Assembly: GCA_028279275.1 (NCBI GenBank)
Contig: JANQOB010000018.1
Location: 186,001 to 250,000, forward strand
Direction: 5' to 3'
From: Gammaproteobacteria bacterium
GTDB lineage: Bacteria; Pseudomonadota; Gammaproteobacteria; UBA4575
Length of the DNA stretch: 64,000 bases
A program made the position numbers and the translations under genes. Position 1 is the first letter of the stretch; every line of letters begins with the position of its first letter. Positions 1 through 64,000 of this stretch are shown one piece after another. The notes below the pieces were generated by a model, which was given only the letters and a program-made list of their open reading frames with translations, ran no database searches and was not told the origin of the DNA.

Positions 1-1
1 T

Positions 2-724
2 AAAGTGGATAGCTCTTTGTTCAACACAGGCGATAGCATAAATAACCTGCTTAAGCTGGCTGAATACCAATTCGAGAATAAGCAACTCTCCACTCCACCG
101 GGTGATAATGCGTTAGAAACCTATCAAAAAATTCTGGAGCTAGAACCAAATAACCAAACGGCCATTGATGGTATTAAAAAAGTACATGGTAAGTATTTAA
201 GCTGGGCTAACTACTATTCGAAAAATAATGACACTGAACTCGCGAAGCAATTCTACAACAAAGCTTTGTCTATTGATCAAAATGATAAAATTGCGCTAGA
301 AGGTCTGCAAAATATTGAGCGTCAAAAAACAGCTCCTTTAAATTCTGATATCAGCTCCTCCACTCAAAATATTTTAAATGATAGCGCCCCTTCAGAAAGT
401 ATCGATCGTTTACTCGTGGACGCAAATGAAAAAATGTTGCAAATAGAATCTGATATTAAATCTGACCAACGCAATTTTAAAATTTACAAAGAGGCGCAAA
501 GTGCATATGAAAATATCTTGAAATCTCAACCGCAAAATCTCAGTGCGCAACAAGGTCTATCTTCGTTAATGGACTATTATGTAGACTGGGCAGAACTACA
601 AATTCAAAACCGAAATTATAATATTGCCATTTTTTTGTATGGCCAAGCATTGTCTATAGAACCAGATAATAACGAATTAACAGACCGAATAGATCAACTG
701 CGAAAATTTAAAAAACCCTTGTAA
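2..724 (+). CDS. TPR-repeat protein, 5' end outside window
   Basis: The frame is open to the left edge, so this is probably the C-terminal part of a longer protein; a GTG at 5 could be a start but has no visible ribosome binding site. Two blocks read as tetratricopeptide repeats: one around residues 39-105 with ALETYQKILELEPNN and AKQFYNKALSIDQND, and one around 165-230 with AYENILKSQPQN and AIFLYGQALSIEPDN. TPRs are protein-protein interaction scaffolds. The linker between the blocks is Ser/Asn-rich and low in complexity. No catalytic motif, membrane segment or secretion signal is visible in this part. It could be the tail of a kinase or peptidoglycan-associated TPR protein, but nothing here decides that. 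Confidence 0.75.
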   Translation, partial: KVDSSLFNTGDSINNLLKLAEYQFENKQLSTPPGDNALETYQKILELEPNNQTAIDGIKKVHGKYLSWANYYSKNNDTELAKQFYNKALSIDQNDKIALEGLQNIERQKTAPLNSDISSSTQNILNDSAPSESIDRLLVDANEKMLQIESDIKSDQRNFKIYKEAQSAYENILKSQPQNLSAQQGLSSLMDYYVDWAELQIQNRNYNIAIFLYGQALSIEPDNNELTDRIDQLRKFKKPL

Positions 725-811
725 ATAAAAATTTAAGATCTAATTAAATCTAAGTTATTCGAATTAAAGTCAATTTTTACAATCGATCTCAAACAAAAAT
801 TTACTTAATTG

Positions 812-1222
812 ATGGAAAACAATCAGTCAGATATTCTAGTCATTCAAGTCAATGGTAATCCCATTCTTGAGTACGACAGAAGTAAAGAACTTTCTGATGC
901 ACAACATCAATCTTTAAAACTCATGGAAGAAAAACTGAATCTAGGGTTAGAGCTTGGTGATCAACTAGTCAAGCATCCAAATTTAGAGCAAAAAATTCAG
1001 TTCGTAAGTGCAAACCTAGTATCAGCTTTGCTAAATGATGAAGAAACACTTGCTGCGGCAGCATGCGCTTATCTTGCGCATACCCTACCTGACTTAAAAC
1101 AGTTAAAAGCAATCGAACAAAATGGTGAAATCGGTATTGAGTTAATATTTGACCGTGAATTCCAAGCTGAAGAAAAATTAAATTTTATTCCTATTGATAA
1201 TTTTACATCTCGTTCTCATTGA
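812..1222 (+). CDS. Hypothetical protein, 136 aa
   Basis: I do not recognise a family. The ATG at 812 is preferred over an in-frame TTG one codon earlier; neither has a clear Shine-Dalgarno. The product is acidic and soluble, with no signal peptide or membrane segment. Around residues 78-92 is an alanine-rich helix (NDEETLAAAACAYLAHTLPDL). It lies 87 bp after the TPR gene on the same strand and could be co-transcribed with it. Codon use resembles the neighbours. A 760-bp non-coding stretch follows. Confidence 0.6.
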   Translation: MENNQSDILVIQVNGNPILEYDRSKELSDAQHQSLKLMEEKLNLGLELGDQLVKHPNLEQKIQFVSANLVSALLNDEETLAAAACAYLAHTLPDLKQLKAIEQNGEIGIELIFDREFQAEEKLNFIPIDNFTSRSH

Positions 1223-1615
1223 CCGTTCAAGGTGTTTGAAGTCTCACGTCATGCGAATCAAAAATATTGTAAATATTAAGACTTATAATTCGAGCTCAGT
1301 TACGGATTAGTATTACTGCGCCCACAACCAATATAAAAAGAGCAATGAGTAAATTTACAGACATCCTAGTTGTCCATTCACTGTTGTTGACTGACTTAAT
1401 ATATAAAAGCATACGGCTCAGGTGATGAAATTTCAGATCAGTACAGAAAGTTTACGGATAAACTACTCTAATCCTTCTCAAAATCTTGCAATTTAATAGG
1501 ATAAAATTTTCAAACTATTCACCGAACTCGCTCAGAATATGAGTGTTAGGTGGTGTTTCTCATCAGTCTAGTGAAATATTGATTTATCAATGGTTTACAG
1601 CTCTGTCTAGCATTT

Positions 1616-1633
1616 TGTTGCATATTTGCAACA
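1616..1633. promoter_or_regulatory. Operator-like palindrome TGTTGC-N6-GCAACA, copy 1
   Basis: The two half-sites TGTTGC (1616-1621) and GCAACA (1628-1633) are perfect inverted repeats around ATATTT. The symmetry extends one further base pair on each side (T...A). This size fits a dimeric helix-turn-helix regulator. The same half-sites with the same spacing recur at 1701. The binding factor is unknown. Confidence 0.55.
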
Positions 1634-1700
1634 ATTTTTACGGCTTTAAATTTCGTTTATTTCAACTTTATCACTCAAAAGCAGCCAGTTATTTTAGCAA

Positions 1701-1718
1701 TGTTGCTTAATTGCAACA
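1701..1718. promoter_or_regulatory. Operator-like palindrome TGTTGC-N6-GCAACA, copy 2
   Basis: The half-sites TGTTGC (1701-1706) and GCAACA (1713-1718) flank TTAATT. Arms and spacing are identical to the copy at 1616, with 85 bp centre to centre, close to eight helical turns. A TTGACT that could be a -35 element begins at 1727, just downstream, but no good -10 element was found at the right distance. Confidence 0.55.
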
Positions 1719-1766
1719 CTTTTTCATTGACTTGATTCTCATCAGAAGGCAATCTGTCGCACAAAT

Positions 1767-1780
1767 ACAACGTTTGTTGT
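1767..1780. promoter_or_regulatory. Palindrome ACAAC-GTTT-GTTGT
   Basis: This has five-base arms around a four-base centre, placed between the second TGTTGC operator and the porin leader. It shares the GTTG core but the half-sites are everted relative to the operators. It may be a third weaker site or chance. Confidence 0.25.
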
Positions 1781-1866
1781 GTTTAATCTGTGTGGGTTGT
1801 TGTAAGGATACATCGACCCATTTCAGATTGAGATTTGTCGTTCAGAGGGAGGGAAGCACCCTAAAG

Positions 1867-1960
1867 CTTAGTTAAAAGACTAAGGTTGTTACCAAATTTA
1901 TGGCGAATCTCTTTTAGGAAAATTACTCGAGTATTTTTCTTTTTATCTTTTAACCTTAGT
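1867..1960 (+). promoter_or_regulatory. Candidate structured 5' leader of the porin mRNA
   Basis: Three inverted repeats overlap. CTTAGT (1867-1872) pairs with ACTAAG (1879-1884). The same segment extended, ACTAAGGTT (1879-1887), also pairs perfectly with AACCTTAGT (1952-1960), which ends four bases before the purine-rich ribosome binding site. The two pairings exclude each other. Between them, 1918-1939 forms a terminator-like stem followed by a T-rich run. This is the layout of an attenuator or riboswitch-like switch. No known riboswitch consensus was recognised. Confidence 0.4.
1918..1951 (+). terminator. Terminator-like hairpin inside the porin leader
   Basis: GAAAATTACTC (1918-1928) is complementary to GAGTATTTTTC (1929-1939) except for one T-T mismatch; the core TACTCGAGTA is a perfect palindrome. 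It is followed by a T-rich run at 1940-1951. The stem is AT-rich and the loop has to open the CG centre, so as a terminator it would be moderate, which suits conditional attenuation. Confidence 0.4.
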
Positions 1961-1980
1961 TAACGAAGAGGAGTATCTTC

Positions 1981-3360
1981 ATGAAAACTAAACTTATCGG
2001 AGCTGCTGCTGCACTTGCGCTTGCGGTGACGCCTTTAGCGTCAATCGCCGGTGGTGTTGGTGGCGGTAACGCTAATTCAAACTGGACGATCTATGGATGG
2101 CAAAACTATTCATGGAACTTCATTGAAGTAGATCCAGAGTCTGGTTCTTCACGTGACTTCGATCGTATCGATGGCAACGCTGCGAATATTGGTTTTGCGG
2201 CAAGTATCGATACCGGTGTGTCAGTGGGTGGCCAAGCGGTAAAAGCAAATGTTCAATGTGAGCAATTTACTTTTTACAATCAACTCGCTGGTGGTTCTGG
2301 CTGGTGTAATCGTAACTCTAAATTAAGCCTTTCTGGTGTTTGGGGTGAAATAGGTGTTGCAATCTGGCTATTACCTTTCAACGAAATGGTCGCTCAATGG
2401 GTGGACCCTTTCTATGATGCGGGTCTGGACTCTCACACTTCAATCATGGGAACCCATGGTTTGACATCAAACTTCTTCAACGGTGGTACATTTGATGACA
2501 CTACACTAGGTGGTGACTTTGATTATTCCAACTATGCTGTATATGAAACCAGCTTCAACCGTCGTCAAGAAAACTTGATTCACTGGTGGAGCCCTAACTG
2601 GAACGGTTTCAATGCACGCTTTGCCATCACTGCTGGTACTCGTGATGAAACTGCAGGTCCTGACGGCGACCTTGACCCACAAATCATCTCTACAGGTGTG
2701 ACTTACACCACGGATATTGGTGACAATAACCTTTGGTTAGCCCTTACATATGAAGAGCATGACGAGTGGACTGCTGAAGCAAACAACCGTACGGCAGCTT
2801 TTGTTTCAGATCCAACAGCTGGCGGTGGTACAGGTACTGATGCGAGAGAGCCTGGCGGTCAATTACCTGGAGCACCTGATGACGGTACTGGTCGTTGTTC
2901 TGATTCAGATGATGATGCATGGCGTGTAGCGGGTCGATGGATTCAATCTTGGGGTAATGGACATTCCACAACAATCTCAGCAATGTATGAGGAATTGTCT
3001 TGGGAAACAGATTGTGACTTCGAAACTGTATTTGAAGACTTAGAAGTGGATCACTGGATGATTTCTGGTAAGCACAACTTCCCAGGTCCTCTAGATATTC
3101 GTTTCTCTTACATGGATGCAGATGAGTATGACTGTGGTGCTGGAGCAACAGCTTGTGTTGAAGACGACACAGATGCAATAGCATTTAACATTGGTCTTTT
3201 CTACACAATGCCTGCAGGTACTGAGCTTCGTCTAGTTTATTCAGAAGTAGACAACGAAGATAATGCTACCTATGACTTTGGTATCAACGGTGCTGGTGGC
3301 ACAGGCGGCGGCGGTGCTGATGTTGAAGCCATTGGTATTGGTATGGTTCAGTGGTTCTAA
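1981..3360 (+). CDS. Outer-membrane porin
   Basis: The 459-aa product starts with a signal peptide (MKTKLIGAAAALALAVTPLA..., cleavage near residues 23-24) and ends in GMVQWF. The aromatic C-terminus is the usual signal for insertion by the BAM complex. Alternating short strands rich in Trp, Tyr and Gly (WTIYGWQNYSW, FNARFAITAG, NNLWLALTYEEH, LDIRFSYMDA) and Gly/Asp-rich loops fit a trimeric general porin (Gram_neg_porin/Porin_4 type). The mature protein is strongly acidic. Six cysteines fall in three close sets (near residues 92 and 108, 306 and 343, 379 and 386), suggesting loop disulfides. AGGAG at 1969-1973 sets the start. It is monocistronic: long regulated leader upstream, strong terminator downstream. 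The substrate cannot be told. Confidence 0.85.
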   Translation: MKTKLIGAAAALALAVTPLASIAGGVGGGNANSNWTIYGWQNYSWNFIEVDPESGSSRDFDRIDGNAANIGFAASIDTGVSVGGQAVKANVQCEQFTFYNQLAGGSGWCNRNSKLSLSGVWGEIGVAIWLLPFNEMVAQWVDPFYDAGLDSHTSIMGTHGLTSNFFNGGTFDDTTLGGDFDYSNYAVYETSFNRRQENLIHWWSPNWNGFNARFAITAGTRDETAGPDGDLDPQIISTGVTYTTDIGDNNLWLALTYEEHDEWTAEANNRTAAFVSDPTAGGGTGTDAREPGGQLPGAPDDGTGRCSDSDDDAWRVAGRWIQSWGNGHSTTISAMYEELSWETDCDFETVFEDLEVDHWMISGKHNFPGPLDIRFSYMDADEYDCGAGATACVEDDTDAIAFNIGLFYTMPAGTELRLVYSEVDNEDNATYDFGINGAGGTGGGGADVEAIGIGMVQWF

Positions 3361-3387
3361 TCTAACTTAGAAACACAAACCTTATTA

Positions 3388-3417
3388 AAATAGGCGTCTT
3401 CGGACGCCTATTTTTTT
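3388..3417 (+). terminator. Intrinsic terminator of the porin gene
   Basis: A perfect 11-bp stem (3388-3398 with 3403-3413) closes a C-TTCG-G tetraloop, an exceptionally stable loop, and is followed by a run of T. It lies 27 bp after the porin stop codon. Confidence 0.93.
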
Positions 3418-3523
3418 GCCCTGTCAATTAGTAGATTTTCGATATTTGAACTATCTTCGTTGGTAGGCTCTCAAAATATCGATTACACTGTTTTGCCTAT
3501 TTCTTATTAAATAAATTTCACAG

Positions 3524-4306
3524 ATGTTATTTAAATATACTTCATTTATTGCAGTTTTCTATTTTTGTCTAACTCAAACACTTTATGCTGACTGTACCCG
3601 TGAAGATGTTCAGTTCTACCTTGATAAAGGATTTACTCAAGATCAAATTACGCAACTTTGTTCAGCAAGCGCCGGTGGAAATAGTGAATCGGTTCCCGAT
3701 TACACGCCTTACCAACAAAAGGTGATTATTTATAAAGAAGGGGGTGAAGCTCCTGGCATAAAAGACGGCCTTACAAAAGAGGAGCGTGAGGCGGTGAGTA
3801 CGATCAAAGCCGGGGGAGAAATTACCAGGCTGAAAGTGACGCCTGAGACTATCAGTTACGAGGCACGCACCTGCGTTACTTCTGCGAATAGCCCAGAGTT
3901 TGACCAGCGTTTTAAAGATTGTGTAGATGTTGATTTTACTGTTCAAAGAAAAAATTTAGTCGTATCTTCCTCAGGTAAAAAACTTTTACTATTTGGAAAT
4001 CATTATGTGTTACTCGAGGGTGATATCGATGCTAAACCAAAACGCAGTTGGGACTCCTATCCGATCACTGTCAGAAGATCATTACAACGAAACTTTGAAT
4101 GGAAAGAAAATGGGGAAAAAACCGCTTTTCCTGTAAATACTGATTATTCCGTAGCAAGAATAGTAAATGCCTTTCGTACTCTAGCTGATACCTATGCAGG
4201 AGATAGTGAGGAAAATCAGATTGCTGAAGCTACTAGCGTTGAGAGCGTCGATGAAGAAGTAACTGAGCCTAAGAAAAAGAAACGTTGGTGGAATCCATTT
4301 GATTGA
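3524..4306 (+). CDS. Unknown secreted protein with Cys-pair N-terminal motif
   Basis: This 260-aa protein has an N-terminal signal (hydrophobic residues about 6-20, then LYADC). The mature N-terminus is a short motif with two cysteines, DCTREDVQFYLDKGFTQDQI followed by TQLC, which looks like a small helical module. A second region (about 95-220) has two more cysteines (RTCVTSAN, FKDCVDVD) and ends in a helical stretch. The C-terminus is KKKKRWWNPFD. I do not recognise a named family. It is probably periplasmic or outer-membrane associated. It converges on gpmI with only 9 bp between stop codons and no visible terminator. Confidence 0.7.
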   Translation: MLFKYTSFIAVFYFCLTQTLYADCTREDVQFYLDKGFTQDQITQLCSASAGGNSESVPDYTPYQQKVIIYKEGGEAPGIKDGLTKEEREAVSTIKAGGEITRLKVTPETISYEARTCVTSANSPEFDQRFKDCVDVDFTVQRKNLVVSSSGKKLLLFGNHYVLLEGDIDAKPKRSWDSYPITVRRSLQRNFEWKENGEKTAFPVNTDYSVARIVNAFRTLADTYAGDSEENQIAEATSVESVDEEVTEPKKKKRWWNPFD

Positions 4307-4315
4307 TAGTTATAG

Positions 4316-5860
4316 TTAACCCCCATTTTGGTGAATCAATAATGACTCCCCAGTCATCGCTTTAGGTTGATCAATTCCCATTAATTCTAATAGCGTTGGT
4401 GCGACTGCACTCAATCCTTGTCCATTGGCAAGATCCCAAGCGTCATTATCAATGACTAAACAAGGCACGGGATAAGTAGTATGTTGTGTGTGGGGTTCTT
4501 TCGTACGCGGGTCTACCATTTCATCACAGTTGCCATGGTCAGAAGTTAGAATTACTGAAACTCCTTGTTCTTTTGCCGCATCCAGAACACGGCCCACATG
4601 TTCATCAAGCGCTTCGATTGCGGCAATGATTGCCTCTTTTTTTGCAGTGTGGCCTACCATATCTGCATTGGCAAAATTTGTAATGATTAAAGCATAGGTT
4701 TCATTATTAATGGCTTTAATGGTTTCGTCTGCAACTTCTTCGGCACTCATTTCAGGTTGTAGATCATAGGTATCGACCTTTGGAGACGATACCATTTTAC
4801 GGTCTTCGCCTTCATACGCATCTTCTTGGCCACCATTTAAGAAATAAGTGACATGAGGATACTTTTCAGTTTCTGCACAGTGAAACTGGAATAAACCGTG
4901 TTTGGATACTATTTCTGCTAAATTGGTCTCAGGTTTACGTGTCGCAAATATAACGGGTCCTAAGTACTCCTTACTATACTTAGTCATTTTTGTAAGTTTA
5001 ATGGGTTCAAAATCAGGACCACGATCAAATGCTGAAAAATCATGTTTGGCGAGCGCTTTGCTTAATTGCCGTGGACGATCATTCCTGAAATTTGTAAAAA
5101 TTACTTCGGAATCTGCTGTCATTGGCACTGCGTTACCTAATACGGAAGGCGTAATAAATTCATCCGTTTCACTCCGCTTATAGGCCTTATCAATTGCATC
5201 CATCGCATTTTTACATTTCTCACCTTTTAGTCGCACCAGGGCTTCCCATGCTTTAATGGTTCTCTCCCAACGACGATCTCTATCCATTGCATAATATCGA
5301 CCCATCAACGTTGCAATCGAACCGTTAACTTCATTGAGCACGCTATTGATTTGTTCGATATATTTTTTAGCACTTTTGGGGGGCGTATCTCTGCCATCCG
5401 TAATTGCATGCAAAACAGGGCGTACTTGCACTTCATGACAAAGTTTCATTAAAGCAATGATATGATTGATATGAGAGTGGACACCCCCATCAGACACCAA
5501 GCCTATAATATGAATATAGCCTTCTTTTTTCTTAGCGTTCTCTAATGCTCTCCTAAGAGGAGACATTTCAAAAAAGCTGCCATCTGCAATGGCATCATTT
5601 ATACGGATTAAATCTTGTTTAATGATCGTGCCGCACCCTATAGTCATATGGCCCACTTCTGAATTGCCCATTTGCCCTGGAGGCAAACCTACCGCTTCAC
5701 CAGAGGCCTCCAATACGGTATGAGGATATTGAGAGAAGTATTCATCAAGCCTTGGGGTACGAGCCTGTAATACAGCATTATTTGCTTTACTTGGGTTGAT
5801 GCCAAAACCATCTAGAATTAATAGCATGGCTCGATTACGGATATTTGCTTGTTTACCCAC
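4316..5860 (-). CDS. gpmI: 2,3-bisphosphoglycerate-independent phosphoglycerate mutase
   Basis: Interconverts 3- and 2-phosphoglycerate in glycolysis and gluconeogenesis, using Mn2+ and a phosphoserine intermediate. The 514-aa length is normal. The phosphatase-like metal site shows in LILDGFG (14-20), the nucleophile Ser67 sits in MGNSEVGH, and the second metal cluster in TSDHGNCDEM and PHTQHTT near the C-terminus. The frame opens with a GTG at 5860; an ATG 12 codons later (MLLILDGFG) would still keep the domain, and neither has a clear ribosome binding site. It follows tatC on the same strand after 32 bp and is probably the last gene of the his-tat run. Confidence 0.95.
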   Translation of the reverse strand: MGKQANIRNRAMLLILDGFGINPSKANNAVLQARTPRLDEYFSQYPHTVLEASGEAVGLPPGQMGNSEVGHMTIGCGTIIKQDLIRINDAIADGSFFEMSPLRRALENAKKKEGYIHIIGLVSDGGVHSHINHIIALMKLCHEVQVRPVLHAITDGRDTPPKSAKKYIEQINSVLNEVNGSIATLMGRYYAMDRDRRWERTIKAWEALVRLKGEKCKNAMDAIDKAYKRSETDEFITPSVLGNAVPMTADSEVIFTNFRNDRPRQLSKALAKHDFSAFDRGPDFEPIKLTKMTKYSKEYLGPVIFATRKPETNLAEIVSKHGLFQFHCAETEKYPHVTYFLNGGQEDAYEGEDRKMVSSPKVDTYDLQPEMSAEEVADETIKAINNETYALIITNFANADMVGHTAKKEAIIAAIEALDEHVGRVLDAAKEQGVSVILTSDHGNCDEMVDPRTKEPHTQHTTYPVPCLVIDNDAWDLANGQGLSAVAPTLLELMGIDQPKAMTGESLLIHQNGG

Positions 5861-5892
5861 AATAATAAATTAAGTATTAGAATTATTTTTAG

Positions 5893-6756
5893 CTAAGAAG
5901 ATTTGATATCGGGATCATCCAATAATTCATTTTCGTCAATTTCCATTTCCTCTTCAGTCCCTGATTTGAATCGCGGTTCTTCACTTTTTTGAATAGCAAT
6001 TCCATTCGACTTGTTATTATTAATCATCACGCGTGATAAAACTAAACCTAGTTCAAATAAAAGCCATACCGGTATCGCAAGTAAAAATTGCGAAATCACA
6101 TCTGGAGGTGTAAGTAGCATACCAACTACGAATGCTCCTACAATTACGTAAGGACGTTTCGAAGCAAGCTTTTCAGCAGAAGTCATGCCTAGTCTTACTA
6201 AAACAAATGTAATTATCGGTACTTCAAATGCCACACCAAACGCAATGAAGATTTTTAATACGAAATCTAAATAGCGTCCAATGTCAGTCATAACCGTTAC
6301 ACCATCAGGAGCCACTTTTGTAAAAAAGGCAAACATCAAGGGAAACACCACAAAGTAGGCAAATGCCATACCTACATAAAAAAGTATCGAACTGGATACT
6401 ATTATTGGGAAAGCTAGGCGTTTTTCGTGACTGTAAAGACCGGGGGCTATGAAAGCCCAAACATGAAATAGAATCAGAGGTATAGATAAAACTATGCTAA
6501 GTACAAAAACAAATTTAAAAGGTGTCAAAAAGGGTGAGGCAACATCAATAGCTACCATTGAACTGCCTTCTGGCATATGTACCATCAGGGGCCCGGCTAA
6601 ATACTCATATAATTCGTTAGCAAAAGGAAATAAACATAAAAAAACCAACATGACGCTACCGACAATCCAGAGTAAACGACTACGCAACTCATATAAATGA
6701 GTAAGTAACGTTTCTTGTTTAAGCTCAGTTTTTTTTGAGTCTTCAGTCGACTTCAT
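5893..6756 (-). CDS. tatC: Twin-arginine translocase subunit TatC
   Basis: Receptor subunit of the Tat system that exports folded proteins. The 287 residues contain six hydrophobic segments. Family landmarks are the cytoplasmic N-terminal LTHLYELRSRL, the conserved FKFVFVLSI region after the first periplasmic loop, and the PPDVISQ segment before the last membrane pair. The C-terminus is extended and acidic (EEEMEIDENELLDDPDIKSS), about 40 residues past the last helix. It overlaps tatB by 14 bp, so translation is likely coupled. The gene order tatA-tatB-tatC is standard. Confidence 0.97.
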   Translation of the reverse strand: MKSTEDSKKTELKQETLLTHLYELRSRLLWIVGSVMLVFLCLFPFANELYEYLAGPLMVHMPEGSSMVAIDVASPFLTPFKFVFVLSIVLSIPLILFHVWAFIAPGLYSHEKRLAFPIIVSSSILFYVGMAFAYFVVFPLMFAFFTKVAPDGVTVMTDIGRYLDFVLKIFIAFGVAFEVPIITFVLVRLGMTSAEKLASKRPYVIVGAFVVGMLLTPPDVISQFLLAIPVWLLFELGLVLSRVMINNNKSNGIAIQKSEEPRFKSGTEEEMEIDENELLDDPDIKSS

Positions 6757-7147
6757 TCTTTTGTGATGATTTAGCTTCAGTATTTAAGGATAGTTCCTGC
6801 TGTGTATCCAACTCAGAAGTCTTTTTATTAGCTTCTATATGTTTTTCAACCGCTTCTATTAATTCACGATCACCTTCTTCATCGAAACTTTTTTCAATAT
6901 CAGATTGAGTATCTTTAAGCATCTCTTTAAGTTCACCGATTTCATTTTGCTGTTTTTCCAGAATTTCTTTTAATTCTGCAGCCTTGATTTCGGATTCAAT
7001 ATCAGCGCGAACCCCATCTATCATGCGTTTCGCTTTGCCCACCCATTTTCCTATTTGACCCGCCAATGCTGGTAAGCGTTCAGGGCCTACTACCAATAGT
7101 GCAATTACCATCACTATGGTGAGTTCCCAAAATCCAAAATCAAACAT
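6743..7147 (-). CDS. tatB: Sec-independent translocase protein TatB
   Basis: This 134-aa protein works with TatC in recognising twin-arginine signal peptides. It has the TatB arrangement: short N-terminal membrane helix (FWELTIVMVIALLVVGPERLP), where the Glu before the helix and the GPERLP hinge are diagnostic, followed by an amphipathic helix and a long charged coiled-coil-like tail. It lies between tatA and tatC, with a 23-bp gap to tatA and a 14-bp overlap with tatC. Confidence 0.95.
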   Translation of the reverse strand: MFDFGFWELTIVMVIALLVVGPERLPALAGQIGKWVGKAKRMIDGVRADIESEIKAAELKEILEKQQNEIGELKEMLKDTQSDIEKSFDEEGDRELIEAVEKHIEANKKTSELDTQQELSLNTEAKSSQKNEVD

Positions 7148-7170
7148 TCTAAATTATGGTTAAAATAAAC

Positions 7171-7359
7171 TTATTCTTTAGGTGGATTCTCTTTCGATTC
7201 AGAATCAGCATCATCTGCAGATTCTTCATCTTTCATAGACTTCTTGAAATTTTTAACCGCGCCACCGATATCACCGCCCATACTGCGTAATTTTTTTGTG
7301 CCAAAAATTAAAACTACGATGACCAGTATGATTAGTAACTGCCAAGGGCTAATTCCCAT
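7171..7359 (-). CDS. tatA: Sec-independent translocase protein TatA
   Basis: Pore-forming small subunit of the Tat system. The 62-aa product has one membrane helix ([19 protein letters not shown]), the FGTKKLR hinge and an amphipathic helix ([15 protein letters not shown]), then an acidic tail. I place the start at the ATG at 7359: AGGAG lies 8 bases upstream. The longer frame begins at a GTG at 7368 directly abutting that AGGAG, which is too close. The protein then begins MGISPWQ, as is usual for TatA. Confidence 0.95.
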
Positions 7360-7401
7360 AACGTACACTCCTATTCATATCATTTAATAATTTATAATTC
7401 T

Positions 7402-7722
7402 TTACTTTCGTTGTGCCTTTTCTACCAAACCTGAAATACCAAAGCGATTATCTAATTCTGTTAATATGTTTTCATAGCTGAGATTTTTTTCTGCTAACAA
7501 AACCATGCAATGAAACCATAAATCTGCTACCTCATGTATTAAATGCTCCGTATTTTTTTCTCTTGCAGCCTCAACAACTTCTAATGTTTCTTCATTTATT
7601 TTATCGAGTATTTTTTCTAAACCCGATTCGTATAAACTTGCCACATAAGACTCTCTCGCATTTGCCGTTTTACGCTGTTCAAGAATCTCGGTTAACTGTT
7701 GTAATGTTGCTTGGCTGTTCAT
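7402..7722 (-). CDS. hisE: Phosphoribosyl-ATP pyrophosphatase
   Basis: Second step of histidine synthesis: hydrolyses PR-ATP to PR-AMP. The 106-aa product has the all-alpha MazG-like fold with the metal-binding pattern EETLEVVEAA...HEVADLWFH. It is the free-standing form, not fused to HisI, and no hisI is present anywhere in the window. It starts 1 bp after hisF ends and precedes tatA, an arrangement related to the hisI-hisE-tatABC order of Pseudomonas. Confidence 0.95.
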   Translation of the reverse strand: MNSQATLQQLTEILEQRKTANARESYVASLYESGLEKILDKINEETLEVVEAAREKNTEHLIHEVADLWFHCMVLLAEKNLSYENILTELDNRFGISGLVEKAQRK

Positions 7723-7723
7723 G

Positions 7724-8497
7724 TTATCTTCTTACCATAATACCTTGTTCAGCCATATAGCTTTTTGCTTCTTGGATAGAATATTCACCAAAATGAAATA
7801 TGCTAGCTGCCAATACGGCATCCGCTTTACCTATTGTCACGCCATCAGCTAGATGTGCCAATGTACCCACACCTCCAGAGGCAATAACCGGAATACCAAC
7901 GGCTTCACTAATTGACCGAGTAAGCTCCAAATCGAAGCCTATTTTTGTGCCATCACGGTCCATGCTGGTGAGCAATATTTCTCCTGCACCTAGTTGTTGC
8001 ATTTTCTCAGCCCATTTTAACGCATCTAAGCCCGTGGGCTTGCGTCCTCCATGAGTATAAATTTCCCACTTTAGTGGCTCATTTGGTTGGCTTACTTGTT
8101 TTGCATCGATGGCCACAACTATGCATTGAGAGCCGACTTTGTCACTTGCCTGTTGCACAAATTCAGGATTGAAAACCGCAGCAGTATTAATGCCCACTTT
8201 ATCTGCGCCTGCGTTTAGTAAAGTTCTAATATCGTCTACTTTTCGAATCCCGCCACCTACAGTTAAAGGTATGAATACTTCTGCAGCAACGCGCTCAACT
8301 ACATGTACCATCGTTTCACGTTCATCCGAGCTCGCTGTGATATCTAAAAAAGTAATTTCATCAGCGCCTTCAAAATCGTAACGTTTGGCGATTTCTACTG
8401 GGTCACCTGCATCGCGTATATCAACAAATTTAACACCTTTCACCACACGACCAGCATCAACGTCAAGGCAAGGAATAATTCTTTTAGCAAGCGACAT
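7724..8497 (-). CDS. hisF: Imidazole glycerol phosphate synthase, cyclase subunit
   Basis: HisF forms the cyclase half of IGP synthase, using ammonia from HisH. The protein is a (beta-alpha)8 barrel of 257 aa starting [21 protein letters not shown]. Catalytic aspartates are in CLDVDAG near the N-terminus and LLTSMDRDG on the C-terminal half; the phosphate sites GGGIR and ASGGVG are present. The ATG at 8497 is chosen because the family begins at [12 protein letters not shown]; the frame extends 14 codons further upstream without homology. It lies in the his operon after hisA. Confidence 0.97.
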
Positions 8498-8563
8498 GAT
8501 TTTTAGCTTTAAGAGTTTTGACAGATATACGTCTGTCAATCATGAATAATTAATAAGAAATGT

Positions 8564-9301
8564 TTACGACTGATAAGAATCTGCAAGTTTTTGTGCGTGC
8601 TGCAAATCTATGGTGCCTTCGTACAAAGCTCTTCCGACTATCACGCCTATAATCCCTTCTTCGTCACATTCACACAAACGTTTGATATCGTTTTCATCTG
8701 TAACACCGCCCGAAGCAATTACAGGAATATGGATCGCTGCAGAAAGTTCAGCTGTAGATTCGACGTTTAAACCTTCCATCATACCGTCACGGCTAATATC
8801 CGTGAAAACGATCGCTGCAACACCATCCGCTTCAAAATGCTGCGCCATATCAATGACATCGTGATGAGATAACTTGGACCAGCCATCAATCGCAACTTTA
8901 CCGTCTTTTGCATCTAGCCCAACGATGATATGCCCAGGAAACTCCAAGCATAAGTCGTTTACAAAGTGTGGCGCACTAACCGCTTGAGTGCCAATAATCA
9001 CATATTGAACTCCAACGTCTAAATAGGCTTGCACAGTATCTTCATCCCGAATTCCCCCTCCAAGTTGTATCGGTAAGTCAGGATGGCTATCTGCAATGCT
9101 ATGAATTATTTCACGATTTTTAGGACTTCCAGAAGCCGCACCATCGAGGTCAACGATATGTAAACGCTTTGCTCCTGCTTCTACCCACTGATCAGCTACT
9201 GCAATAGGGTCTTCGGAAAATACAGTGACATCATCCATACTACCTTGACGCAAACGCACACATTTACCGTCTTTTAAATCTATTGCCGGGATTACAATCA
9301 T
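8564..9301 (-). CDS. hisA: Phosphoribosylformimino-AICAR-P isomerase
   Basis: Isomerises ProFAR to PRFAR in histidine synthesis. The protein is a 245-aa (beta-alpha)8 barrel with [17 protein letters not shown] at the N-terminus (catalytic Asp8), GGGIRDEDT, and [12 protein letters not shown] carrying the second catalytic Asp. It lies 3 bp after hisH and 66 bp before hisF, all in one transcription direction. Confidence 0.97.
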
Positions 9302-9304
9302 CGT

Positions 9305-9961
9305 CTAATTAATGCTGGCACTACCGTCCCAGTGTATAAAGTTTTTTAATAGTTGCAAACCCGCTTGCGCGCTCTTCTCAGGGTGACATTGCAGTGCAAA
9401 AACATTTTCATGCGCAATAACCGAGGTAAAAGCAACTCCATAATCTGTGACACCAGCAGTCAACTCCGGTTGCTCAGGATAAACAAAGTAGCTGTGAACA
9501 AAATAAAAATAGCTCTTGTCTTTTATGTTATTCCAAAGCGGGTGATTTTGTTGTTGTTGAATCACGTTCCAACCCATATGTGGAACTTTATAAGATGTTT
9601 CACTTGCTCCAATTTCTATATGGTTACCAAAATATTTAACCGTACCCGAATAAAGACCTAAACAATCAATTCCATTATTTTCTTCACTCATCTGCATCAG
9701 CACTTGCATACCCATGCAAATACCTAAAAAAGGTTTTTGTTTTGCAGCCGTCATTATCACAGGTTGTAAACTATATTCATCTAAGGCTTGCATACAGTCC
9801 TTTGCGGCGCCTTGTCCAGGGAAAATAATTTTGTCACTCGCTGCAATTTTTTTTGCATCAGATGTTACAACAATAGAATCTTTTGCATCAGCAACATGTT
9901 CTACTGCTTTTGCAACAGAATATAAGTTGCCCATGCCATAATCTACGATAGCAATATTCAT
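9305..9961 (-). CDS. hisH: Imidazole glycerol phosphate synthase, glutaminase subunit
   Basis: Class I glutamine amidotransferase that supplies ammonia to HisF. The 218-aa product has the nucleophile Cys82 in LGICMGMQ and the catalytic His and Glu in LQCHPEKS near the C-terminus. The N-terminus IAIVDYGMGNLYSV is typical. The central part has an insertion (around NNIKDKSYFYFVHSYFVYPE) within the normal range of the family. It follows hisB after 59 bp and precedes hisA by 3 bp. Confidence 0.97.
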   Translation of the reverse strand: MNIAIVDYGMGNLYSVAKAVEHVADAKDSIVVTSDAKKIAASDKIIFPGQGAAKDCMQALDEYSLQPVIMTAAKQKPFLGICMGMQVLMQMSEENNGIDCLGLYSGTVKYFGNHIEIGASETSYKVPHMGWNVIQQQQNHPLWNNIKDKSYFYFVHSYFVYPEQPELTAGVTDYGVAFTSVIAHENVFALQCHPEKSAQAGLQLLKNFIHWDGSASIN

Positions 9962-10020
9962 ATTAAGAAAATGTTGCTCGATAAACTTTCTGCACGGAGC
10001 TAATTGAAAAAGATAACATT

Positions 10021-10614
10021 CTATAAACTACCTTTTGTAGAGGGAACGACTCCTTGCATGCGTTCATCGGCAGTAATTGCCATACGTAGTGCACGACCAA
10101 AGGCTTTAAAAATTGTCTCAGCTATGTGATGCGAGTTTTCGCCTGATAAATTATCAATGTGTAACGTTACATTAGCGTGATTTACAAATCCCTGGAAAAA
10201 TTCATGGGTAAGATCAACATCAAAATCACCTACGCGGGAACGTGGAAATTGCACCCGAAACTCCAGTCCCGGTCGACCAGAAAAATCGATCACCACACGT
10301 GATAGCGCTTCGTCCAGAGGTACATAAGCATGTCCATAGCGACAAATGCCTTTTTTATCGCTTATCGCTTGGCTGAAGGCTTGTCCCAGAGTAATACCTA
10401 CATCCTCCACTGTATGGTGCGCATCAATTTCAAGATCACCCTTAGCATCAATATTCAAATCCAACATGCCATGACGGGCAATTTGGTCCAACATATGCTC
10501 AAAGAAAGGTAAGCCCGTCCTCAAAGAAGAATGGCCTTTACCATCTAAGTTTAATTGAATTGCGATTTGAGTTTCGTTTGTGTTGCGTTCAACACTAGCA
10601 GTACGTGCAGTCAC
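10021..10614 (-). CDS. hisB: Imidazoleglycerol-phosphate dehydratase
   Basis: Dehydrates IGP to imidazole acetol phosphate. The 197-aa product is the monofunctional dehydratase, without the HisB-N phosphatase domain found in enteric bacteria. The two His-rich metal motifs typical of the family are present ([10 protein letters not shown] and [12 protein letters not shown]). Translation starts with GTG at 10614. This is the first his gene of the run; hisG, hisD and hisC are not in the window. Confidence 0.96.
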
Positions 10615-10663
10615 GGCAGTATAAATGTATGGGTTTGTTATATAAGTATTTGTATATTCTTTT

Positions 10664-11101
10664 CTATATTTGTAGCCAAAATGTCACGGGCCCGTTATTA
10701 GTTAGCTTCACTTGCATATCGGCACCAAATACACCAGCCGAAACTTTATCATATTCAGCTTTCAATTTGTCTAAAAAATAGTCAAATAGCTGTTCACCCT
10801 GATCAGGGGATGCAGCAGAGGAAAAATTTGGTCGTAAGCCTTTTTTTGTATCTGCAGCCAGTGTGAATTGCGGTACTAGTAAAATGCCGCCTGCGATCTC
10901 CTTGATATTTTTATTCATCTTATTGTGCTCATCTGCGAACATACGATAAGCCATGATACGATGTAGCATTTGATCAGCAATATTAAGGGTGTCATGTTTC
11001 TGCACTGCAAGAAATACCAGCATGCCTGCATTGATATTCCCAACAATTTTCTTATTAACTTCAACGCTTGCGCAAGATACGCGTTGTAATAAGGCAATCA
11101 T
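10664..11101 (-). CDS. dtd: D-aminoacyl-tRNA deacylase
   Basis: Removes D-amino acids and glycine mischarged on tRNA. The 145-aa length is normal and it opens [15 protein letters not shown]. The two active-site motifs are [12 protein letters not shown] (usually SQFTL; here Val-Pro precedes Gln) and the C-terminal [10 protein letters not shown]. The start codon overlaps the stop of pip (ATGA at 11098-11101), so the pair is translationally coupled. It lies upstream of the his run, 49 bp before hisB. Confidence 0.95.
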
Positions 11102-12054
11102 GCTAATCGCCTGGCAAACTTTTGGTTTGCACCTACTAACTCGTCAACAATCTCATCCTCAGTGGCAGAATGCCCCGATGTAGGTGCAATAATAAATTCT
11201 GCGGTTGGCCAAGCCTGGTGTAATGCATATGCTTGTTCAACTGGACACACAATATCATAACGCCCGTGCACAATAACTCCGGGTATATTTTCTAATTTAT
11301 TAGCATTTGCAAGTAATTGATTATTATCTAGGAAAGAGTCATTGATAAAGTAATGACATTCTATTCTTGCCAAACTTAAAGCGGTATGTTCATCAGAAAA
11401 ATGATTTAACACACTAGGTTTAGTAATTAAATTTGAGGTATTTCCTTCCCAAACAGACCATGCTCGTGCCGCTTGCAAACGCGTTTGTTTGTCTTCAGAT
11501 GTTAAGCGTTTATAAAAAGCATTTACTAAGTTGTCACGCTCATTTGGATCAATAACCTTTATGTAGTCTTGCCATAAGTCAGGATAAATACTGCATGCTC
11601 CATCTTGATAAAACCATTCAATATCCCGTGGACGACATAGAAAAATACCTCTTAGCACCAAACCCGTTACATTTTCCGGATAGGTTTCAGCATAAACTAA
11701 GGCTAATGTAGATCCCCAAGAACCACCAAATACTAACCACTTTTCAATGTTTAAATATTCACGGATAGTTTCAATGTCAGCGACTAAATGTTGCGTGGTA
11801 TTTTCACGTAATTCGGCATGCGGAGTGGATCTCCCGCAACCACGTTGATCAAATAACACGATGCGATATTTATCAGGGTCAAAAAATCTTCTTTGAAATG
11901 GCTCACAGGCAGCGCCTGGACCACCATGTAAAAAAACCACGGGTATACCTTGCGGGTTGCCACACTCTTCAATCCATAAAGTATGCAAATCAGAAACTTT
12001 TAATTGTGACTCGCGATAGGGTTCAATTTCTGGATAAAGTTTTTTTAATGACAT
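11098..12054 (-). CDS. pip: Prolyl aminopeptidase (alpha/beta hydrolase)
   Basis: Releases N-terminal proline from peptides in the cytoplasm. The 318-aa alpha/beta-hydrolase fold (peptidase family S33) has the oxyanion motif HGGPGAACEP, the nucleophile elbow GGSWGSTLAL, the acid in VHGRYDIVCP and the catalytic His in SGHSATE. The segment DQRGCGRSTPHA is characteristic of proline iminopeptidases. The stop overlaps the dtd start by 4 bp. Confidence 0.94.
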   Translation of the reverse strand: MSLKKLYPEIEPYRESQLKVSDLHTLWIEECGNPQGIPVVFLHGGPGAACEPFQRRFFDPDKYRIVLFDQRGCGRSTPHAELRENTTQHLVADIETIREYLNIEKWLVFGGSWGSTLALVYAETYPENVTGLVLRGIFLCRPRDIEWFYQDGACSIYPDLWQDYIKVIDPNERDNLVNAFYKRLTSEDKQTRLQAARAWSVWEGNTSNLITKPSVLNHFSDEHTALSLARIECHYFINDSFLDNNQLLANANKLENIPGVIVHGRYDIVCPVEQAYALHQAWPTAEFIIAPTSGHSATEDEIVDELVGANQKFARRLA

Positions 12055-12080
12055 GGTTTTTTTGTCAATCTTTTTTAGAT

Positions 12081-12665
12081 TTATCTTTTTTGAGCAACCA
12101 ACATCGCAATATCACGTAAACCCGTATTTAAATCACCCACACGCCCATAGTCTTGGTACGCCAAAATGTGTAGGGATGAAAATAGTGTCAGCAACTCGTT
12201 TTCTTGTAGTCGATATGCAGGGTTATTAGGGCCTACATCTGAAACACTTTCTTGAACAAAAGTTTGATAGAACAAAATGCCTTTAGGTTTTAGCGCTGCA
12301 ATGATGTTGGAAGTAATCGAGCGCTCTAAATAATTGCTAACACAAATTACATCAAACGAATTAGCTGCTGGTGGCAGCTCTTCTATATCTCGAGTTTCTG
12401 TAATTATAGAAAGATCATTTTCATTACAATAAGTCTGTAGTTTATCAATTGCCTGAGTAGATTTATCCCAGGCATACGTTGTTAAACCATGCTTGGTTAA
12501 ATAAATTGCATTTGCGCCTAAACCACAAGCAAGATCAAGTGCTATTCCAGTTTCAGGTAATAAGCATGTGTGTTGTAGTAAAACTTCAGCAGGGTTTGCT
12601 AAATTAACTTCTGAACTATCTTGCTCAACATAAATTTTATCCCACTTATCTTGTATATCTTTCAT
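12081..12665 (-). CDS. Class I SAM-dependent methyltransferase
   Basis: The 194-aa protein has a Rossmann methyltransferase core: motif I ALDLACGLGANAIYL (about 43-57), the acidic end of strand 2 in AWDKS, and post-motif SFDVICVSNYLER. The closest family in layout is the TehB-like small-molecule methyltransferases, but the substrate is not readable. It is followed after 26 bp by pip. Upstream, between it and trkH, lies a long nested inverted repeat, so its expression may be separated from trkH. Confidence 0.8.
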   Translation of the reverse strand: MKDIQDKWDKIYVEQDSSEVNLANPAEVLLQHTCLLPETGIALDLACGLGANAIYLTKHGLTTYAWDKSTQAIDKLQTYCNENDLSIITETRDIEELPPAANSFDVICVSNYLERSITSNIIAALKPKGILFYQTFVQESVSDVGPNNPAYRLQENELLTLFSSLHILAYQDYGRVGDLNTGLRDIAMLVAQKR

Positions 12666-12672
12666 GGTTAAA

Positions 12673-12792
12673 CAAGCTCTGATTTATTTTAAGACAATGC
12701 AAAAAATGACAAAATGAGCGATGTGTATTTGTAATACATGAGCGAAATTGCGACCATTTTTTAACGAAGTATTTAAATTAAATCAGAGCTTG
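12673..12792. repeat. 120-bp nested inverted repeat between trkH and the methyltransferase gene
   Basis: CAAGCTCTGATTTA (12673-12686) is repeated inverted at 12779-12792 without mismatch; allowing one mismatch the arms reach 20 bp. Inside are AAAAAATG/CATTTTTT arms, a hairpin TGTATT-TGT-AATACA (12724-12738), and ATGAGCGA repeated directly at 12714 and 12738. It fills nearly all of the intergenic space. It could be a long mRNA hairpin or a small transposon-derived (MITE- or REP-like) element. I see no target-site duplication and no second copy in the window. Confidence 0.6.
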
Positions 12793-12795
12793 CTA

Positions 12796-14247
12796 TCACC
12801 TGCGCCAAAATGCTGGAGTGAGGATAACAAGTAATGTGAAAATTTCTAGGCGTCCTAGCAACATACCCATACACAATACCCATTTACTAAAATTATTAAT
12901 ACTCGTGTAATTGGCACCCACTTCACCCAATCCTGGACCTAAATTATTAAGCGTTGCAGTAACTGCGGAGAAGGCCGTCACTTGATCTAATCCTGATGCC
13001 ATCAATAATAAAAGCATCACCACAAACACGCCGACATAGGCCGAGAAAAAGCCCCATACCGCTTCTATCACGCGACTGTCTACAGCTTTAGAACCAATTT
13101 TCACAGCAATTTTTGCATTTGGATGAATCAGACGTTGCATTTCTCGCAGACCTTGCTTTACCAACAGAAGCACTCGTATCACTTTCATGCCTCCACCTGT
13201 TGAGCCTGTACAACCTCCTATAAAACTTGCTAGTAATAATAGTAACGGTAGGAAGCTTGGCCAAAAATGATATTGGGACGTGGTAAATCCAGTTGTTGTT
13301 GCAATTGAAACGGAGTGAAACACCGCTTTTGAAAAGGCATCACCCCAACTTAAATATACTTCTCCTATACGTAAAAATACTGCCGTAATCGTAGTTATTG
13401 AGATGATTACAAAAAAATAGGTTTTAAATTCTGCATCTTGAAAGTAGTGACGCAAACTTTGTGATTTCCAAGTTATAAAATGCAAACCAAAATTTAAGCC
13501 TGAGAGCAGCATAAAAATAATAGCAACAGTTTCAATCGATGCACTGTTGTAATAACCAATGCTTTCATCATGTGTAGAAAAACCACCAATCGCTACAGTA
13601 GAAAAACTGTGTCCAATAGCATCAAATACTTTCATCCCGGCTAACCAATAACTGACTGCACAAGCTACGGTTAAGGATAAATATATATACCAAAGTGCTT
13701 TTGCGGTTTCTTTAATTCGTGGTGTTAGTTTTGTGTCTTTTACTGGGCCTGGTGTTTCTGCACGATATAATTGCATACCGCCAACCCCAAGCATGGGTAG
13801 GATTGCTACTGCTAATACAATAATTCCCATGCCGCCTAGCCATTGTAATGATTGTCTATAAAATAAAATTGATCTTGGTAATTCATCAAGATTAGTGATT
13901 ACCGTAGCACCCGTAGTAGTTAGGCCCGAAATCGATTCAAAGATGGCATCCGTAATTCCAATAGAAAGAGCATTGCTTAATATTAATGGTAGAGCGCCAA
14001 ATAAACCGAGTACTGTCCAAAATAAGACAACGATTAAAAATCCGTCACGTAAACGCAAATCATCTCGGTAAGTTCTTACTGGATACCACAACAATAAACC
14101 AGTAACTAAAGTAATAATAAATGCTAATAGAAAGGGTGTATAAGCATGCTCGCTATAAATTTGATCAACAAGTATAGGCGGCAACATCGTAACACTAAAC
14201 CATGCCAGCAAAATTCCTAAAACGCGTTGAATGACTTGTCTTTGCAT
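12796..14247 (-). CDS. trkH: Trk potassium uptake channel subunit TrkH
   Basis: Membrane subunit of the Trk K+ uptake system. The 483-aa product has about ten membrane segments in four M1-P-M2 repeats; filter-region signatures are SGLTTTGATV, FSTVAIGGFSTH, SIATTTGFTT and TATLNNLGPGLG. GGCTGSTGGGMKVIR is conserved in TrkH/TrkG. It follows trkA, which gates it, on the same strand after 88 bp, with an AT-rich inverted repeat between the two. Confidence 0.96.
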   Translation of the reverse strand: MQRQVIQRVLGILLAWFSVTMLPPILVDQIYSEHAYTPFLLAFIITLVTGLLLWYPVRTYRDDLRLRDGFLIVVLFWTVLGLFGALPLILSNALSIGITDAIFESISGLTTTGATVITNLDELPRSILFYRQSLQWLGGMGIIVLAVAILPMLGVGGMQLYRAETPGPVKDTKLTPRIKETAKALWYIYLSLTVACAVSYWLAGMKVFDAIGHSFSTVAIGGFSTHDESIGYYNSASIETVAIIFMLLSGLNFGLHFITWKSQSLRHYFQDAEFKTYFFVIISITTITAVFLRIGEVYLSWGDAFSKAVFHSVSIATTTGFTTSQYHFWPSFLPLLLLLASFIGGCTGSTGGGMKVIRVLLLVKQGLREMQRLIHPNAKIAVKIGSKAVDSRVIEAVWGFFSAYVGVFVVMLLLLMASGLDQVTAFSAVTATLNNLGPGLGEVGANYTSINNFSKWVLCMGMLLGRLEIFTLLVILTPAFWRR

Positions 14248-14269
14248 GAGTTAGTAATTAGATAAAATG

Positions 14270-14289
14270 TAAATATTAAAAAATATTTA
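14270..14289. repeat. AT-rich inverted repeat between trkA and trkH
   Basis: TAAATATT-AAAA-AATATTTA is a perfect 8-bp-arm palindrome just upstream of trkH. Next to it, 14296-14315 has CGCG arms around an AT centre. Either could form an intercistronic mRNA hairpin. The base composition makes chance a real possibility. Confidence 0.3.
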
Positions 14290-14335
14290 ACGGAAACGCG
14301 TTTTTAAAATCGCGATGCGGGATTATTAACCTAGA

Positions 14336-15709
14336 TTATATAAACGTTGCACTAACTTGAAACAGCTTTTCTATATCTTTAACTGCTATCTTGTTCGCTA
14401 AAAAGATAATCACGTGGTCTTCTGACTCTATTGTGATATCTGCCTCTGCCATCATCACCTCATCGCCACGAACTATGGCACCAATTGTCGCACCACTTGG
14501 TAGATTAATTTGCTCTATATTACGCCCAACTACTTTAGAAGTCTTTTTATCGCCATGTGCAACAGCTTCAATTGCTTCCGCCGCGCCACGTCGAAGAGAA
14601 TGCACAGCAACGATATCCCCCTTACGAACATGTGCTAAAAGTGTGCCTAGTGTTACTTGCTGAGGTGAAATCGCAATATCAATCATGCCACTTTCTACTA
14701 GGTCTACATAGCTAGGACGATTGATTAATGACATTACTTTATTGGCGCCTAAGCGTTTTGCTAGCATAGCCGAAAGAATATTGGCTTCATCATCATTGGT
14801 GAGCGCACAAAATATATCCATGTTTTCAATATTTTCTTCTAATAACATGTCTTGATCTGCAGCATCTCCCTGTAAAACGATTGCCTTATCCAGTGATTCA
14901 GATAAATAATTTGCTCGTTCAGGATAGGCTTCAATAATTTTAACTTGGTATTTGCTTTCTAAAGCTTTGGCGAGGTGAAAACCGATGTTTCCACCACCGG
15001 CAAGTAGCACACGCTTGTAAGGTTTATCCGCACCACGCAGCTGTGTTGTCAGTGTCATGGCATTTGCAGAGGATGCCAGGAAAAATACTTCATCCTCAGC
15101 ATCAATAACCGTATTGCTATCTAATGTTATCGAATCGTCATTTCGATATATCGCCACCACTTTTGCTTCTGTTTCAGGCATGGCCTCCCAAATATCCTCT
15201 AAACGCTTTCCGATTAAAGGACCATCGGCCTCAGCACGTATGACCAATAATTTAATTTGGCCATTGGCAAAGTCTAAAACTTGTAATGACCCGGGATATT
15301 CAATTAAGCGTTGTATATATTGTGAGATTAAATGCTCAGGACTAATAAGCACATCTACGGGTAATGCTTCTTGTACAAACAAATCACTATAAGTGAGGTA
15401 CTCCACTGCACGTATACGTGCAATTTTTGTGGGAGTGTGGAAAAGTGTATAGGCAACTTGGCAAGCCACCATATTTGTCTCGTCACTATTAGTAAGCGCA
15501 ATGATCATGTCCGCATCTTTAGCACCTGCCTGAGCTAACACCGAAGGATGTGATGCCTCACCGACAACTGTGCGTAAATCGGCACGATCTTGGATATCCT
15601 GCAAAATCAAGGTGTCGGTATCGACAACAGTGATATCGTTGTTTTCATTTGCCAAGCTCAGTGCCAGCGATCCGCCTACTTGGCCTGCGCCTAAGATTAT
15701 GATTTTCAT
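14336..15709 (-). CDS. trkA: Trk system regulatory subunit TrkA
   Basis: Peripheral NAD(H)/ATP-binding ring that gates TrkH. The 457-aa product has two tandem RCK units, each a Rossmann domain (MKIIILGAGQVGGSLA at the N-terminus; RVLLAGGGNIGFHLA about residue 235) followed by a TrkA-C domain (about 140-215 and 370-455). It is co-oriented with trkH and lies downstream of ntrYX, separated by 117 bp. A link between K+ uptake and the two-component system is suggested by proximity only. Confidence 0.97.
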   Translation of the reverse strand: MKIIILGAGQVGGSLALSLANENNDITVVDTDTLILQDIQDRADLRTVVGEASHPSVLAQAGAKDADMIIALTNSDETNMVACQVAYTLFHTPTKIARIRAVEYLTYSDLFVQEALPVDVLISPEHLISQYIQRLIEYPGSLQVLDFANGQIKLLVIRAEADGPLIGKRLEDIWEAMPETEAKVVAIYRNDDSITLDSNTVIDAEDEVFFLASSANAMTLTTQLRGADKPYKRVLLAGGGNIGFHLAKALESKYQVKIIEAYPERANYLSESLDKAIVLQGDAADQDMLLEENIENMDIFCALTNDDEANILSAMLAKRLGANKVMSLINRPSYVDLVESGMIDIAISPQQVTLGTLLAHVRKGDIVAVHSLRRGAAEAIEAVAHGDKKTSKVVGRNIEQINLPSGATIGAIVRGDEVMMAEADITIESEDHVIIFLANKIAVKDIEKLFQVSATFI

Positions 15710-15826
15710 AACATTTTTTCACCAAGCAAGTCTTTTAGACCCTGTCGTAATACAGCCGGCGCAGGATAGGCGGGTTAATTACGACATGCAAGCCCTTTTC
15801 TACCAAACAGTATGAACGGTAGGTAA

Positions 15827-17188
15827 CTATTGCACGTCTTTGGTATTTATTCCCAGAGCCCTCAGTTTACGATATAGGTGGGTACGCTCAAGCCCAACAC
15901 GCTCGGATAGTTTGCTGATATTGCCATCGACTTGTTTCAACTGATATAAGAAATAACTACGTTCAAAAGACTCGCGTGCTTCTCTTAATGGCAGTCTGTA
16001 TAACTTTTCATGTTCAGTGGAATCATTTTGAGATTCTGCACTTTGCTCTTCCAATGCTTGCTCTACTTCTTCAGCAGAAATTTCATCTTCTGAGCTTAGT
16101 ATTAGCAACCTTTGCACTAAATTTTTCAGCTCTCGCACATTGCCTGGCCAAGTGTAGTGGAGCAAGCGGTTTTGAGCTGCTATAGCAAAATTTCTATATG
16201 GGTAATTGTCTTTTGAGCAATAAAAATCTATGTAGTAGCGCAATAGCTCAGGTACATCTTGCAAGTGCTCACGTAAAGCTGGGATTCGCACCGGAATGAC
16301 ATTTAATAAAAAGTATAATTCGTCATCAAAGCGGTTGGCCTTAACTTCTGCCTGTAAATTATGTTGCGTAGCAACCATCATCCTTGCATCAAACTTTTGA
16401 TCGATGCTACCGCCAACACGATAATATTGTTTTCGTTGTAATAGACGTAATAACAATTTTTGGCCTTGAGGATTAATTTTAGCTACATCGCTAATAAAAA
16501 TTGTTCCGCCTTTCGATAATTCAAATATCCCAGGTGTAATGACACCGTCCTCTTCAGAGCCAATTAATTGTTTAGTCGCTTCCCGAGTATTAAAGTTATC
16601 TTCGTTTAAAGAGATAAAGCGTTTGGATTTTCTTGAGCTTAGTGAATGTATAAAGTTAGCGTAGGACTTTTTACCAACTCCATTTTCACCTTTGATAAAT
16701 AAGATATTGTCATGTGCAGCTAATTTTTTTGCCTGGTCTCGTAAAGATTGAATCGGCAAACTTGCTCCGATTGGTGCTTCAATTAAACTGTCATTTATAG
16801 TCGAAGTTTCGTTTTGATCTGATGCCTCTAGTGCGCGCTTAACACTAACAAGTAATTTTGCCATGGTTAGTGGTTTTTCAATAAAATCGTAAGCGCCTAA
16901 ACGTGTGGCTTCTACAGCCGTTTCAACAGTGCCATGTCCAGACATCATAACAACAGGACATTGTAAACTTCCGCTACTCTGCCAATCTTTTAATAAACTA
17001 ATCCCATCTTCTCCAGGCATCCAAATATCTAATAGAACTAAATCTGGTTGTTTGCTACTTGCATGCTTGCGTGCGATTTTAGTGTTCTCTGCAACACTGA
17101 CTTCGTAACCTTCATCCACTAATATTTCTTGCACCAAATTACGTATGTCTGGTTCATCGTCAACAACTAATATACTTTCTTGACTCAT
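15827..17188 (-). CDS. ntrX: NtrX-like response regulator with degenerate AAA+ domain
   Basis: The 453-aa regulator has three parts. The receiver domain (1-120) carries the phosphoacceptor Asp54 in LVLLDIWMPGEDG. An NtrC-type AAA+ domain spans about 140-375. A Fis-type helix-turn-helix ends the protein (GNISKLSERVGLERTHLYRK). The AAA+ part is abnormal. Walker A reads GENGVGKKS, the GAFTGA loop that contacts sigma-54 is missing (residues 206-222 read TKQLIGSEEDG...), and Walker B is GGTIFISDV instead of GGTLFLDE. It therefore probably acts without sigma-54. ATGA overlap with ntrY shows a coupled two-component pair. The signal is unknown; in other bacteria NtrYX is tied to nitrogen or redox control. 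Confidence 0.9.
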   Translation of the reverse strand: MSQESILVVDDEPDIRNLVQEILVDEGYEVSVAENTKIARKHASSKQPDLVLLDIWMPGEDGISLLKDWQSSGSLQCPVVMMSGHGTVETAVEATRLGAYDFIEKPLTMAKLLVSVKRALEASDQNETSTINDSLIEAPIGASLPIQSLRDQAKKLAAHDNILFIKGENGVGKKSYANFIHSLSSRKSKRFISLNEDNFNTREATKQLIGSEEDGVITPGIFELSKGGTIFISDVAKINPQGQKLLLRLLQRKQYYRVGGSIDQKFDARMMVATQHNLQAEVKANRFDDELYFLLNVIPVRIPALREHLQDVPELLRYYIDFYCSKDNYPYRNFAIAAQNRLLHYTWPGNVRELKNLVQRLLILSSEDEISAEEVEQALEEQSAESQNDSTEHEKLYRLPLREARESFERSYFLYQLKQVDGNISKLSERVGLERTHLYRKLRALGINTKDVQ

Positions 17189-19470
17189 GCAGCGTCTCCT
17201 TGGCTACGCACTGCCATGTTAGTTGCGGTATCACTCATTTGCATCGTGCTTAATGGTATACGAATTTTAATTCGGGCTCCCCTATCAGGCGAATTTTCAG
17301 CACGGATGGTTCCACCGTGTTCTTCGACTATCTTCTTTACTATTGCTAAACCTAAACCGTTGCCAGTATTTTTAGTCGTAACATAGGGCTCGAATAATCG
17401 TTCAAGTACTTCATCCGGAAACCCTGGGCCATCATCCACTACAACCAGACTTACGAATGCAACTCCACTAATCTCAAAGCAACGCGTTGTAATCTGAACT
17501 TGCTTTTCATCATTAGCCTTTTCAGACATTGCTTCAAATGCATTTTTAATTAAGTTATGTATCAATTGACGCAAACGCGTATTATCACCCAATATGAGTG
17601 GCGGGTATTCGTCTAATGAAGTGAGTACAGCAAAATTTTGTGCATTGTTTTGATACAGCTCGACTACTTCTACAATTAATTTGTTTAGATCTAGTGGAAT
17701 TTTTTCTATTTGTGGTGCACGCGCATAATCGGCAAAATCATTTACCATCTCTTTCATTGATTCTACTTGTTCAATAATCGTTGATGTTGCACGATCCAAA
17801 ATACTTCCATCATGTTGATTAAGTTCAGGTAGTATCTTACGTTGTAAACGCTCCGCAGAGAGCTGAATCGGGGTAAGCGGGTTTTTGATTTCATGCGCTA
17901 AGCGTCGAGCTACTTCTCCCCATGCAGAATCACGTTGCGCACTAATGAGCTCTGTTATGTCATCAAATACTAATGCATAGCCTCCAGTTTGTTCAGGTTC
18001 ATCCGGTAATTTCACACCACGGCACATTAAAGTTTTATTTTGATTAGCACCAAATAATTTTACTTCGGCTTGCCATTGCAGTTGATGTCCCTGAATCATG
18101 GGCACAATTTGGTCACAAAAACTTTTTAAGTTTTCATTCGCCATAGACAGCTGAGCGATATCACGACCAACATATTCATTAATATCCATACCTAAAATTT
18201 GTGATGCAGTCGCATTCACGGTTTTGATTACCAAGTTTTGATCAAGGCTAATTACCCCTGAAGACAAATTTTCTAAAATTGTTTGTAAATATATACGCTG
18301 ACTATCGATTAAGCGCTGACTTAATTTAGCCTTATCCCGCGCTAAAGAAAGTCGTTCCGTCATTTGATTAAAAGACGCAACCAACATGCCTAAGTCATCA
18401 TTACGTTCTACAGGAATTTTTTTATGATATTGTCCTTCCGCAACCGCTTTTGTGCCTTGTGCGAGATCTTTAATCGGTTCCACTAATTTACGTGCTGAAT
18501 AAAAAGCTGCCCAAACAGCAAATAAAATACCTAATAACAACACCAACGTTATTATGAGAGCAAAATTCTGTTTGAGTGGAGTACGTAAATAAACAAGTTC
18601 ATTGTATTTACCAAACCCTTCTTGTACACCAAGTGCCAAATTGCTGATTCTGTCTGATATCGGATATAACACTTGCACCATGCGTTGTTCTGTAGAAGCG
18701 CGTCCTACATCCATGGGATAAACTAAGCGCACATGTAATCCTGAATCTTTAATAGGATCCAAACCAACATACGTTTCTCCCTGGCTTACGAGTCGCATCA
18801 CCGTCTCACCCGGTAAACGAGGTAAAACGGCAGCACCCACTTCACCTCCCGAGGCAATAATACGGCTGCTACTAGTAAACAAAACAATTTCAGCCGCACC
18901 GCTACGACGTAGTAAATCATTGATAACCAAAGGAGCATCTAGTGGGGTTGTTTGTGCTAACTCTCTAACCATAGGTTCGGTTTGTTGTCGAAGTTTACGC
19001 ATATGCAAATCTAGCGAAGATCGACTTAGATCTACGGAGTCTTGTAGTGCTTTTTCAACGTCTGCATCAAACCAACTATCTACTCCCTCTTGGATTAACC
19101 ACATTGAAAAGGTATATACGATCCCTACAGGAACGATCGCTAATAACACAAACATTAGCAATAATCGTAATGTTAAACGTGATCCAGGCAGGCGTCTGAC
19201 AACTTGTGCGCCTAATCTTGCAATATTGACAACAATTAAAATTAAAAATATCGCAAGCAATAAAACATTAAATGGAAACAACCAGTAATGCAGTTGTTCA
19301 AAACTGGTTTCACTACGCGTTGCATCTGCGAGTAAATACAATGAACCCATTAATAAAACAAACAGGAAAACAATTGGCCAAATTCGCAGATTAGTTTGCT
19401 TTCCAGCAGCTTGTTTATCCTGCATGTTTTTATCAGAAGCTTCTTTAGCTACAAGGGCCATTCGTGCCAC
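17185..19470 (-). CDS. ntrY: NtrY-like sensor histidine kinase
   Basis: The 761-aa membrane kinase has about four membrane segments (near 30-48, 63-85, 100-125 and 310-330) with a periplasmic sensor region between about 130 and 305. These are followed by HAMP (KLVEPIKDLAQGTKAVAEG), PAS (about 395-500), a HisKA box with phosphorylated His in RRLAHEIKNPLTPIQ, and HATPase_c with N, G1 and G2 boxes (NLIKNAFEAM, DDGPGFPDE, GNGLGLAI). It starts at GTG 19470 or ATG 19461, overlapping the DUF4390 gene by up to 22 bp, and overlaps ntrX by 4 bp. Partner: NtrX. Confidence 0.93.
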   Translation of the reverse strand: MARMALVAKEASDKNMQDKQAAGKQTNLRIWPIVFLFVLLMGSLYLLADATRSETSFEQLHYWLFPFNVLLLAIFLILIVVNIARLGAQVVRRLPGSRLTLRLLLMFVLLAIVPVGIVYTFSMWLIQEGVDSWFDADVEKALQDSVDLSRSSLDLHMRKLRQQTEPMVRELAQTTPLDAPLVINDLLRRSGAAEIVLFTSSSRIIASGGEVGAAVLPRLPGETVMRLVSQGETYVGLDPIKDSGLHVRLVYPMDVGRASTEQRMVQVLYPISDRISNLALGVQEGFGKYNELVYLRTPLKQNFALIITLVLLLGILFAVWAAFYSARKLVEPIKDLAQGTKAVAEGQYHKKIPVERNDDLGMLVASFNQMTERLSLARDKAKLSQRLIDSQRIYLQTILENLSSGVISLDQNLVIKTVNATASQILGMDINEYVGRDIAQLSMANENLKSFCDQIVPMIQGHQLQWQAEVKLFGANQNKTLMCRGVKLPDEPEQTGGYALVFDDITELISAQRDSAWGEVARRLAHEIKNPLTPIQLSAERLQRKILPELNQHDGSILDRATSTIIEQVESMKEMVNDFADYARAPQIEKIPLDLNKLIVEVVELYQNNAQNFAVLTSLDEYPPLILGDNTRLRQLIHNLIKNAFEAMSEKANDEKQVQITTRCFEISGVAFVSLVVVDDGPGFPDEVLERLFEPYVTTKNTGNGLGLAIVKKIVEEHGGTIRAENSPDRGARIKIRIPLSTMQMSDTATNMAVRSQGDAA

Positions 19471-20015
19471 CCGCTACTTAAACGCCATTTAGGTGAAAAA
19501 TAACTTTTCATTCTTAAAGGCAAGGGTAATTTATTACTCAGTAATCGTGCACGTAATTGCACAACATACTTTTCTTCTGAATTCAAATAATCTAATTCAG
19601 CTATATACATTGCAGAAACTCTTCCTTGCTGAATGAGCACAGATTCTAAGTCTGGATAACTATCACTTTCACCAGACTCAAGATTGTCAAGAACATACTG
19701 TTTACTAAGGGCATGATATTTAAGTTCGTATGTCTTTGCGACTGAAGAAATGATTTTGTCCCAACGCCAATCTTTAAGTGCCACAACTTGTACTTCTACC
19801 TGAAATATCAGTGGAATACCGTTTACTAATGCCCCCCTAACCTCGCTATTTAGTTCATAAGCAATTTCAGCATCTAAACGTAATTCATTATTAAGTTTTG
19901 CAACATTTAAATAATTGACTTCTACCGCATTTGCTCTAGCCAAGCCTGTACTGAGAAAAATACTTAGTACAATGAGAACAAACCCATATCCATTTAATAT
20001 TTTCACCCTGCTCAT
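19449..20015 (-). CDS. DUF4390 family secreted protein
   Basis: This 188-aa protein has a signal peptide (hydrophobic 10-27, then ARANA). The mature part, with WRWDKIISSVAKTYELKYHALSKQYV and the C-terminal YFSPKWRLSSGWHEWPL, matches the DUF4390 family usually found directly before ntrY in proteobacteria. Function is unknown; the constant position next to the sensor kinase suggests a periplasmic role in its signalling. The start overlaps the fmt stop (ATGA at 20012-20015) and its end overlaps ntrY. The rsmB gene often found between fmt and this gene is absent. Confidence 0.85.
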   Translation of the reverse strand: MSRVKILNGYGFVLIVLSIFLSTGLARANAVEVNYLNVAKLNNELRLDAEIAYELNSEVRGALVNGIPLIFQVEVQVVALKDWRWDKIISSVAKTYELKYHALSKQYVLDNLESGESDSYPDLESVLIQQGRVSAMYIAELDYLNSEEKYVVQLRARLLSNKLPLPLRMKSYFSPKWRLSSGWHEWPL

Positions 20016-20983
20016 GCTGAAGCCCTAATTGAATTTTTTGCAGTCTCAGATTTAAAGCGCTGACCATCCACATTATGTGCATTAATAAAGTCTTGTGCGC
20101 TAATGACTTTCCCTCCGGCGAGTTGCAAAGTTGTGAGCTTAAGACCGCCATCACCAGTGGTTACTTGAATACCATGTTTATCGGTAGAGACAATAGTTCC
20201 TGGTGGTGCCGACGCCGTTGTTGAACATAACTCAGCCTGCCAAATTCGCACTCGCTCATCATTTATATAGCTATACGCTACTGGCAATGCATTAAATGCT
20301 CTGATTTTGCGTTCTATATCAATGGCTGTTTGATACCAGTCAATATTGGCTTCTTGTTTACTAAGTTTATTGGCATAGCTTGCTTGATTTTCGTCTTGAA
20401 CGATTGCATGTAATTCGTTCTTTTGTAATCGATCTAGCACGTTAACAATTTCATCGGCTGCTATTTTAGTAAGTCGGTCATGCAAGCTCTTACCCGTATC
20501 ATTTGCATAGATATCGCAAGTAAAAGTTTGCAGAACAGGGCCAGCATCAAGTGCCTCAACCATTTGCATAATACTAATACCGGTGTGTGTATCACCCGCG
20601 ATAATCGCACGCTGTATTGGCGCGGCACCACGCCATTTTGGTAGTAAAGAAGCATGGATATTAATACAGCCTAGCCGAGGAATTTCTAAAACAGTTTTAG
20701 GTAACAGCATCCCATAAGCGCTGACTAGCATGAGATCGTGTTCGATTTCTTTTAATTGCTCAATTTCATTCTTATCTAATTGTTGTGGTTGATATAAAGG
20801 AATATTCGTATCCAGTGCTAATTGCTTAACCGGACTAAAAATAATTTTACGCCCACGTCCTGCGGGCCGATCAGGTTGTGTAAACACCGCAACGATATTG
20901 TGGTGGCTGTCGATACACGACTGCAATGCACTAACAGCAAACTCTGGGGTACCAGCAAAAATTATATTTAGACCTTTATACAT
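20012..20983 (-). CDS. fmt: Methionyl-tRNA formyltransferase
   Basis: Formylates initiator Met-tRNA with 10-formyl-tetrahydrofolate. The 323-aa product has the N-terminal formyltransferase domain with INIHASLLPKWRGAAPIQRAI (catalytic Asn/His), the SxxGMLLPKTVLE segment, and a C-terminal OB-fold domain from about 205. It follows def after 89 bp, the usual partner that removes the formyl group later. It overlaps the DUF4390 gene by 4 bp. Confidence 0.97.
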   Translation of the reverse strand: MYKGLNIIFAGTPEFAVSALQSCIDSHHNIVAVFTQPDRPAGRGRKIIFSPVKQLALDTNIPLYQPQQLDKNEIEQLKEIEHDLMLVSAYGMLLPKTVLEIPRLGCINIHASLLPKWRGAAPIQRAIIAGDTHTGISIMQMVEALDAGPVLQTFTCDIYANDTGKSLHDRLTKIAADEIVNVLDRLQKNELHAIVQDENQASYANKLSKQEANIDWYQTAIDIERKIRAFNALPVAYSYINDERVRIWQAELCSTTASAPPGTIVSTDKHGIQVTTGDGGLKLTTLQLAGGKVISAQDFINAHNVDGQRFKSETAKNSIRASA

Positions 20984-21072
20984 TGCAATAGATCATAAAC
21001 ATTTGGATTTGCATGTAAGAATGGCACTGCGGCCTGAAGCTGAAAGTTACAGCTGCAAACTAAACAACGCCT

Positions 21073-21615
21073 CTAAATAATATTGGCAGATTGAGGGCTT
21101 GAAGCATGCTCAGTGCTCTCATGTTTTTTTTGTTTGAGCATTTTTTTCTTAATACGTTGCATTTTTAGTGGTGATAAATAGTCTACAAATAACTTGCCTT
21201 CTAAATGATCCATTTCGTGCTGTATGCAAACTGCAAGCAAGCCGTCCGCATCTCTAGTATATTCCTGACCATCTTTATCCAGAGCGCGTACGGTAATGTT
21301 TTCGTAGCGTTGAACATTTTCGAAGATACCTGGCACAGAAAGACATCCTTCCTGCATTTCCTCTTCGCCGTCTTTGGTAATGATTTCAGGATTAATCAGA
21401 CACAATGGGTCTGTGTGCTTCTCGGATACATCGATGACGATGATCTGCTTTTGAATATCGACCTGAGTAGCCGCCAAACCTATGCCTGGTGCGGCATACA
21501 TGGTCTCAAACATGTCCTCCACCGTCTGTCGGACCTGATCATTCACCTCATCGACTGGGCTAGCCTTTTTCCTCAATCTGGGGTCTGGAAAGTGTAAAAT
21601 TTGTAGAAGCGCCAT
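21073..21615 (-). CDS. def: Peptide deformylase
   Basis: Removes the N-formyl group from nascent proteins with a metal-bound Cys-His-His site. All three motifs are present: [15 protein letters not shown] and [10 protein letters not shown] take the ATG at 21615 ([15 protein letters not shown]), the family start; the frame runs four codons further up. The C-terminus has a basic tail then a Ser/Thr-rich end, slightly longer than the E. coli enzyme. It diverges from the LysM gene across 163 bp. Confidence 0.97.
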
Positions 21616-21778
21616 TAAGTTACACAATAGTTATAAATTAATTTAGTATTACCTTTGACACCCAGATAGTTATGGAGTTTTTCCAGATTACCATGGGCTT
21701 AATAAGGTCATACAATAAAGTAAAAATACAGTAAGTAGTTTAGCAAAAAAACGTCTTCAACAACGGATAAGGATTAAT

Positions 21779-22981
21779 ATGCTGGGGAAATTCAAGCATC
21801 ACGGCACATTCATCAATCAACTCATTAGTTTCTTTTCAGCTGCCTTATTGGTCCTGATACTTGCGTCATGTACGACAACTTCTGAGGTCAGTGATGATTC
21901 GGAAATTGAAATAAACGAACCGGCCGTTGATGTCGGTGGTACCGAAACACAGGCAGTGAATGCTGATGATGAGCCGAGAATAGAGGATCTGCCAACCTCA
22001 CCTGACGAGCATAATGTAGAATTTAAAGCCTCTGCGCCTGAACAATACACTGTAGTTCCTGGTGACACATTATGGGATTTATCCAATAGATTCTTAGTAC
22101 AGCCTTGGTACTGGCCTGAAATCTGGTACCTCAATCCACAAATAGAAAATCCGCATTTAATTTTCCCGGGCGATGTAATTTCAATTTTTTATGTGGGTGG
22201 TAAACCATATCTAACAGTGGGAGATGGGCCACGTGTTACTAAGCTTTCTCCAAAACTTCGTGGTGAGAACATTGATGAAGAAGTCTACGGTATTGCCATT
22301 CCTGCTATCCAACAATTTATTATCCGTCCACGTGTTGTAAGTGAAGAAACACTAGACAGTGCACCTTATATTTTAAGCTCGATTGAAGAACGTTTGGCTT
22401 TCGGTGCTGGCGACCGTGTGTATGCACGAGGATTTGAAGGTGAACCGCAAGGACAATATACCGTGTTCCGCAAAGGTGAAGCGCTACATGATCCTGAAAC
22501 GGATGAATTGCTGGGTTTTGAAGCAATTATTGTTGGTGATGGTCAAATAATTCGAGCAGATGACCCTGCAACATTTGATTTAACCCAAACTAAACGTGAA
22601 GCATTGCGTGGGGATCGTTTACTGCCAGTAAATTTTGGTGAAATAGACACAGAATTTGTTCCACATGCGCCTCCTGCTGAAACACATGGCCATGTCATTT
22701 CCTTATTCGATGCAATCAGCCAAGTGGGCACTTTTCAAGTCATCACTTTAAGCCTGGGAGAGCGAAACGGTATTGAAAAAGGACACGTCTTAGATATCAA
22801 TCAAGCGGGGCGTGTAGTAGCTGATCCATTTGAAAAACCTGGATCACTTATAGATGTCGAGTTACCCGAAGAAACGGCAGGCAGAGCTATGGTATTTCGA
22901 ACTTTTGAAAAAGTTAGCTACGCACTGATTATGGAAACTACTCGCTCGATTCAAGTTGGCGATTCTGCTACCAGCCCTTAA
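21779..22981 (+). CDS. LysM-domain lipoprotein
   Basis: The 400-aa product has an N-terminal lipobox (LLVLILASC, lipidated Cys31), an acidic linker, and a LysM domain (about 86-138; YTVVPGDTLWDLSNRFLVQP and FPGDVISIFYV) that binds peptidoglycan. The remaining 260 residues are the conserved extension of the LysM proteins that sit next to def/dprA in Gammaproteobacteria; function unknown. AAGGA six bases before the ATG fixes the start. A terminator follows, separating it from dprA. Confidence 0.92.
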   Translation: MLGKFKHHGTFINQLISFFSAALLVLILASCTTTSEVSDDSEIEINEPAVDVGGTETQAVNADDEPRIEDLPTSPDEHNVEFKASAPEQYTVVPGDTLWDLSNRFLVQPWYWPEIWYLNPQIENPHLIFPGDVISIFYVGGKPYLTVGDGPRVTKLSPKLRGENIDEEVYGIAIPAIQQFIIRPRVVSEETLDSAPYILSSIEERLAFGAGDRVYARGFEGEPQGQYTVFRKGEALHDPETDELLGFEAIIVGDGQIIRADDPATFDLTQTKREALRGDRLLPVNFGEIDTEFVPHAPPAETHGHVISLFDAISQVGTFQVITLSLGERNGIEKGHVLDINQAGRVVADPFEKPGSLIDVELPEETAGRAMVFRTFEKVSYALIMETTRSIQVGDSATSP

Positions 22982-23006
22982 GCATTTTATTTAATAAACT
23001 TTCTCA

Positions 23007-23044
23007 AAACCCCTAAAGCCGTAGGTCTTAGGGGTTTCGTTTCG
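23007..23044 (+). terminator. Intrinsic terminator after the LysM gene
   Basis: AAACCCCTAA (23007-23016) pairs perfectly with TTAGGGGTTT (23028-23037); the loop is 11 bases. The following T-tract is interrupted by CG (TTTCGTTTCGTTT counted from the stem), so efficiency is uncertain. Confidence 0.75.
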
Positions 23045-23104
23045 TTTGCATCAAGATCCGGCTACAATCTGCTATGGGGATAATAAATAATCGTAAGTAC
23101 ACAG

Positions 23105-24259
23105 ATGCAGCAAACCAAAGCTTGGTTAACACTTGTTCACACCAATAAACTTGGCCCTGCTACATTAAAAAAACTTTTTGCACAGTTTAGCTCGCCTATA
23201 GAAATACTCAGTGCGAGTCGCAACAGCTTACAGTCACTGGGGGTAAGCAAACTCGTTATTGATGGTTTACTTGAGCCTGATAAATCAGCGATACAAAAAG
23301 ATCTCGCATGGCTGCAGCATGATGATCATCATTTAATTACTATTCAGGACTCTGCATATCCCGAACTTCTAAGACAAATTCCAGATCCTCCGTATGTTTT
23401 ATATGCATTGGGAAAGCAATCTCTGGCAGAAGGATTGTTGACTGACCCTCAACTTGGAATAGTGGGCAGTCGAAATGCAAGTGCTCAAGGCAAAGAAACT
23501 GCAAAAAGTTTTGCAACACAGTTAGCGAATAAAGGCTTAGTCATTACTAGTGGGCTTGCAAGTGGGATAGATGGCGCTGCGCATCAAGGTGCATTGCTAG
23601 CAAGTATGGGGAGCACGATTGCGGTAGCGGCTTGCGGTTTAGATCGTGTATACCCGGCAGAGCATCGCCAATTAGCAGAGCAAATTTCACAACTAGGATT
23701 AATTATCTCAGAATTTCCAATTGGTACTTCGCCTGCCCCGGGTCATTTCCCTAGAAGAAACCGCATCATCAGTGGTTTAAGCTTAGGTGTACTTGTAGTG
23801 GAAGCCTCAATGAAAAGTGGTTCGCTAATTACTGCACGCTTATCCAATGAACAAGGGCGTGAAGTATTTGCTATTCCAGGATCTATTCACAATCCTCTTT
23901 CAAAAGGTTGCCACGCATTAATTCGTAATGGTGCAAAATTAGTTGAAACTGTAGAAGATGTGCTTGAAGAACTGGCACATAGTATTGATATGAGTATGTT
24001 GAAAGTCGATGAGGAAATTTCTGCGCGTCACGATAGCAATGATGAAACTCGCTCTTTAGATCCGCAACATGCGAAAATTTTAAATTGCATGGGCGTAGAA
24101 TCAATGAGTATAGACGAAATAATCGAACACAGCGGTTTGGCTGCTGAAGTTGTCTCTTCTATCCTACTGATTTTAGAACTGAATAATCACGTCATCCACC
24201 ATGGCAATGGCATATATGTTCGCTGCCAGACCTCTCAGGAAACTCCCTCATGTAGTTAA
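23105..24259 (+). CDS. dprA: DNA-processing protein DprA
   Basis: Loads RecA onto incoming single-stranded DNA during natural transformation. The 384-aa product has an N-terminal SAM-like region, the Rossmann DNA-binding core (GIVGSRNASAQGKE, TSGLASGIDGAAHQGAL, CGLDRVYPAEHR, FPRRNRIISGLS, EASMKSGSLITARLS) and a C-terminal winged-helix domain (about 320-375). comF elsewhere in this window is a second competence-type gene. The smg gene often found between dprA and topA is missing; instead 151 bp of AT-rich spacer precede topA. Confidence 0.95.
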   Translation: MQQTKAWLTLVHTNKLGPATLKKLFAQFSSPIEILSASRNSLQSLGVSKLVIDGLLEPDKSAIQKDLAWLQHDDHHLITIQDSAYPELLRQIPDPPYVLYALGKQSLAEGLLTDPQLGIVGSRNASAQGKETAKSFATQLANKGLVITSGLASGIDGAAHQGALLASMGSTIAVAACGLDRVYPAEHRQLAEQISQLGLIISEFPIGTSPAPGHFPRRNRIISGLSLGVLVVEASMKSGSLITARLSNEQGREVFAIPGSIHNPLSKGCHALIRNGAKLVETVEDVLEELAHSIDMSMLKVDEEISARHDSNDETRSLDPQHAKILNCMGVESMSIDEIIEHSGLAAEVVSSILLILELNNHVIHHGNGIYVRCQTSQETPSCS

Positions 24260-24410
24260 ATTTAGTCAGGAAAAAGACTACTTTTACAAAAAATTGTCTA
24301 AAGAATAATGCTGTAGGCATTTACAAATGCCCAAGAAACGCGTAAAAGTTCGCCGCCATAACCTGTATTAATAAGTATCTATATTAAAAACTTAATAAAT
24401 AGAATAACTG

Positions 24411-26864
24411 ATGAGTAAAAATCTTGTCATTGTAGAGTCTCCTGCAAAAGCCAAGACGATTGAAAAATATCTTGGCAAAGACTTTGGTGTGCTTGCCTCT
24501 TATGGTCACGTGCGTGATTTGGTACCTAAAGAAGGTGCCGTAGATCCGGACAATGAGTTTGAGATGAAGTATGAAATCATCGAAAAAAATGAAAAGCACG
24601 TTAATGCAATTACAAAAGCTTTGAAAAAGTCCGAGGCTTTATACTTAGCAACAGACCCAGACCGTGAAGGCGAAGCAATATCTTGGCATCTTTATGAATT
24701 ACTTAAAGATCGCGGGTTACTTGATGATAAAGAAGTTTATCGAGTTGTATTTCATGAAATTACTAAACGTGCAGTTAATGATGCCGTAGAGCATCCTCGC
24801 AAACTTTCTGATGATTTAATTAATGCACAACTCGCACGTCGTGCATTAGATTATTTAGTCGGCTTTAACCTTTCTCCACTTTTATGGAAGAAAATTAAAC
24901 GTGGTTTATCTGCAGGCCGTGTGCAAAGTCCTGCATTACGGTTGCTATGTGAGCGAGAGGCTGAAATTGAAAAGTTTGTGCCACAAGAATATTGGACTAT
25001 TGAAGGTGATTGTGAAAAAGACAAACAAGAGTTTTTGTCCAAGCTTTCGGTTTACAAAAATAACAAACTCAAACAGTTTGATATTAATAATGAGAAAGAT
25101 GCAACTGAGGCAAAACAATTACTAGAAAAAAATGCCAATGGGCAACTTGTTGTTAAAAGCGTTGATAAAAAAGAACGCGTGCGTAATCCTGCGGCGCCAT
25201 TTATTACCTCCACCATGCAGCAAGAGGCGGTACGAAAACTTCGATTTTCAGCACAAAAAACTATGCGTGTAGCCCAACAACTTTATGAAGGCATAGACCT
25301 AGGAGATGGCGCAGTGGGTTTAATAACTTATATGCGTACAGATTCAGTGGTACTAGCGCAAGAAGCAATCGATGAATTACGTACATTTATTAGTGATAAA
25401 TATGGTAAGGAAAACTTACCCAGTGAAGTGCGTACATTTAAAACCAAATCTAAAAATGCACAAGAAGCACACGAGGCGATTCGCCCTACTTCTTTTATGC
25501 GCACACCAGATGAAGTTAAAAAATACTTAAGTGCAGACCAGTTAAAGCTCTATGGGCTGATCTGGAAGCGCGCAGTTGCAAGTCAAATGATTCATGCAAC
25601 CTTAAATTTGGTTGCAGTCGAGTTTAATTGTGGTGAAGGTAATATTTTTCGTGCTACAGGTTCATCGATTAAAACTCCCGGCTTTATGCAGATTTACATG
25701 GAAGGTACCGATGACAAGAAAGATGAGCCTGATGAAAAAATGCTACCAAACTTTGAAATTGGTGAATCTGTAAAACTGAACCAAATCAGAGCGGAGCAGC
25801 ATTTTACAGAACCGCCACCTAGGTTTACAGAAGCTAGTCTGGTGAAAACATTAGAAGAATATGGAATAGGTCGACCTTCCACTTACGCCAGTATTATTTC
25901 AACCTTGCAATATCGTGAATATGCAGAAGTCGAAAATCGTAGGTTCACTCCAACCGAAATGGGTCGTATCGTAAATGACTTCTTAACCAAGCATTTCACT
26001 CAATATGTAGATTACGACTTTACTGCACGACTCGAAGATGATTTGGATGAAATCTCACGTGGGGAAAAAGACTGGGTTCCTGTAATGCATAAGTTTTGGA
26101 AACCCTTTAACACTCTAGTAAATGATAAAGAAGAAAGTGTAACGCGCGAAGAAGCTGTTCAAGCAAGAGAGCTTGGCACTGACCCTAAGTCAGGTAAACC
26201 TGTAAGCGTTCGCATGGGGCGTTATGGACCTTTTGTACAAATCGGCACACGTGACGATGAAGAGAAACCAAAGTTCGCAGGATTATTGCCCGGTCAAAAA
26301 ATGGCAGACATCACTTTTGAAGAAGCCATGGAGTTGTTTAAGTTGCCACGCGACTTAGGTGAAACCGAGGAAGGAGAAAAAGTTTCAGCGAGCATTGGAC
26401 GATTTGGGCCCTATGTAAAATATGGCAGTAAATATGTTTCCATAAAAAAAGATAATGGCGATGATCCATACACGATCACATTAGAGCGTGCACTAGAAGT
26501 CATTGCTGAGAAAAAAATTGCCGACGCAAACAAGATTATTCAAAACTGGGAAGATGAAGGTATCCAAATTCTCAATGGTCGCTACGGCCCTTATGTCACC
26601 GATGGCAATAAAAATGTAAAAGTGCCTAAAGATACTGAACCAAAATCACTCAGCTTAGAAGAATGTCAGAAAATGATTGCTGAGGCACCTGAAAAAAAAT
26701 GGGGTCGCAAAAAGAAAGCTGCAACAAAAAAGAAGACTGCTACGAAAAAGAAAAAAGCGCCGGCCAAGAAAAAAAAGACTGCTACGAAAAAGAAATCCGT
26801 TAAGAAAAAATCAGCAACGAAAAAATCTTCAAAAACGGGTGAAGGCACAAATACCACTGAATAA
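24411..26864 (+). CDS. topA: DNA topoisomerase I
   Basis: Type IA enzyme that relaxes negative supercoils. The 817-aa product has a TOPRIM domain (LVIVESPAKAKTIEKYLG; DPDREGEAISWH) and active-site Tyr307 in GLITYMRTDS. Downstream of the core are three repeats of the GRYGPFVQIG / GRFGPYVKYG / GRYGPYVTDG type, in place of the Cys4 zinc ribbons of the E. coli enzyme; no C-terminal cysteine clusters are seen. It ends in a tail of about 50 residues that is mostly Lys, Ala and Thr and looks histone-H1-like, and this tail contains an exact 21-bp in-frame repeat. tsaC starts 2 bp after. Confidence 0.97.
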   Translation: MSKNLVIVESPAKAKTIEKYLGKDFGVLASYGHVRDLVPKEGAVDPDNEFEMKYEIIEKNEKHVNAITKALKKSEALYLATDPDREGEAISWHLYELLKDRGLLDDKEVYRVVFHEITKRAVNDAVEHPRKLSDDLINAQLARRALDYLVGFNLSPLLWKKIKRGLSAGRVQSPALRLLCEREAEIEKFVPQEYWTIEGDCEKDKQEFLSKLSVYKNNKLKQFDINNEKDATEAKQLLEKNANGQLVVKSVDKKERVRNPAAPFITSTMQQEAVRKLRFSAQKTMRVAQQLYEGIDLGDGAVGLITYMRTDSVVLAQEAIDELRTFISDKYGKENLPSEVRTFKTKSKNAQEAHEAIRPTSFMRTPDEVKKYLSADQLKLYGLIWKRAVASQMIHATLNLVAVEFNCGEGNIFRATGSSIKTPGFMQIYMEGTDDKKDEPDEKMLPNFEIGESVKLNQIRAEQHFTEPPPRFTEASLVKTLEEYGIGRPSTYASIISTLQYREYAEVENRRFTPTEMGRIVNDFLTKHFTQYVDYDFTARLEDDLDEISRGEKDWVPVMHKFWKPFNTLVNDKEESVTREEAVQARELGTDPKSGKPVSVRMGRYGPFVQIGTRDDEEKPKFAGLLPGQKMADITFEEAMELFKLPRDLGETEEGEKVSASIGRFGPYVKYGSKYVSIKKDNGDDPYTITLERALEVIAEKKIADANKIIQNWEDEGIQILNGRYGPYVTDGNKNVKVPKDTEPKSLSLEECQKMIAEAPEKKWGRKKKAATKKKTATKKKKAPAKKKKTATKKKSVKKKSATKKSSKTGEGTNTTE

Positions 26865-26866
26865 AC

Positions 26867-27412
26867 GTGCACACTAATCAACTCTCGCAAGCCATTACTA
26901 TCATGCAACGTGGTGGTGTAATTGCTTACAGCACGGAAACCGTTTTAGGCTTGGGTTGTGACCCTTATAATGAAAGTGCGATAAATAAACTTCTTTGGCT
27001 AAAAAATCGAACGCTTGAAAAAGGCCTCATTGTTATAGCAAATAATTTCGAAACTTTTGAAAAGTACTCCCTATCCTTATCAAAGGAGCAAAGAACAAAG
27101 ATATCAGCTAGTGAAAACACTACTTGGCTAGCCCCAGTAAACGAAAATACGCCAACGTGGCTGACTGGAGAACATGATAAAATTGCCGTTCGTATCAGTG
27201 ACCATGAAATTGCAGGTGAGCTAGCCGCTCAAATGGGTGGTGTTGTATCTACTAGCGCAAATGTTTCTACATGTAAGATACTCACCTCTCATGAGGAAAC
27301 TAGAGATTGGTTCGGTCCTCATGTGGACTACATACTTTTAGGCAAATCTGGAACATGTATACCAAGTACAATATGTGATTTACTTAGCGGTGATATTATC
27401 CGTTCAAACTAA
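26867..27412 (+). CDS. tsaC: Threonylcarbamoyl-AMP synthase (TsaC/YrdC)
   Basis: Makes threonylcarbamoyl-AMP for the t6A37 modification of ANN-decoding tRNAs. The 181-aa product is the short YrdC-only form. Motifs: GGVIAYSTETVLGLGCD at the N-terminus, WLKNRTLEKGLIVIA for substrate binding, and SANVSTCK. It starts with GTG two bases after the topA stop, so translation is probably coupled. hemF follows after 9 bp. Confidence 0.94.
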   Translation: MHTNQLSQAITIMQRGGVIAYSTETVLGLGCDPYNESAINKLLWLKNRTLEKGLIVIANNFETFEKYSLSLSKEQRTKISASENTTWLAPVNENTPTWLTGEHDKIAVRISDHEIAGELAAQMGGVVSTSANVSTCKILTSHEETRDWFGPHVDYILLGKSGTCIPSTICDLLSGDIIRSN

Positions 27413-27421
27413 ATAATAATT

Positions 27422-30201
<2,780 letters not shown>

Positions 30202-30207
30202 AATAAT

Positions 30208-31116
30208 ATGATCCGACGCATTCAAAAGCCTCAAGGGAAATTCAATAGAATTGATGTAAGCCGTTTAATTTTGTATGCGAAATTAGTGCGTCTTAATAAA
30301 CCTATCGGTATTTTTTTATTATTATGGCCCACACTCTGGGCATTATTTATTGCTGCAGATGGAATACCCAATACTCAAGTACTAATTGTTTTTATTCTGG
30401 GCGTGATTCTCACACGTTCAGCGGGATGCGCAATTAATGACTATGCTGATCGAAATATAGATCGTTTTGTTGGTCGTACACGTGATCGACCTCTTGCAGC
30501 GGGGCTCATCGAACCAAGAGAAGCTTTATATGTATGTGCCGTACTTTCAATCATTGCTTTACTTCTTGCGTTAATTTTTTTGAATAATTTGACAGTCTTA
30601 TTTGCGATGGGTGCAGCATTATTTGCTGTTAGCTATCCATTTATGAAACGCTTTCATTTTTTACCACAAGTACATCTCGGAATTGCGTTTGCGTTTTCTA
30701 TTCCTATGGCGTTCACAGCTATAAACAACGATTACCCACCACCCGTAGCTTGGTTATTGTTTACTGCAGCAGTAATTTGGACTACTGCCTATGACACTCT
30801 ATATGCGATGGTAGACCGAGAAGATGATATAAAAATTGGCGTAAAATCTACTGCGATATTATTTGGTCCCATGGACAAAGCAATGATAGGTATATTACAA
30901 ACACTCGTTATTCTTTGTTTGGTATTAGTGGGAATTAATGCTGAATTGAGCTGGATATATTATGCAGGTATTGCACTAGCGTGTTTATTTTTTGTTTACC
31001 AACAGATGCTCATTAAACACCGTTTGCCAGACCGTTGTTTGTATGCATTTTTGAATAATAATTATTTCGGCATGGTAGTATTTTTAGGAATTTTTTTACA
31101 ATATATAATATCTTAA
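30208..31116 (+). CDS. ubiA: 4-Hydroxybenzoate polyprenyltransferase
   Basis: Integral membrane enzyme that prenylates 4-hydroxybenzoate in ubiquinone synthesis. The 302-aa product has about eight to nine membrane helices and both Asp-rich prenyl-diphosphate sites: AGCAINDYADRNIDRFVGRT and YAMVDREDDIKIGVKS. No ubiC lies beside it. It follows aroE by 6 bp. Confidence 0.95.
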   Translation: MIRRIQKPQGKFNRIDVSRLILYAKLVRLNKPIGIFLLLWPTLWALFIAADGIPNTQVLIVFILGVILTRSAGCAINDYADRNIDRFVGRTRDRPLAAGLIEPREALYVCAVLSIIALLLALIFLNNLTVLFAMGAALFAVSYPFMKRFHFLPQVHLGIAFAFSIPMAFTAINNDYPPPVAWLLFTAAVIWTTAYDTLYAMVDREDDIKIGVKSTAILFGPMDKAMIGILQTLVILCLVLVGINAELSWIYYAGIALACLFFVYQQMLIKHRLPDRCLYAFLNNNYFGMVVFLGIFLQYIIS

Positions 31117-31119
31117 GTC

Positions 31120-31779
31120 ATGCTACTTATTAGAAAATTAATTCGTGAACTACAGTTTCATTCTCCTTGGCGAAGGTATTTTTTTCCGCGCTATTCGTAT
31201 AACTTCTCCCCAAATCAACTATGTTTTTTAACTAAATGTTTAAGTGAAACAAAGAATGTAAATGGAATTATTGCGGAAATAGGCTGTGAAGTTGGAAGAA
31301 CAACAATCTTTCTCAATAAATTTATGGACGAAAATGAAATCGATAAAGATTATTTAGCAATAGACACCTTTAGTGGGTTTGTTTCCGAGCATGTTGATTA
31401 TGAGGTAAACAAAAGAAATAAAAATAAAAGAATTAAAAAACATTTCCGACTAAATAGTAAAAGATGGTTTGATGGAACAATGAAACAAAACCGTATTTCA
31501 CGAGTAAAATCCATTCAGTGCGACATTAACAATTTCGACTTATCTTCGTATGGTCCGTTTGCATTTGTGCTATTAGATGTTGATTTGTATATACCCATGA
31601 AAAAAGCATTACCAGAAATTTTCAGTTCATTATCTGAGGAAGGCATTATAGTTGTTGATGATTGTGATCCTAATATTGACGAGTGGGATGGTTCGTACCA
31701 AGCTTATAAAGAATTTGTAAAAGAAAAAAATTTAAAATTTGATATTCAATACAAAAAATTAGGCATAATAAAAAAGTAA
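31120..31779 (+). CDS. TylF/MycF-like methyltransferase
   Basis: This 219-aa SAM-dependent methyltransferase has motif I as IIAEIGCEVGRTTIFLN (about 48-64), an acidic LAIDTFSGF, and FVLLDVDLYIPMKKALPEIF...GIIVVDDCDP, the metal-binding Asp pattern of the macrocin-O-methyltransferase group. These enzymes methylate sugar or phenolic hydroxyls. The coding stretch is visibly more AT-rich and Lys/Asn-rich than its neighbours (long runs such as KRNKNKRIKKH), which suggests recent acquisition. It starts 3 bp after ubiA and converges on comF. The substrate is unknown; a link to quinones is not supported. Confidence 0.75.
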   Translation: MLLIRKLIRELQFHSPWRRYFFPRYSYNFSPNQLCFLTKCLSETKNVNGIIAEIGCEVGRTTIFLNKFMDENEIDKDYLAIDTFSGFVSEHVDYEVNKRNKNKRIKKHFRLNSKRWFDGTMKQNRISRVKSIQCDINNFDLSSYGPFAFVLLDVDLYIPMKKALPEIFSSLSEEGIIVVDDCDPNIDEWDGSYQAYKEFVKEKNLKFDIQYKKLGIIKK

Positions 31780-31825
31780 ACAAAAAAATTTCATTAAACA
31801 AGCCTTTATCTTTAGTATAAGTTTC

Positions 31826-32557
31826 TTATATATGCACACGAGCAATACACCACACATCAACTTTCTTTGCCCCAGCTTTTTTTAAACACTTGGCCACCTC
31901 GTTTACCGTATTTCCGGTGGTCATTACATCGTCAACAATGCATATATGTTTGTTTTTTAAATCTTTTGAATTTCTTACTAAAGAAAAAGCATTCTTTACA
32001 TTGTTATAGCGCTGTTTAGCAGGCAACTCCATTTGTGCACTTGTAACTCGATTACGGTATATATCCGTATAGGAGAGATCACAATTCAGCTTTTTATTAA
32101 TTATCTTAGCAACTTCTAAAGCTTGGTTATAACCGCGTTTACGTAAACGCTTTTTATACAGCGGAACAGGAATAATAACATCTGGGAGAGAGTATTCTCT
32201 ATTTTCAAGGCAACATAAAAATAAATGTGCTAAGAGCTTACCTTGGTTTAACTTTTGATTAAATTTAAATTTATAAATAGCATCACGAATAAAACCTTCG
32301 AATTGAAAAGGAGCTATTGTTTGGTCAAAAAAATATTTTTGCGTAGTGCATGCGCCACAGATCTTTGCATCATCACTGGTTAGTGGAAGCGCACATTTTT
32401 GACAACAAAATTCAATCCACGGCAAGTTTTGGAAGCACCTCTGACAAAGATCAATTCCATTTTCGCCCTCTGCATCACACTGAAGACACACATTTGGGTA
32501 AATTGTTTGTGCCGTTTTTTCCAGGAATGAGTAGAGAAACGTCAATTTAGAAGTCAT
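31826..32557 (-). CDS. comF: ComF family competence protein / phosphoribosyltransferase
   Basis: The 243-aa protein has two N-terminal zinc-finger-like Cys clusters (CLQCDAEGENGIDLCQRC and CCQKCALPL...CGACTT) and a C-terminal PRTase fold with the PRPP loop ICIVDDVMTTGNTVNEV. ComF is needed for DNA uptake in competent bacteria. The ATG at 32557 is preferred over a TTG eight codons upstream. It diverges from bioB, an arrangement also known in Pseudomonas. Confidence 0.92.
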   Translation of the reverse strand: MTSKLTFLYSFLEKTAQTIYPNVCLQCDAEGENGIDLCQRCFQNLPWIEFCCQKCALPLTSDDAKICGACTTQKYFFDQTIAPFQFEGFIRDAIYKFKFNQKLNQGKLLAHLFLCCLENREYSLPDVIIPVPLYKKRLRKRGYNQALEVAKIINKKLNCDLSYTDIYRNRVTSAQMELPAKQRYNNVKNAFSLVRNSKDLKNKHICIVDDVMTTGNTVNEVAKCLKKAGAKKVDVWCIARVHI

Positions 32558-32564
32558 GCTCTTG

Positions 32565-32592
32565 TTGACACCCCACTGCAAAAGATTAGACT
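32565..32592 (+). promoter_or_regulatory. Candidate sigma-70 promoter for bioB
   Basis: TTGACA (32565-32570) is a perfect -35 element and TAGACT (32587-32592) a fair -10 with a 16-base spacer, giving a leader of about 40 bases before the bioB ATG at 32638. No BirA-type operator (TTGTAAACC with its inverted partner) was seen. Confidence 0.4.
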
Positions 32593-32637
32593 TGGCCTTA
32601 CATTCTAAATATAACGTTCATCATATCCAACTAATTT

Positions 32638-33627
32638 ATGCCTACCGACTGCGTCCGCAATGACTGGAAAAAACATGAGGTTCTGGACTTATATCAGCTG
32701 CCTTTTAATGACTTGCTGTATTTAGCTCATCGTATATTTCGTGAACACCATGATCCAAATAAAGTGCAAGTCAGCACATTACTGTCTGTAAAAACTGGTT
32801 CCTGCTCGGAAGATTGTGCGTACTGCCCACAGAGCGGTCACTATGATACGGATATCGAAAAAGAACGGTTGCTGGCATTAGAGGAAGTCAAGGAGCATGC
32901 TGAAGCTGCTAAACAAAATGGCGCTTCACGATTTTGTATGGGTGCGGCGTGGCGGAATCCTACTGATAAAAATTTAGAACAGATTGTGCAAATGGTTAAA
33001 CTCGTAAAACAGTTAGAGCTGGAAACTTGTGTAACTATTGGCATGTTAACCGCTACGCAAGCGCAATGTCTGAAACAAGCGGGCTTAGATTATTACAACC
33101 ATAACTTGGATACCTCTCCCGAATTTTATGGCAATGTAATTACCACACGTACATATCAAGATCGCCTCGATACTTTAGAACATGTGCGTAATGCAGGTAT
33201 AAATGTATGCAGTGGAGGTATCTTGGGTATGGGGGAGACTCGAGAAGATCGTGCTGGACTCTTACTACAGCTAGCTAACTTGCCACAGCACCCTGAATCT
33301 GTCCCTATCAATATGCTAATACAAATTAAGGGCACACCTTTACACGGAATTGAAAAGCTTGACCCTTTTGAATTTATACGAACTATAGCTATTGCGCGCA
33401 TTCTCATGCCTAAAACCTATGTGCGCTTATCAGCAGGTCGTGAAGATATGAATGAGCAGACGCAAGCTTTATGTTTTTTTGCTGGGGCAAACTCTATTTT
33501 TTATGGTGAAACTTTGTTGACCGCGAAAAATCCTGCCACGATAAAAGACCAGAATTTATTTAACAAACTTGGCATCGAAGCTGACCAAATAAATTCTCAG
33601 ACTCAAGAAACTACAACCGTTAATTAA
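32638..33627 (+). CDS. bioB: Biotin synthase
   Basis: Radical SAM enzyme that inserts sulfur into dethiobiotin. The 329-aa product has the radical-SAM cluster CSEDCAYC (Cys at CxxxCxxC), followed by [18 protein letters not shown] and RLSAGREDM (Arg and other ligands of the [2Fe-2S] site) are typical. It is followed 6 bp later by bioF. bioA, bioC, bioD and bioH are not in the window, although they often follow bioF in Pseudomonas. Confidence 0.97.
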
Positions 33628-33633
33628 ATCAAG

Positions 33634-34785
33634 ATGAAAGATCTAGCAACTGAGCTAGATAAGTTAAACGAAAAAAATCTTTTTCGCTCTCGAAGGGTTA
33701 TTTCGTCCGCTCAACAAATTGAACCCGTCATCGATGGACAAAAAGTATTATCTTTTTGTAGTAATGATTACCTAGGTTTAGCGAATGATCCAAGGGTTGT
33801 AGAGAGTTTAATTCAGGCAACCTCAAACTATGGCACGGGTGCTGGAGCCTCGCATTTAATAACCGGCCATCATGCATGTCACGCTAAGTTGGAAGAAGAG
33901 CTGGCCGAATTTCTCGGTTGTGAAAAGGTATTATTGTTTTCTACAGGGTATATGGCGAACTTAGGGGTTGTAAGTGCTCTCGGATCGCATAACAGCATTA
34001 TCTTTGCAGATAGACTGAATCATGCCTCATTAAATGACGCGGCTATTCAGTCACGTGCTAAATTAAGCCGCTATAAACATATAAAGATGAATCATCTTGA
34101 AGAATTAATTGTAGGTAAAGATGAAAACAATAAATTAATTTTGACTGATGGTGTATTTAGTATGGATGGCACTATTGCACCTGTAAGTAAACTACAATCA
34201 ATGGCAAAGAAATACCACGCAACCCTTATTATAGATGATGCGCATGGTATTGGAGTACTGGGAAAACTTGGTAAAGGATGCACCGAAGACATACTTGTTA
34301 GCGAAACCATTTTAGTTGGTACACTCGGCAAAGCATTTGGGACATTTGGTGCTTTCGTCGCAGCTAAACAAGAAATTATTGAATGGCTAATTCAGCGAGC
34401 ACACAGCTATATCTATACTACCGCGCTTCCGCCTGCTATAGCAGAAGCTACTCGCACCAGTTTGCAATTAATTAAAACCGAAAGTTGGCGCAGAGAAAAC
34501 TTACAAGAGTTAATCGAGTATTTTCGTGAATCATGTAAGCGAAAAAATATCACTTTTTCTGATTCCTTTACACCCATTCAGCCCATCATAATTGGTAATA
34601 GTGAAGATACTCTTAAGGTAAGTGAAGAACTATTAAAGTCAGGAATTTTAGTCCCGGCTATTCGTCCACCCACTATTCCACAAAACACAGCCCGCCTTCG
34701 AGTGAGTCTTTGTACATTACATACTAAGGAACATATTAATCAATTAACACATGCCCTAGAACGGGCGATATCAAAGTTATCTTAA
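33634..34785 (+). CDS. bioF: 8-Amino-7-oxononanoate synthase
   Basis: PLP enzyme that condenses pimeloyl-thioester with alanine in biotin synthesis. The 383-aa product has the PLP lysine in TLGKAFGTFGAF, the aspartate in LIIDDAHGIGVLG, and the substrate loop GAGASHLITGHHACH. It forms a two-gene unit with bioB. Confidence 0.96.
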   Translation: MKDLATELDKLNEKNLFRSRRVISSAQQIEPVIDGQKVLSFCSNDYLGLANDPRVVESLIQATSNYGTGAGASHLITGHHACHAKLEEELAEFLGCEKVLLFSTGYMANLGVVSALGSHNSIIFADRLNHASLNDAAIQSRAKLSRYKHIKMNHLEELIVGKDENNKLILTDGVFSMDGTIAPVSKLQSMAKKYHATLIIDDAHGIGVLGKLGKGCTEDILVSETILVGTLGKAFGTFGAFVAAKQEIIEWLIQRAHSYIYTTALPPAIAEATRTSLQLIKTESWRRENLQELIEYFRESCKRKNITFSDSFTPIQPIIIGNSEDTLKVSEELLKSGILVPAIRPPTIPQNTARLRVSLCTLHTKEHINQLTHALERAISKLS

Positions 34786-34890
34786 TTAAATCAAGAAGAT
34801 AATGTGCCCACAACATTACTTGCTTTTTCAAGTATTGATGATTACAGTTCTTAGCGCTCAAATAATAACAATAATATTGGGAGGAAACTC

Positions 34891-35271
34891 ATGGGTATGG
34901 TAAGTGAATTTAAAGAATTCGTCATGAAGGGAAACATGATGGATATGGCTACCGGTATCATTATTGGTGCCGCAGTTTCGGCAGTGGTTGGTTCTCTCGT
35001 TGACGACATACTCATGCCAATAATCGGTTTATTTACCGGTGGCGTAGACTTTAGTGGCCTGGGCATTCCGCTTGGTGAAGGAGAAGCAGCTGCAATTTTT
35101 GGTTATGGTGCTTTTATTCAAGCATTGATTAATTTTGTAATTATTTCCTTTGTAATTTTCTTAATTATCAAGGCAATGAATAGCATGAAGAAAAAAGAAG
35201 AAGAAAAACCGGCTGTCCCACCGGAAGATGTGGTTTTGCTCCGTGAAATACGTGATAGCCTAAAAAAATAA
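34891..35271 (+). CDS. mscL: Large-conductance mechanosensitive channel
   Basis: Osmotic safety valve in the inner membrane. The 126-aa product has the N-terminal helix with FKEFVMKGNMMDMATGIIIGAAVSAVVGSLV (shown here in parts by its MDMATGII and VVGSLVDDI elements), a short periplasmic loop, a second membrane helix (FVIISFVIFLIIKAMN) and a charged C-terminal bundle. GGGAGG-type binding site (GGGAGGAA read as gggaggaa) six bases before the ATG supports the start. It is single-gene, with its own terminator. Confidence 0.96.
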   Translation: MGMVSEFKEFVMKGNMMDMATGIIIGAAVSAVVGSLVDDILMPIIGLFTGGVDFSGLGIPLGEGEAAAIFGYGAFIQALINFVIISFVIFLIIKAMNSMKKKEEEKPAVPPEDVVLLREIRDSLKK

Positions 35272-35291
35272 ACTTTTTTTAAGTCTTTATA

Positions 35292-35324
35292 AAAACCCGC
35301 GCAAACATAGTGCGGGTTTTTTTA
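35292..35324. terminator. Bidirectional terminator between mscL and radC
   Basis: AAAACCCGC (35292-35300) pairs perfectly with GCGGGTTTT (35312-35320), with an 11-base loop. A T-run follows on the + strand and an A-rich flank precedes it, so it can serve both convergent genes. Confidence 0.88.
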
Positions 35325-35336
35325 TACCTAAATTTT

Positions 35337-36008
35337 TTAGAGATAGCCAAGTTCTGCGAGAGACATTACATCATTGCCAATAATAAAATGATCCAAAACT
35401 TTTAATTCTAGCAATGCTAAAGCATCTGAAAGCGTGCGAGTGATATCAATATCTGATTGACTGGGTGTTACGTCACCTGACGGATGATTGTGAGCAAGGA
35501 TAATGGCGTGTGCATTATGCTGTACGGCCTGTTTGAGCACTTCTCTTGGGTGCACTTCTGCACTATGTAGACTCCCTAAAAATAATTCCTCAAATGCAAT
35601 CACACGGTTTTTTGTATCTAAAAATAAACAAGCAAAAACTTCTTTTTCGTAATCACGCATTTTCAGTAATAAATAATGTTCAGCATCATTCGGATTGGAA
35701 AGTGGTCCTTCTTTTTCTATTGATTCACGTAAAAACCTACGAGACATTTCCAGGCTGGCTTGTAATTGTACAAATTTCGCCTGCCCTAAACCTTTAGCTT
35801 CACAAAATCTTTTTTCATCTGCGCACAGTAATTTCCTTAAACCTTTAAATTCAATTAGAAGATCGCGCGCCAATTCGACCGCTGATTTTCCTCTAACACC
35901 TGTGCGTAAAAAAATGGCTAACAGTTCTGCATCCGAAAGTGCGTTTGCGCCGTGCCGTAATAAGCGTTCGCGTGGCCTTTCCCCCTCAGGCCAGTCAGAT
36001 ATTGCCAT
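35337..36008 (-). CDS. radC: RadC/YeeS-type JAMM-domain protein
   Basis: The 223-aa product has an N-terminal helix-hairpin-helix part (RERLLRHGANALSDAELLAIFLRTG) and a JAB1/MPN metalloprotease-like domain with HNHPSGDVTPSQSD. A role in DNA repair was once proposed and is now doubtful; the true function is not settled. It diverges from coaBC, as in many Gammaproteobacteria. Confidence 0.95.
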   Translation of the reverse strand: MAISDWPEGERPRERLLRHGANALSDAELLAIFLRTGVRGKSAVELARDLLIEFKGLRKLLCADEKRFCEAKGLGQAKFVQLQASLEMSRRFLRESIEKEGPLSNPNDAEHYLLLKMRDYEKEVFACLFLDTKNRVIAFEELFLGSLHSAEVHPREVLKQAVQHNAHAIILAHNHPSGDVTPSQSDIDITRTLSDALALLELKVLDHFIIGNDVMSLAELGYL

Positions 36009-36145
36009 TTTAAGTCCCCCTGTAATTGGCTTTTTTATAAGTCCTTGATATTTATTAAAAGATTTAGACCAATGGGCCTAAGTGTTTGTTTGAACGTAGT
36101 GAGAATTAAACCATTATCTTAACTATCTTTGATAGACTAATTACT

Positions 36146-37405
36146 ATGTCATTAGCAAATAAGAATATATTACTTGGTGTTAGCGGTGGTATCGCGGCCT
36201 ATAAAAGCGCAGAACTAGTCCGTGAATTGGTGCGTGCGCATGCCAAAGTTCGTGTTGTGATGACACATTCGGCTAAAAAATTCGTCACTCCACTAACTTT
36301 CCAAGCATTGTCTGATAATTCAGTACTATCGGACGAGTTTGAACAAGCAGAAGCTACAAATGGCATGGATCACATTGCTTTAGCTCGCTGGGCAGATGTA
36401 GTTTTAATTGCCCCTGCCAGTGCCAATACTATAGCTAAACTCACTCATGGGGGTGCAGATGACTTGCTCAGTACAACTTGCTTGGTGACTCATGCGCCAA
36501 TCGCCCTAGCACCTGCGATGAATCAAGCTATGTGGTCGAATAGTGCTACACAGGATAATGTTGAAACACTTCAAAAGCGTGGCTTTTTATTTTTTGGTCC
36601 CGCTTCGGGTCAACAGGCTTGTGGCGATATCGGCGAAGGTCGAATGTTTGAACCGCATCAGCTGTTACTTTCACTGAGTAATTTGTTCAATACTGGAGAG
36701 CTCACAGATGTAAATGTCATGGTGACTGCAGGCCCTACTCAGGAGCCAATTGATCCCGTTCGTTATATCAGCAACCGTAGCTCTGGACGCATGGGCTTTG
36801 CCATTGCTGAAGCTGCCTATGATGCCGGAGCAAATGTACATTTAATCTCTGGTCCGGTAGCCCTGGCAAAACCTCAAGGGGTTGAATACGCATCGGTTAA
36901 AACAGCACAAGATATGTTTGATGCGGTACAAGCAAATATAAAAATCCAACAAATTTTTATTAGCTGTGCAGCTGTGGCCGATTATCGACCCGTAGCGAAA
37001 CAACCAAATAAAATCAAAAAATTACATGATGATTTATCTGTAACGCTAGTGCGCAATCCAGATATCATTACCGAAGTAGCAAAACAATCAAATAAACCTT
37101 TTGTAGTTGGCTTTGCAGCAGAGACCCAGGAGCTCGAAAAATTCGCTTTACATAAGTTAGAACGAAAGCGATTAGATATGATTGCGGGCAATGATGTTTC
37201 AGAGAACGAAATTGGCTTTGACAACGAAGAAAATGCGTTAGAAGTGTACTGGCCCGGTGGACATTGCTCATTAGAGCGTGATACAAAAACAAAAATCGCA
37301 AGAAGGCTCATCAGCTTAATTGCACAACGTTACGCAAACACACATAAAAGAAGCAATGTCACAATCCTTAAAAACGCGAAAGACCGAAGTCAAAATACTC
37401 GATAG
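36146..37405 (+). CDS. coaBC: Bifunctional phosphopantothenoylcysteine decarboxylase / ligase
   Basis: Two consecutive steps in coenzyme A synthesis. The 419-aa product has an N-terminal flavoprotein decarboxylase ([16 protein letters not shown]; catalytic His in [21 protein letters not shown]) and a C-terminal CTP-dependent ligase ([33 protein letters not shown]). A C-terminal extension of about 20 residues beyond [13 protein letters not shown] overlaps the start of dut by 50 bp. Confidence 0.96.
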
Positions 37406-37829
37406 CCGTATCGGCAAAGAAATTCCTCTTCCTACATATGCAACTGCAGGTTCAGCGGGTATGGACTTGCGTGCCTGTATTGATGCAACTGTGCAAATTA
37501 AACCTGGTGAAACGGTTTTAATCCCTACTGGGATTTCAATTTATATTGAAGACCCTGGACTTGCTGCGACTATTTTACCGCGCTCTGGTTTAGGACATAA
37601 ACACGGAATCGTCCTTGGTAACCTTGTAGGGTTAATTGACTCAGATTATCAGGGTCCATTAATGGTGTCGTTATGGAATCGCGGTGTTGAAAATTTTGAA
37701 GTCAATGTTGGCGACCGGATTGCACAGCTTGTCATCGTGCCTATTGTACAAACGGAATTTGAAATAGTAGAAGAATTCACCGCTTCGGATCGAGGTGAAG
37801 GAGGCTTTGGTCACACTGGTACTGGTTGA
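37356..37829 (+). CDS. dut: dUTP diphosphatase
   Basis: Hydrolyses dUTP to dUMP, keeping uracil out of DNA. The 157-aa trimeric-type enzyme has all five motifs: [44 protein letters not shown] and the C-terminal [12 protein letters not shown]. The ATG at 37356, with AGAAG just upstream, fits family length; the frame runs 12 codons further inside coaBC. The reading frames of coaBC and dut overlap by 50 bp. Confidence 0.96.
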
Positions 37830-37873
37830 TAATTGTTATCCTAAAACCATTAACCACTTTCCTATAAATTTCA

Positions 37874-39244
37874 ATGAACATAGACGCAAATATTTTCCGT
37901 GCCTACGACATTCGCGGCATAGTAGAAACTGCTCTCACTCCAGAAGTAGCCGAGTTAGTAGGTCATGCCTTGGGCAGTTTATATCCAAACAGTAGAACTG
38001 TAGTTGTTGGTAGAGATGGTCGAGATTCAAGCCCGCTATTAGCGCGGCATTTAAGCCAGGGATTACAGGCCAGCGGTTGCAAGGTAATTGATATTGGCGA
38101 AGTGCCTACACCTGTTTTGTACTATGCCACGCATAATCTCAATACCGGCGCAGGTGTGATGGTTACTGGCAGCCATAACCCGCCAGAATATAATGGGCTT
38201 AAGATGGTAATGGATAACATAACACTACATGGTGATGATATACAGGCAATTTACCAATGCATAATTGCGAAGCAATTAAATCATGCTTCAGGTTCAATTG
38301 AAAAACATCAGCTACTAGATGATTACATCACAAGAATTTGTGAAGACATTAAACTGAGTAGAAATCTACGTATTGGTATTGATTGTGGCAATGGTGTTGC
38401 AGGCCCGTCTGCTATGACTTTATTTAAAAATTTAGGTTGCGAAATTCATGACCTATTTTGTGATGTAGATGGAAGCTTTCCGAACCATCACCCAAATCCC
38501 AGTGACCCCAAAAACTTAGAAGATTTAATAAGCTGTGTAATGCAAAACAATTTAGATCTTGGTTTGGCCTTTGACGGTGACGGAGATCGTGTTGGTGTAA
38601 TCGATAATAAAGGCGAAGTATTGTGGGCAGACCGGCAAATGATGCTTTATGCTCGCGATGTATTGTCGAGAAAACCCGGTGCAAAAATTATTTTTGATGT
38701 GAAGTCCTCACGGAACTTAGCCACTGTAATCGAAGATGCCGGTGGAGAAGCCATCATGTGGAAAACCGGACATTCCTTCATTAAAAACAAGATGCATGAA
38801 ACAGGGGCTGAACTAGCAGGAGAAATGAGTGGCCATATCTTTTTTAAAGAACGTTGGTATGGATTTGATGATGCACTTTACAGTGCCGCACGCCTTTTAG
38901 AAATTGTTTCCAATCAAGATTTACCAAGCAGCGAGTTATTTGCAACTTTGCCAAACTCATTGAGCACACCCGAAATCAATGTACACTTTGATAAAGATGG
39001 TGCTCAACATAGTTTCATGAAAAAATTCGCGAGCTCTGTTGACTTCCCCAATGCAAAGATTACTACTATAGATGGAATTCGTGCGGATTATAAAAATGGC
39101 TGGGGCCTGGTTCGCGCTTCTAACACTACACCTTCTTTAGTTATACGTTTTGAAGCCGATGATGAAAATATTATCGAAGACATTAAAAATGACTTTCGCA
39201 CTCAAATGACTAATGTAGACTCTAGTATTCAATTACCATTTTAA
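37874..39244 (+). CDS. algC: Phosphomannomutase / phosphoglucomutase
   Basis: Interconverts hexose 6- and 1-phosphates for cell-surface sugar synthesis. The 456-aa product has the four-domain alpha-D-phosphohexomutase pattern: IFRAYDIRGI at the start, the phosphoserine loop VTGSHNPPEYNGLKM, the Mg site AFDGDGDRVGVID, the sugar loop GEMSGHIFF, and the phosphate loop RASNTTPSLVIRFE. Position between dut and argB is the AlgC location in Pseudomonas; whether alginate is made is not readable. Confidence 0.94.
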   Translation: MNIDANIFRAYDIRGIVETALTPEVAELVGHALGSLYPNSRTVVVGRDGRDSSPLLARHLSQGLQASGCKVIDIGEVPTPVLYYATHNLNTGAGVMVTGSHNPPEYNGLKMVMDNITLHGDDIQAIYQCIIAKQLNHASGSIEKHQLLDDYITRICEDIKLSRNLRIGIDCGNGVAGPSAMTLFKNLGCEIHDLFCDVDGSFPNHHPNPSDPKNLEDLISCVMQNNLDLGLAFDGDGDRVGVIDNKGEVLWADRQMMLYARDVLSRKPGAKIIFDVKSSRNLATVIEDAGGEAIMWKTGHSFIKNKMHETGAELAGEMSGHIFFKERWYGFDDALYSAARLLEIVSNQDLPSSELFATLPNSLSTPEINVHFDKDGAQHSFMKKFASSVDFPNAKITTIDGIRADYKNGWGLVRASNTTPSLVIRFEADDENIIEDIKNDFRTQMTNVDSSIQLPF

Positions 39245-40750
<1,506 letters not shown>

Positions 40751-40891
40751 ACTTTGGAAATACTTCAGATTAGTTCAAGACGGTTAGTGATTCTTCGAAA
40801 TTTTACTATTATTTGATATTTAGGTTGAGCGGCAAACACTAGTTTGATCGCAAAACTTTGCTCACTCGTCAAAAAAATTTGGCTTAAAGCA

Positions 40892-40918
40892 AAGGAATTT
40901 AACCATAATTAATTCCTT
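40892..40918. repeat. Hairpin downstream of pyrE
   Basis: AAGGAATT (40892-40899) is inverted at 40911-40918. It lies 14 bp past the pyrE stop codon (leftward). No T-run follows in the pyrE direction, so it is only a weak candidate for a terminator. Confidence 0.3.
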
Positions 40919-40931
40919 ACTAATTTTAGGG

Positions 40932-41579
40932 TTATACTTGGTACTGATCTAGATATTCCCTCAATGCAGGTAAATACTCGTCATATAAGTGATTAGATTC
41001 TGCATATTCAACAAGTTCATTGACTTGAGCCACCGCAACTACAGTCAGCTTTAAATCCTGCTCCACTTGTTGCACAGCCGATAATGAGTGTTCCTGACCA
41101 ACTTCTTGCCGATCAAAAGCAATGACGACCCCCACAGCACGCGCATCTGAATCTACGTCCGATATGATCGCAGTCGCCTCGTTTATTGCGGTACCGGCAG
41201 TAATCACATCATCTATGATCAAAACTCTACCAGCTAGTGGAGCACCTACAATCTGTCCACCGTCTCCATAGGTTTTTTTCTCTTTGCGGTTGAATGCATA
41301 AGGATAACTTCGCCCATGCTCACGTGCTAAAGTCATTGATACTGCGGTCACCAACGGAATACCCTTATATGCTGGCCCAAATAACATATCGAATTTTATT
41401 CCAGAGTCGACAATGGCTTGTGCGTAAAATTGACTTAGCTGATCCAATGATTCGCCGTCATTAAATAATCCGGCGTTAAAAAAGTAAGGACTTGTCCTAC
41501 CTGATTTAAGAGTGAACTCGCCAAATTGTAAAACGCCTTGTTGGATGGCAAATTGAATAAATTTAGAACTATTTTTCAT
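40932..41579 (-). CDS. pyrE: Orotate phosphoribosyltransferase
   Basis: Converts orotate and PRPP to OMP in pyrimidine synthesis. The 215-aa product has LKSGRTSPYFFNAGLF, the GPAYKGIPLVTAVS loop, FNRKEKKTYGDGG with the catalytic Lys/Arg region, and the PRPP motif VLIIDDVITAGTAI. It diverges from the Crc-like nuclease gene across 99 bp, the same pairing as pyrE-crc of Pseudomonas. Confidence 0.97.
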   Translation of the reverse strand: MKNSSKFIQFAIQQGVLQFGEFTLKSGRTSPYFFNAGLFNDGESLDQLSQFYAQAIVDSGIKFDMLFGPAYKGIPLVTAVSMTLAREHGRSYPYAFNRKEKKTYGDGGQIVGAPLAGRVLIIDDVITAGTAINEATAIISDVDSDARAVGVVIAFDRQEVGQEHSLSAVQQVEQDLKLTVVAVAQVNELVEYAESNHLYDEYLPALREYLDQYQV

Positions 41580-41587
41580 ATAGATAT

Positions 41588-41637
41588 ACTAGCAAGAGTT
41601 TCAAACTAGATTCTTTTCTTAATTGATCTTTGCTAGT
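41588..41637. promoter_or_regulatory. Inverted repeat in the pyrE / nuclease divergent promoter region
   Basis: ACTAGCAA (41588-41595) recurs inverted as TTGCTAGT (41630-41637), 42 bp centre to centre (four helical turns). It may be a split operator controlling both divergent genes; it is short enough to be chance. Confidence 0.3.
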
Positions 41638-41678
41638 GTACTAAAACCAGCTGCAATTGGACCAATCAGTTTTCATCT

Positions 41679-42455
41679 ATGCGCATCATAACGATTAATG
41701 TTAACGGTATTCGTGCTGCTGCACGTAAAGGTTTTTTTGATTGGCTAAAAAAACAAAAAGCGGATGTAGTGTGTGTTCAGGAGACCAAAGCCCAGATACA
41801 TCAGTTAGAAGAAGATCCGGTTTATTTCCCTAAGGGTTATCATTGCTATTATGTAGATGCTATCAAAAAAGGCTATAGCGGTGTTGCAGTATATAGTAAA
41901 CATACTCCCCAAAAAGTCGTTCGTAGTTATGGTGACAATGAATTTGATAATGAGGGTCGTTACTTAGAATTGCAATTTGATAATCTTGCAGTGGTTTCAT
42001 TGTATGCTCCTTCAGGCTCTTCTAGCGAAGAACGCCAACAAGCTAAATTTCGCTTCATGGATTCTTTCATGCAGCATTTGAAAAATTTAAAACGTCGTCG
42101 CAAGGAATATATTCTGTGTGGAGACTGGAATATCGCCCACAAGGAAATTGATTTAAAAAATTGGCGTGGTAATCAGAAGAATTCTGGGTTTTTACCACAA
42201 GAACGTGCTTGGTTAGATAAATTGTTTGATGAAGTAGGATATATCGACGTATTTCGAGAGCTTAATCAACAAGAAGATCAGTATACTTGGTGGTCGAATC
42301 GTGGCCAGGCCTGGGCAAAAAATGTGGGGTGGCGTATTGATTACCACATAGCATCACCAAAACTTAAAAATACCGCAAAAAAAACTAGCATCTACAAAAC
42401 TGAACGCTTTTCTGATCATGCTCCTTTGTTAATTGATTATGATTTAAAAGTTTGA
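41679..42455 (+). CDS. Crc-family exonuclease III-like protein with intact active site
   Basis: The 258-aa protein belongs to the endonuclease/exonuclease/phosphatase superfamily. Catalytic residues of ExoIII are all present: Asn7, Glu35 (QETKA), Tyr109 (LYAPSG), Asp149 and Asn151 (CGDWNIAHKEID), Asp221 (WRIDYH) and Asp246-His247 (SDHAPL). Its position beside pyrE and segments such as KNWRGNQKNSGFLPQERAWLD resemble Pseudomonas Crc, the catabolite-repression partner of Hfq, which has lost nuclease activity. I infer an active AP endonuclease/exonuclease of the Crc lineage. A second ExoIII (xthA) lies at 48572. Its TGA overlaps the TTG start of the next gene. Confidence 0.9.
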   Translation: MRIITINVNGIRAAARKGFFDWLKKQKADVVCVQETKAQIHQLEEDPVYFPKGYHCYYVDAIKKGYSGVAVYSKHTPQKVVRSYGDNEFDNEGRYLELQFDNLAVVSLYAPSGSSSEERQQAKFRFMDSFMQHLKNLKRRRKEYILCGDWNIAHKEIDLKNWRGNQKNSGFLPQERAWLDKLFDEVGYIDVFRELNQQEDQYTWWSNRGQAWAKNVGWRIDYHIASPKLKNTAKKTSIYKTERFSDHAPLLIDYDLKV

Positions 42456-43825
42456 ACGTTAAAAATACAAACATTACCTGGCTAGAAGCGCTAAGCGTTT
42501 ACAAAGAAAAAAAAGTTTTAGCGATGCTTTTCTTAGGCTTTTCAGCTGGCCTTCCTCTCTTACTTGTATTTGGTACTTTGTCATATTGGTTGCGCAAAGA
42601 AGGCATCGATCGTACAACGATTGGTTATATTTCTTGGGTGGCACTGTTATATGGATTTAAGTTTGTGTGGGCACCATTAGTCGATCGTTTAAAGATACCT
42701 GTACTTGGTAAATTATTAGGGCAACGCAGAAGTTGGATGATGCTTGCACAAATAGGCGTGATAGTTGGCTTGTTAGCCATTGCAAACACGCACCCTACTT
42801 CTCAATTACAACTCTTAGTATGGTTTGCTTTACTGGTTGCATTTTCTTCTGCAACTCAAGATATAAGTATTGATGCTTGGCGTATAGAGGCGGTTCCGGT
42901 TAACAAACAAGGTGCAATGGCAGGAACTTATCAACTTGGTTACCGCATAGGCATGTTATTGGCAGGTGCAGGAGCATTTTTTATTGCTGGTAGTTATACC
43001 TGGAACATTGCTTATGCCGTAATGGGTTGTGCGATGTTGATAGGTGTAATCACAACTCTCCTCATTTCTGAACCTGAACAACACATCTCGCAAGACACTT
43101 GGCGCAATGAAGAACGAGTTGTTAGATTTTTAACACGCGATGGAATTTTACCAGGGCCGCTGCGTAAGCTTTTCGCATGGTTCCTAGGAGCAGTCGTCTG
43201 TCCTTTTGTGGATTTTTTTACACGCAATACCTTAGTTGCAGCATTGATCATTCTTACTTTTATTAGTGTATTTCGCATGAGTGATATTGCGATGGGAGTG
43301 ATGTCCGGTCCATTTTATGCAGATATGCAATATACCGAACACCAAATAGCCTGGGCTTCTAAAACATTTGGTTTAATAGTAACGATTTTCGGTGCCCTGC
43401 TAGGTGGCGTACTTGTTATGCGTTATGGGGTGATGCGCATGTTAATCATTTCGGCATTACTTGTAGCACTTACAAATTTAGTATTTGCATGGTTAGCTAC
43501 ACAAGAGCCCAAAATGATTCCATTAATCATGGTTATCAGCGCAGATAATTTAAGCGGTGGTATTGCCGGTACTAGTTTTATTGCCTATTTATCTGGCTTA
43601 ACCAACCGAGCTTACACGGCCACACAATATGCATTGTTCAGTTCCTTAATGGTATTTTTCCCTAAATTAATAGGTGGATTTTCGGGTAAAGTAGTTGATG
43701 CGTATGGTTATATAGACTTTTTTATTTATGCCGCACTACTCGGCGTACCTGCTATATTGTTATCTATATATCTGTGGTACAGACATAATTTGGAAGGAAA
43801 TTTAGGGTTCGTTGAACAAAAATAA
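42452..43825 (+). CDS. AmpG-like MFS permease
   Basis: This 457-aa inner-membrane protein has about 12-14 hydrophobic segments. The opening VLAMLFLGFSAGLPLLLVFGTLSYWLRKEGI and SSATQDISIDAWRIE are characteristic of AmpG, which imports anhydro-muropeptides for cell-wall recycling. A large loop between helices 6 and 7 (about 205-255) is normal for AmpG. Translation appears to start at TTG 42452 overlapping the preceding stop codon; the first in-frame ATG (about codon 24) would cut into helix 1. Function as muropeptide importer is inferred. Confidence 0.85.
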   Translation: MNVKNTNITWLEALSVYKEKKVLAMLFLGFSAGLPLLLVFGTLSYWLRKEGIDRTTIGYISWVALLYGFKFVWAPLVDRLKIPVLGKLLGQRRSWMMLAQIGVIVGLLAIANTHPTSQLQLLVWFALLVAFSSATQDISIDAWRIEAVPVNKQGAMAGTYQLGYRIGMLLAGAGAFFIAGSYTWNIAYAVMGCAMLIGVITTLLISEPEQHISQDTWRNEERVVRFLTRDGILPGPLRKLFAWFLGAVVCPFVDFFTRNTLVAALIILTFISVFRMSDIAMGVMSGPFYADMQYTEHQIAWASKTFGLIVTIFGALLGGVLVMRYGVMRMLIISALLVALTNLVFAWLATQEPKMIPLIMVISADNLSGGIAGTSFIAYLSGLTNRAYTATQYALFSSLMVFFPKLIGGFSGKVVDAYGYIDFFIYAALLGVPAILLSIYLWYRHNLEGNLGFVEQK

Positions 43826-43865
43826 TTTTGTTACATCAAAATAATAATAACTATTAGGTGATCGC

Positions 43866-44594
43866 ATGAAATTATCAGTGGCCGCTATTACAGCTTCAAT
43901 TTTTTTGCTTGCCGGAACTTTACAAGCAAGTTGGTTTGATAAAGCAAAAGAATTTTTAGAAGAATCAGGAGCAAGCTCTTCCGCGAGTACTCTTACCGAT
44001 GGCGAAATTGCTTCTGGCTTAAAAGAAGCTTTACGAGTTGGCTCAGACTTAGTGGTGAATCAATTGGGTACTACTGATGGCTTTAATGGAGATCCGAATA
44101 TTCATATCCCTCTTCCTAATAGCCTACAAAAAGTGCAATCCTCTCTAGAAAAAGTAGGCATGAGTGACATGCTCGATGATTTGGAATTACGCTTAAATCG
44201 TGCTGCAGAGATTGCAACACCCAAAGCTAAAGAGTTATTCATTAGTGCCATACAAGCAATGACTTTAGATGACGCGCGCAATATTCTGGCCGGAGAAAAT
44301 GACGCTGCCACACGTTATTTTCAATCCAAAATGACGCCTGACTTGGTAAAAGAATTCACACCGATTGTAAATGACAGCCTTGCTGAAGCTGGAGCGATCC
44401 AAAGTTATGACAACGCAATCGGTCAATACAAAAAAATTCCTTTAGTGCCGGACGTAAAATCAGACCTAAGTAGTTATGTAGTTGAAAAGGGCATGGATGG
44501 AATTTTTTATTATCTTGCCGTCGAAGAAGCCAAGATACGCACAGATCCTGTTGCGCGCACAACAGATTTACTCAAAAAAGTTTTCGCTAAATAG
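43866..44594 (+). CDS. DUF4197 family secreted protein
   Basis: The 242-aa product has a signal peptide (MKLSVAAITASIFLLAGTLQA). The body matches DUF4197: LTDGEIASGLKEALRVGSDLVVNQLG, DPNIHIPLP, and FTPIVNDSLAEAG. All-alpha, periplasmic or outer-membrane associated, function unknown. It follows the MFS gene by 40 bp. A tiny reading frame with a perfect ribosome binding site begins 20 bp downstream. Confidence 0.9.
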   Translation: MKLSVAAITASIFLLAGTLQASWFDKAKEFLEESGASSSASTLTDGEIASGLKEALRVGSDLVVNQLGTTDGFNGDPNIHIPLPNSLQKVQSSLEKVGMSDMLDDLELRLNRAAEIATPKAKELFISAIQAMTLDDARNILAGENDAATRYFQSKMTPDLVKEFTPIVNDSLAEAGAIQSYDNAIGQYKKIPLVPDVKSDLSSYVVEKGMDGIFYYLAVEEAKIRTDPVARTTDLLKKVFAK

Positions 44595-44614
44595 TGAGCA
44601 CAAGGAGGTGCTAA

Positions 44615-44647
44615 TATGATTTCCATCAGGGATGATGCAACTAATTA
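44615..44647 (+). CDS. Possible 10-codon leader or micro-ORF
   Basis: ATG at 44615 has the perfect site AAGGAGG (44602-44608) seven bases upstream and codes MISIRDDATN. Its end overlaps the start (44632) of a second frame of 39 codons ending at 44751, which has no site of its own. It may be a leader peptide, a coupled small-protein pair, or the relic of a lost gene. No homology can be judged at this length. Confidence 0.25.
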
Positions 44648-44792
44648 AAGTTAGAAAAACTGAAAATGATCGCTATCGGTCAATTGCAGACATAAACAAG
44701 ACTCTACTCAGACCCTTTTACCCATTTATTCTCGTTAAGCAACAATTTTGAGGGTTATATAAATCTTTGTCGTCCAATCGAAAAGACAGTTC

Positions 44793-46139
44793 TTAATCTA
44801 AACAACTCTCTAGTGCGCGTCGGATATAACCCTCATCGAGATCTCTTCCGATGAAGACCATACGACTGACAGGCGTTTCATTGCCCCACGGTTTACCAGC
44901 TTGACTCCCAACTATCATGTGAACACCCTGAAATACAATTTGATGGCTTTCGCCTTTTATTGCCACCACTCCTTTCATGCGGTAGATATCGACACCCTTG
45001 ACTGTCAGAAAAACATCAATCCACGCATTTATTTTGGCAGGATCGAACCATCCTGATAACTCAACTGCAACGGACGACACCCCATCGTCATGTTCATGTT
45101 CGGCATTAAAGTAATGTTCCGCGACGGGTGTGTATTGGGTATCTTCTTCGTTCAAGAGTTCCAGCTCAAACTCTTCCGGAGTGTGCTGGGAAAATACTGC
45201 TAGTTGTTTAGGTGACTCCACAACAAATTTAAACTCATACATGTGTTGGCCCTCAAGTAGAAGTCGGTAACACTGTCCATATTCTGTAAGTGCTTCACCG
45301 TGAGCCAACGATACTACTTTCTTTGAAAATTCCACGAACACCTCTTCCGCTAATCTTAGTAGTTCCGCTTCGGAGGCTTCATTCACATCAGACAAAAGAA
45401 ACTTCATGTCTGGGTCAGGTCCGTTTGATAATTGAAAACGATATTGACCTGCTGACAACTGCCAAACGCCGCCCCATTCGAAAGGGTATTCTGGCTCTAA
45501 GAAATTCGGCTTCATTTCCACAGCACGTTCAAGATTAAATCCGCCGACATCTAACAGCTCATTGATGGGAGCATCGGCCATCGTGGTAGAGTAAAAACCC
45601 GCCATTTGATTAATATCTTGTAGTCGCCTCTTTAACGAGAGAAGCTTGTTTTCAGTAGTCAGATCAACCTTATTTAAGATGATGCGATCAGCAAACGCGA
45701 TCTGCGCTAGTACCTCTTCCGTATTATCGTCTAGGTGAGAGTTAACATGTTTGGCGTCTACGAGCGTGATAATGCCATCAATTTCATATTGTTGAGAAAT
45801 ATCCTTATCTACAAAAAATGTTTGTGCTACGGGCCCAGGGTCAGCCATTCCCGTAGTTTCTAAGATTACTCGATCGAATTTGTCTTTTCGCTCGACCAAA
45901 TCACCCAAGATACGAATGAGATCACCCCTAACAGTGCAACAAATGCAGCCGTTATTCATTTCGAACACTTCTTCATCGGCATTAATAACCAAATCTTGGT
46001 CAATACCAATTTCACCAAATTCGTTTTCGATCACCGCAATCCGAAGACCGTGTTCTTCTGACAAAATACGATTGAGTAGCGTGGTTTTACCACTTCCTAG
46101 AAAACCCGTGAGTACGGTAACCGGGATTTTATCGGGCAT
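44793..46139 (-). CDS. COG0523 (CobW/YjiA-type) metal-handling GTPase
   Basis: The 448-aa GTPase has Walker A GFLGSGKT (12-19), the metal-binding CxCC (Cys65, Cys67, Cys68 in [13 protein letters not shown]), Walker B-like ETTGMADP, and NKVD for guanine. A His/Asp/Glu-rich stretch ([11 protein letters not shown]) precedes a C-terminal CobW-C domain that ends [13 protein letters not shown]. It is longer than E. coli YjiA. COG0523 proteins deliver or store metals; the Zur-type box 147 bp upstream argues for a zinc-starvation role (ZigA/ZagA-like). A cobalamin role is unlikely: no cob genes nearby. Confidence 0.9.
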
Positions 46140-46451
46140 TCATCTGTCCTCTTTATGACGATTTACAGCGTTTAACAAACATCAGTAATTGGAAATTGGG
46201 GCGATGACTAACGGTCTGTGCTTTACATAAAACGCTGCTGAGTTGCTGTTTATTCATAAAAGTGCACCACAATTTCATTTTATTGAATGTTATAACATAA
46301 CATTATTCTAAACCCCAATCAGGGAAGATGAAAAGTATTTATGCTCTAGGTGATAGGTCTAAGTCGGAAACATCCGCTGAGAGATTGGATAATAAAAATT
46401 ATTATGAATATTTTTATGGCTAAAATAGAAGTTTAGCAACTCATATTTTTC
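46140..46451. other. 312-bp region upstream of the COG0523 gene
   Basis: No established gene. It contains a Zur-like palindrome (46286-46304) and, on the + strand, a 31-codon frame (46328-46423; MKSIYALGDRSKSE...) whose AGGGA lies only two bases from its ATG, so translation is doubtful. The rest is AT-rich. Confidence 0.6.
46286..46304. promoter_or_regulatory. Zur-type zinc-regulator box
   Basis: AATGTTATA-A-CATAACATT fits the palindromic 19-mer AATGTTATA-N-TATAACATT described for gammaproteobacterial Zur boxes, with one substitution (C for T at the start of the right arm). It sits in the intergenic region ahead of a COG0523 GTPase, a gene class often repressed by Zur. From established knowledge, Zur represses such genes when zinc is sufficient. 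Confidence 0.7.
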
Positions 46452-46859
46452 CTAACTAATCCAACCTTTGCGTTCAGCGAGTTTTGAATACCAAATTAAA
46501 AACACTGTAAGAATTATCTGAATCAGACCACCAATCAATGCTTCAACCGGAAAGTCAGCTATGCCGAAGATCGGGATTTGCGCGGCAACTGCTCCAATGA
46601 GCGACGCGATAAATACATAAAATGCTGCAGATTTCCTAAACAGAAGTAGGAGAACAGCTAATGCGCCACCGAAAACAGCGACTGAGAACGCTGCAGTTGC
46701 CCATGCAGGCCTGGCTTCTACTATTGCACGATATTGTTCAGGCAATGTTGACACACTATCTGCACTCATTTGCGAAAAGAAGTTGATGCAACCCATAATA
46801 TTAAAAATAAGTGCGAGAATACCAATTAACCAAAAACTCCAATGCACTTTATTGTTCAT
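46452..46859 (-). CDS. Small four-helix membrane protein, unknown
   Basis: The 135-aa product has four clear hydrophobic segments (about 8-28, 53-75, 78-100 and 106-127) and short charged ends (LAERKGWIS). A conserved-looking polar loop (SADSVSTLPEQYRAIVEARPAW) follows helix 1. I know similar unnamed proteins in aquatic Gammaproteobacteria but no function. Not clearly in an operon: 172 bp separate it from the L,D-transpeptidase gene and 312 bp from the COG0523 gene. Confidence 0.7.
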   Translation of the reverse strand: MNNKVHWSFWLIGILALIFNIMGCINFFSQMSADSVSTLPEQYRAIVEARPAWATAAFSVAVFGGALAVLLLLFRKSAAFYVFIASLIGAVAAQIPIFGIADFPVEALIGGLIQIILTVFLIWYSKLAERKGWIS

Positions 46860-47031
46860 TGCATATCCTTTTTAATTATTTTAAATGTCTGCCTAAGATC
46901 GAAACCGACATCTCAAAAACTGATTTGAATTCCCCAACCTGCTTACTAGTTTAGTTTTGCTAACTTTAATCTGTACGCGTCATCCAAGACGCGACTCTTA
47001 TTCGTACATCCCTGTACTCACATCTAAGTGT

Positions 47032-47565
47032 TCAAGGAATAATCTCAATCGGTGTTCCATCATCAACGGCATTCCAAATCTCATCCATTTCATGGTTTTG
47101 AACTGCAATACAACCTTCGGTCCAATCATCCTGATTAAATAAAAGTTTTGTTTTTTCTACCCAACTGGTTGGTTGCCCATGAATCATGATTGCGCCACCT
47201 GGGGAATCGCCACGTTCACGCGCATCCCGAAAGTCCGTTCTACTTGGGTAGGAAATATGAATCGAGCGATAAAATTTACTATTAGGATTACGCCAATCGA
47301 GAATGTAACGACCTTCTGGAGTCCGCGAATCTCCTTCGCGTGTTTTATGACCATCAGGTTGTTTGCCAAGTGCGATACGATATGTTTTTAAAACTTCACT
47401 ACCGCGATAAAGATAGAGCTTACGTTCGGCTTTTTTAACCACTACATAATCAGCTTTATCATTAGGGCTTAATTCTGAAACAGCAAACACAGCTTGGTTT
47501 AATATAACGGTCGCACATAAAAAAAATGTTGCGATTAAAAAAATATATTTTGATTGTTTGGACAT
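47032..47565 (-). CDS. L,D-transpeptidase (YkuD domain)
   Basis: The 177-aa product has an N-terminal signal (YIFLIATFFLCATVILNQAVFA) and a YkuD catalytic domain with the signature IMIHGQPTS...DWTEGCIAVQNHEMDEIW, where the Cys is the nucleophile. VKKAERKLYLYRGSEVLKTYRIALGKQPDGHK is the typical domain start. These enzymes make 3-3 crosslinks or attach proteins to peptidoglycan; there is no LysM or other cell-wall anchor. The ATG at 47565 is preferred to a GTG three codons upstream. Confidence 0.9.
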   Translation of the reverse strand: MSKQSKYIFLIATFFLCATVILNQAVFAVSELSPNDKADYVVVKKAERKLYLYRGSEVLKTYRIALGKQPDGHKTREGDSRTPEGRYILDWRNPNSKFYRSIHISYPSRTDFRDARERGDSPGGAIMIHGQPTSWVEKTKLLFNQDDWTEGCIAVQNHEMDEIWNAVDDGTPIEIIP

Positions 47566-47640
47566 ACAACTCACGGCTACACTCTCTTCCTAATTTCAAT
47601 ACAGAAAGTGTGGCAGACAATTATGACTAGTCCATGAAGT

Positions 47641-48279
47641 TTACGGTCGGCTTCGTCTACTTTTCACCCACTTTATGATGGGCTCCCACATTTCACGGTC
47701 AAGCTCGGTGGCAGCAGGGGCCATCTCGAAAATCCCCAGTCCTTTCTCAGCTGCTTTAATGTAGTTTTGACTATCACGCAGCATAGTTAAAAACGGAATG
47801 CGTTGTCGGCTAAGTAAGTCATCCAGCTCCCAATAAATGTTGGTGTAATCACGTGAGCGATTGGCTATCAAGGCAAGCTTGGCTTTTTTGCGTTGTACCG
47901 GTGCTGATTTTTTAACTTCCGCAATGAAATCAATCACGGCGCGCATATCAATAGGAGAAGGAAGTACCGGAATCAAAATGGTCTGGGCTTTATTGATCAT
48001 CTTGCTCAATTCACCGCCATGTTTGCCTGCCGGAGCATCATGAATCACATATTCTGTTTTACGGCTGGGACGTTTGGCATTCTTTTTATATGCAGCAATA
48101 CCTTGAATGGGTTGTCTTGCGGAAGACCTAGCCGCTAGCCAAGACATGCTGCTTCCCTGTGGGTCATAATCCATTATGACTACGCTTTTACCCTGCGAAG
48201 CAAAATAGGAAGCCAAATTAGTCGCCACCGTGGACTTACCTGAACCACCCTTAGAATTAATCACCATAATGTTGCGCAT
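47641..48279 (-). CDS. Orphan ParA/MinD-type ATPase
   Basis: The 212-aa protein has the deviant Walker A of the ParA family (INSKGGSGKSTVATN, with the signature Lys), the MDYDPQGSSMSWL switch region, and HDAPAG as Walker B. It lacks an N-terminal DNA-binding domain. No ParB or parS lies beside it, and the usual chromosomal parAB follows mnmG outside the window. Relatives position protein complexes (chemotaxis arrays, pili, carboxysomes) or plasmids. The C-terminal IIKWVKSRRSRP is basic, as expected for non-specific DNA binding. The ATG at 48279 with GAGG upstream is chosen as start. Confidence 0.85.
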   Translation of the reverse strand: MRNIMVINSKGGSGKSTVATNLASYFASQGKSVVIMDYDPQGSSMSWLAARSSARQPIQGIAAYKKNAKRPSRKTEYVIHDAPAGKHGGELSKMINKAQTILIPVLPSPIDMRAVIDFIAEVKKSAPVQRKKAKLALIANRSRDYTNIYWELDDLLSRQRIPFLTMLRDSQNYIKAAEKGLGIFEMAPAATELDREMWEPIIKWVKSRRSRP

Positions 48280-48527
48280 TTTTAACACCTCACGTTAGTG
48301 GATTTGAAGAACGAAGTTTGTCTTAACTATTTAAGGATGCCAAGTGCGAATCAATTTTTTCGTTTAGTGTAGTTAGCTTCAAAAACATATTGAGATGCAT
48401 CAGCACAGTGGCATGGAGCTTGTTTACAGAGCATGCGGTAAAGAAATGATGAAGCATTTGCGAAGCCACGCAAAGGTACAGTCTATTATAGCTTAATTAA
48501 TTGGAATATTTTCTGGTTTTTAGGAGA

Positions 48528-48543
48528 TCGCTAATTTTAGCGA
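48528..48543. repeat. Palindrome downstream of xthA
   Basis: TCGCTAA-TT-TTAGCGA, perfect 7-bp arms, in the 292-bp spacer between xthA and the ParA gene. It is not followed by a T-run in the xthA direction, so it is at best a weak terminator. The rest of the spacer (48280-48571) shows nothing else I can name. Confidence 0.3.
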
Positions 48544-48571
48544 CATTTTGTTGAATAATAGTGATTTTTAT

Positions 48572-49336
48572 CTACATGAACTCTGCCATCACCGGAGCAT
48601 GATCAGAGGGACGTTCATTACTTCTTGGGGCTTTATCCACCACACTAAAAACGCAATTCCCTTCCAGTGCCGCACTGGCCAGGATGAGATCGATACGCAA
48701 ACCTAAATTTCGGCGAAAGCCCGCAGCACGATAATCCCACCAGCTAAATGTATTTTCTTCTTGATCAAACAGTCTAAATGTATCCACAAAACCTAAATCA
48801 ATAATTTCTTGAAGAGCTTGACGTTCTTTATCGCTACAAAGCACTTTGCCTTTCCAAGCTGCCGGATCATGAACATCTGCATCTTCCGGTGCGATATTAA
48901 AATCTCCTAGTACCACATAATTTGGATATTTTTCTAAATCCTTCTTGATAAAAGCGGTCACCTTTTTTAGCCAATCAAGTTTATATTCATATTTATCAGA
49001 ACCTACTTCTTTGCCATTTACCACGTATAGATTCAGCACGCGTATATCATCAATCGTGACTGCTAGAATTCTACGTTGCGGATCATCCAAAGCGGGTATA
49101 TCTGTAATTACATCTGTTCCCTGCAGTTTTGAAAGTACCGCAACACCGTTGTAAGTCTTTTGCCCTGCATACTGAACTTGATATCCGGCTTCATTAACTT
49201 CTTCCACCGGGAAATCTTCATCGACCAGTTTAGTTTCTTGTAATGCCAATACATCCACAGGGTTGTCTTGCAACCATTCCAGTACTTGCGGCATACGCAC
49301 ACGTAAAGAATTTACATTCCAGGAAGCAATTTTCAT
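48572..49336 (-). CDS. xthA: Exodeoxyribonuclease III
   Basis: AP endonuclease and 3'-5' exonuclease in base-excision repair. The 254-aa product has SWNVNSLRVR (Asn7), LALQETK (Glu), YVVNGK, LGDFNIAP (Asp, Asn), LRIDLILAS (Asp) and the C-terminal SDHAPV (Asp-His). This is the standard XthA type and the second EEP nuclease in the window. The start is at ATG 49336, with the SH3-domain gene ending 10 bp upstream. Confidence 0.95.
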   Translation of the reverse strand: MKIASWNVNSLRVRMPQVLEWLQDNPVDVLALQETKLVDEDFPVEEVNEAGYQVQYAGQKTYNGVAVLSKLQGTDVITDIPALDDPQRRILAVTIDDIRVLNLYVVNGKEVGSDKYEYKLDWLKKVTAFIKKDLEKYPNYVVLGDFNIAPEDADVHDPAAWKGKVLCSDKERQALQEIIDLGFVDTFRLFDQEENTFSWWDYRAAGFRRNLGLRIDLILASAALEGNCVFSVVDKAPRSNERPSDHAPVMAEFM

Positions 49337-49346
49337 TAATTATTAC

Positions 49347-49997
49347 TTATTTGAGTGTGAAACCATGTAAACGCTTGCGTATGCGTCTGTTTGAAAATTT
49401 CATGCCTAATATAAACCCTATTATCAGTAGCAATGAAATACCCACTAACACCCACAGTTTATTTTCAGTAATAGAAAAAGCATTTGTTGATAACTGATTC
49501 GTACCAAACGATGTCGATGTAAGATTAACCTGACTGGGTTCTGCATTCATGATTTGCGTTTGTAGTTTTTGTTTAGCTTCTTGTTCTTTTGCCAATGCGG
49601 ATTGTAATTCTGCAATTAGTTTACTGCTCTCTTCACTGTTAGTTGTAGAAGATGCAGAGGTAGATGTGTTGTTTTGCAGTTCCGCGATCTGTTCTTGTAA
49701 TTGTTTATTTTGCTCGCTTACAGAGTAGTACAATAATTTTGCAGGCGGTTCAGATACTAAAAATGCCGATTTTACCCACCCTTCTGTACCATCATACGTG
49801 ATCACCCGACTAAACCTGTTTAGCGTTTCTAGAACTTCCACCGAATCACCACTTTCTAGCGTAGCCAGTACATCACTGCTGTCATTAGCCTCAGTATATA
49901 AACGCAGACGCAGTGAGTCCGTTACATAAGCAACCTCTTGCGCATATAGTTCAACGCTAAAAATAAGTAAGAGAATTAAAATGATTTTGTTAGACAT
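49347..49997 (-). CDS. TIGR04211-type SH3-domain membrane protein
   Basis: The 216-aa product has a signal peptide (MSNKIILILLLIFSVELYAQE), a bacterial SH3 domain (YVTDSLRLRLYTEANDSSDVLATLESGDSVEVLE...EGWVKSAFL, about 23-85), a coiled coil of about 80 residues, and a single C-terminal membrane helix (LWVLVGISLLLIIGFILGM) with a basic cytoplasmic end. This layout matches the TIGR04211 / YgiM-like family. It is anchored in the inner membrane facing the periplasm; function unknown. Confidence 0.9.
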   Translation of the reverse strand: MSNKIILILLLIFSVELYAQEVAYVTDSLRLRLYTEANDSSDVLATLESGDSVEVLETLNRFSRVITYDGTEGWVKSAFLVSEPPAKLLYYSVSEQNKQLQEQIAELQNNTSTSASSTTNSEESSKLIAELQSALAKEQEAKQKLQTQIMNAEPSQVNLTSTSFGTNQLSTNAFSITENKLWVLVGISLLLIIGFILGMKFSNRRIRKRLHGFTLK

Positions 49998-50051
49998 AGC
50001 CCGGCATTATGCCTGAACTTAATTAAACTGAGACGTCTTTTATATAATGAC

Positions 50052-50969
50052 CTAGAAAACACCTGTTATTTTTAAAAAGATACTGGCTGTAAACAAAATA
50101 AACAAAGAAGCCAGTCCTGCTGAAAAAATGCGATTACTTCTTGAGATATGGCTTTCTGATTTAGTAGAAAGTAGGAAAGGCTGATATTTTTTTGTTTGTG
50201 GTTTTTTCAGCATATGCATGCGCTGTGGTAGGGGTTTAGCCAATTGATCCTCCACCGCAGTTTGCTTTGCATCCATACGTGCCTGCTCCCATTCCTTCTC
50301 ATCAATTGTCCCGTCTTGATTCTTATCATAGCTTGCAAGCTTTTCTTTATCTCGTTTTAAAGCACGCAATTTTTCAAGTACAGCTTCTTTTATACTTTGA
50401 CGATAATCTGTTCCAATTGAACAAAATTCACCAATTGCATATAAAGATTCATACACATCAATGCGTTTTTCTGTATAGCGATATTTCTGCCCAGATTGCA
50501 ACAGTGCATCAGTTAAAACATCTAATGGTGAAGTATGAATTCGAGGACCTATACGCTCATTACCATACCAAGTTGTACTAGAAGTGGGTGTTACTTCTGC
50601 ATCATCCGGGTCCACTACACAAGCACCCGTATCGTCCTCAAGTAAAAATAACTGATCGCTTACACCACTATTGATGCGTCGCCACTTTTGTTTAGATTGA
50701 GGAACATATTCTTCCACTGTAAATGAATACCAAACACAGGGCAAACCACTTAAAGGTGCCTGAATTTCTGGCCCCTCCATCCACTTTGCAGTTCCAAACA
50801 GTTCAACATACCCTTGTGGACTAGAGCGAATTTTAGAAGTGGGCATATCTTCAATTAAACGCGCACGATGAAACATGCGCAGCGCAGCAAATAAGCAGGC
50901 TATTGCTCCAATAATTAGAACGGTTATGAAAAACCAATCACCTTGGCTAAAGTGATTTGCTACCTGCAT
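50052..50969 (-). CDS. GIDE-domain membrane protein with an EF-hand loop
   Basis: The 305-aa protein begins with a membrane helix (WFFITVLIIGAIACLFAALRMF) and ends with another (SAGLASLFILFTASIFLKI). Between them is a region typical of the bacterial GIDE proteins paired with LemA: GYVELFGTAKWMEGPEIQAPLSG, PCVWYSFTVEEY. An unusual insertion at residues 215-226, DKNQDGTIDEKE, is a canonical EF-hand calcium loop (D-x-N-x-D-G-x-I-x-x-x-E). It lies 26 bp after lemA in the same direction. Function unknown; calcium binding is inferred. Confidence 0.85.
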   Translation of the reverse strand: MQVANHFSQGDWFFITVLIIGAIACLFAALRMFHRARLIEDMPTSKIRSSPQGYVELFGTAKWMEGPEIQAPLSGLPCVWYSFTVEEYVPQSKQKWRRINSGVSDQLFLLEDDTGACVVDPDDAEVTPTSSTTWYGNERIGPRIHTSPLDVLTDALLQSGQKYRYTEKRIDVYESLYAIGEFCSIGTDYRQSIKEAVLEKLRALKRDKEKLASYDKNQDGTIDEKEWEQARMDAKQTAVEDQLAKPLPQRMHMLKKPQTKKYQPFLLSTKSESHISRSNRIFSAGLASLFILFTASIFLKITGVF

Positions 50970-50995
50970 TCGAGAAATGAGTTAAAAAATATTAA

Positions 50996-51568
50996 CTAGG
51001 TAAACAGCGCTTTTACATCTACATCTTGAGTTTCTGATTCTGCAAACTCAAGTAAATCGAAGGCCTTAAACGCCATAGCGCGTGCAACGATAATGTCAGG
51101 AAACTGTTCGATACGTACATTATTACGGTTCACGCTTTCATTATAAAATTCACGTCGATCAGCGATAGAATTTTCCAAACCAGAAATACGTTGTTGTAAG
51201 TGGTTAAACGTTTCATTCGCTTTCAGCTCTGGATATTCTTCAGCTACTGCAAATAAATTACCCAAACCCATTCGCAGCATTCCTTCAGCAGAGCCTAGTG
51301 CATTCATGTCTCCAGATTGCTGTGCATTTGAAACTCTTGTGCGTGCCTCCATTACTTTGGTAAGTGTTTCTTGTTCATAGCCCATGTACTGTTTGCACAC
51401 TTCAACCAGTTTGGGAATTTCATCGTGACGTTGTTTTAACAACACGTCGATATTTGACCATGCCTTGCTTACTGCATGTTTCAAATTAACTAGGTTGTTA
51501 TAAATGACAATGAAGTAACCAACTAAAACTACAATAATGGCTAAAAAAATAATGCTACCGATTCCCAT
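50996..51568 (-). CDS. lemA: LemA family protein
   Basis: The 190-aa product has an N-terminal membrane helix (GSIIFLAIIVVLVGYFIVIYN) followed by the LemA helical bundle with NLVNLKHAVSKAWSNIDVLLKQRHDEIPKLVEVCKQYM. NRNNVRIEQFPDIIVARAMAF is the conserved C-terminal part. LemA proteins usually travel with a GIDE or TPM-domain partner, here the next gene. The molecular role is unknown. Confidence 0.95.
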   Translation of the reverse strand: MGIGSIIFLAIIVVLVGYFIVIYNNLVNLKHAVSKAWSNIDVLLKQRHDEIPKLVEVCKQYMGYEQETLTKVMEARTRVSNAQQSGDMNALGSAEGMLRMGLGNLFAVAEEYPELKANETFNHLQQRISGLENSIADRREFYNESVNRNNVRIEQFPDIIVARAMAFKAFDLLEFAESETQDVDVKALFT

Positions 51569-51724
51569 ACATGGCTCCCTAGTTAGTAGATTGGAATTTC
51601 TCGCTGCTTGTCAATCAATATGGGGGTATTTTCTTTAAAATCAACTATCTACACCAGTTCTACAGGGACCAATGCAGATTTAATTCTGACTAACTCAATA
51701 ATATTCAGTGTTTTTTATAATTCA

Positions 51725-54193
<2,469 letters not shown>

Positions 54194-54274
54194 TTAATTT
54201 ATAAGCTACACATTATACCAAGTCTAAGCGTTGAGAGCTTGCAAATCCTTGCATATAGAATCTGTTTTTATTAT

Positions 54275-55351
54275 CTACTTCATTGCTTTACAAACACCAT
54301 GTTTCACGTGAAACACCTGAGTATCTTTCCATCCGCTCAAATCAATTTGCTCCTGCTCAATCGCCGTAATAAAGACCTGGCAACCCAAATTTTGCAGCGC
54401 AGTTAATAATGCATCGGCGTGTTCAGAATCCAGTTCGGCTCGAACATCATCGAGCAATACGACACACTTTAAAGAACCAGTCTGCTGGATGTGTTTGATC
54501 TGAGCAAGCAGGAGACAGGCCGCCAATAGTTTTTCCTGGCCTCTAGAGGCTGCAGCTGCAGCATCTTGTTCATTTAAGAATACTTTAAGATCTGCTCGAT
54601 GTGGGCCTAAGCGCGTTGTCTTTAGATGTCGTTCTTGAGTGATAACCTCTCCCAGCGCCTCTGCCAGTGTTAAACCCTCAGGCCAGCCTCGATAATAAGC
54701 AGTATTAACTTCCAGTTCTGGCAACAATTTGCGGCTATATTCTCCGATAATAGGGTTTATTTTCTCGAAAAGATCCGATCTCACGCGATCTACGAGGTTC
54801 GCATAATCGCTTAACTCTGTGGTCCAGGCGGATAAGTCCTCTGTTGTACATTGATCGCGAAGGGCCTGATTACGCTGTTTCAGGCATTTACTATAGTTGC
54901 GCCAGTAGTTAAGAAAAGAAGGTTCCACGTGAAACGCCGACCAATCAAGATATTTTCTACGATACTTACCACCACCCTGAATCAGTCGATGTGAATCAGG
55001 ATGAAGACTGACGACCGGCAAATAGCTAGCGTGTGTTGAAATGGAGTTTACTTTCTCCTGATTCATATGGAGGTTGGTTTGCTTAGCGGACTTTTGAATT
55101 CCAAGATGAATTTTCTTGCCAGTAGGAATTAAGGCACCGCTTATAACTAGGTCGCTACTATTTTTACGTAACAAAGCCTGTGTACGTCGTTCTCGAAAAG
55201 AACGCCCGCGACTCAAGATATCAATCGCTTCAAGAATGCTGGTTTTACCCGCACCATTCTCGCCTACGAATAAATTGGCATCCGTGGCTAAGGAGATCTC
55301 GAGTTGTTGAATAATCCGTAGGTTTTGAACCAGGAGGGTTTTTAGCGCCAA
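54275..55351 (-). CDS. recF: DNA replication and repair protein RecF
   Basis: SMC-like ATPase that helps load RecA at gaps. The 358-aa product has Walker A FVGENGAGKTSILEAI, the signature region ASRGQEKLLAACLLLAQ, and Walker B CVVLLDDVRAELD. It appears to start with TTG at 55351; it lies 20 bp after dnaN, and no earlier in-frame ATG fits the family start (MALKTLLVQNLR). Confidence 0.96.
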   Translation of the reverse strand: MALKTLLVQNLRIIQQLEISLATDANLFVGENGAGKTSILEAIDILSRGRSFRERRTQALLRKNSSDLVISGALIPTGKKIHLGIQKSAKQTNLHMNQEKVNSISTHASYLPVVSLHPDSHRLIQGGGKYRRKYLDWSAFHVEPSFLNYWRNYSKCLKQRNQALRDQCTTEDLSAWTTELSDYANLVDRVRSDLFEKINPIIGEYSRKLLPELEVNTAYYRGWPEGLTLAEALGEVITQERHLKTTRLGPHRADLKVFLNEQDAAAAASRGQEKLLAACLLLAQIKHIQQTGSLKCVVLLDDVRAELDSEHADALLTALQNLGCQVFITAIEQEQIDLSGWKDTQVFHVKHGVCKAMK

Positions 55352-55371
55352 GACAGTTAAAGGTGTGTTGG

Positions 55372-56472
55372 CTAGAGACGCATTGGCATTACTACGTAAC
55401 GGCTGGCCTTTGTGTCGGGAGATATGATCAAGGCGCTGCTGTTTGCATCCTGTATAATTACCTCAACCGCATCTGAGTCAAGCACGTTGAGTACATCTAA
55501 AAGGTACACAACATTGAAACCAACCTCTAAACGATCTCCTGAATATTCAATTTCAATTTCATCTTCCGCTTCTTCGTGCTCAGGGTTATGTGCTTGAATG
55601 ACTAAAGTATTGTCGTCCAGGATCAATCTTATGCCTTTATATTTTTCATTTGATAAGATCGATGCTCTTGTAAGTGCTTGTTTAAGCTGAGCTTTATCGA
55701 TTTTAGCGCGATTGTCGCTTTCCTCAGGTAACACTCGCTGATACTCAGGAAAACGCCCGTCGATTAGCTTCGAGGTAAATTGTAAATTAGTTAAATTGAC
55801 GCGGATATGATTCTTACCTAATGCAACTGTGATTTCATTATCTTCATCACTCAACAACCGCTGCAATTCCTGCACTCCTTTTCGTGGCAGAATGATCTGC
55901 CTGGAGCCTTCAATATCCGATTTATGGTCAAGTTGAGAAAGAGCTAAACGATGGCCATCCGTTGCTACCGTGCGAATCTGCTCCGTATCAACTTCAAGCA
56001 ACAAACCGTTTAGATAATAGCGCACATCTTGTTGTGCCATGGCAAATGCTGTCTTGTCGATTAAGGACTTAAATCTACCTTCACTGATAACAATGTTTTG
56101 ATCCAGTTCTAAATCATCTATTGTCGGAAAGTCTTCAGCGGGAAGTGTGACTAGAGAAAATCGACTTCGACCTGAACTTACTTTAACTTTTTCATTACTG
56201 GAGTTGATTGCAATTTTAGCCTGATCAGGTAAAGAGCGGCATATATCCAAGAGCTTCCGAGCCGGAATCGTTGTTGTCCCTTGGTCTTCGAGTCCCACCT
56301 CTAAACTTGCAACCAGCTCAACCTCCAAATCGGTTGCAGTAATAGATATAGCCTGATCGTTGCCTCGTATTAATAAATTACTCAGTGCCGGCATGGTCTG
56401 TCTACGTTCCACAGCACCGATAATTTGTTGTAGGGGTTTTAACAGATCTTCACGTGTTATAGATAACTGCAT
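55372..56472 (-). CDS. dnaN: DNA polymerase III beta sliding clamp
   Basis: Ring-shaped processivity clamp. The 366-aa product comprises three clamp domains (about 1-120, 128-245, 246-366). Typical segments are the start MQLSITREDLLKPLQQIIGAVERRQTMPAL and the end YVVMPMRL, which lines the partner-binding cleft. It is separated from dnaA by 225 bp that contain DnaA boxes. Confidence 0.98.
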   Translation of the reverse strand: MQLSITREDLLKPLQQIIGAVERRQTMPALSNLLIRGNDQAISITATDLEVELVASLEVGLEDQGTTTIPARKLLDICRSLPDQAKIAINSSNEKVKVSSGRSRFSLVTLPAEDFPTIDDLELDQNIVISEGRFKSLIDKTAFAMAQQDVRYYLNGLLLEVDTEQIRTVATDGHRLALSQLDHKSDIEGSRQIILPRKGVQELQRLLSDEDNEITVALGKNHIRVNLTNLQFTSKLIDGRFPEYQRVLPEESDNRAKIDKAQLKQALTRASILSNEKYKGIRLILDDNTLVIQAHNPEHEEAEDEIEIEYSGDRLEVGFNVVYLLDVLNVLDSDAVEVIIQDANSSALIISPDTKASRYVVMPMRL

Positions 56473-56513
56473 AATTTATATATTTAGTTGTAGTTATAGA
56501 GCGACTCTTTTAC

Positions 56514-56522
56514 TGTGGATAA
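56514..56522 (-). promoter_or_regulatory. DnaA box, perfect
   Basis: TGTGGATAA is the exact complement of the strong DnaA box TTATCCACA. It lies 42 bp upstream of the dnaN start codon. Confidence 0.75.
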
Positions 56523-56656
56523 CACTAATTATATGTTAAAAGTCAATATCTTAAATAGATTCAACTTGAGTGAAAGCAGTTTAACAATCGTTCTTTTATG
56601 CTGTTTAGTACAGGGATAAATCTGTAATAGCAAAGCTATGCAAACTATATCACTTT

Positions 56657-56665
56657 TTATGCACA
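56657..56665 (+). promoter_or_regulatory. DnaA box, consensus TTATNCACA
   Basis: TTATGCACA fits the relaxed DnaA consensus. It lies 33 bp downstream of the dnaA stop codon in the dnaA-dnaN spacer. Confidence 0.5.
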
Positions 56666-56697
56666 GCCAATCAACAGCGATGCTAAATTGTTACTGA

Positions 56698-58050
56698 TTA
56701 ACTATTTAAGTTGCGCAATAAATTAATGTAGTCGTCGTTAATTCGTGAATCACTTTCCCTCAAGCTTTTTATTTTTCTACAAGCATGCAACACAGTTGTA
56801 TGATCTCGACCTCCAAAAGCATCACCAATTTCAGGCAAGCTATGATTGGTAAGCTCTTTCGCTAAACTCATGGCAATTTGCCGTGGCCGGGTGATTGAAC
56901 GACTGCGACGCGCAGAAAGTAAATCAGAAACACGGATCTTAAAATACTCAGCTACCGTTTTTTGAATATTATCGATTGTGACCAACTTATCTTGTAAGGC
57001 TAATAAATCATGTAAAGCTTCTTTAGCAAAGTCTAGAGTGATTGCCGAACCTGTAAATTGCGCATTAGCGATGACTCTGCGTAGTGCGCCTTCAAGCTCT
57101 CTGATGTTGGAGCGGATACGTTTGCCTATAAAAAAGGCAACGTCGCTTGGTAATTCAATCTGCAGTAATTCAGCTTTACGTTGCATAATGGCAACGCGAG
57201 TCTCTAATTCTGGCGGCTCAATGGATTGTGTTAAACCCCAACCGAAGCGTGACTTCAAACGTTCTTGCAGGTCTTCCACTTCTTTGGGGTAGCGATCACA
57301 AGTAAGAATTACTTGGCGTTGGCCTTCAAGCAAGGTATTAAAGGTATGAAAAAACTCTTCTTGAGAACGCTCTTTACCTGCGAAAAACTGAATATCATCA
57401 ATCAATAATGCATCTACAGTACGATAAAAACGCTTAAACTCACTAATTGCGTTGTGTTGTAATGCTTTTACCATGTCTGCTACAAAACGCTCTGAGTGTA
57501 AATATAAAATCTTCGCAGCTGGATTGTGGACCAGCATTTGATTACCGATTGCGTGTAACAAATGAGTTTTTCCTAAACCCACACCACCATAGATAAGCAA
57601 AGGGTTATATGCTGCTCCAGGGTGATTGGCTACTTGTAAGGCAGCTGCTTTAGGAAGTTGATTAGATTTGCCCTCAACAAAGGTATCAAAGGTAAAGTTT
57701 GGATTCAGATTGTGGCTGAAATTTTGTAACTTGGAGGCAGCAGAGCTTACAGCATGTATTTTCTCAGTGTGTTCAGCGTTGGCTTGCTGATCTCTTGTGC
57801 TTGGTTGTTTATTACTGCCTATTTCAATCCTTACGGGCCTTCCAGACTTATTGTTAACAGTGACTAGCTCATCAATACGTGCAAGAAAATTATCTTGTAC
57901 CCAATCAAGCACAAAACGATTGGGTGCCAGCAGGGTTAATCCGCCATTTTCCTCAATTGCATGTAATGGACGAATCCAAGTATTGAGTTGTTGTTCAGAT
58001 AACTCAGACTCAAGCTTGTGAACACAGGACTTCCAGAGAACATTCGCCAC
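56698..58050 (-). CDS. dnaA: Chromosomal replication initiator DnaA
   Basis: Opens the origin and is the master initiator of replication. The 450-aa product has an N-terminal DnaB-interaction domain (1-85), a short linker, an AAA+ domain with Walker [17 protein letters not shown] and Walker [13 protein letters not shown], and the C-terminal DNA-binding helix-turn-helix with [22 protein letters not shown]. It starts with GTG at 58050; GGAG lies eight bases upstream and sits in the loop of a small hairpin (CATAC-TGGA-GTATG on the coding strand, 58055-58068). Confidence 0.98.
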
Positions 58051-58308
58051 GCAGCATACTCCAGTATGTTTATAATAGTTGTAAAATTGTTAAGGGGTAG
58101 ACCAGTCTATCCAGTAATAGGATTGTTATCCACTGTTTAATGACTGACAATAGTCGTTGACAAATGTGAGTAGCGCGATTATTTTTGCGCACCTTATTAA
58201 ATAATTATTCTAAGTATATAAATTTAGTGGCAATGTAATAATTGCTTATGAAAATAGAATAATTAAATCGATAAGAAGTAAATTAGTTAAAAATTAAATT
58301 GGAATAAT
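58051..58308. other. Probable oriC region (dnaA-rpmH spacer)
   Basis: This 258-bp spacer lies between divergent dnaA and rpmH, the oriC position in Pseudomonas-type chromosomes. The left part has a near-consensus DnaA box (58126-58134) and the right part (about 58185-58305) is extremely AT-rich, suitable as an unwinding element. Genes on both sides point away from it. Only one box is clear here, with two more in the dnaA-dnaN spacer, so the exact origin could be either spacer or both. Confidence 0.6.
58126..58134 (+). promoter_or_regulatory. DnaA box, one mismatch
   Basis: TTATCCACT differs from the strong box TTATCCACA at the last base only. It lies about 50 bp to the left of the AT-rich half of the spacer. 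Confidence 0.5.
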
Positions 58309-58443
58309 ATGAAACGCACATATCAACCTAGTAATTTAAAGCGTGCACGAACACACGGTTTTAGAGCTAGAATGAAAACAAAAGGTGGTCGTGCTGTAAT
58401 CAATGCTCGTCGTGCACGAGGTCGCGCACGTCTTTGTCCGTAA
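58309..58443 (+). CDS. rpmH: 50S ribosomal protein L34
   Basis: The 44-aa protein is the smallest standard component of the large ribosomal subunit. It opens [20 protein letters not shown] and continues with [20 protein letters not shown], the full family signature. The C-terminus is RLCP rather than the more usual RLxV/A. It is the first gene to the right of the origin, followed by rnpA. Confidence 0.97.
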
Positions 58444-58488
58444 ACAAGGCGACCTTAGTTTTTGCTATAGGTTTTTCACGAAAAATTT

Positions 58489-58845
58489 TTGCAAGTTAAA
58501 AGAAACGCGTACACACATCTAGACCGGCTACAAAACGCAAGCCAATATACCCGAGTCTTTGATCAAGCAATAAAATCTAACAGCGAATTCTTTACTATAC
58601 TCTCAAGAGAAAACGCCATTGGACAACCGCGTCTTGGGATCGTAGTTGCTAAACGCCATGCTAAGCGAGCAGTAGATCGAAATACAATAAAAAGAATTAT
58701 CAGAGAAAGTTTTCGTCAAACAAAAACGTCTCTTCCAAACAACGACTATATTGTAATTTTAAAACGTCCCATCAAAGCCATCAAAAAAACAAAATTTAAA
58801 CAAACCCTAAAGCTACAAATCGAAACATTGTGGAAGCAATTTTAA
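58489..58845 (+). CDS. rnpA: Ribonuclease P protein component
   Basis: Protein subunit that assists RNase P RNA in tRNA 5'-end maturation. The 118-aa product has the RNR motif RNTIKRIIRESFR and the core LGIVVAKRHAKRAVDR. TTG at 58489 is the only usable start: an in-frame TAG lies 21 bases upstream and no ATG or GTG occurs before the conserved domain. The gene sits 45 bp after rpmH and 4 bp before yidD. Confidence 0.95.
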   Translation: MQVKRNAYTHLDRLQNASQYTRVFDQAIKSNSEFFTILSRENAIGQPRLGIVVAKRHAKRAVDRNTIKRIIRESFRQTKTSLPNNDYIVILKRPIKAIKKTKFKQTLKLQIETLWKQF

Positions 58846-58849
58846 AACA

Positions 58850-59089
58850 ATGAATACATTGATTAGCAAATTTCTAATTTTTTTAATCAAAGCATATCGC
58901 TTACTACTAAGCCCATGGTTAGGACAACAATGCAGGTTTCATCCAACGTGTTCACAATATGCATTAGAAGCAGTGCAGCAACATGGTGCATATCGTGGTA
59001 GCTGGCTTGCAATAAAACGTGTTGCGAGTTGTCATCCTTGGCACGCAGGAGGTATCGATCCTGTACCCAAAAACATTAAGCCAAAATAG
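58850..59089 (+). CDS. yidD: Membrane protein insertion efficiency factor YidD
   Basis: Small membrane-associated protein that assists YidC. The 79-aa product has the family core AYRLLLSPWLGQQCRFHPTCSQYALEA and RVASCHPWHAGGIDPVP with three conserved cysteines. It lies between rnpA and yidC, as in most bacteria. Confidence 0.96.
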   Translation: MNTLISKFLIFLIKAYRLLLSPWLGQQCRFHPTCSQYALEAVQQHGAYRGSWLAIKRVASCHPWHAGGIDPVPKNIKPK

Positions 59090-59103
59090 AAAACAATAAA
59101 AGA

Positions 59104-60804
59104 ATGGAAAATCAAAGATTCTTTTTATATTTAGCACTGGCTTTTTTGCTGTATGTTATATGGCTCACTTGGCAACAAGAAAATGCACCGACCCCGCCTA
59201 ATGTCGCCACACAAGAGAACAACCAAGAAATATCTAGTAGTGCAGCGGATGAATTAAACTTATCCGAGAACTCAGACGATATTCCTGATGCGCTTGATGC
59301 ACCGCAGGACACAGCAGCCACAAATAATGTTGCCGAAGAACAGCAACCCTCTAAGCGCAGCAAGAAAATACAGGTACAAACAGATGTGCTGGATATCATT
59401 ATTGATACACGCGGTGGTGATGTTCGCCAAGTAGACCTGCCGACCTATCCAGTATCTTTACAGAAAAAAGACCAAGCATTCCGCTTAATGCGCAGCGATG
59501 CACGCACGTATATTGCACAATCCGGTTTACGCCATGACAAAGTAAATGGTCAAGCGATCACAGGTATGGCGCCAACGCACCACGAAATTTACAACGCTGA
59601 AAAAACTAAATATCAACTGGCTGAAGGTAAAGATGAGTTAAGCGTTAAACTTACTTGGAAAAGTGAAAATGGTATTGAAGTAGAAAAAATCTACACGTTT
59701 ACACGCGGAGCATTTGTCTATGATGTGACTCATCGGGTGACAAACCGCAGTAATCGCACTTGGGTTGGAAGACAGTATCAGCAGCTTAGACATAGCCCTG
59801 TACCCGAAAACCGCAGTTGGTTACGTTTGCCCACTTATACAGGCACTGCTTATTTTGACGGCGCCTACCACAAACACTCTTTTGATGATGTTGTAGAGGA
59901 ACCCATAAGCATGTCTGTGGAAGGTGGCTGGGTTGCCATGCTGCAGCATTATTTTGTTTCTGCCTGGGTACCAGAGCAAAACGAACAGAATCGTTTTTAC
60001 AGTAAGGCAGTAAAAGCCGCCGGCGAGCAACAACTCTTGATAGGCATGCTTTCTGAAGCAAAAACAATTGCACCAAACGCTAGTGCGGAGTTTAAACGCC
60101 GCCTCTACACCGGACCTAAAATACAAGATGACATGCAAGACATTGCTAGAGGTTTAGATCTGAGTGTCGATTACGGAATGTTTTCTATTTTATCCAAACC
60201 TTTATTTTGGTTAATGCAATGGTTACACGATCTGGTCGGTAACTGGGGATGGTCGATTATTTTAGTTACGATCGTAATCAAACTTGTCTTTTATAAATTA
60301 TCAGAAACCAGTTACAAATCCATGGCGCGCATGCGCAAGTTGCAACCACGCATTAAAGCTTTGCAAGAGCGATACTCTGAGGATAAGCAAAAACTAGGAC
60401 AAGCTACTTGGGAGTTATATCGCAAAGAAAAAGTTAACCCTGCCAAGGGCTGTTTGCCAATATTAATACAAATGCCAGTATTCTTAGCCTTATATTGGGT
60501 ATTAATAGAAAGTGTTGAACTACGTCAGGCGCCGTTTATGTTATGGATAAACGATTTATCTGTGCGTGATCCAATATTTATTCTGCCATTGTTAATGGGC
60601 ATAAGCATGTATGTGCAATTCAAACTTAACCCTGCTCCTCCTGACCCAATGCAGGCTAAGATATTTGCCATGATGCCCATTATGATGACAATTTTTATGG
60701 CTTTTTTCCCAGCAGGTTTAGTGTTGTACTGGTTGGTGAATAATATCCTTTCAATTATTCAGCAATATGTAATAACAAAGCGTATCGAGAACGAAGCGTA
60801 TTAA
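59104..60804 (+). CDS. yidC: Membrane protein insertase YidC
   Basis: Inserts and folds inner-membrane proteins with or without SecYEG. The 566-aa Gram-negative form has an N-terminal anchor helix, a low-complexity linker (Asn/Asp/Glu-rich, about 30-85), a periplasmic beta domain (about 90-350) and the conserved five-helix C-terminal core (WGWSIILVTIVIKLVFYKLSE; KGCLPILIQMPVFLALYWVL; MMPIMMTIFMAFFPAGLVLYW) with the cytoplasmic coiled coil between. Normal length. Confidence 0.97.
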   Translation: MENQRFFLYLALAFLLYVIWLTWQQENAPTPPNVATQENNQEISSSAADELNLSENSDDIPDALDAPQDTAATNNVAEEQQPSKRSKKIQVQTDVLDIIIDTRGGDVRQVDLPTYPVSLQKKDQAFRLMRSDARTYIAQSGLRHDKVNGQAITGMAPTHHEIYNAEKTKYQLAEGKDELSVKLTWKSENGIEVEKIYTFTRGAFVYDVTHRVTNRSNRTWVGRQYQQLRHSPVPENRSWLRLPTYTGTAYFDGAYHKHSFDDVVEEPISMSVEGGWVAMLQHYFVSAWVPEQNEQNRFYSKAVKAAGEQQLLIGMLSEAKTIAPNASAEFKRRLYTGPKIQDDMQDIARGLDLSVDYGMFSILSKPLFWLMQWLHDLVGNWGWSIILVTIVIKLVFYKLSETSYKSMARMRKLQPRIKALQERYSEDKQKLGQATWELYRKEKVNPAKGCLPILIQMPVFLALYWVLIESVELRQAPFMLWINDLSVRDPIFILPLLMGISMYVQFKLNPAPPDPMQAKIFAMMPIMMTIFMAFFPAGLVLYWLVNNILSIIQQYVITKRIENEAY

Positions 60805-60843
60805 AATACGGCTGCTATAAATCAATATTAAAAGGGCGCATCA

Positions 60844-62178
60844 ATGCCCGACGACAACATCTCACAAAAAGAACTGATCTGCGCTGTTGCTACTCCGCCA
60901 GGGCGCGGCGCTTTAGCCATTGTTCGCCTGTCTGGCAAGCAAGCTCGTGAAGTTGCCGAAAAGATAACAAAGACGTCATTGGCTGCGCGCCATGCTCTTT
61001 TTACAAATTTTTTTAACCATGACGAAAGTGTAATTGATCAAGGGCTAACTATTTTTTTTCAGGCGCCTGCATCTTTCACTGGCGAAGATGTTGTCGAGTT
61101 TCATTGCCATGGTAATCCGCTTGTAGCAGAGTCATTGTTAAAAGTGCTTTGTGCGGAAGGCGCACGCCTTGCAACTGCGGGCGAATTTAGCTTGCGTGCG
61201 TTTTTAAATAATAAGATTGATTTAACTCAAGCCGAGGCGATTGCAGATTTGATCAATAGCACTACTGAACAATCTGCACGAACAGCAACAAGATCATTAC
61301 AAGGTGCGTTCTCAAAGCGTGTGCAGTTAATTCTTGAGAAATTAATCCAAGCGCGAATGCATATAGAAGCAAATCTTGATTTTCCAGACGAAGAGATAGA
61401 TCGACAGGAGCTTAAGCAAATACAATTACAACTGAACGATTTAAACGAAACTCTAGATGAATTGTTAAGGCAAGCAAAATTAGGTGAACGATTACAACAA
61501 GGTGCAACCATTGCTATTGCGGGCCGACCTAACGCAGGTAAATCAAGTTTGTTAAATGTATTAGCTCAAAGTGACGTGGCTATTGTTACTGAAATTCCAG
61601 GAACTACACGTGATCCATTAAACGCAGACATACAAATTCATGGTATTCCTGTGCGTTTAATCGATACTGCAGGTTTACGGAAGACCAAAGATGTAGTTGA
61701 AAGCAAAGGAATTGAACGCGCACAAAAAGCTCTTCAACAGGCGGATTTAATTTTGTGGCTGGTTGATGCAAGCGATGAAGAGTTTGATGAATTGCCCGAT
61801 GAACTCGATACAAAAAAAGTCATAGCTATTCATAACAAAAGTGATCTAGTCACCATAGATAACGACGCAGATAAACTTTACATATCTACCATTACTCAAC
61901 AGGGAATTACCGAATTGCTTGACGTTATCGGTCAACGGCTTGGCGGTCAGGAAAGTGGTGACACGCCTTTTTTGGCAAGAAGCCGTCACGTCATTGCGCT
62001 GCAACAAACACAGCAAAATATTCAATTAGCTGCTCAGCGATTAGACGACACCTCGGCGTTAGAACTTATTGCCGAAGATTTACGTTCAGCCCAACAACAT
62101 TTAAATGAGATCACCGGCGAATTTTCTTCAGACGAGCTGCTCGGTAAAATATTCAGTGAGTTTTGCATTGGTAAATAA
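60844..62178 (+). CDS. mnmE: tRNA modification GTPase MnmE
   Basis: With MnmG it makes the (carboxymethyl)aminomethyl group on U34 of several tRNAs. The 444-aa product has the N-terminal formyl-THF-binding domain (ATPPGRGALAIVRLSG), the helical domain interrupted by a Ras-like G domain (GRPNAGKSSLLN, DTAGLR, NKSD), and the C-terminal FCIGK with the catalytic Cys. It lies directly upstream of mnmG. Confidence 0.97.
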   Translation: MPDDNISQKELICAVATPPGRGALAIVRLSGKQAREVAEKITKTSLAARHALFTNFFNHDESVIDQGLTIFFQAPASFTGEDVVEFHCHGNPLVAESLLKVLCAEGARLATAGEFSLRAFLNNKIDLTQAEAIADLINSTTEQSARTATRSLQGAFSKRVQLILEKLIQARMHIEANLDFPDEEIDRQELKQIQLQLNDLNETLDELLRQAKLGERLQQGATIAIAGRPNAGKSSLLNVLAQSDVAIVTEIPGTTRDPLNADIQIHGIPVRLIDTAGLRKTKDVVESKGIERAQKALQQADLILWLVDASDEEFDELPDELDTKKVIAIHNKSDLVTIDNDADKLYISTITQQGITELLDVIGQRLGGQESGDTPFLARSRHVIALQQTQQNIQLAAQRLDDTSALELIAEDLRSAQQHLNEITGEFSSDELLGKIFSEFCIGK

Positions 62179-62241
62179 GCTGTAATGACACCTATGGGGG
62201 AGTCGTGTAATTCGATGACCTTCAGTACAATATCTGAGCAT

Positions 62242-64000
62242 ATGAGCACAAAAGAACAATCTTATGACGTGATCGTTATCGGTGGTGGTCACGCAGGCAC
62301 TGAGGCTGCTTTGGCTTCGGCACGCATGGGTGCTAGTACTTTACTCATTACTCACAATATTGAAACGATTGGTCAAATGAGTTGTAACCCCGCAATTGGC
62401 GGTATTGGCAAAAGTCATTTAGTTAAAGAAATTGATGCCATGGGCGGTGCAATGGCCTTTGCGGCGGACATGGGCGGTATTCAATTTCGTGTGCTTAATT
62501 CACGCAAAGGCCCAGCCGTTCGCGCGACACGCGCACAGGCCGATCGCGTTTTATATAAAGCTGCTATTCGCAGACAGGTTGAAAATCAAGAAAATTTACA
62601 ACTGTTTCAACAAGCCGTTGATGACTTGTTAATTAAAAATGATCGCATTGTTGGTGTGGCCACTCAAAGTGGACTCACATTTAAAGCCCAATCTGTAGTG
62701 TTAACAACCGGCACATTTTTGGGCGGCAAAATTCATATAGGAAATGATAATTATGCGGCCGGTCGTGCAGGCGACCCTCCGGCAATTACCTTGGCAAAGC
62801 GCCTACGAGATTTAGATTTACGTGTAGGGCGATTAAAAACAGGCACTCCACCGAGAATTGATGGCCGCACAATCGATTACTCGAAAACCGAGATTCAACC
62901 GGGCGACAAACCGACACCCGTATTTTCTTACCGGGGCGACACTGCAAACCATCCCGAACAAGTGAACTGCTACATCACTTATACCAACGAACAAACACAT
63001 GAAATTATTCGACAAGATTTAAAACTCTCGCCTATGTATAACGGCAATATCGATAGCACCGGGCCGCGTTATTGTCCCTCCATTGAAGATAAGGTCACGC
63101 GTTTTGCGGAGCGCGACAAACACCAAATTTTTATAGAGCCCGAAGGTTTGCAAACCCAAGAGGTATATCCAAATGGCATTTCCACAAGTTTGCCATTTGC
63201 AACACAACAAAAATTTGTGCGCACTATTAAAGGCTTTGAAAATGCACATATCACACGCCCTGGTTATGCAATCGAGTATGATTATTTTGATCCACGCGAC
63301 TTAAAACCAAGTTTGGAAACAAAATCAATCGAAGGATTATTTTTTGCAGGACAAATCAACGGCACAACAGGATATGAAGAAGCTGCAGCACAAGGCTTAG
63401 TTGCAGGCATTAACGCCGTACAACATATGCGTGAGCAAGAGGCCTGGATGCCGCGTCGTGATCAAGCTTACATCGGCGTGATGATCGACGACCTCGTCAT
63501 GCGCGGGACGATAGAACCGTATCGAATGTTTACCAGTCGTGCGGAATTTAGATTACAACTGCGCCAAGATAATGCTGATTTACGATTGAGTGAAATCGCA
63601 CGTGAGTTAGGCTGTTTAACAGAAGAGCAATGGAAATCATTCTCTAATAAACGTCAAGTATTAGAACAACAACGTGAACGCTTGCAAAATAGCTATGTTC
63701 AGCCAAACGACGTTGATCAGAAAACAGCTCAAGAAATTTTAAACACTTCACTTAAACACGAATACAGCATGTATGAATTACTGCGTCGCCCGGAAGTTAC
63801 TTTTGAAAGCTTACAAAAACTAAGCAAACAAGACTTAAGTGAAATCCCCAAAGATATTTGTGAGCAATTGGAAATTCAAGCTAAATACGCAGGCTATATT
63901 GAACGCCAAAAAGCTCAAGTTGAGCGTTTAATGCAACAAGAAGAAGTAAAATTACCCCAAGATTTTAACTATGCAGCGATATCCGGATTGTCAAATGAAG
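62242..64000 (+). CDS. mnmG: tRNA uridine modification enzyme MnmG, 3' end outside window
   Basis: FAD-dependent partner of MnmE in U34 modification. The frame is open to the right edge (586 codons; full proteins are about 620-630 aa). Motifs: FAD site [46 protein letters not shown], and [10 protein letters not shown]. The ATG at 62242 fits the family start; an in-frame ATG at 62215 is possible and has GGGGGAG 12 bases upstream. The rsmG-parA-parB genes that often follow would lie outside the window. Confidence 0.97.

Follow-up and report, generated by a model that had tools for sequence, protein, structure and literature searches.

Zur regulons of gammaproteobacteria include zur itself together with genes such as znuD, DUF1826 and zrgA. 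COG0523 proteins, which are GTPases of the G3E, YjiA type, belong to the same physiological context: the sections of Haas et al. 2009 used here (PMC2770081) name COG0523 and FolE2 among the Zur targets and count CobW in the COG0523 family as well. Prokaryotic subfamily 5 of COG0523, as presented in these sections, occurs in gene clusters that contain znuABC and WD40 genes; several of its members sit behind a Zur site (PMC2770081). ZigA/YciC (COG0523 subfamily 1) is likewise a Zur-controlled GTPase. E. coli YjiA (1nij, 4ixm), finally, is the closest solved homologue, by sequence as well as by Foldseek, of the protein described here. The combination of a Zur box with a COG0523 GTPase is thus already known. 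Here we describe a further member; the Zur regulon to which it belongs is well supported, and no ZnuA was detected in the genome. New are a 2.4-kb segment with 21-nt inverted repeats, the lack of a detected ZnuA, and Zur boxes that have iota-type carbonic anhydrase frames next to them.

The stretch of DNA analysed, hereafter the window, comprises 64,000 nt; its features are listed in the table. The box AATGTTATAACATAACATT carries one mismatch to AATGTTATANTATAACATT, which we take to be the gammaproteobacterial Zur consensus, a form that the box set found here supports. The preliminary description had counted 18 of 19 matching positions, and this count holds when the free position is included; of the fixed positions, 17 of 18 agree. 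The palindrome is imperfect, with 8-nt arms that pair and three central bases (AAC) that do not. A Markov model of first order, fitted to the window, predicts 0.0008 matches with at most one mismatch per 64 kb and 0.033 in the whole 2.70-Mb genome. The identical 19-mer recurs in the same genome at G000:C8:105096, upstream of cbtB. At two mismatches or fewer the genome holds 10 and 11 strand matches, while the reversed pattern, used as control, gives 0 and 1. At three or fewer there are 15 and 17 versus 17 and 18, and the excess is gone, so only near-perfect sites were counted. We therefore regard the box at 46286-46304 as genuine and far above chance.

Table. Features of the GTPase locus in the window (strand: +, -, or. 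where none applies)
Feature	Position	Strand	Remarks
COG0523 (G3E, YjiA-type) GTPase gene, 448 aa	44793..46139	-	PF02492 205.6 bits, PF07683 77.1 bits
GTPase domain, residues 6-182	45594..46124	-	Pfam PF02492 (cobW)
GCICC motif, residues 64-68	45936..45950	-	C65, C67, C68 invariant in 34/34 rows
Inserted beta-sandwich domain, about residues 213-352, about 130 residues	45084..45503	-	modelled alone: mean pLDDT 93.3
HxHD motif (HEHD), residues 348-351	45087..45098	-	H348, H350 invariant in 34/34 rows; D351 at least 90%
CobW C-terminal domain, residues 354-447	44799..45080	-	Pfam PF07683
41-codon leader frame	46153..46278	-	judged not a gene; best E 0.50
Zur box AATGTTATAACATAACATT (predicted)	46286..46304	.	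1 mismatch to AATGTTATANTATAACATT
Weak sigma-70-like promoter TTTTCA-18-TAGAAT (putative)	46305..46334	-	9/12 positions; -10 abuts box
Divergent 31-codon frame	46328..46423	+	ATG 24 nt from box; judged not a gene
135-aa gene	46452..46859	-	ends upstream of box, not box-controlled; without Pfam match (E up to 1)
Segment of 2,437 nt (GTPase gene, box, 135-aa gene)	44595..47031	.	absent at this place in 6/6 family relatives examined
Inverted repeat, left arm, 21 nt	44644..44664	+	49 nt inside segment; 19/21 paired with right arm
Inverted repeat, right arm, 21 nt	46950..46970	-	61 nt inside segment

Sites with at most two mismatches occupy nine places in the genome, eight intergenic and one coding. 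The coding match, a two-mismatch site at C8:103035 within frame L033:10908-11834, was taken as chance. The intergenic places are found at zur, zigA, a znuD-like gene, folE2, cbtB, a merC-like gene, a Cys-rich/TonB/BtuFC-like operon and the window GTPase gene. We also tried the purine-pyrimidine pattern of E. coli Zur, which agrees at 8 of 10 positions at all eight intergenic boxes and at 7 in the coding match, and rejected it as poorly discriminating. The reading put forward in the preliminary description depended on the presence of a zur gene, and a Zur-type gene of the Fur family was indeed found at L035:7972-8433 (-), preceded by a two-mismatch box of its own and followed by merC-like, zrgA and ABC-transporter genes. 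It reaches 126.6 bits with the NCBIfam Zur model PRK11639, below the curated cut-off of 167, and among solved structures it comes closest to 7dh7, which bears the name Fur family, and to E. coli Zur (4mtd, 98.8 bits).

In E. coli Zur a D49/R52 pair couples two dimers, according to the part of PMC4219657 used here. The corresponding positions, with numbering counted along the alignment, are A/S in the Zur-type gene of this genome and in those of G001, G002, G003, G005 and G007. The acidic-basic pair is thus lacking here and in five relatives, yet overlapping double boxes occur.

At the zigA place, zigA (691 bits, cut-off 600) is accompanied by DUF1826, with an iota-type carbonic anhydrase frame running divergently. 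folE2 (312 bits, cut-off 215) has an overlapping double site. At L033:13097-13490 the box precedes cbtB (70.9 bits, cut-off 64.4), with a TonB siderophore-type receptor further downstream. The znuD-like receptor gene faces an rluB-like gene across its box. The merC-like place has a second iota-type frame on its other side; the second merC-like gene gave no NCBIfam match and was named from similarity to the MerC frames of relatives. At L033:4798-10903 a perfect 24-nt palindrome made of two overlapping boxes precedes a 72-aa Cys-rich frame, which is followed by DUF6925 and then by TonB-B12-receptor-like, BtuF-like, BtuC-like and ATPase genes. Uptake of cobalamin or of a metal complex may thus be under Zur control there; both the B12-type names and the name ZnuD (400 bits against a cut-off of 950) go with scores under the curated cut-offs. 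Seven PF02492 matches occur in the genome: the two COG0523 proteins, both boxed, one that we read as a UreG-like frame adjoining a UreF-like frame, and four weak ones (21-27 bits).

The set shares with gammaproteobacterial Zur regulons targets of the zur, znuD, zigA, folE2, DUF1826 and zrgA types. It differs in that boxes also adjoin cbtB and an iota-type carbonic anhydrase frame, and in that no ZnuA was detected. ZnuA (PF01297) was not found in this genome, which is 94.7% complete, so its absence is probable and not proven; a search of 15 other genomes found it in 7, among them two of the same genus (G001 and G003). The expectation of further boxes near znuABC was accordingly borne out for other zinc genes and not for znuABC. 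That boxes would also lie at ribosomal-protein paralogues was not confirmed: none was recognised by eye among frames of at least 70 aa, nor among Cys-containing ATG frames of 30-99 codons in the 900 nt around the seven other intergenic boxes. Among the titles listed in a search of the open literature, none dealt with cbtB as part of a zinc regulon.

These genes also bear on whether another Fur-family regulator, Fur proper, owns the box, with the gene answering to iron. Fur-family boxes are generally AT-rich inverted repeats. With the profile of the Fur family, two Fur-like genes of this genome (159.5 and 156.4 bits) far outscore the Zur candidate (52.6 bits), and one box precedes cbtB with the siderophore-type TonB receptor behind it. 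However, the box also precedes the Zur-type gene, zigA, folE2 and the znuD-like and zrgA-type genes, and in relatives zur, znuD and zigA, which makes ownership by Fur very unlikely.

With at most two mismatches, the box was present in 11 of the 19 genomes searched and missing in eight, two of which belong to the same family. Of 19 box places in relatives, 16 were read: six lie at zur (one of these assignments, G011, resting on 34% identity), three at znuD and two at zigA, that is 11 of 16, and five had no reference match. At three mismatches or fewer, strand matches numbered 5/5 versus 0/0 for the control in G028, 5/5 versus 3/3 in G364 and 8/8 versus 3/3 in G136; G201, with 0/0 versus 1/1, does not carry the box. 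It stands upstream of zigA, among other places, in G364 and G136, and in G028 upstream of a zigA operon, with a separate box upstream of a zur-like gene. The single mismatch in the window, the 0.0008 expected per 64 kb, the zur gene and the copies at zinc genes support the assignment, already made in the preliminary description, of the predicted box to Zur operators of the gammaproteobacterial type.

Judged by its sequence, the window protein is a COG0523 GTPase, with a G3E domain, a GCxCC motif and a CobW_C domain. Conservation was read from an alignment of 34 rows (35 non-redundant rows, L123 left out). The CxCC motif noted in the preliminary description was confirmed as GCICC with its three cysteines invariant; the His-rich loop dissolved into H342, H348 and H350, the latter two being part of a conserved HxHD motif. 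Solved homologues found by sequence were exclusively E. coli YjiA entries (1nij, 4ixm, 4ixn). YjiA has the GTPase and CobW_C domains in common with the window protein, which adds a beta-sandwich of about 130 residues between the two. For this insert neither Pfam (E up to 1) nor Foldseek (E <0.001) gave a match, and a profile searched against PDB sequences reached E 0.1 at best. Its best structural matches, supernatant protein factor (Z 5.9) and the p24 GOLD domain (Z 5.2), were too weak for naming. The full-length model has a pLDDT of 78.3 and a pTM of 0.59; residues 40-69 and 346-354 fall below a pLDDT of 50, and the GCICC and HxHD regions are unreliable in it. Compared as a whole, the GTPase model matches Shulin 724-1105 (6zyx) with Z 15.7 (rmsd 3.7, 286 residues aligned); entries of UreG and HypB follow with Z 13.4-13.8.

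The other COG0523 gene of the genome is ZigA (NCBIfam), from which the window protein differs by scoring far under the cut-off of the ZigA model NF038288 (168.2 bits versus 600). In a tree of 28 rows, which covers part of the homologues and separates the window protein only from ZigA and from the YjiA-type proteins of the genus, it pairs with L043 from an uncultured Pseudomonadales (support 100/97), followed by L044 (98/88).

Homologues were collected with the peptides DEEVFEM and PEYPFEW, a choice that biases the scan toward insert-bearing members, and the best 80 of 573 relatives were kept. Together with L038 and L123-L125 they make up 84 loci, of which 38 are similar picocyanobacteria. Among these 84 loci (best 80 of 573 plus four), WD40 frames occur in 76 and ZnuA in 41; a tally of ZnuC may take in other ABC ATPases. 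A WD40-repeat gene thus accompanies the insert-bearing GTPase in most of the loci kept and is absent beside the window gene. In the same selection, a ZnuA, ZnuB, ZIP or Fur-family gene lies in the flank of 32 of the 38 picocyanobacterial loci and of 19 of the 46 others; within the flank examined, 27 of these 46 have none of them. Insert-bearing zinc GTPases, common in picocyanobacteria (38 of the 84 loci, best 80 of 573 plus four), are rare in this class (5 of 369 genomes).

Individual loci illustrate this company. The order is znuC-znuB-znuA-GTPase in L043 (73% identity) and [box]-zigA-DUF1826-zrgA-znuC-znuB-znuA-GTPase-gammaCA-like-[box]-zur-like in G028 (64%). Zur-like boxes lie near the homologues L038 and L049, in L049 as two overlapping boxes with 3 and 4 mismatches upstream of ZIP-GTPase-WD40. 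Immediately before distant homologues, many of which sit in operons, the box is not conserved. The 300 nt before the homologues were scanned in 48 loci, L123 and L125 on the wrong side; among the 46 usable of the 84 loci, only L038 and L043 had candidates, each with five mismatches, and that of L043 falls within znuA. Over the whole homologue loci, a match with at most four mismatches was present in only 6 of 84 (best 80 of 573 plus four).

With subfamily 5 as described in the part of Haas et al. 2009 used here (PMC2770081), the window protein has in common GCICC, homologues that neighbour znuABC and WD40 genes, and a kinship in which several members have Zur sites; the window gene differs in standing alone behind its own box, with neither WD40 nor znuABC neighbours. 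We infer that the GTPase is of the subfamily 5 kind, a placement by the context of its homologues rather than by the tree of Haas et al. Since these sections give the same company and Zur sites for subfamily 5, the kind itself is already known.

The GTPase might also serve another metal, for example cobalt, under Zur control. The regulon does include the CbtB gene and the TonB/BtuF/BtuC-like genes, and CobW belongs to the COG0523 family, but the window protein stays well under the cut-off of the CobW model TIGR02475 (182.7 versus 332.1 bits) and its homologues accompany znuABC, ZIP and zur. We consider service to another metal unlikely.

Very probably, then, the box is a Zur operator, the GTPase gene is repressed by Zn-loaded Zur, and its YjiA-type, subfamily 5 product hands zinc on when the metal is scarce. 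The zinc-starvation metallochaperone proposed in the preliminary description thus remains the main reading, with comparative support from zur, the boxed zinc genes and the homologues found with znuABC, zur or ZIP. At adequate zinc, Zn-loaded Zur would occupy the box, which overlaps the putative minus-strand promoter, and keep the GTPase gene off. When zinc drops, Zur would leave the box and the gene would be expressed. The GTPase most likely binds zinc at GCICC and, by turning over GTP, transfers it to chosen zinc proteins. This reading draws on features of sequence throughout, namely the box, a Zur-type gene that is itself boxed, the further boxes of the genome, the conservation at zinc genes of relatives and the zinc context of the homologues; Zur binding to the box, repression, induction on zinc starvation, zinc as the metal and a client protein are what they would imply.

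The distance from the box to the start codon of the GTPase gene is 146 nt, compared to 26 nt at zur and 66 nt at zigA. TTTTCA-18-TAGAAT is the presumed promoter of the GTPase gene. The region contains two promoter-like sites versus a mean of 1.6 in shuffled sequences, so the promoter prediction is not significant by itself. An RNA element in the leader was rejected: positions 46000-46600 gave no Rfam match at gathering thresholds, and the folding z-score of the leader is +0.79. The 146-nt gap and the inserted segment would both be explained if the box were a relic or a chance match that no longer controls the GTPase gene. The long leader, the weak promoter prediction and a segment peculiar to this genome at this place, as compared with the six relatives examined, fit such a history. 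Yet no more than 0.033 such boxes are expected genome-wide, the other COG0523 gene is boxed too, and the GTPase gene is the sole recognisable gene reading away from the box; a relic is most unlikely.

The preliminary description had further suggested that the 31-codon frame encodes a divergent small protein driven by the same box. The frame exists, and its ATG lies at the distance given. As a gene it was rejected: tblastn found no homologue among the loci compared (best E 0.25), the region is missing at this place in 6 of 6 family relatives examined, and in 36% of simulated sequences one strand has a frame of 31 codons or more that begins within 60 nt. Moreover, the only nearby plus-strand promoter-like site falls within the frame itself. 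It is probably a chance reading frame, and that the box also drives a small protein is hardly credible. The 41-codon leader frame was likewise rejected as a gene, with no homologue by tblastn among the loci compared.

The GTPase gene, the box and the 135-aa gene form a discrete segment. In G001, G002, G003, G005, G007 and G010 the genes that flank it in the window (W47032 and W43866) lie 0-19 nt apart. Pairing of 19/21 as in the inverted repeats was reached in 0 of 60 random pairs, and real AT-rich pairs, at most 60 in number, did not reach it either. The exact inverted-repeat pattern was found in no other of the 205 loci compared, save three that cover this same place. In G001 a 63% homologue of the 135-aa gene sits instead between homologues of two other genes of the window, W30208_31116 and W31826_32581. 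Among 54 relatives besides the genome itself, G028 alone has a full-length GTPase homologue at E 1e-60, and four others match the GTPase domain only; in the class sample a homologue at E 1e-100 is present in 5 of 369 genomes, this one included. The G+C content of the GTPase gene is 43.8% versus 40.1% for the window, so composition provides no foreign mark. The 21-nt repeats may mark where a small mobile unit ends on either side. Box and GTPase gene may have come jointly as a 2.4-kb unit bounded by the inverted repeats and joined a resident Zur network.

Three iota-type carbonic anhydrase frames are present in this genome. Facing zigA, the 198-aa frame (L031:3245-3841, -) has its start 108 nt from the zigA box. 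Of the other two, the 150-aa frame (L036:8997-9449, +) lies 375 nt from the merC box, which is too far for it to carry weight, and the third (C6:741-1163) has no box. The first two are homologues of the solved iota carbonic anhydrase 7c5x/7c5v (E 5.7e-93 and 3.1e-29); with NF047901, named metal-independent carbonic anhydrase, they score 118.9 and 64.9 bits, under the cut-off of 350. The iota class is described as metal-independent, in line with this family name.

In total, 17 iota places were found in 13 of 369 genomes. Three of the 17 have a box with at most three mismatches nearby, one of them in G364 and the others in this genome; the remaining 14 have none, L177 showing a four-mismatch match on the wrong side. 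In G364, which belongs to another family, the iota-type frame (L198:7315-7779, +) starts 25 nt behind a three-mismatch box and faces a Zur-type gene that has a second, four-mismatch box. Across G364, five matches per strand with at most three mismatches compare with three in the control, so the single three-mismatch site is weak by itself. It is nevertheless credited because all five G364 places with at most three mismatches adjoin genes of the zinc-regulon type (COG0523, zigA, merC-like, ABC/FtsX and the iota/Zur-type pair).

Searches of the open literature returned neither a link between Zur and iota carbonic anhydrases nor one between these enzymes and zinc starvation. Whether Zur switches carbonic anhydrases, turning the iota class on at zinc starvation in place of the zinc-dependent enzymes, appears to us evenly balanced. 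If it does, induction of an iota-type carbonic anhydrase via Zur would be a zinc-sparing step. As a separate observation, a short Fur-like frame (L022:378-755 / G000:C6:483-689) adjoins the third iota-type frame (L181:729-1181).
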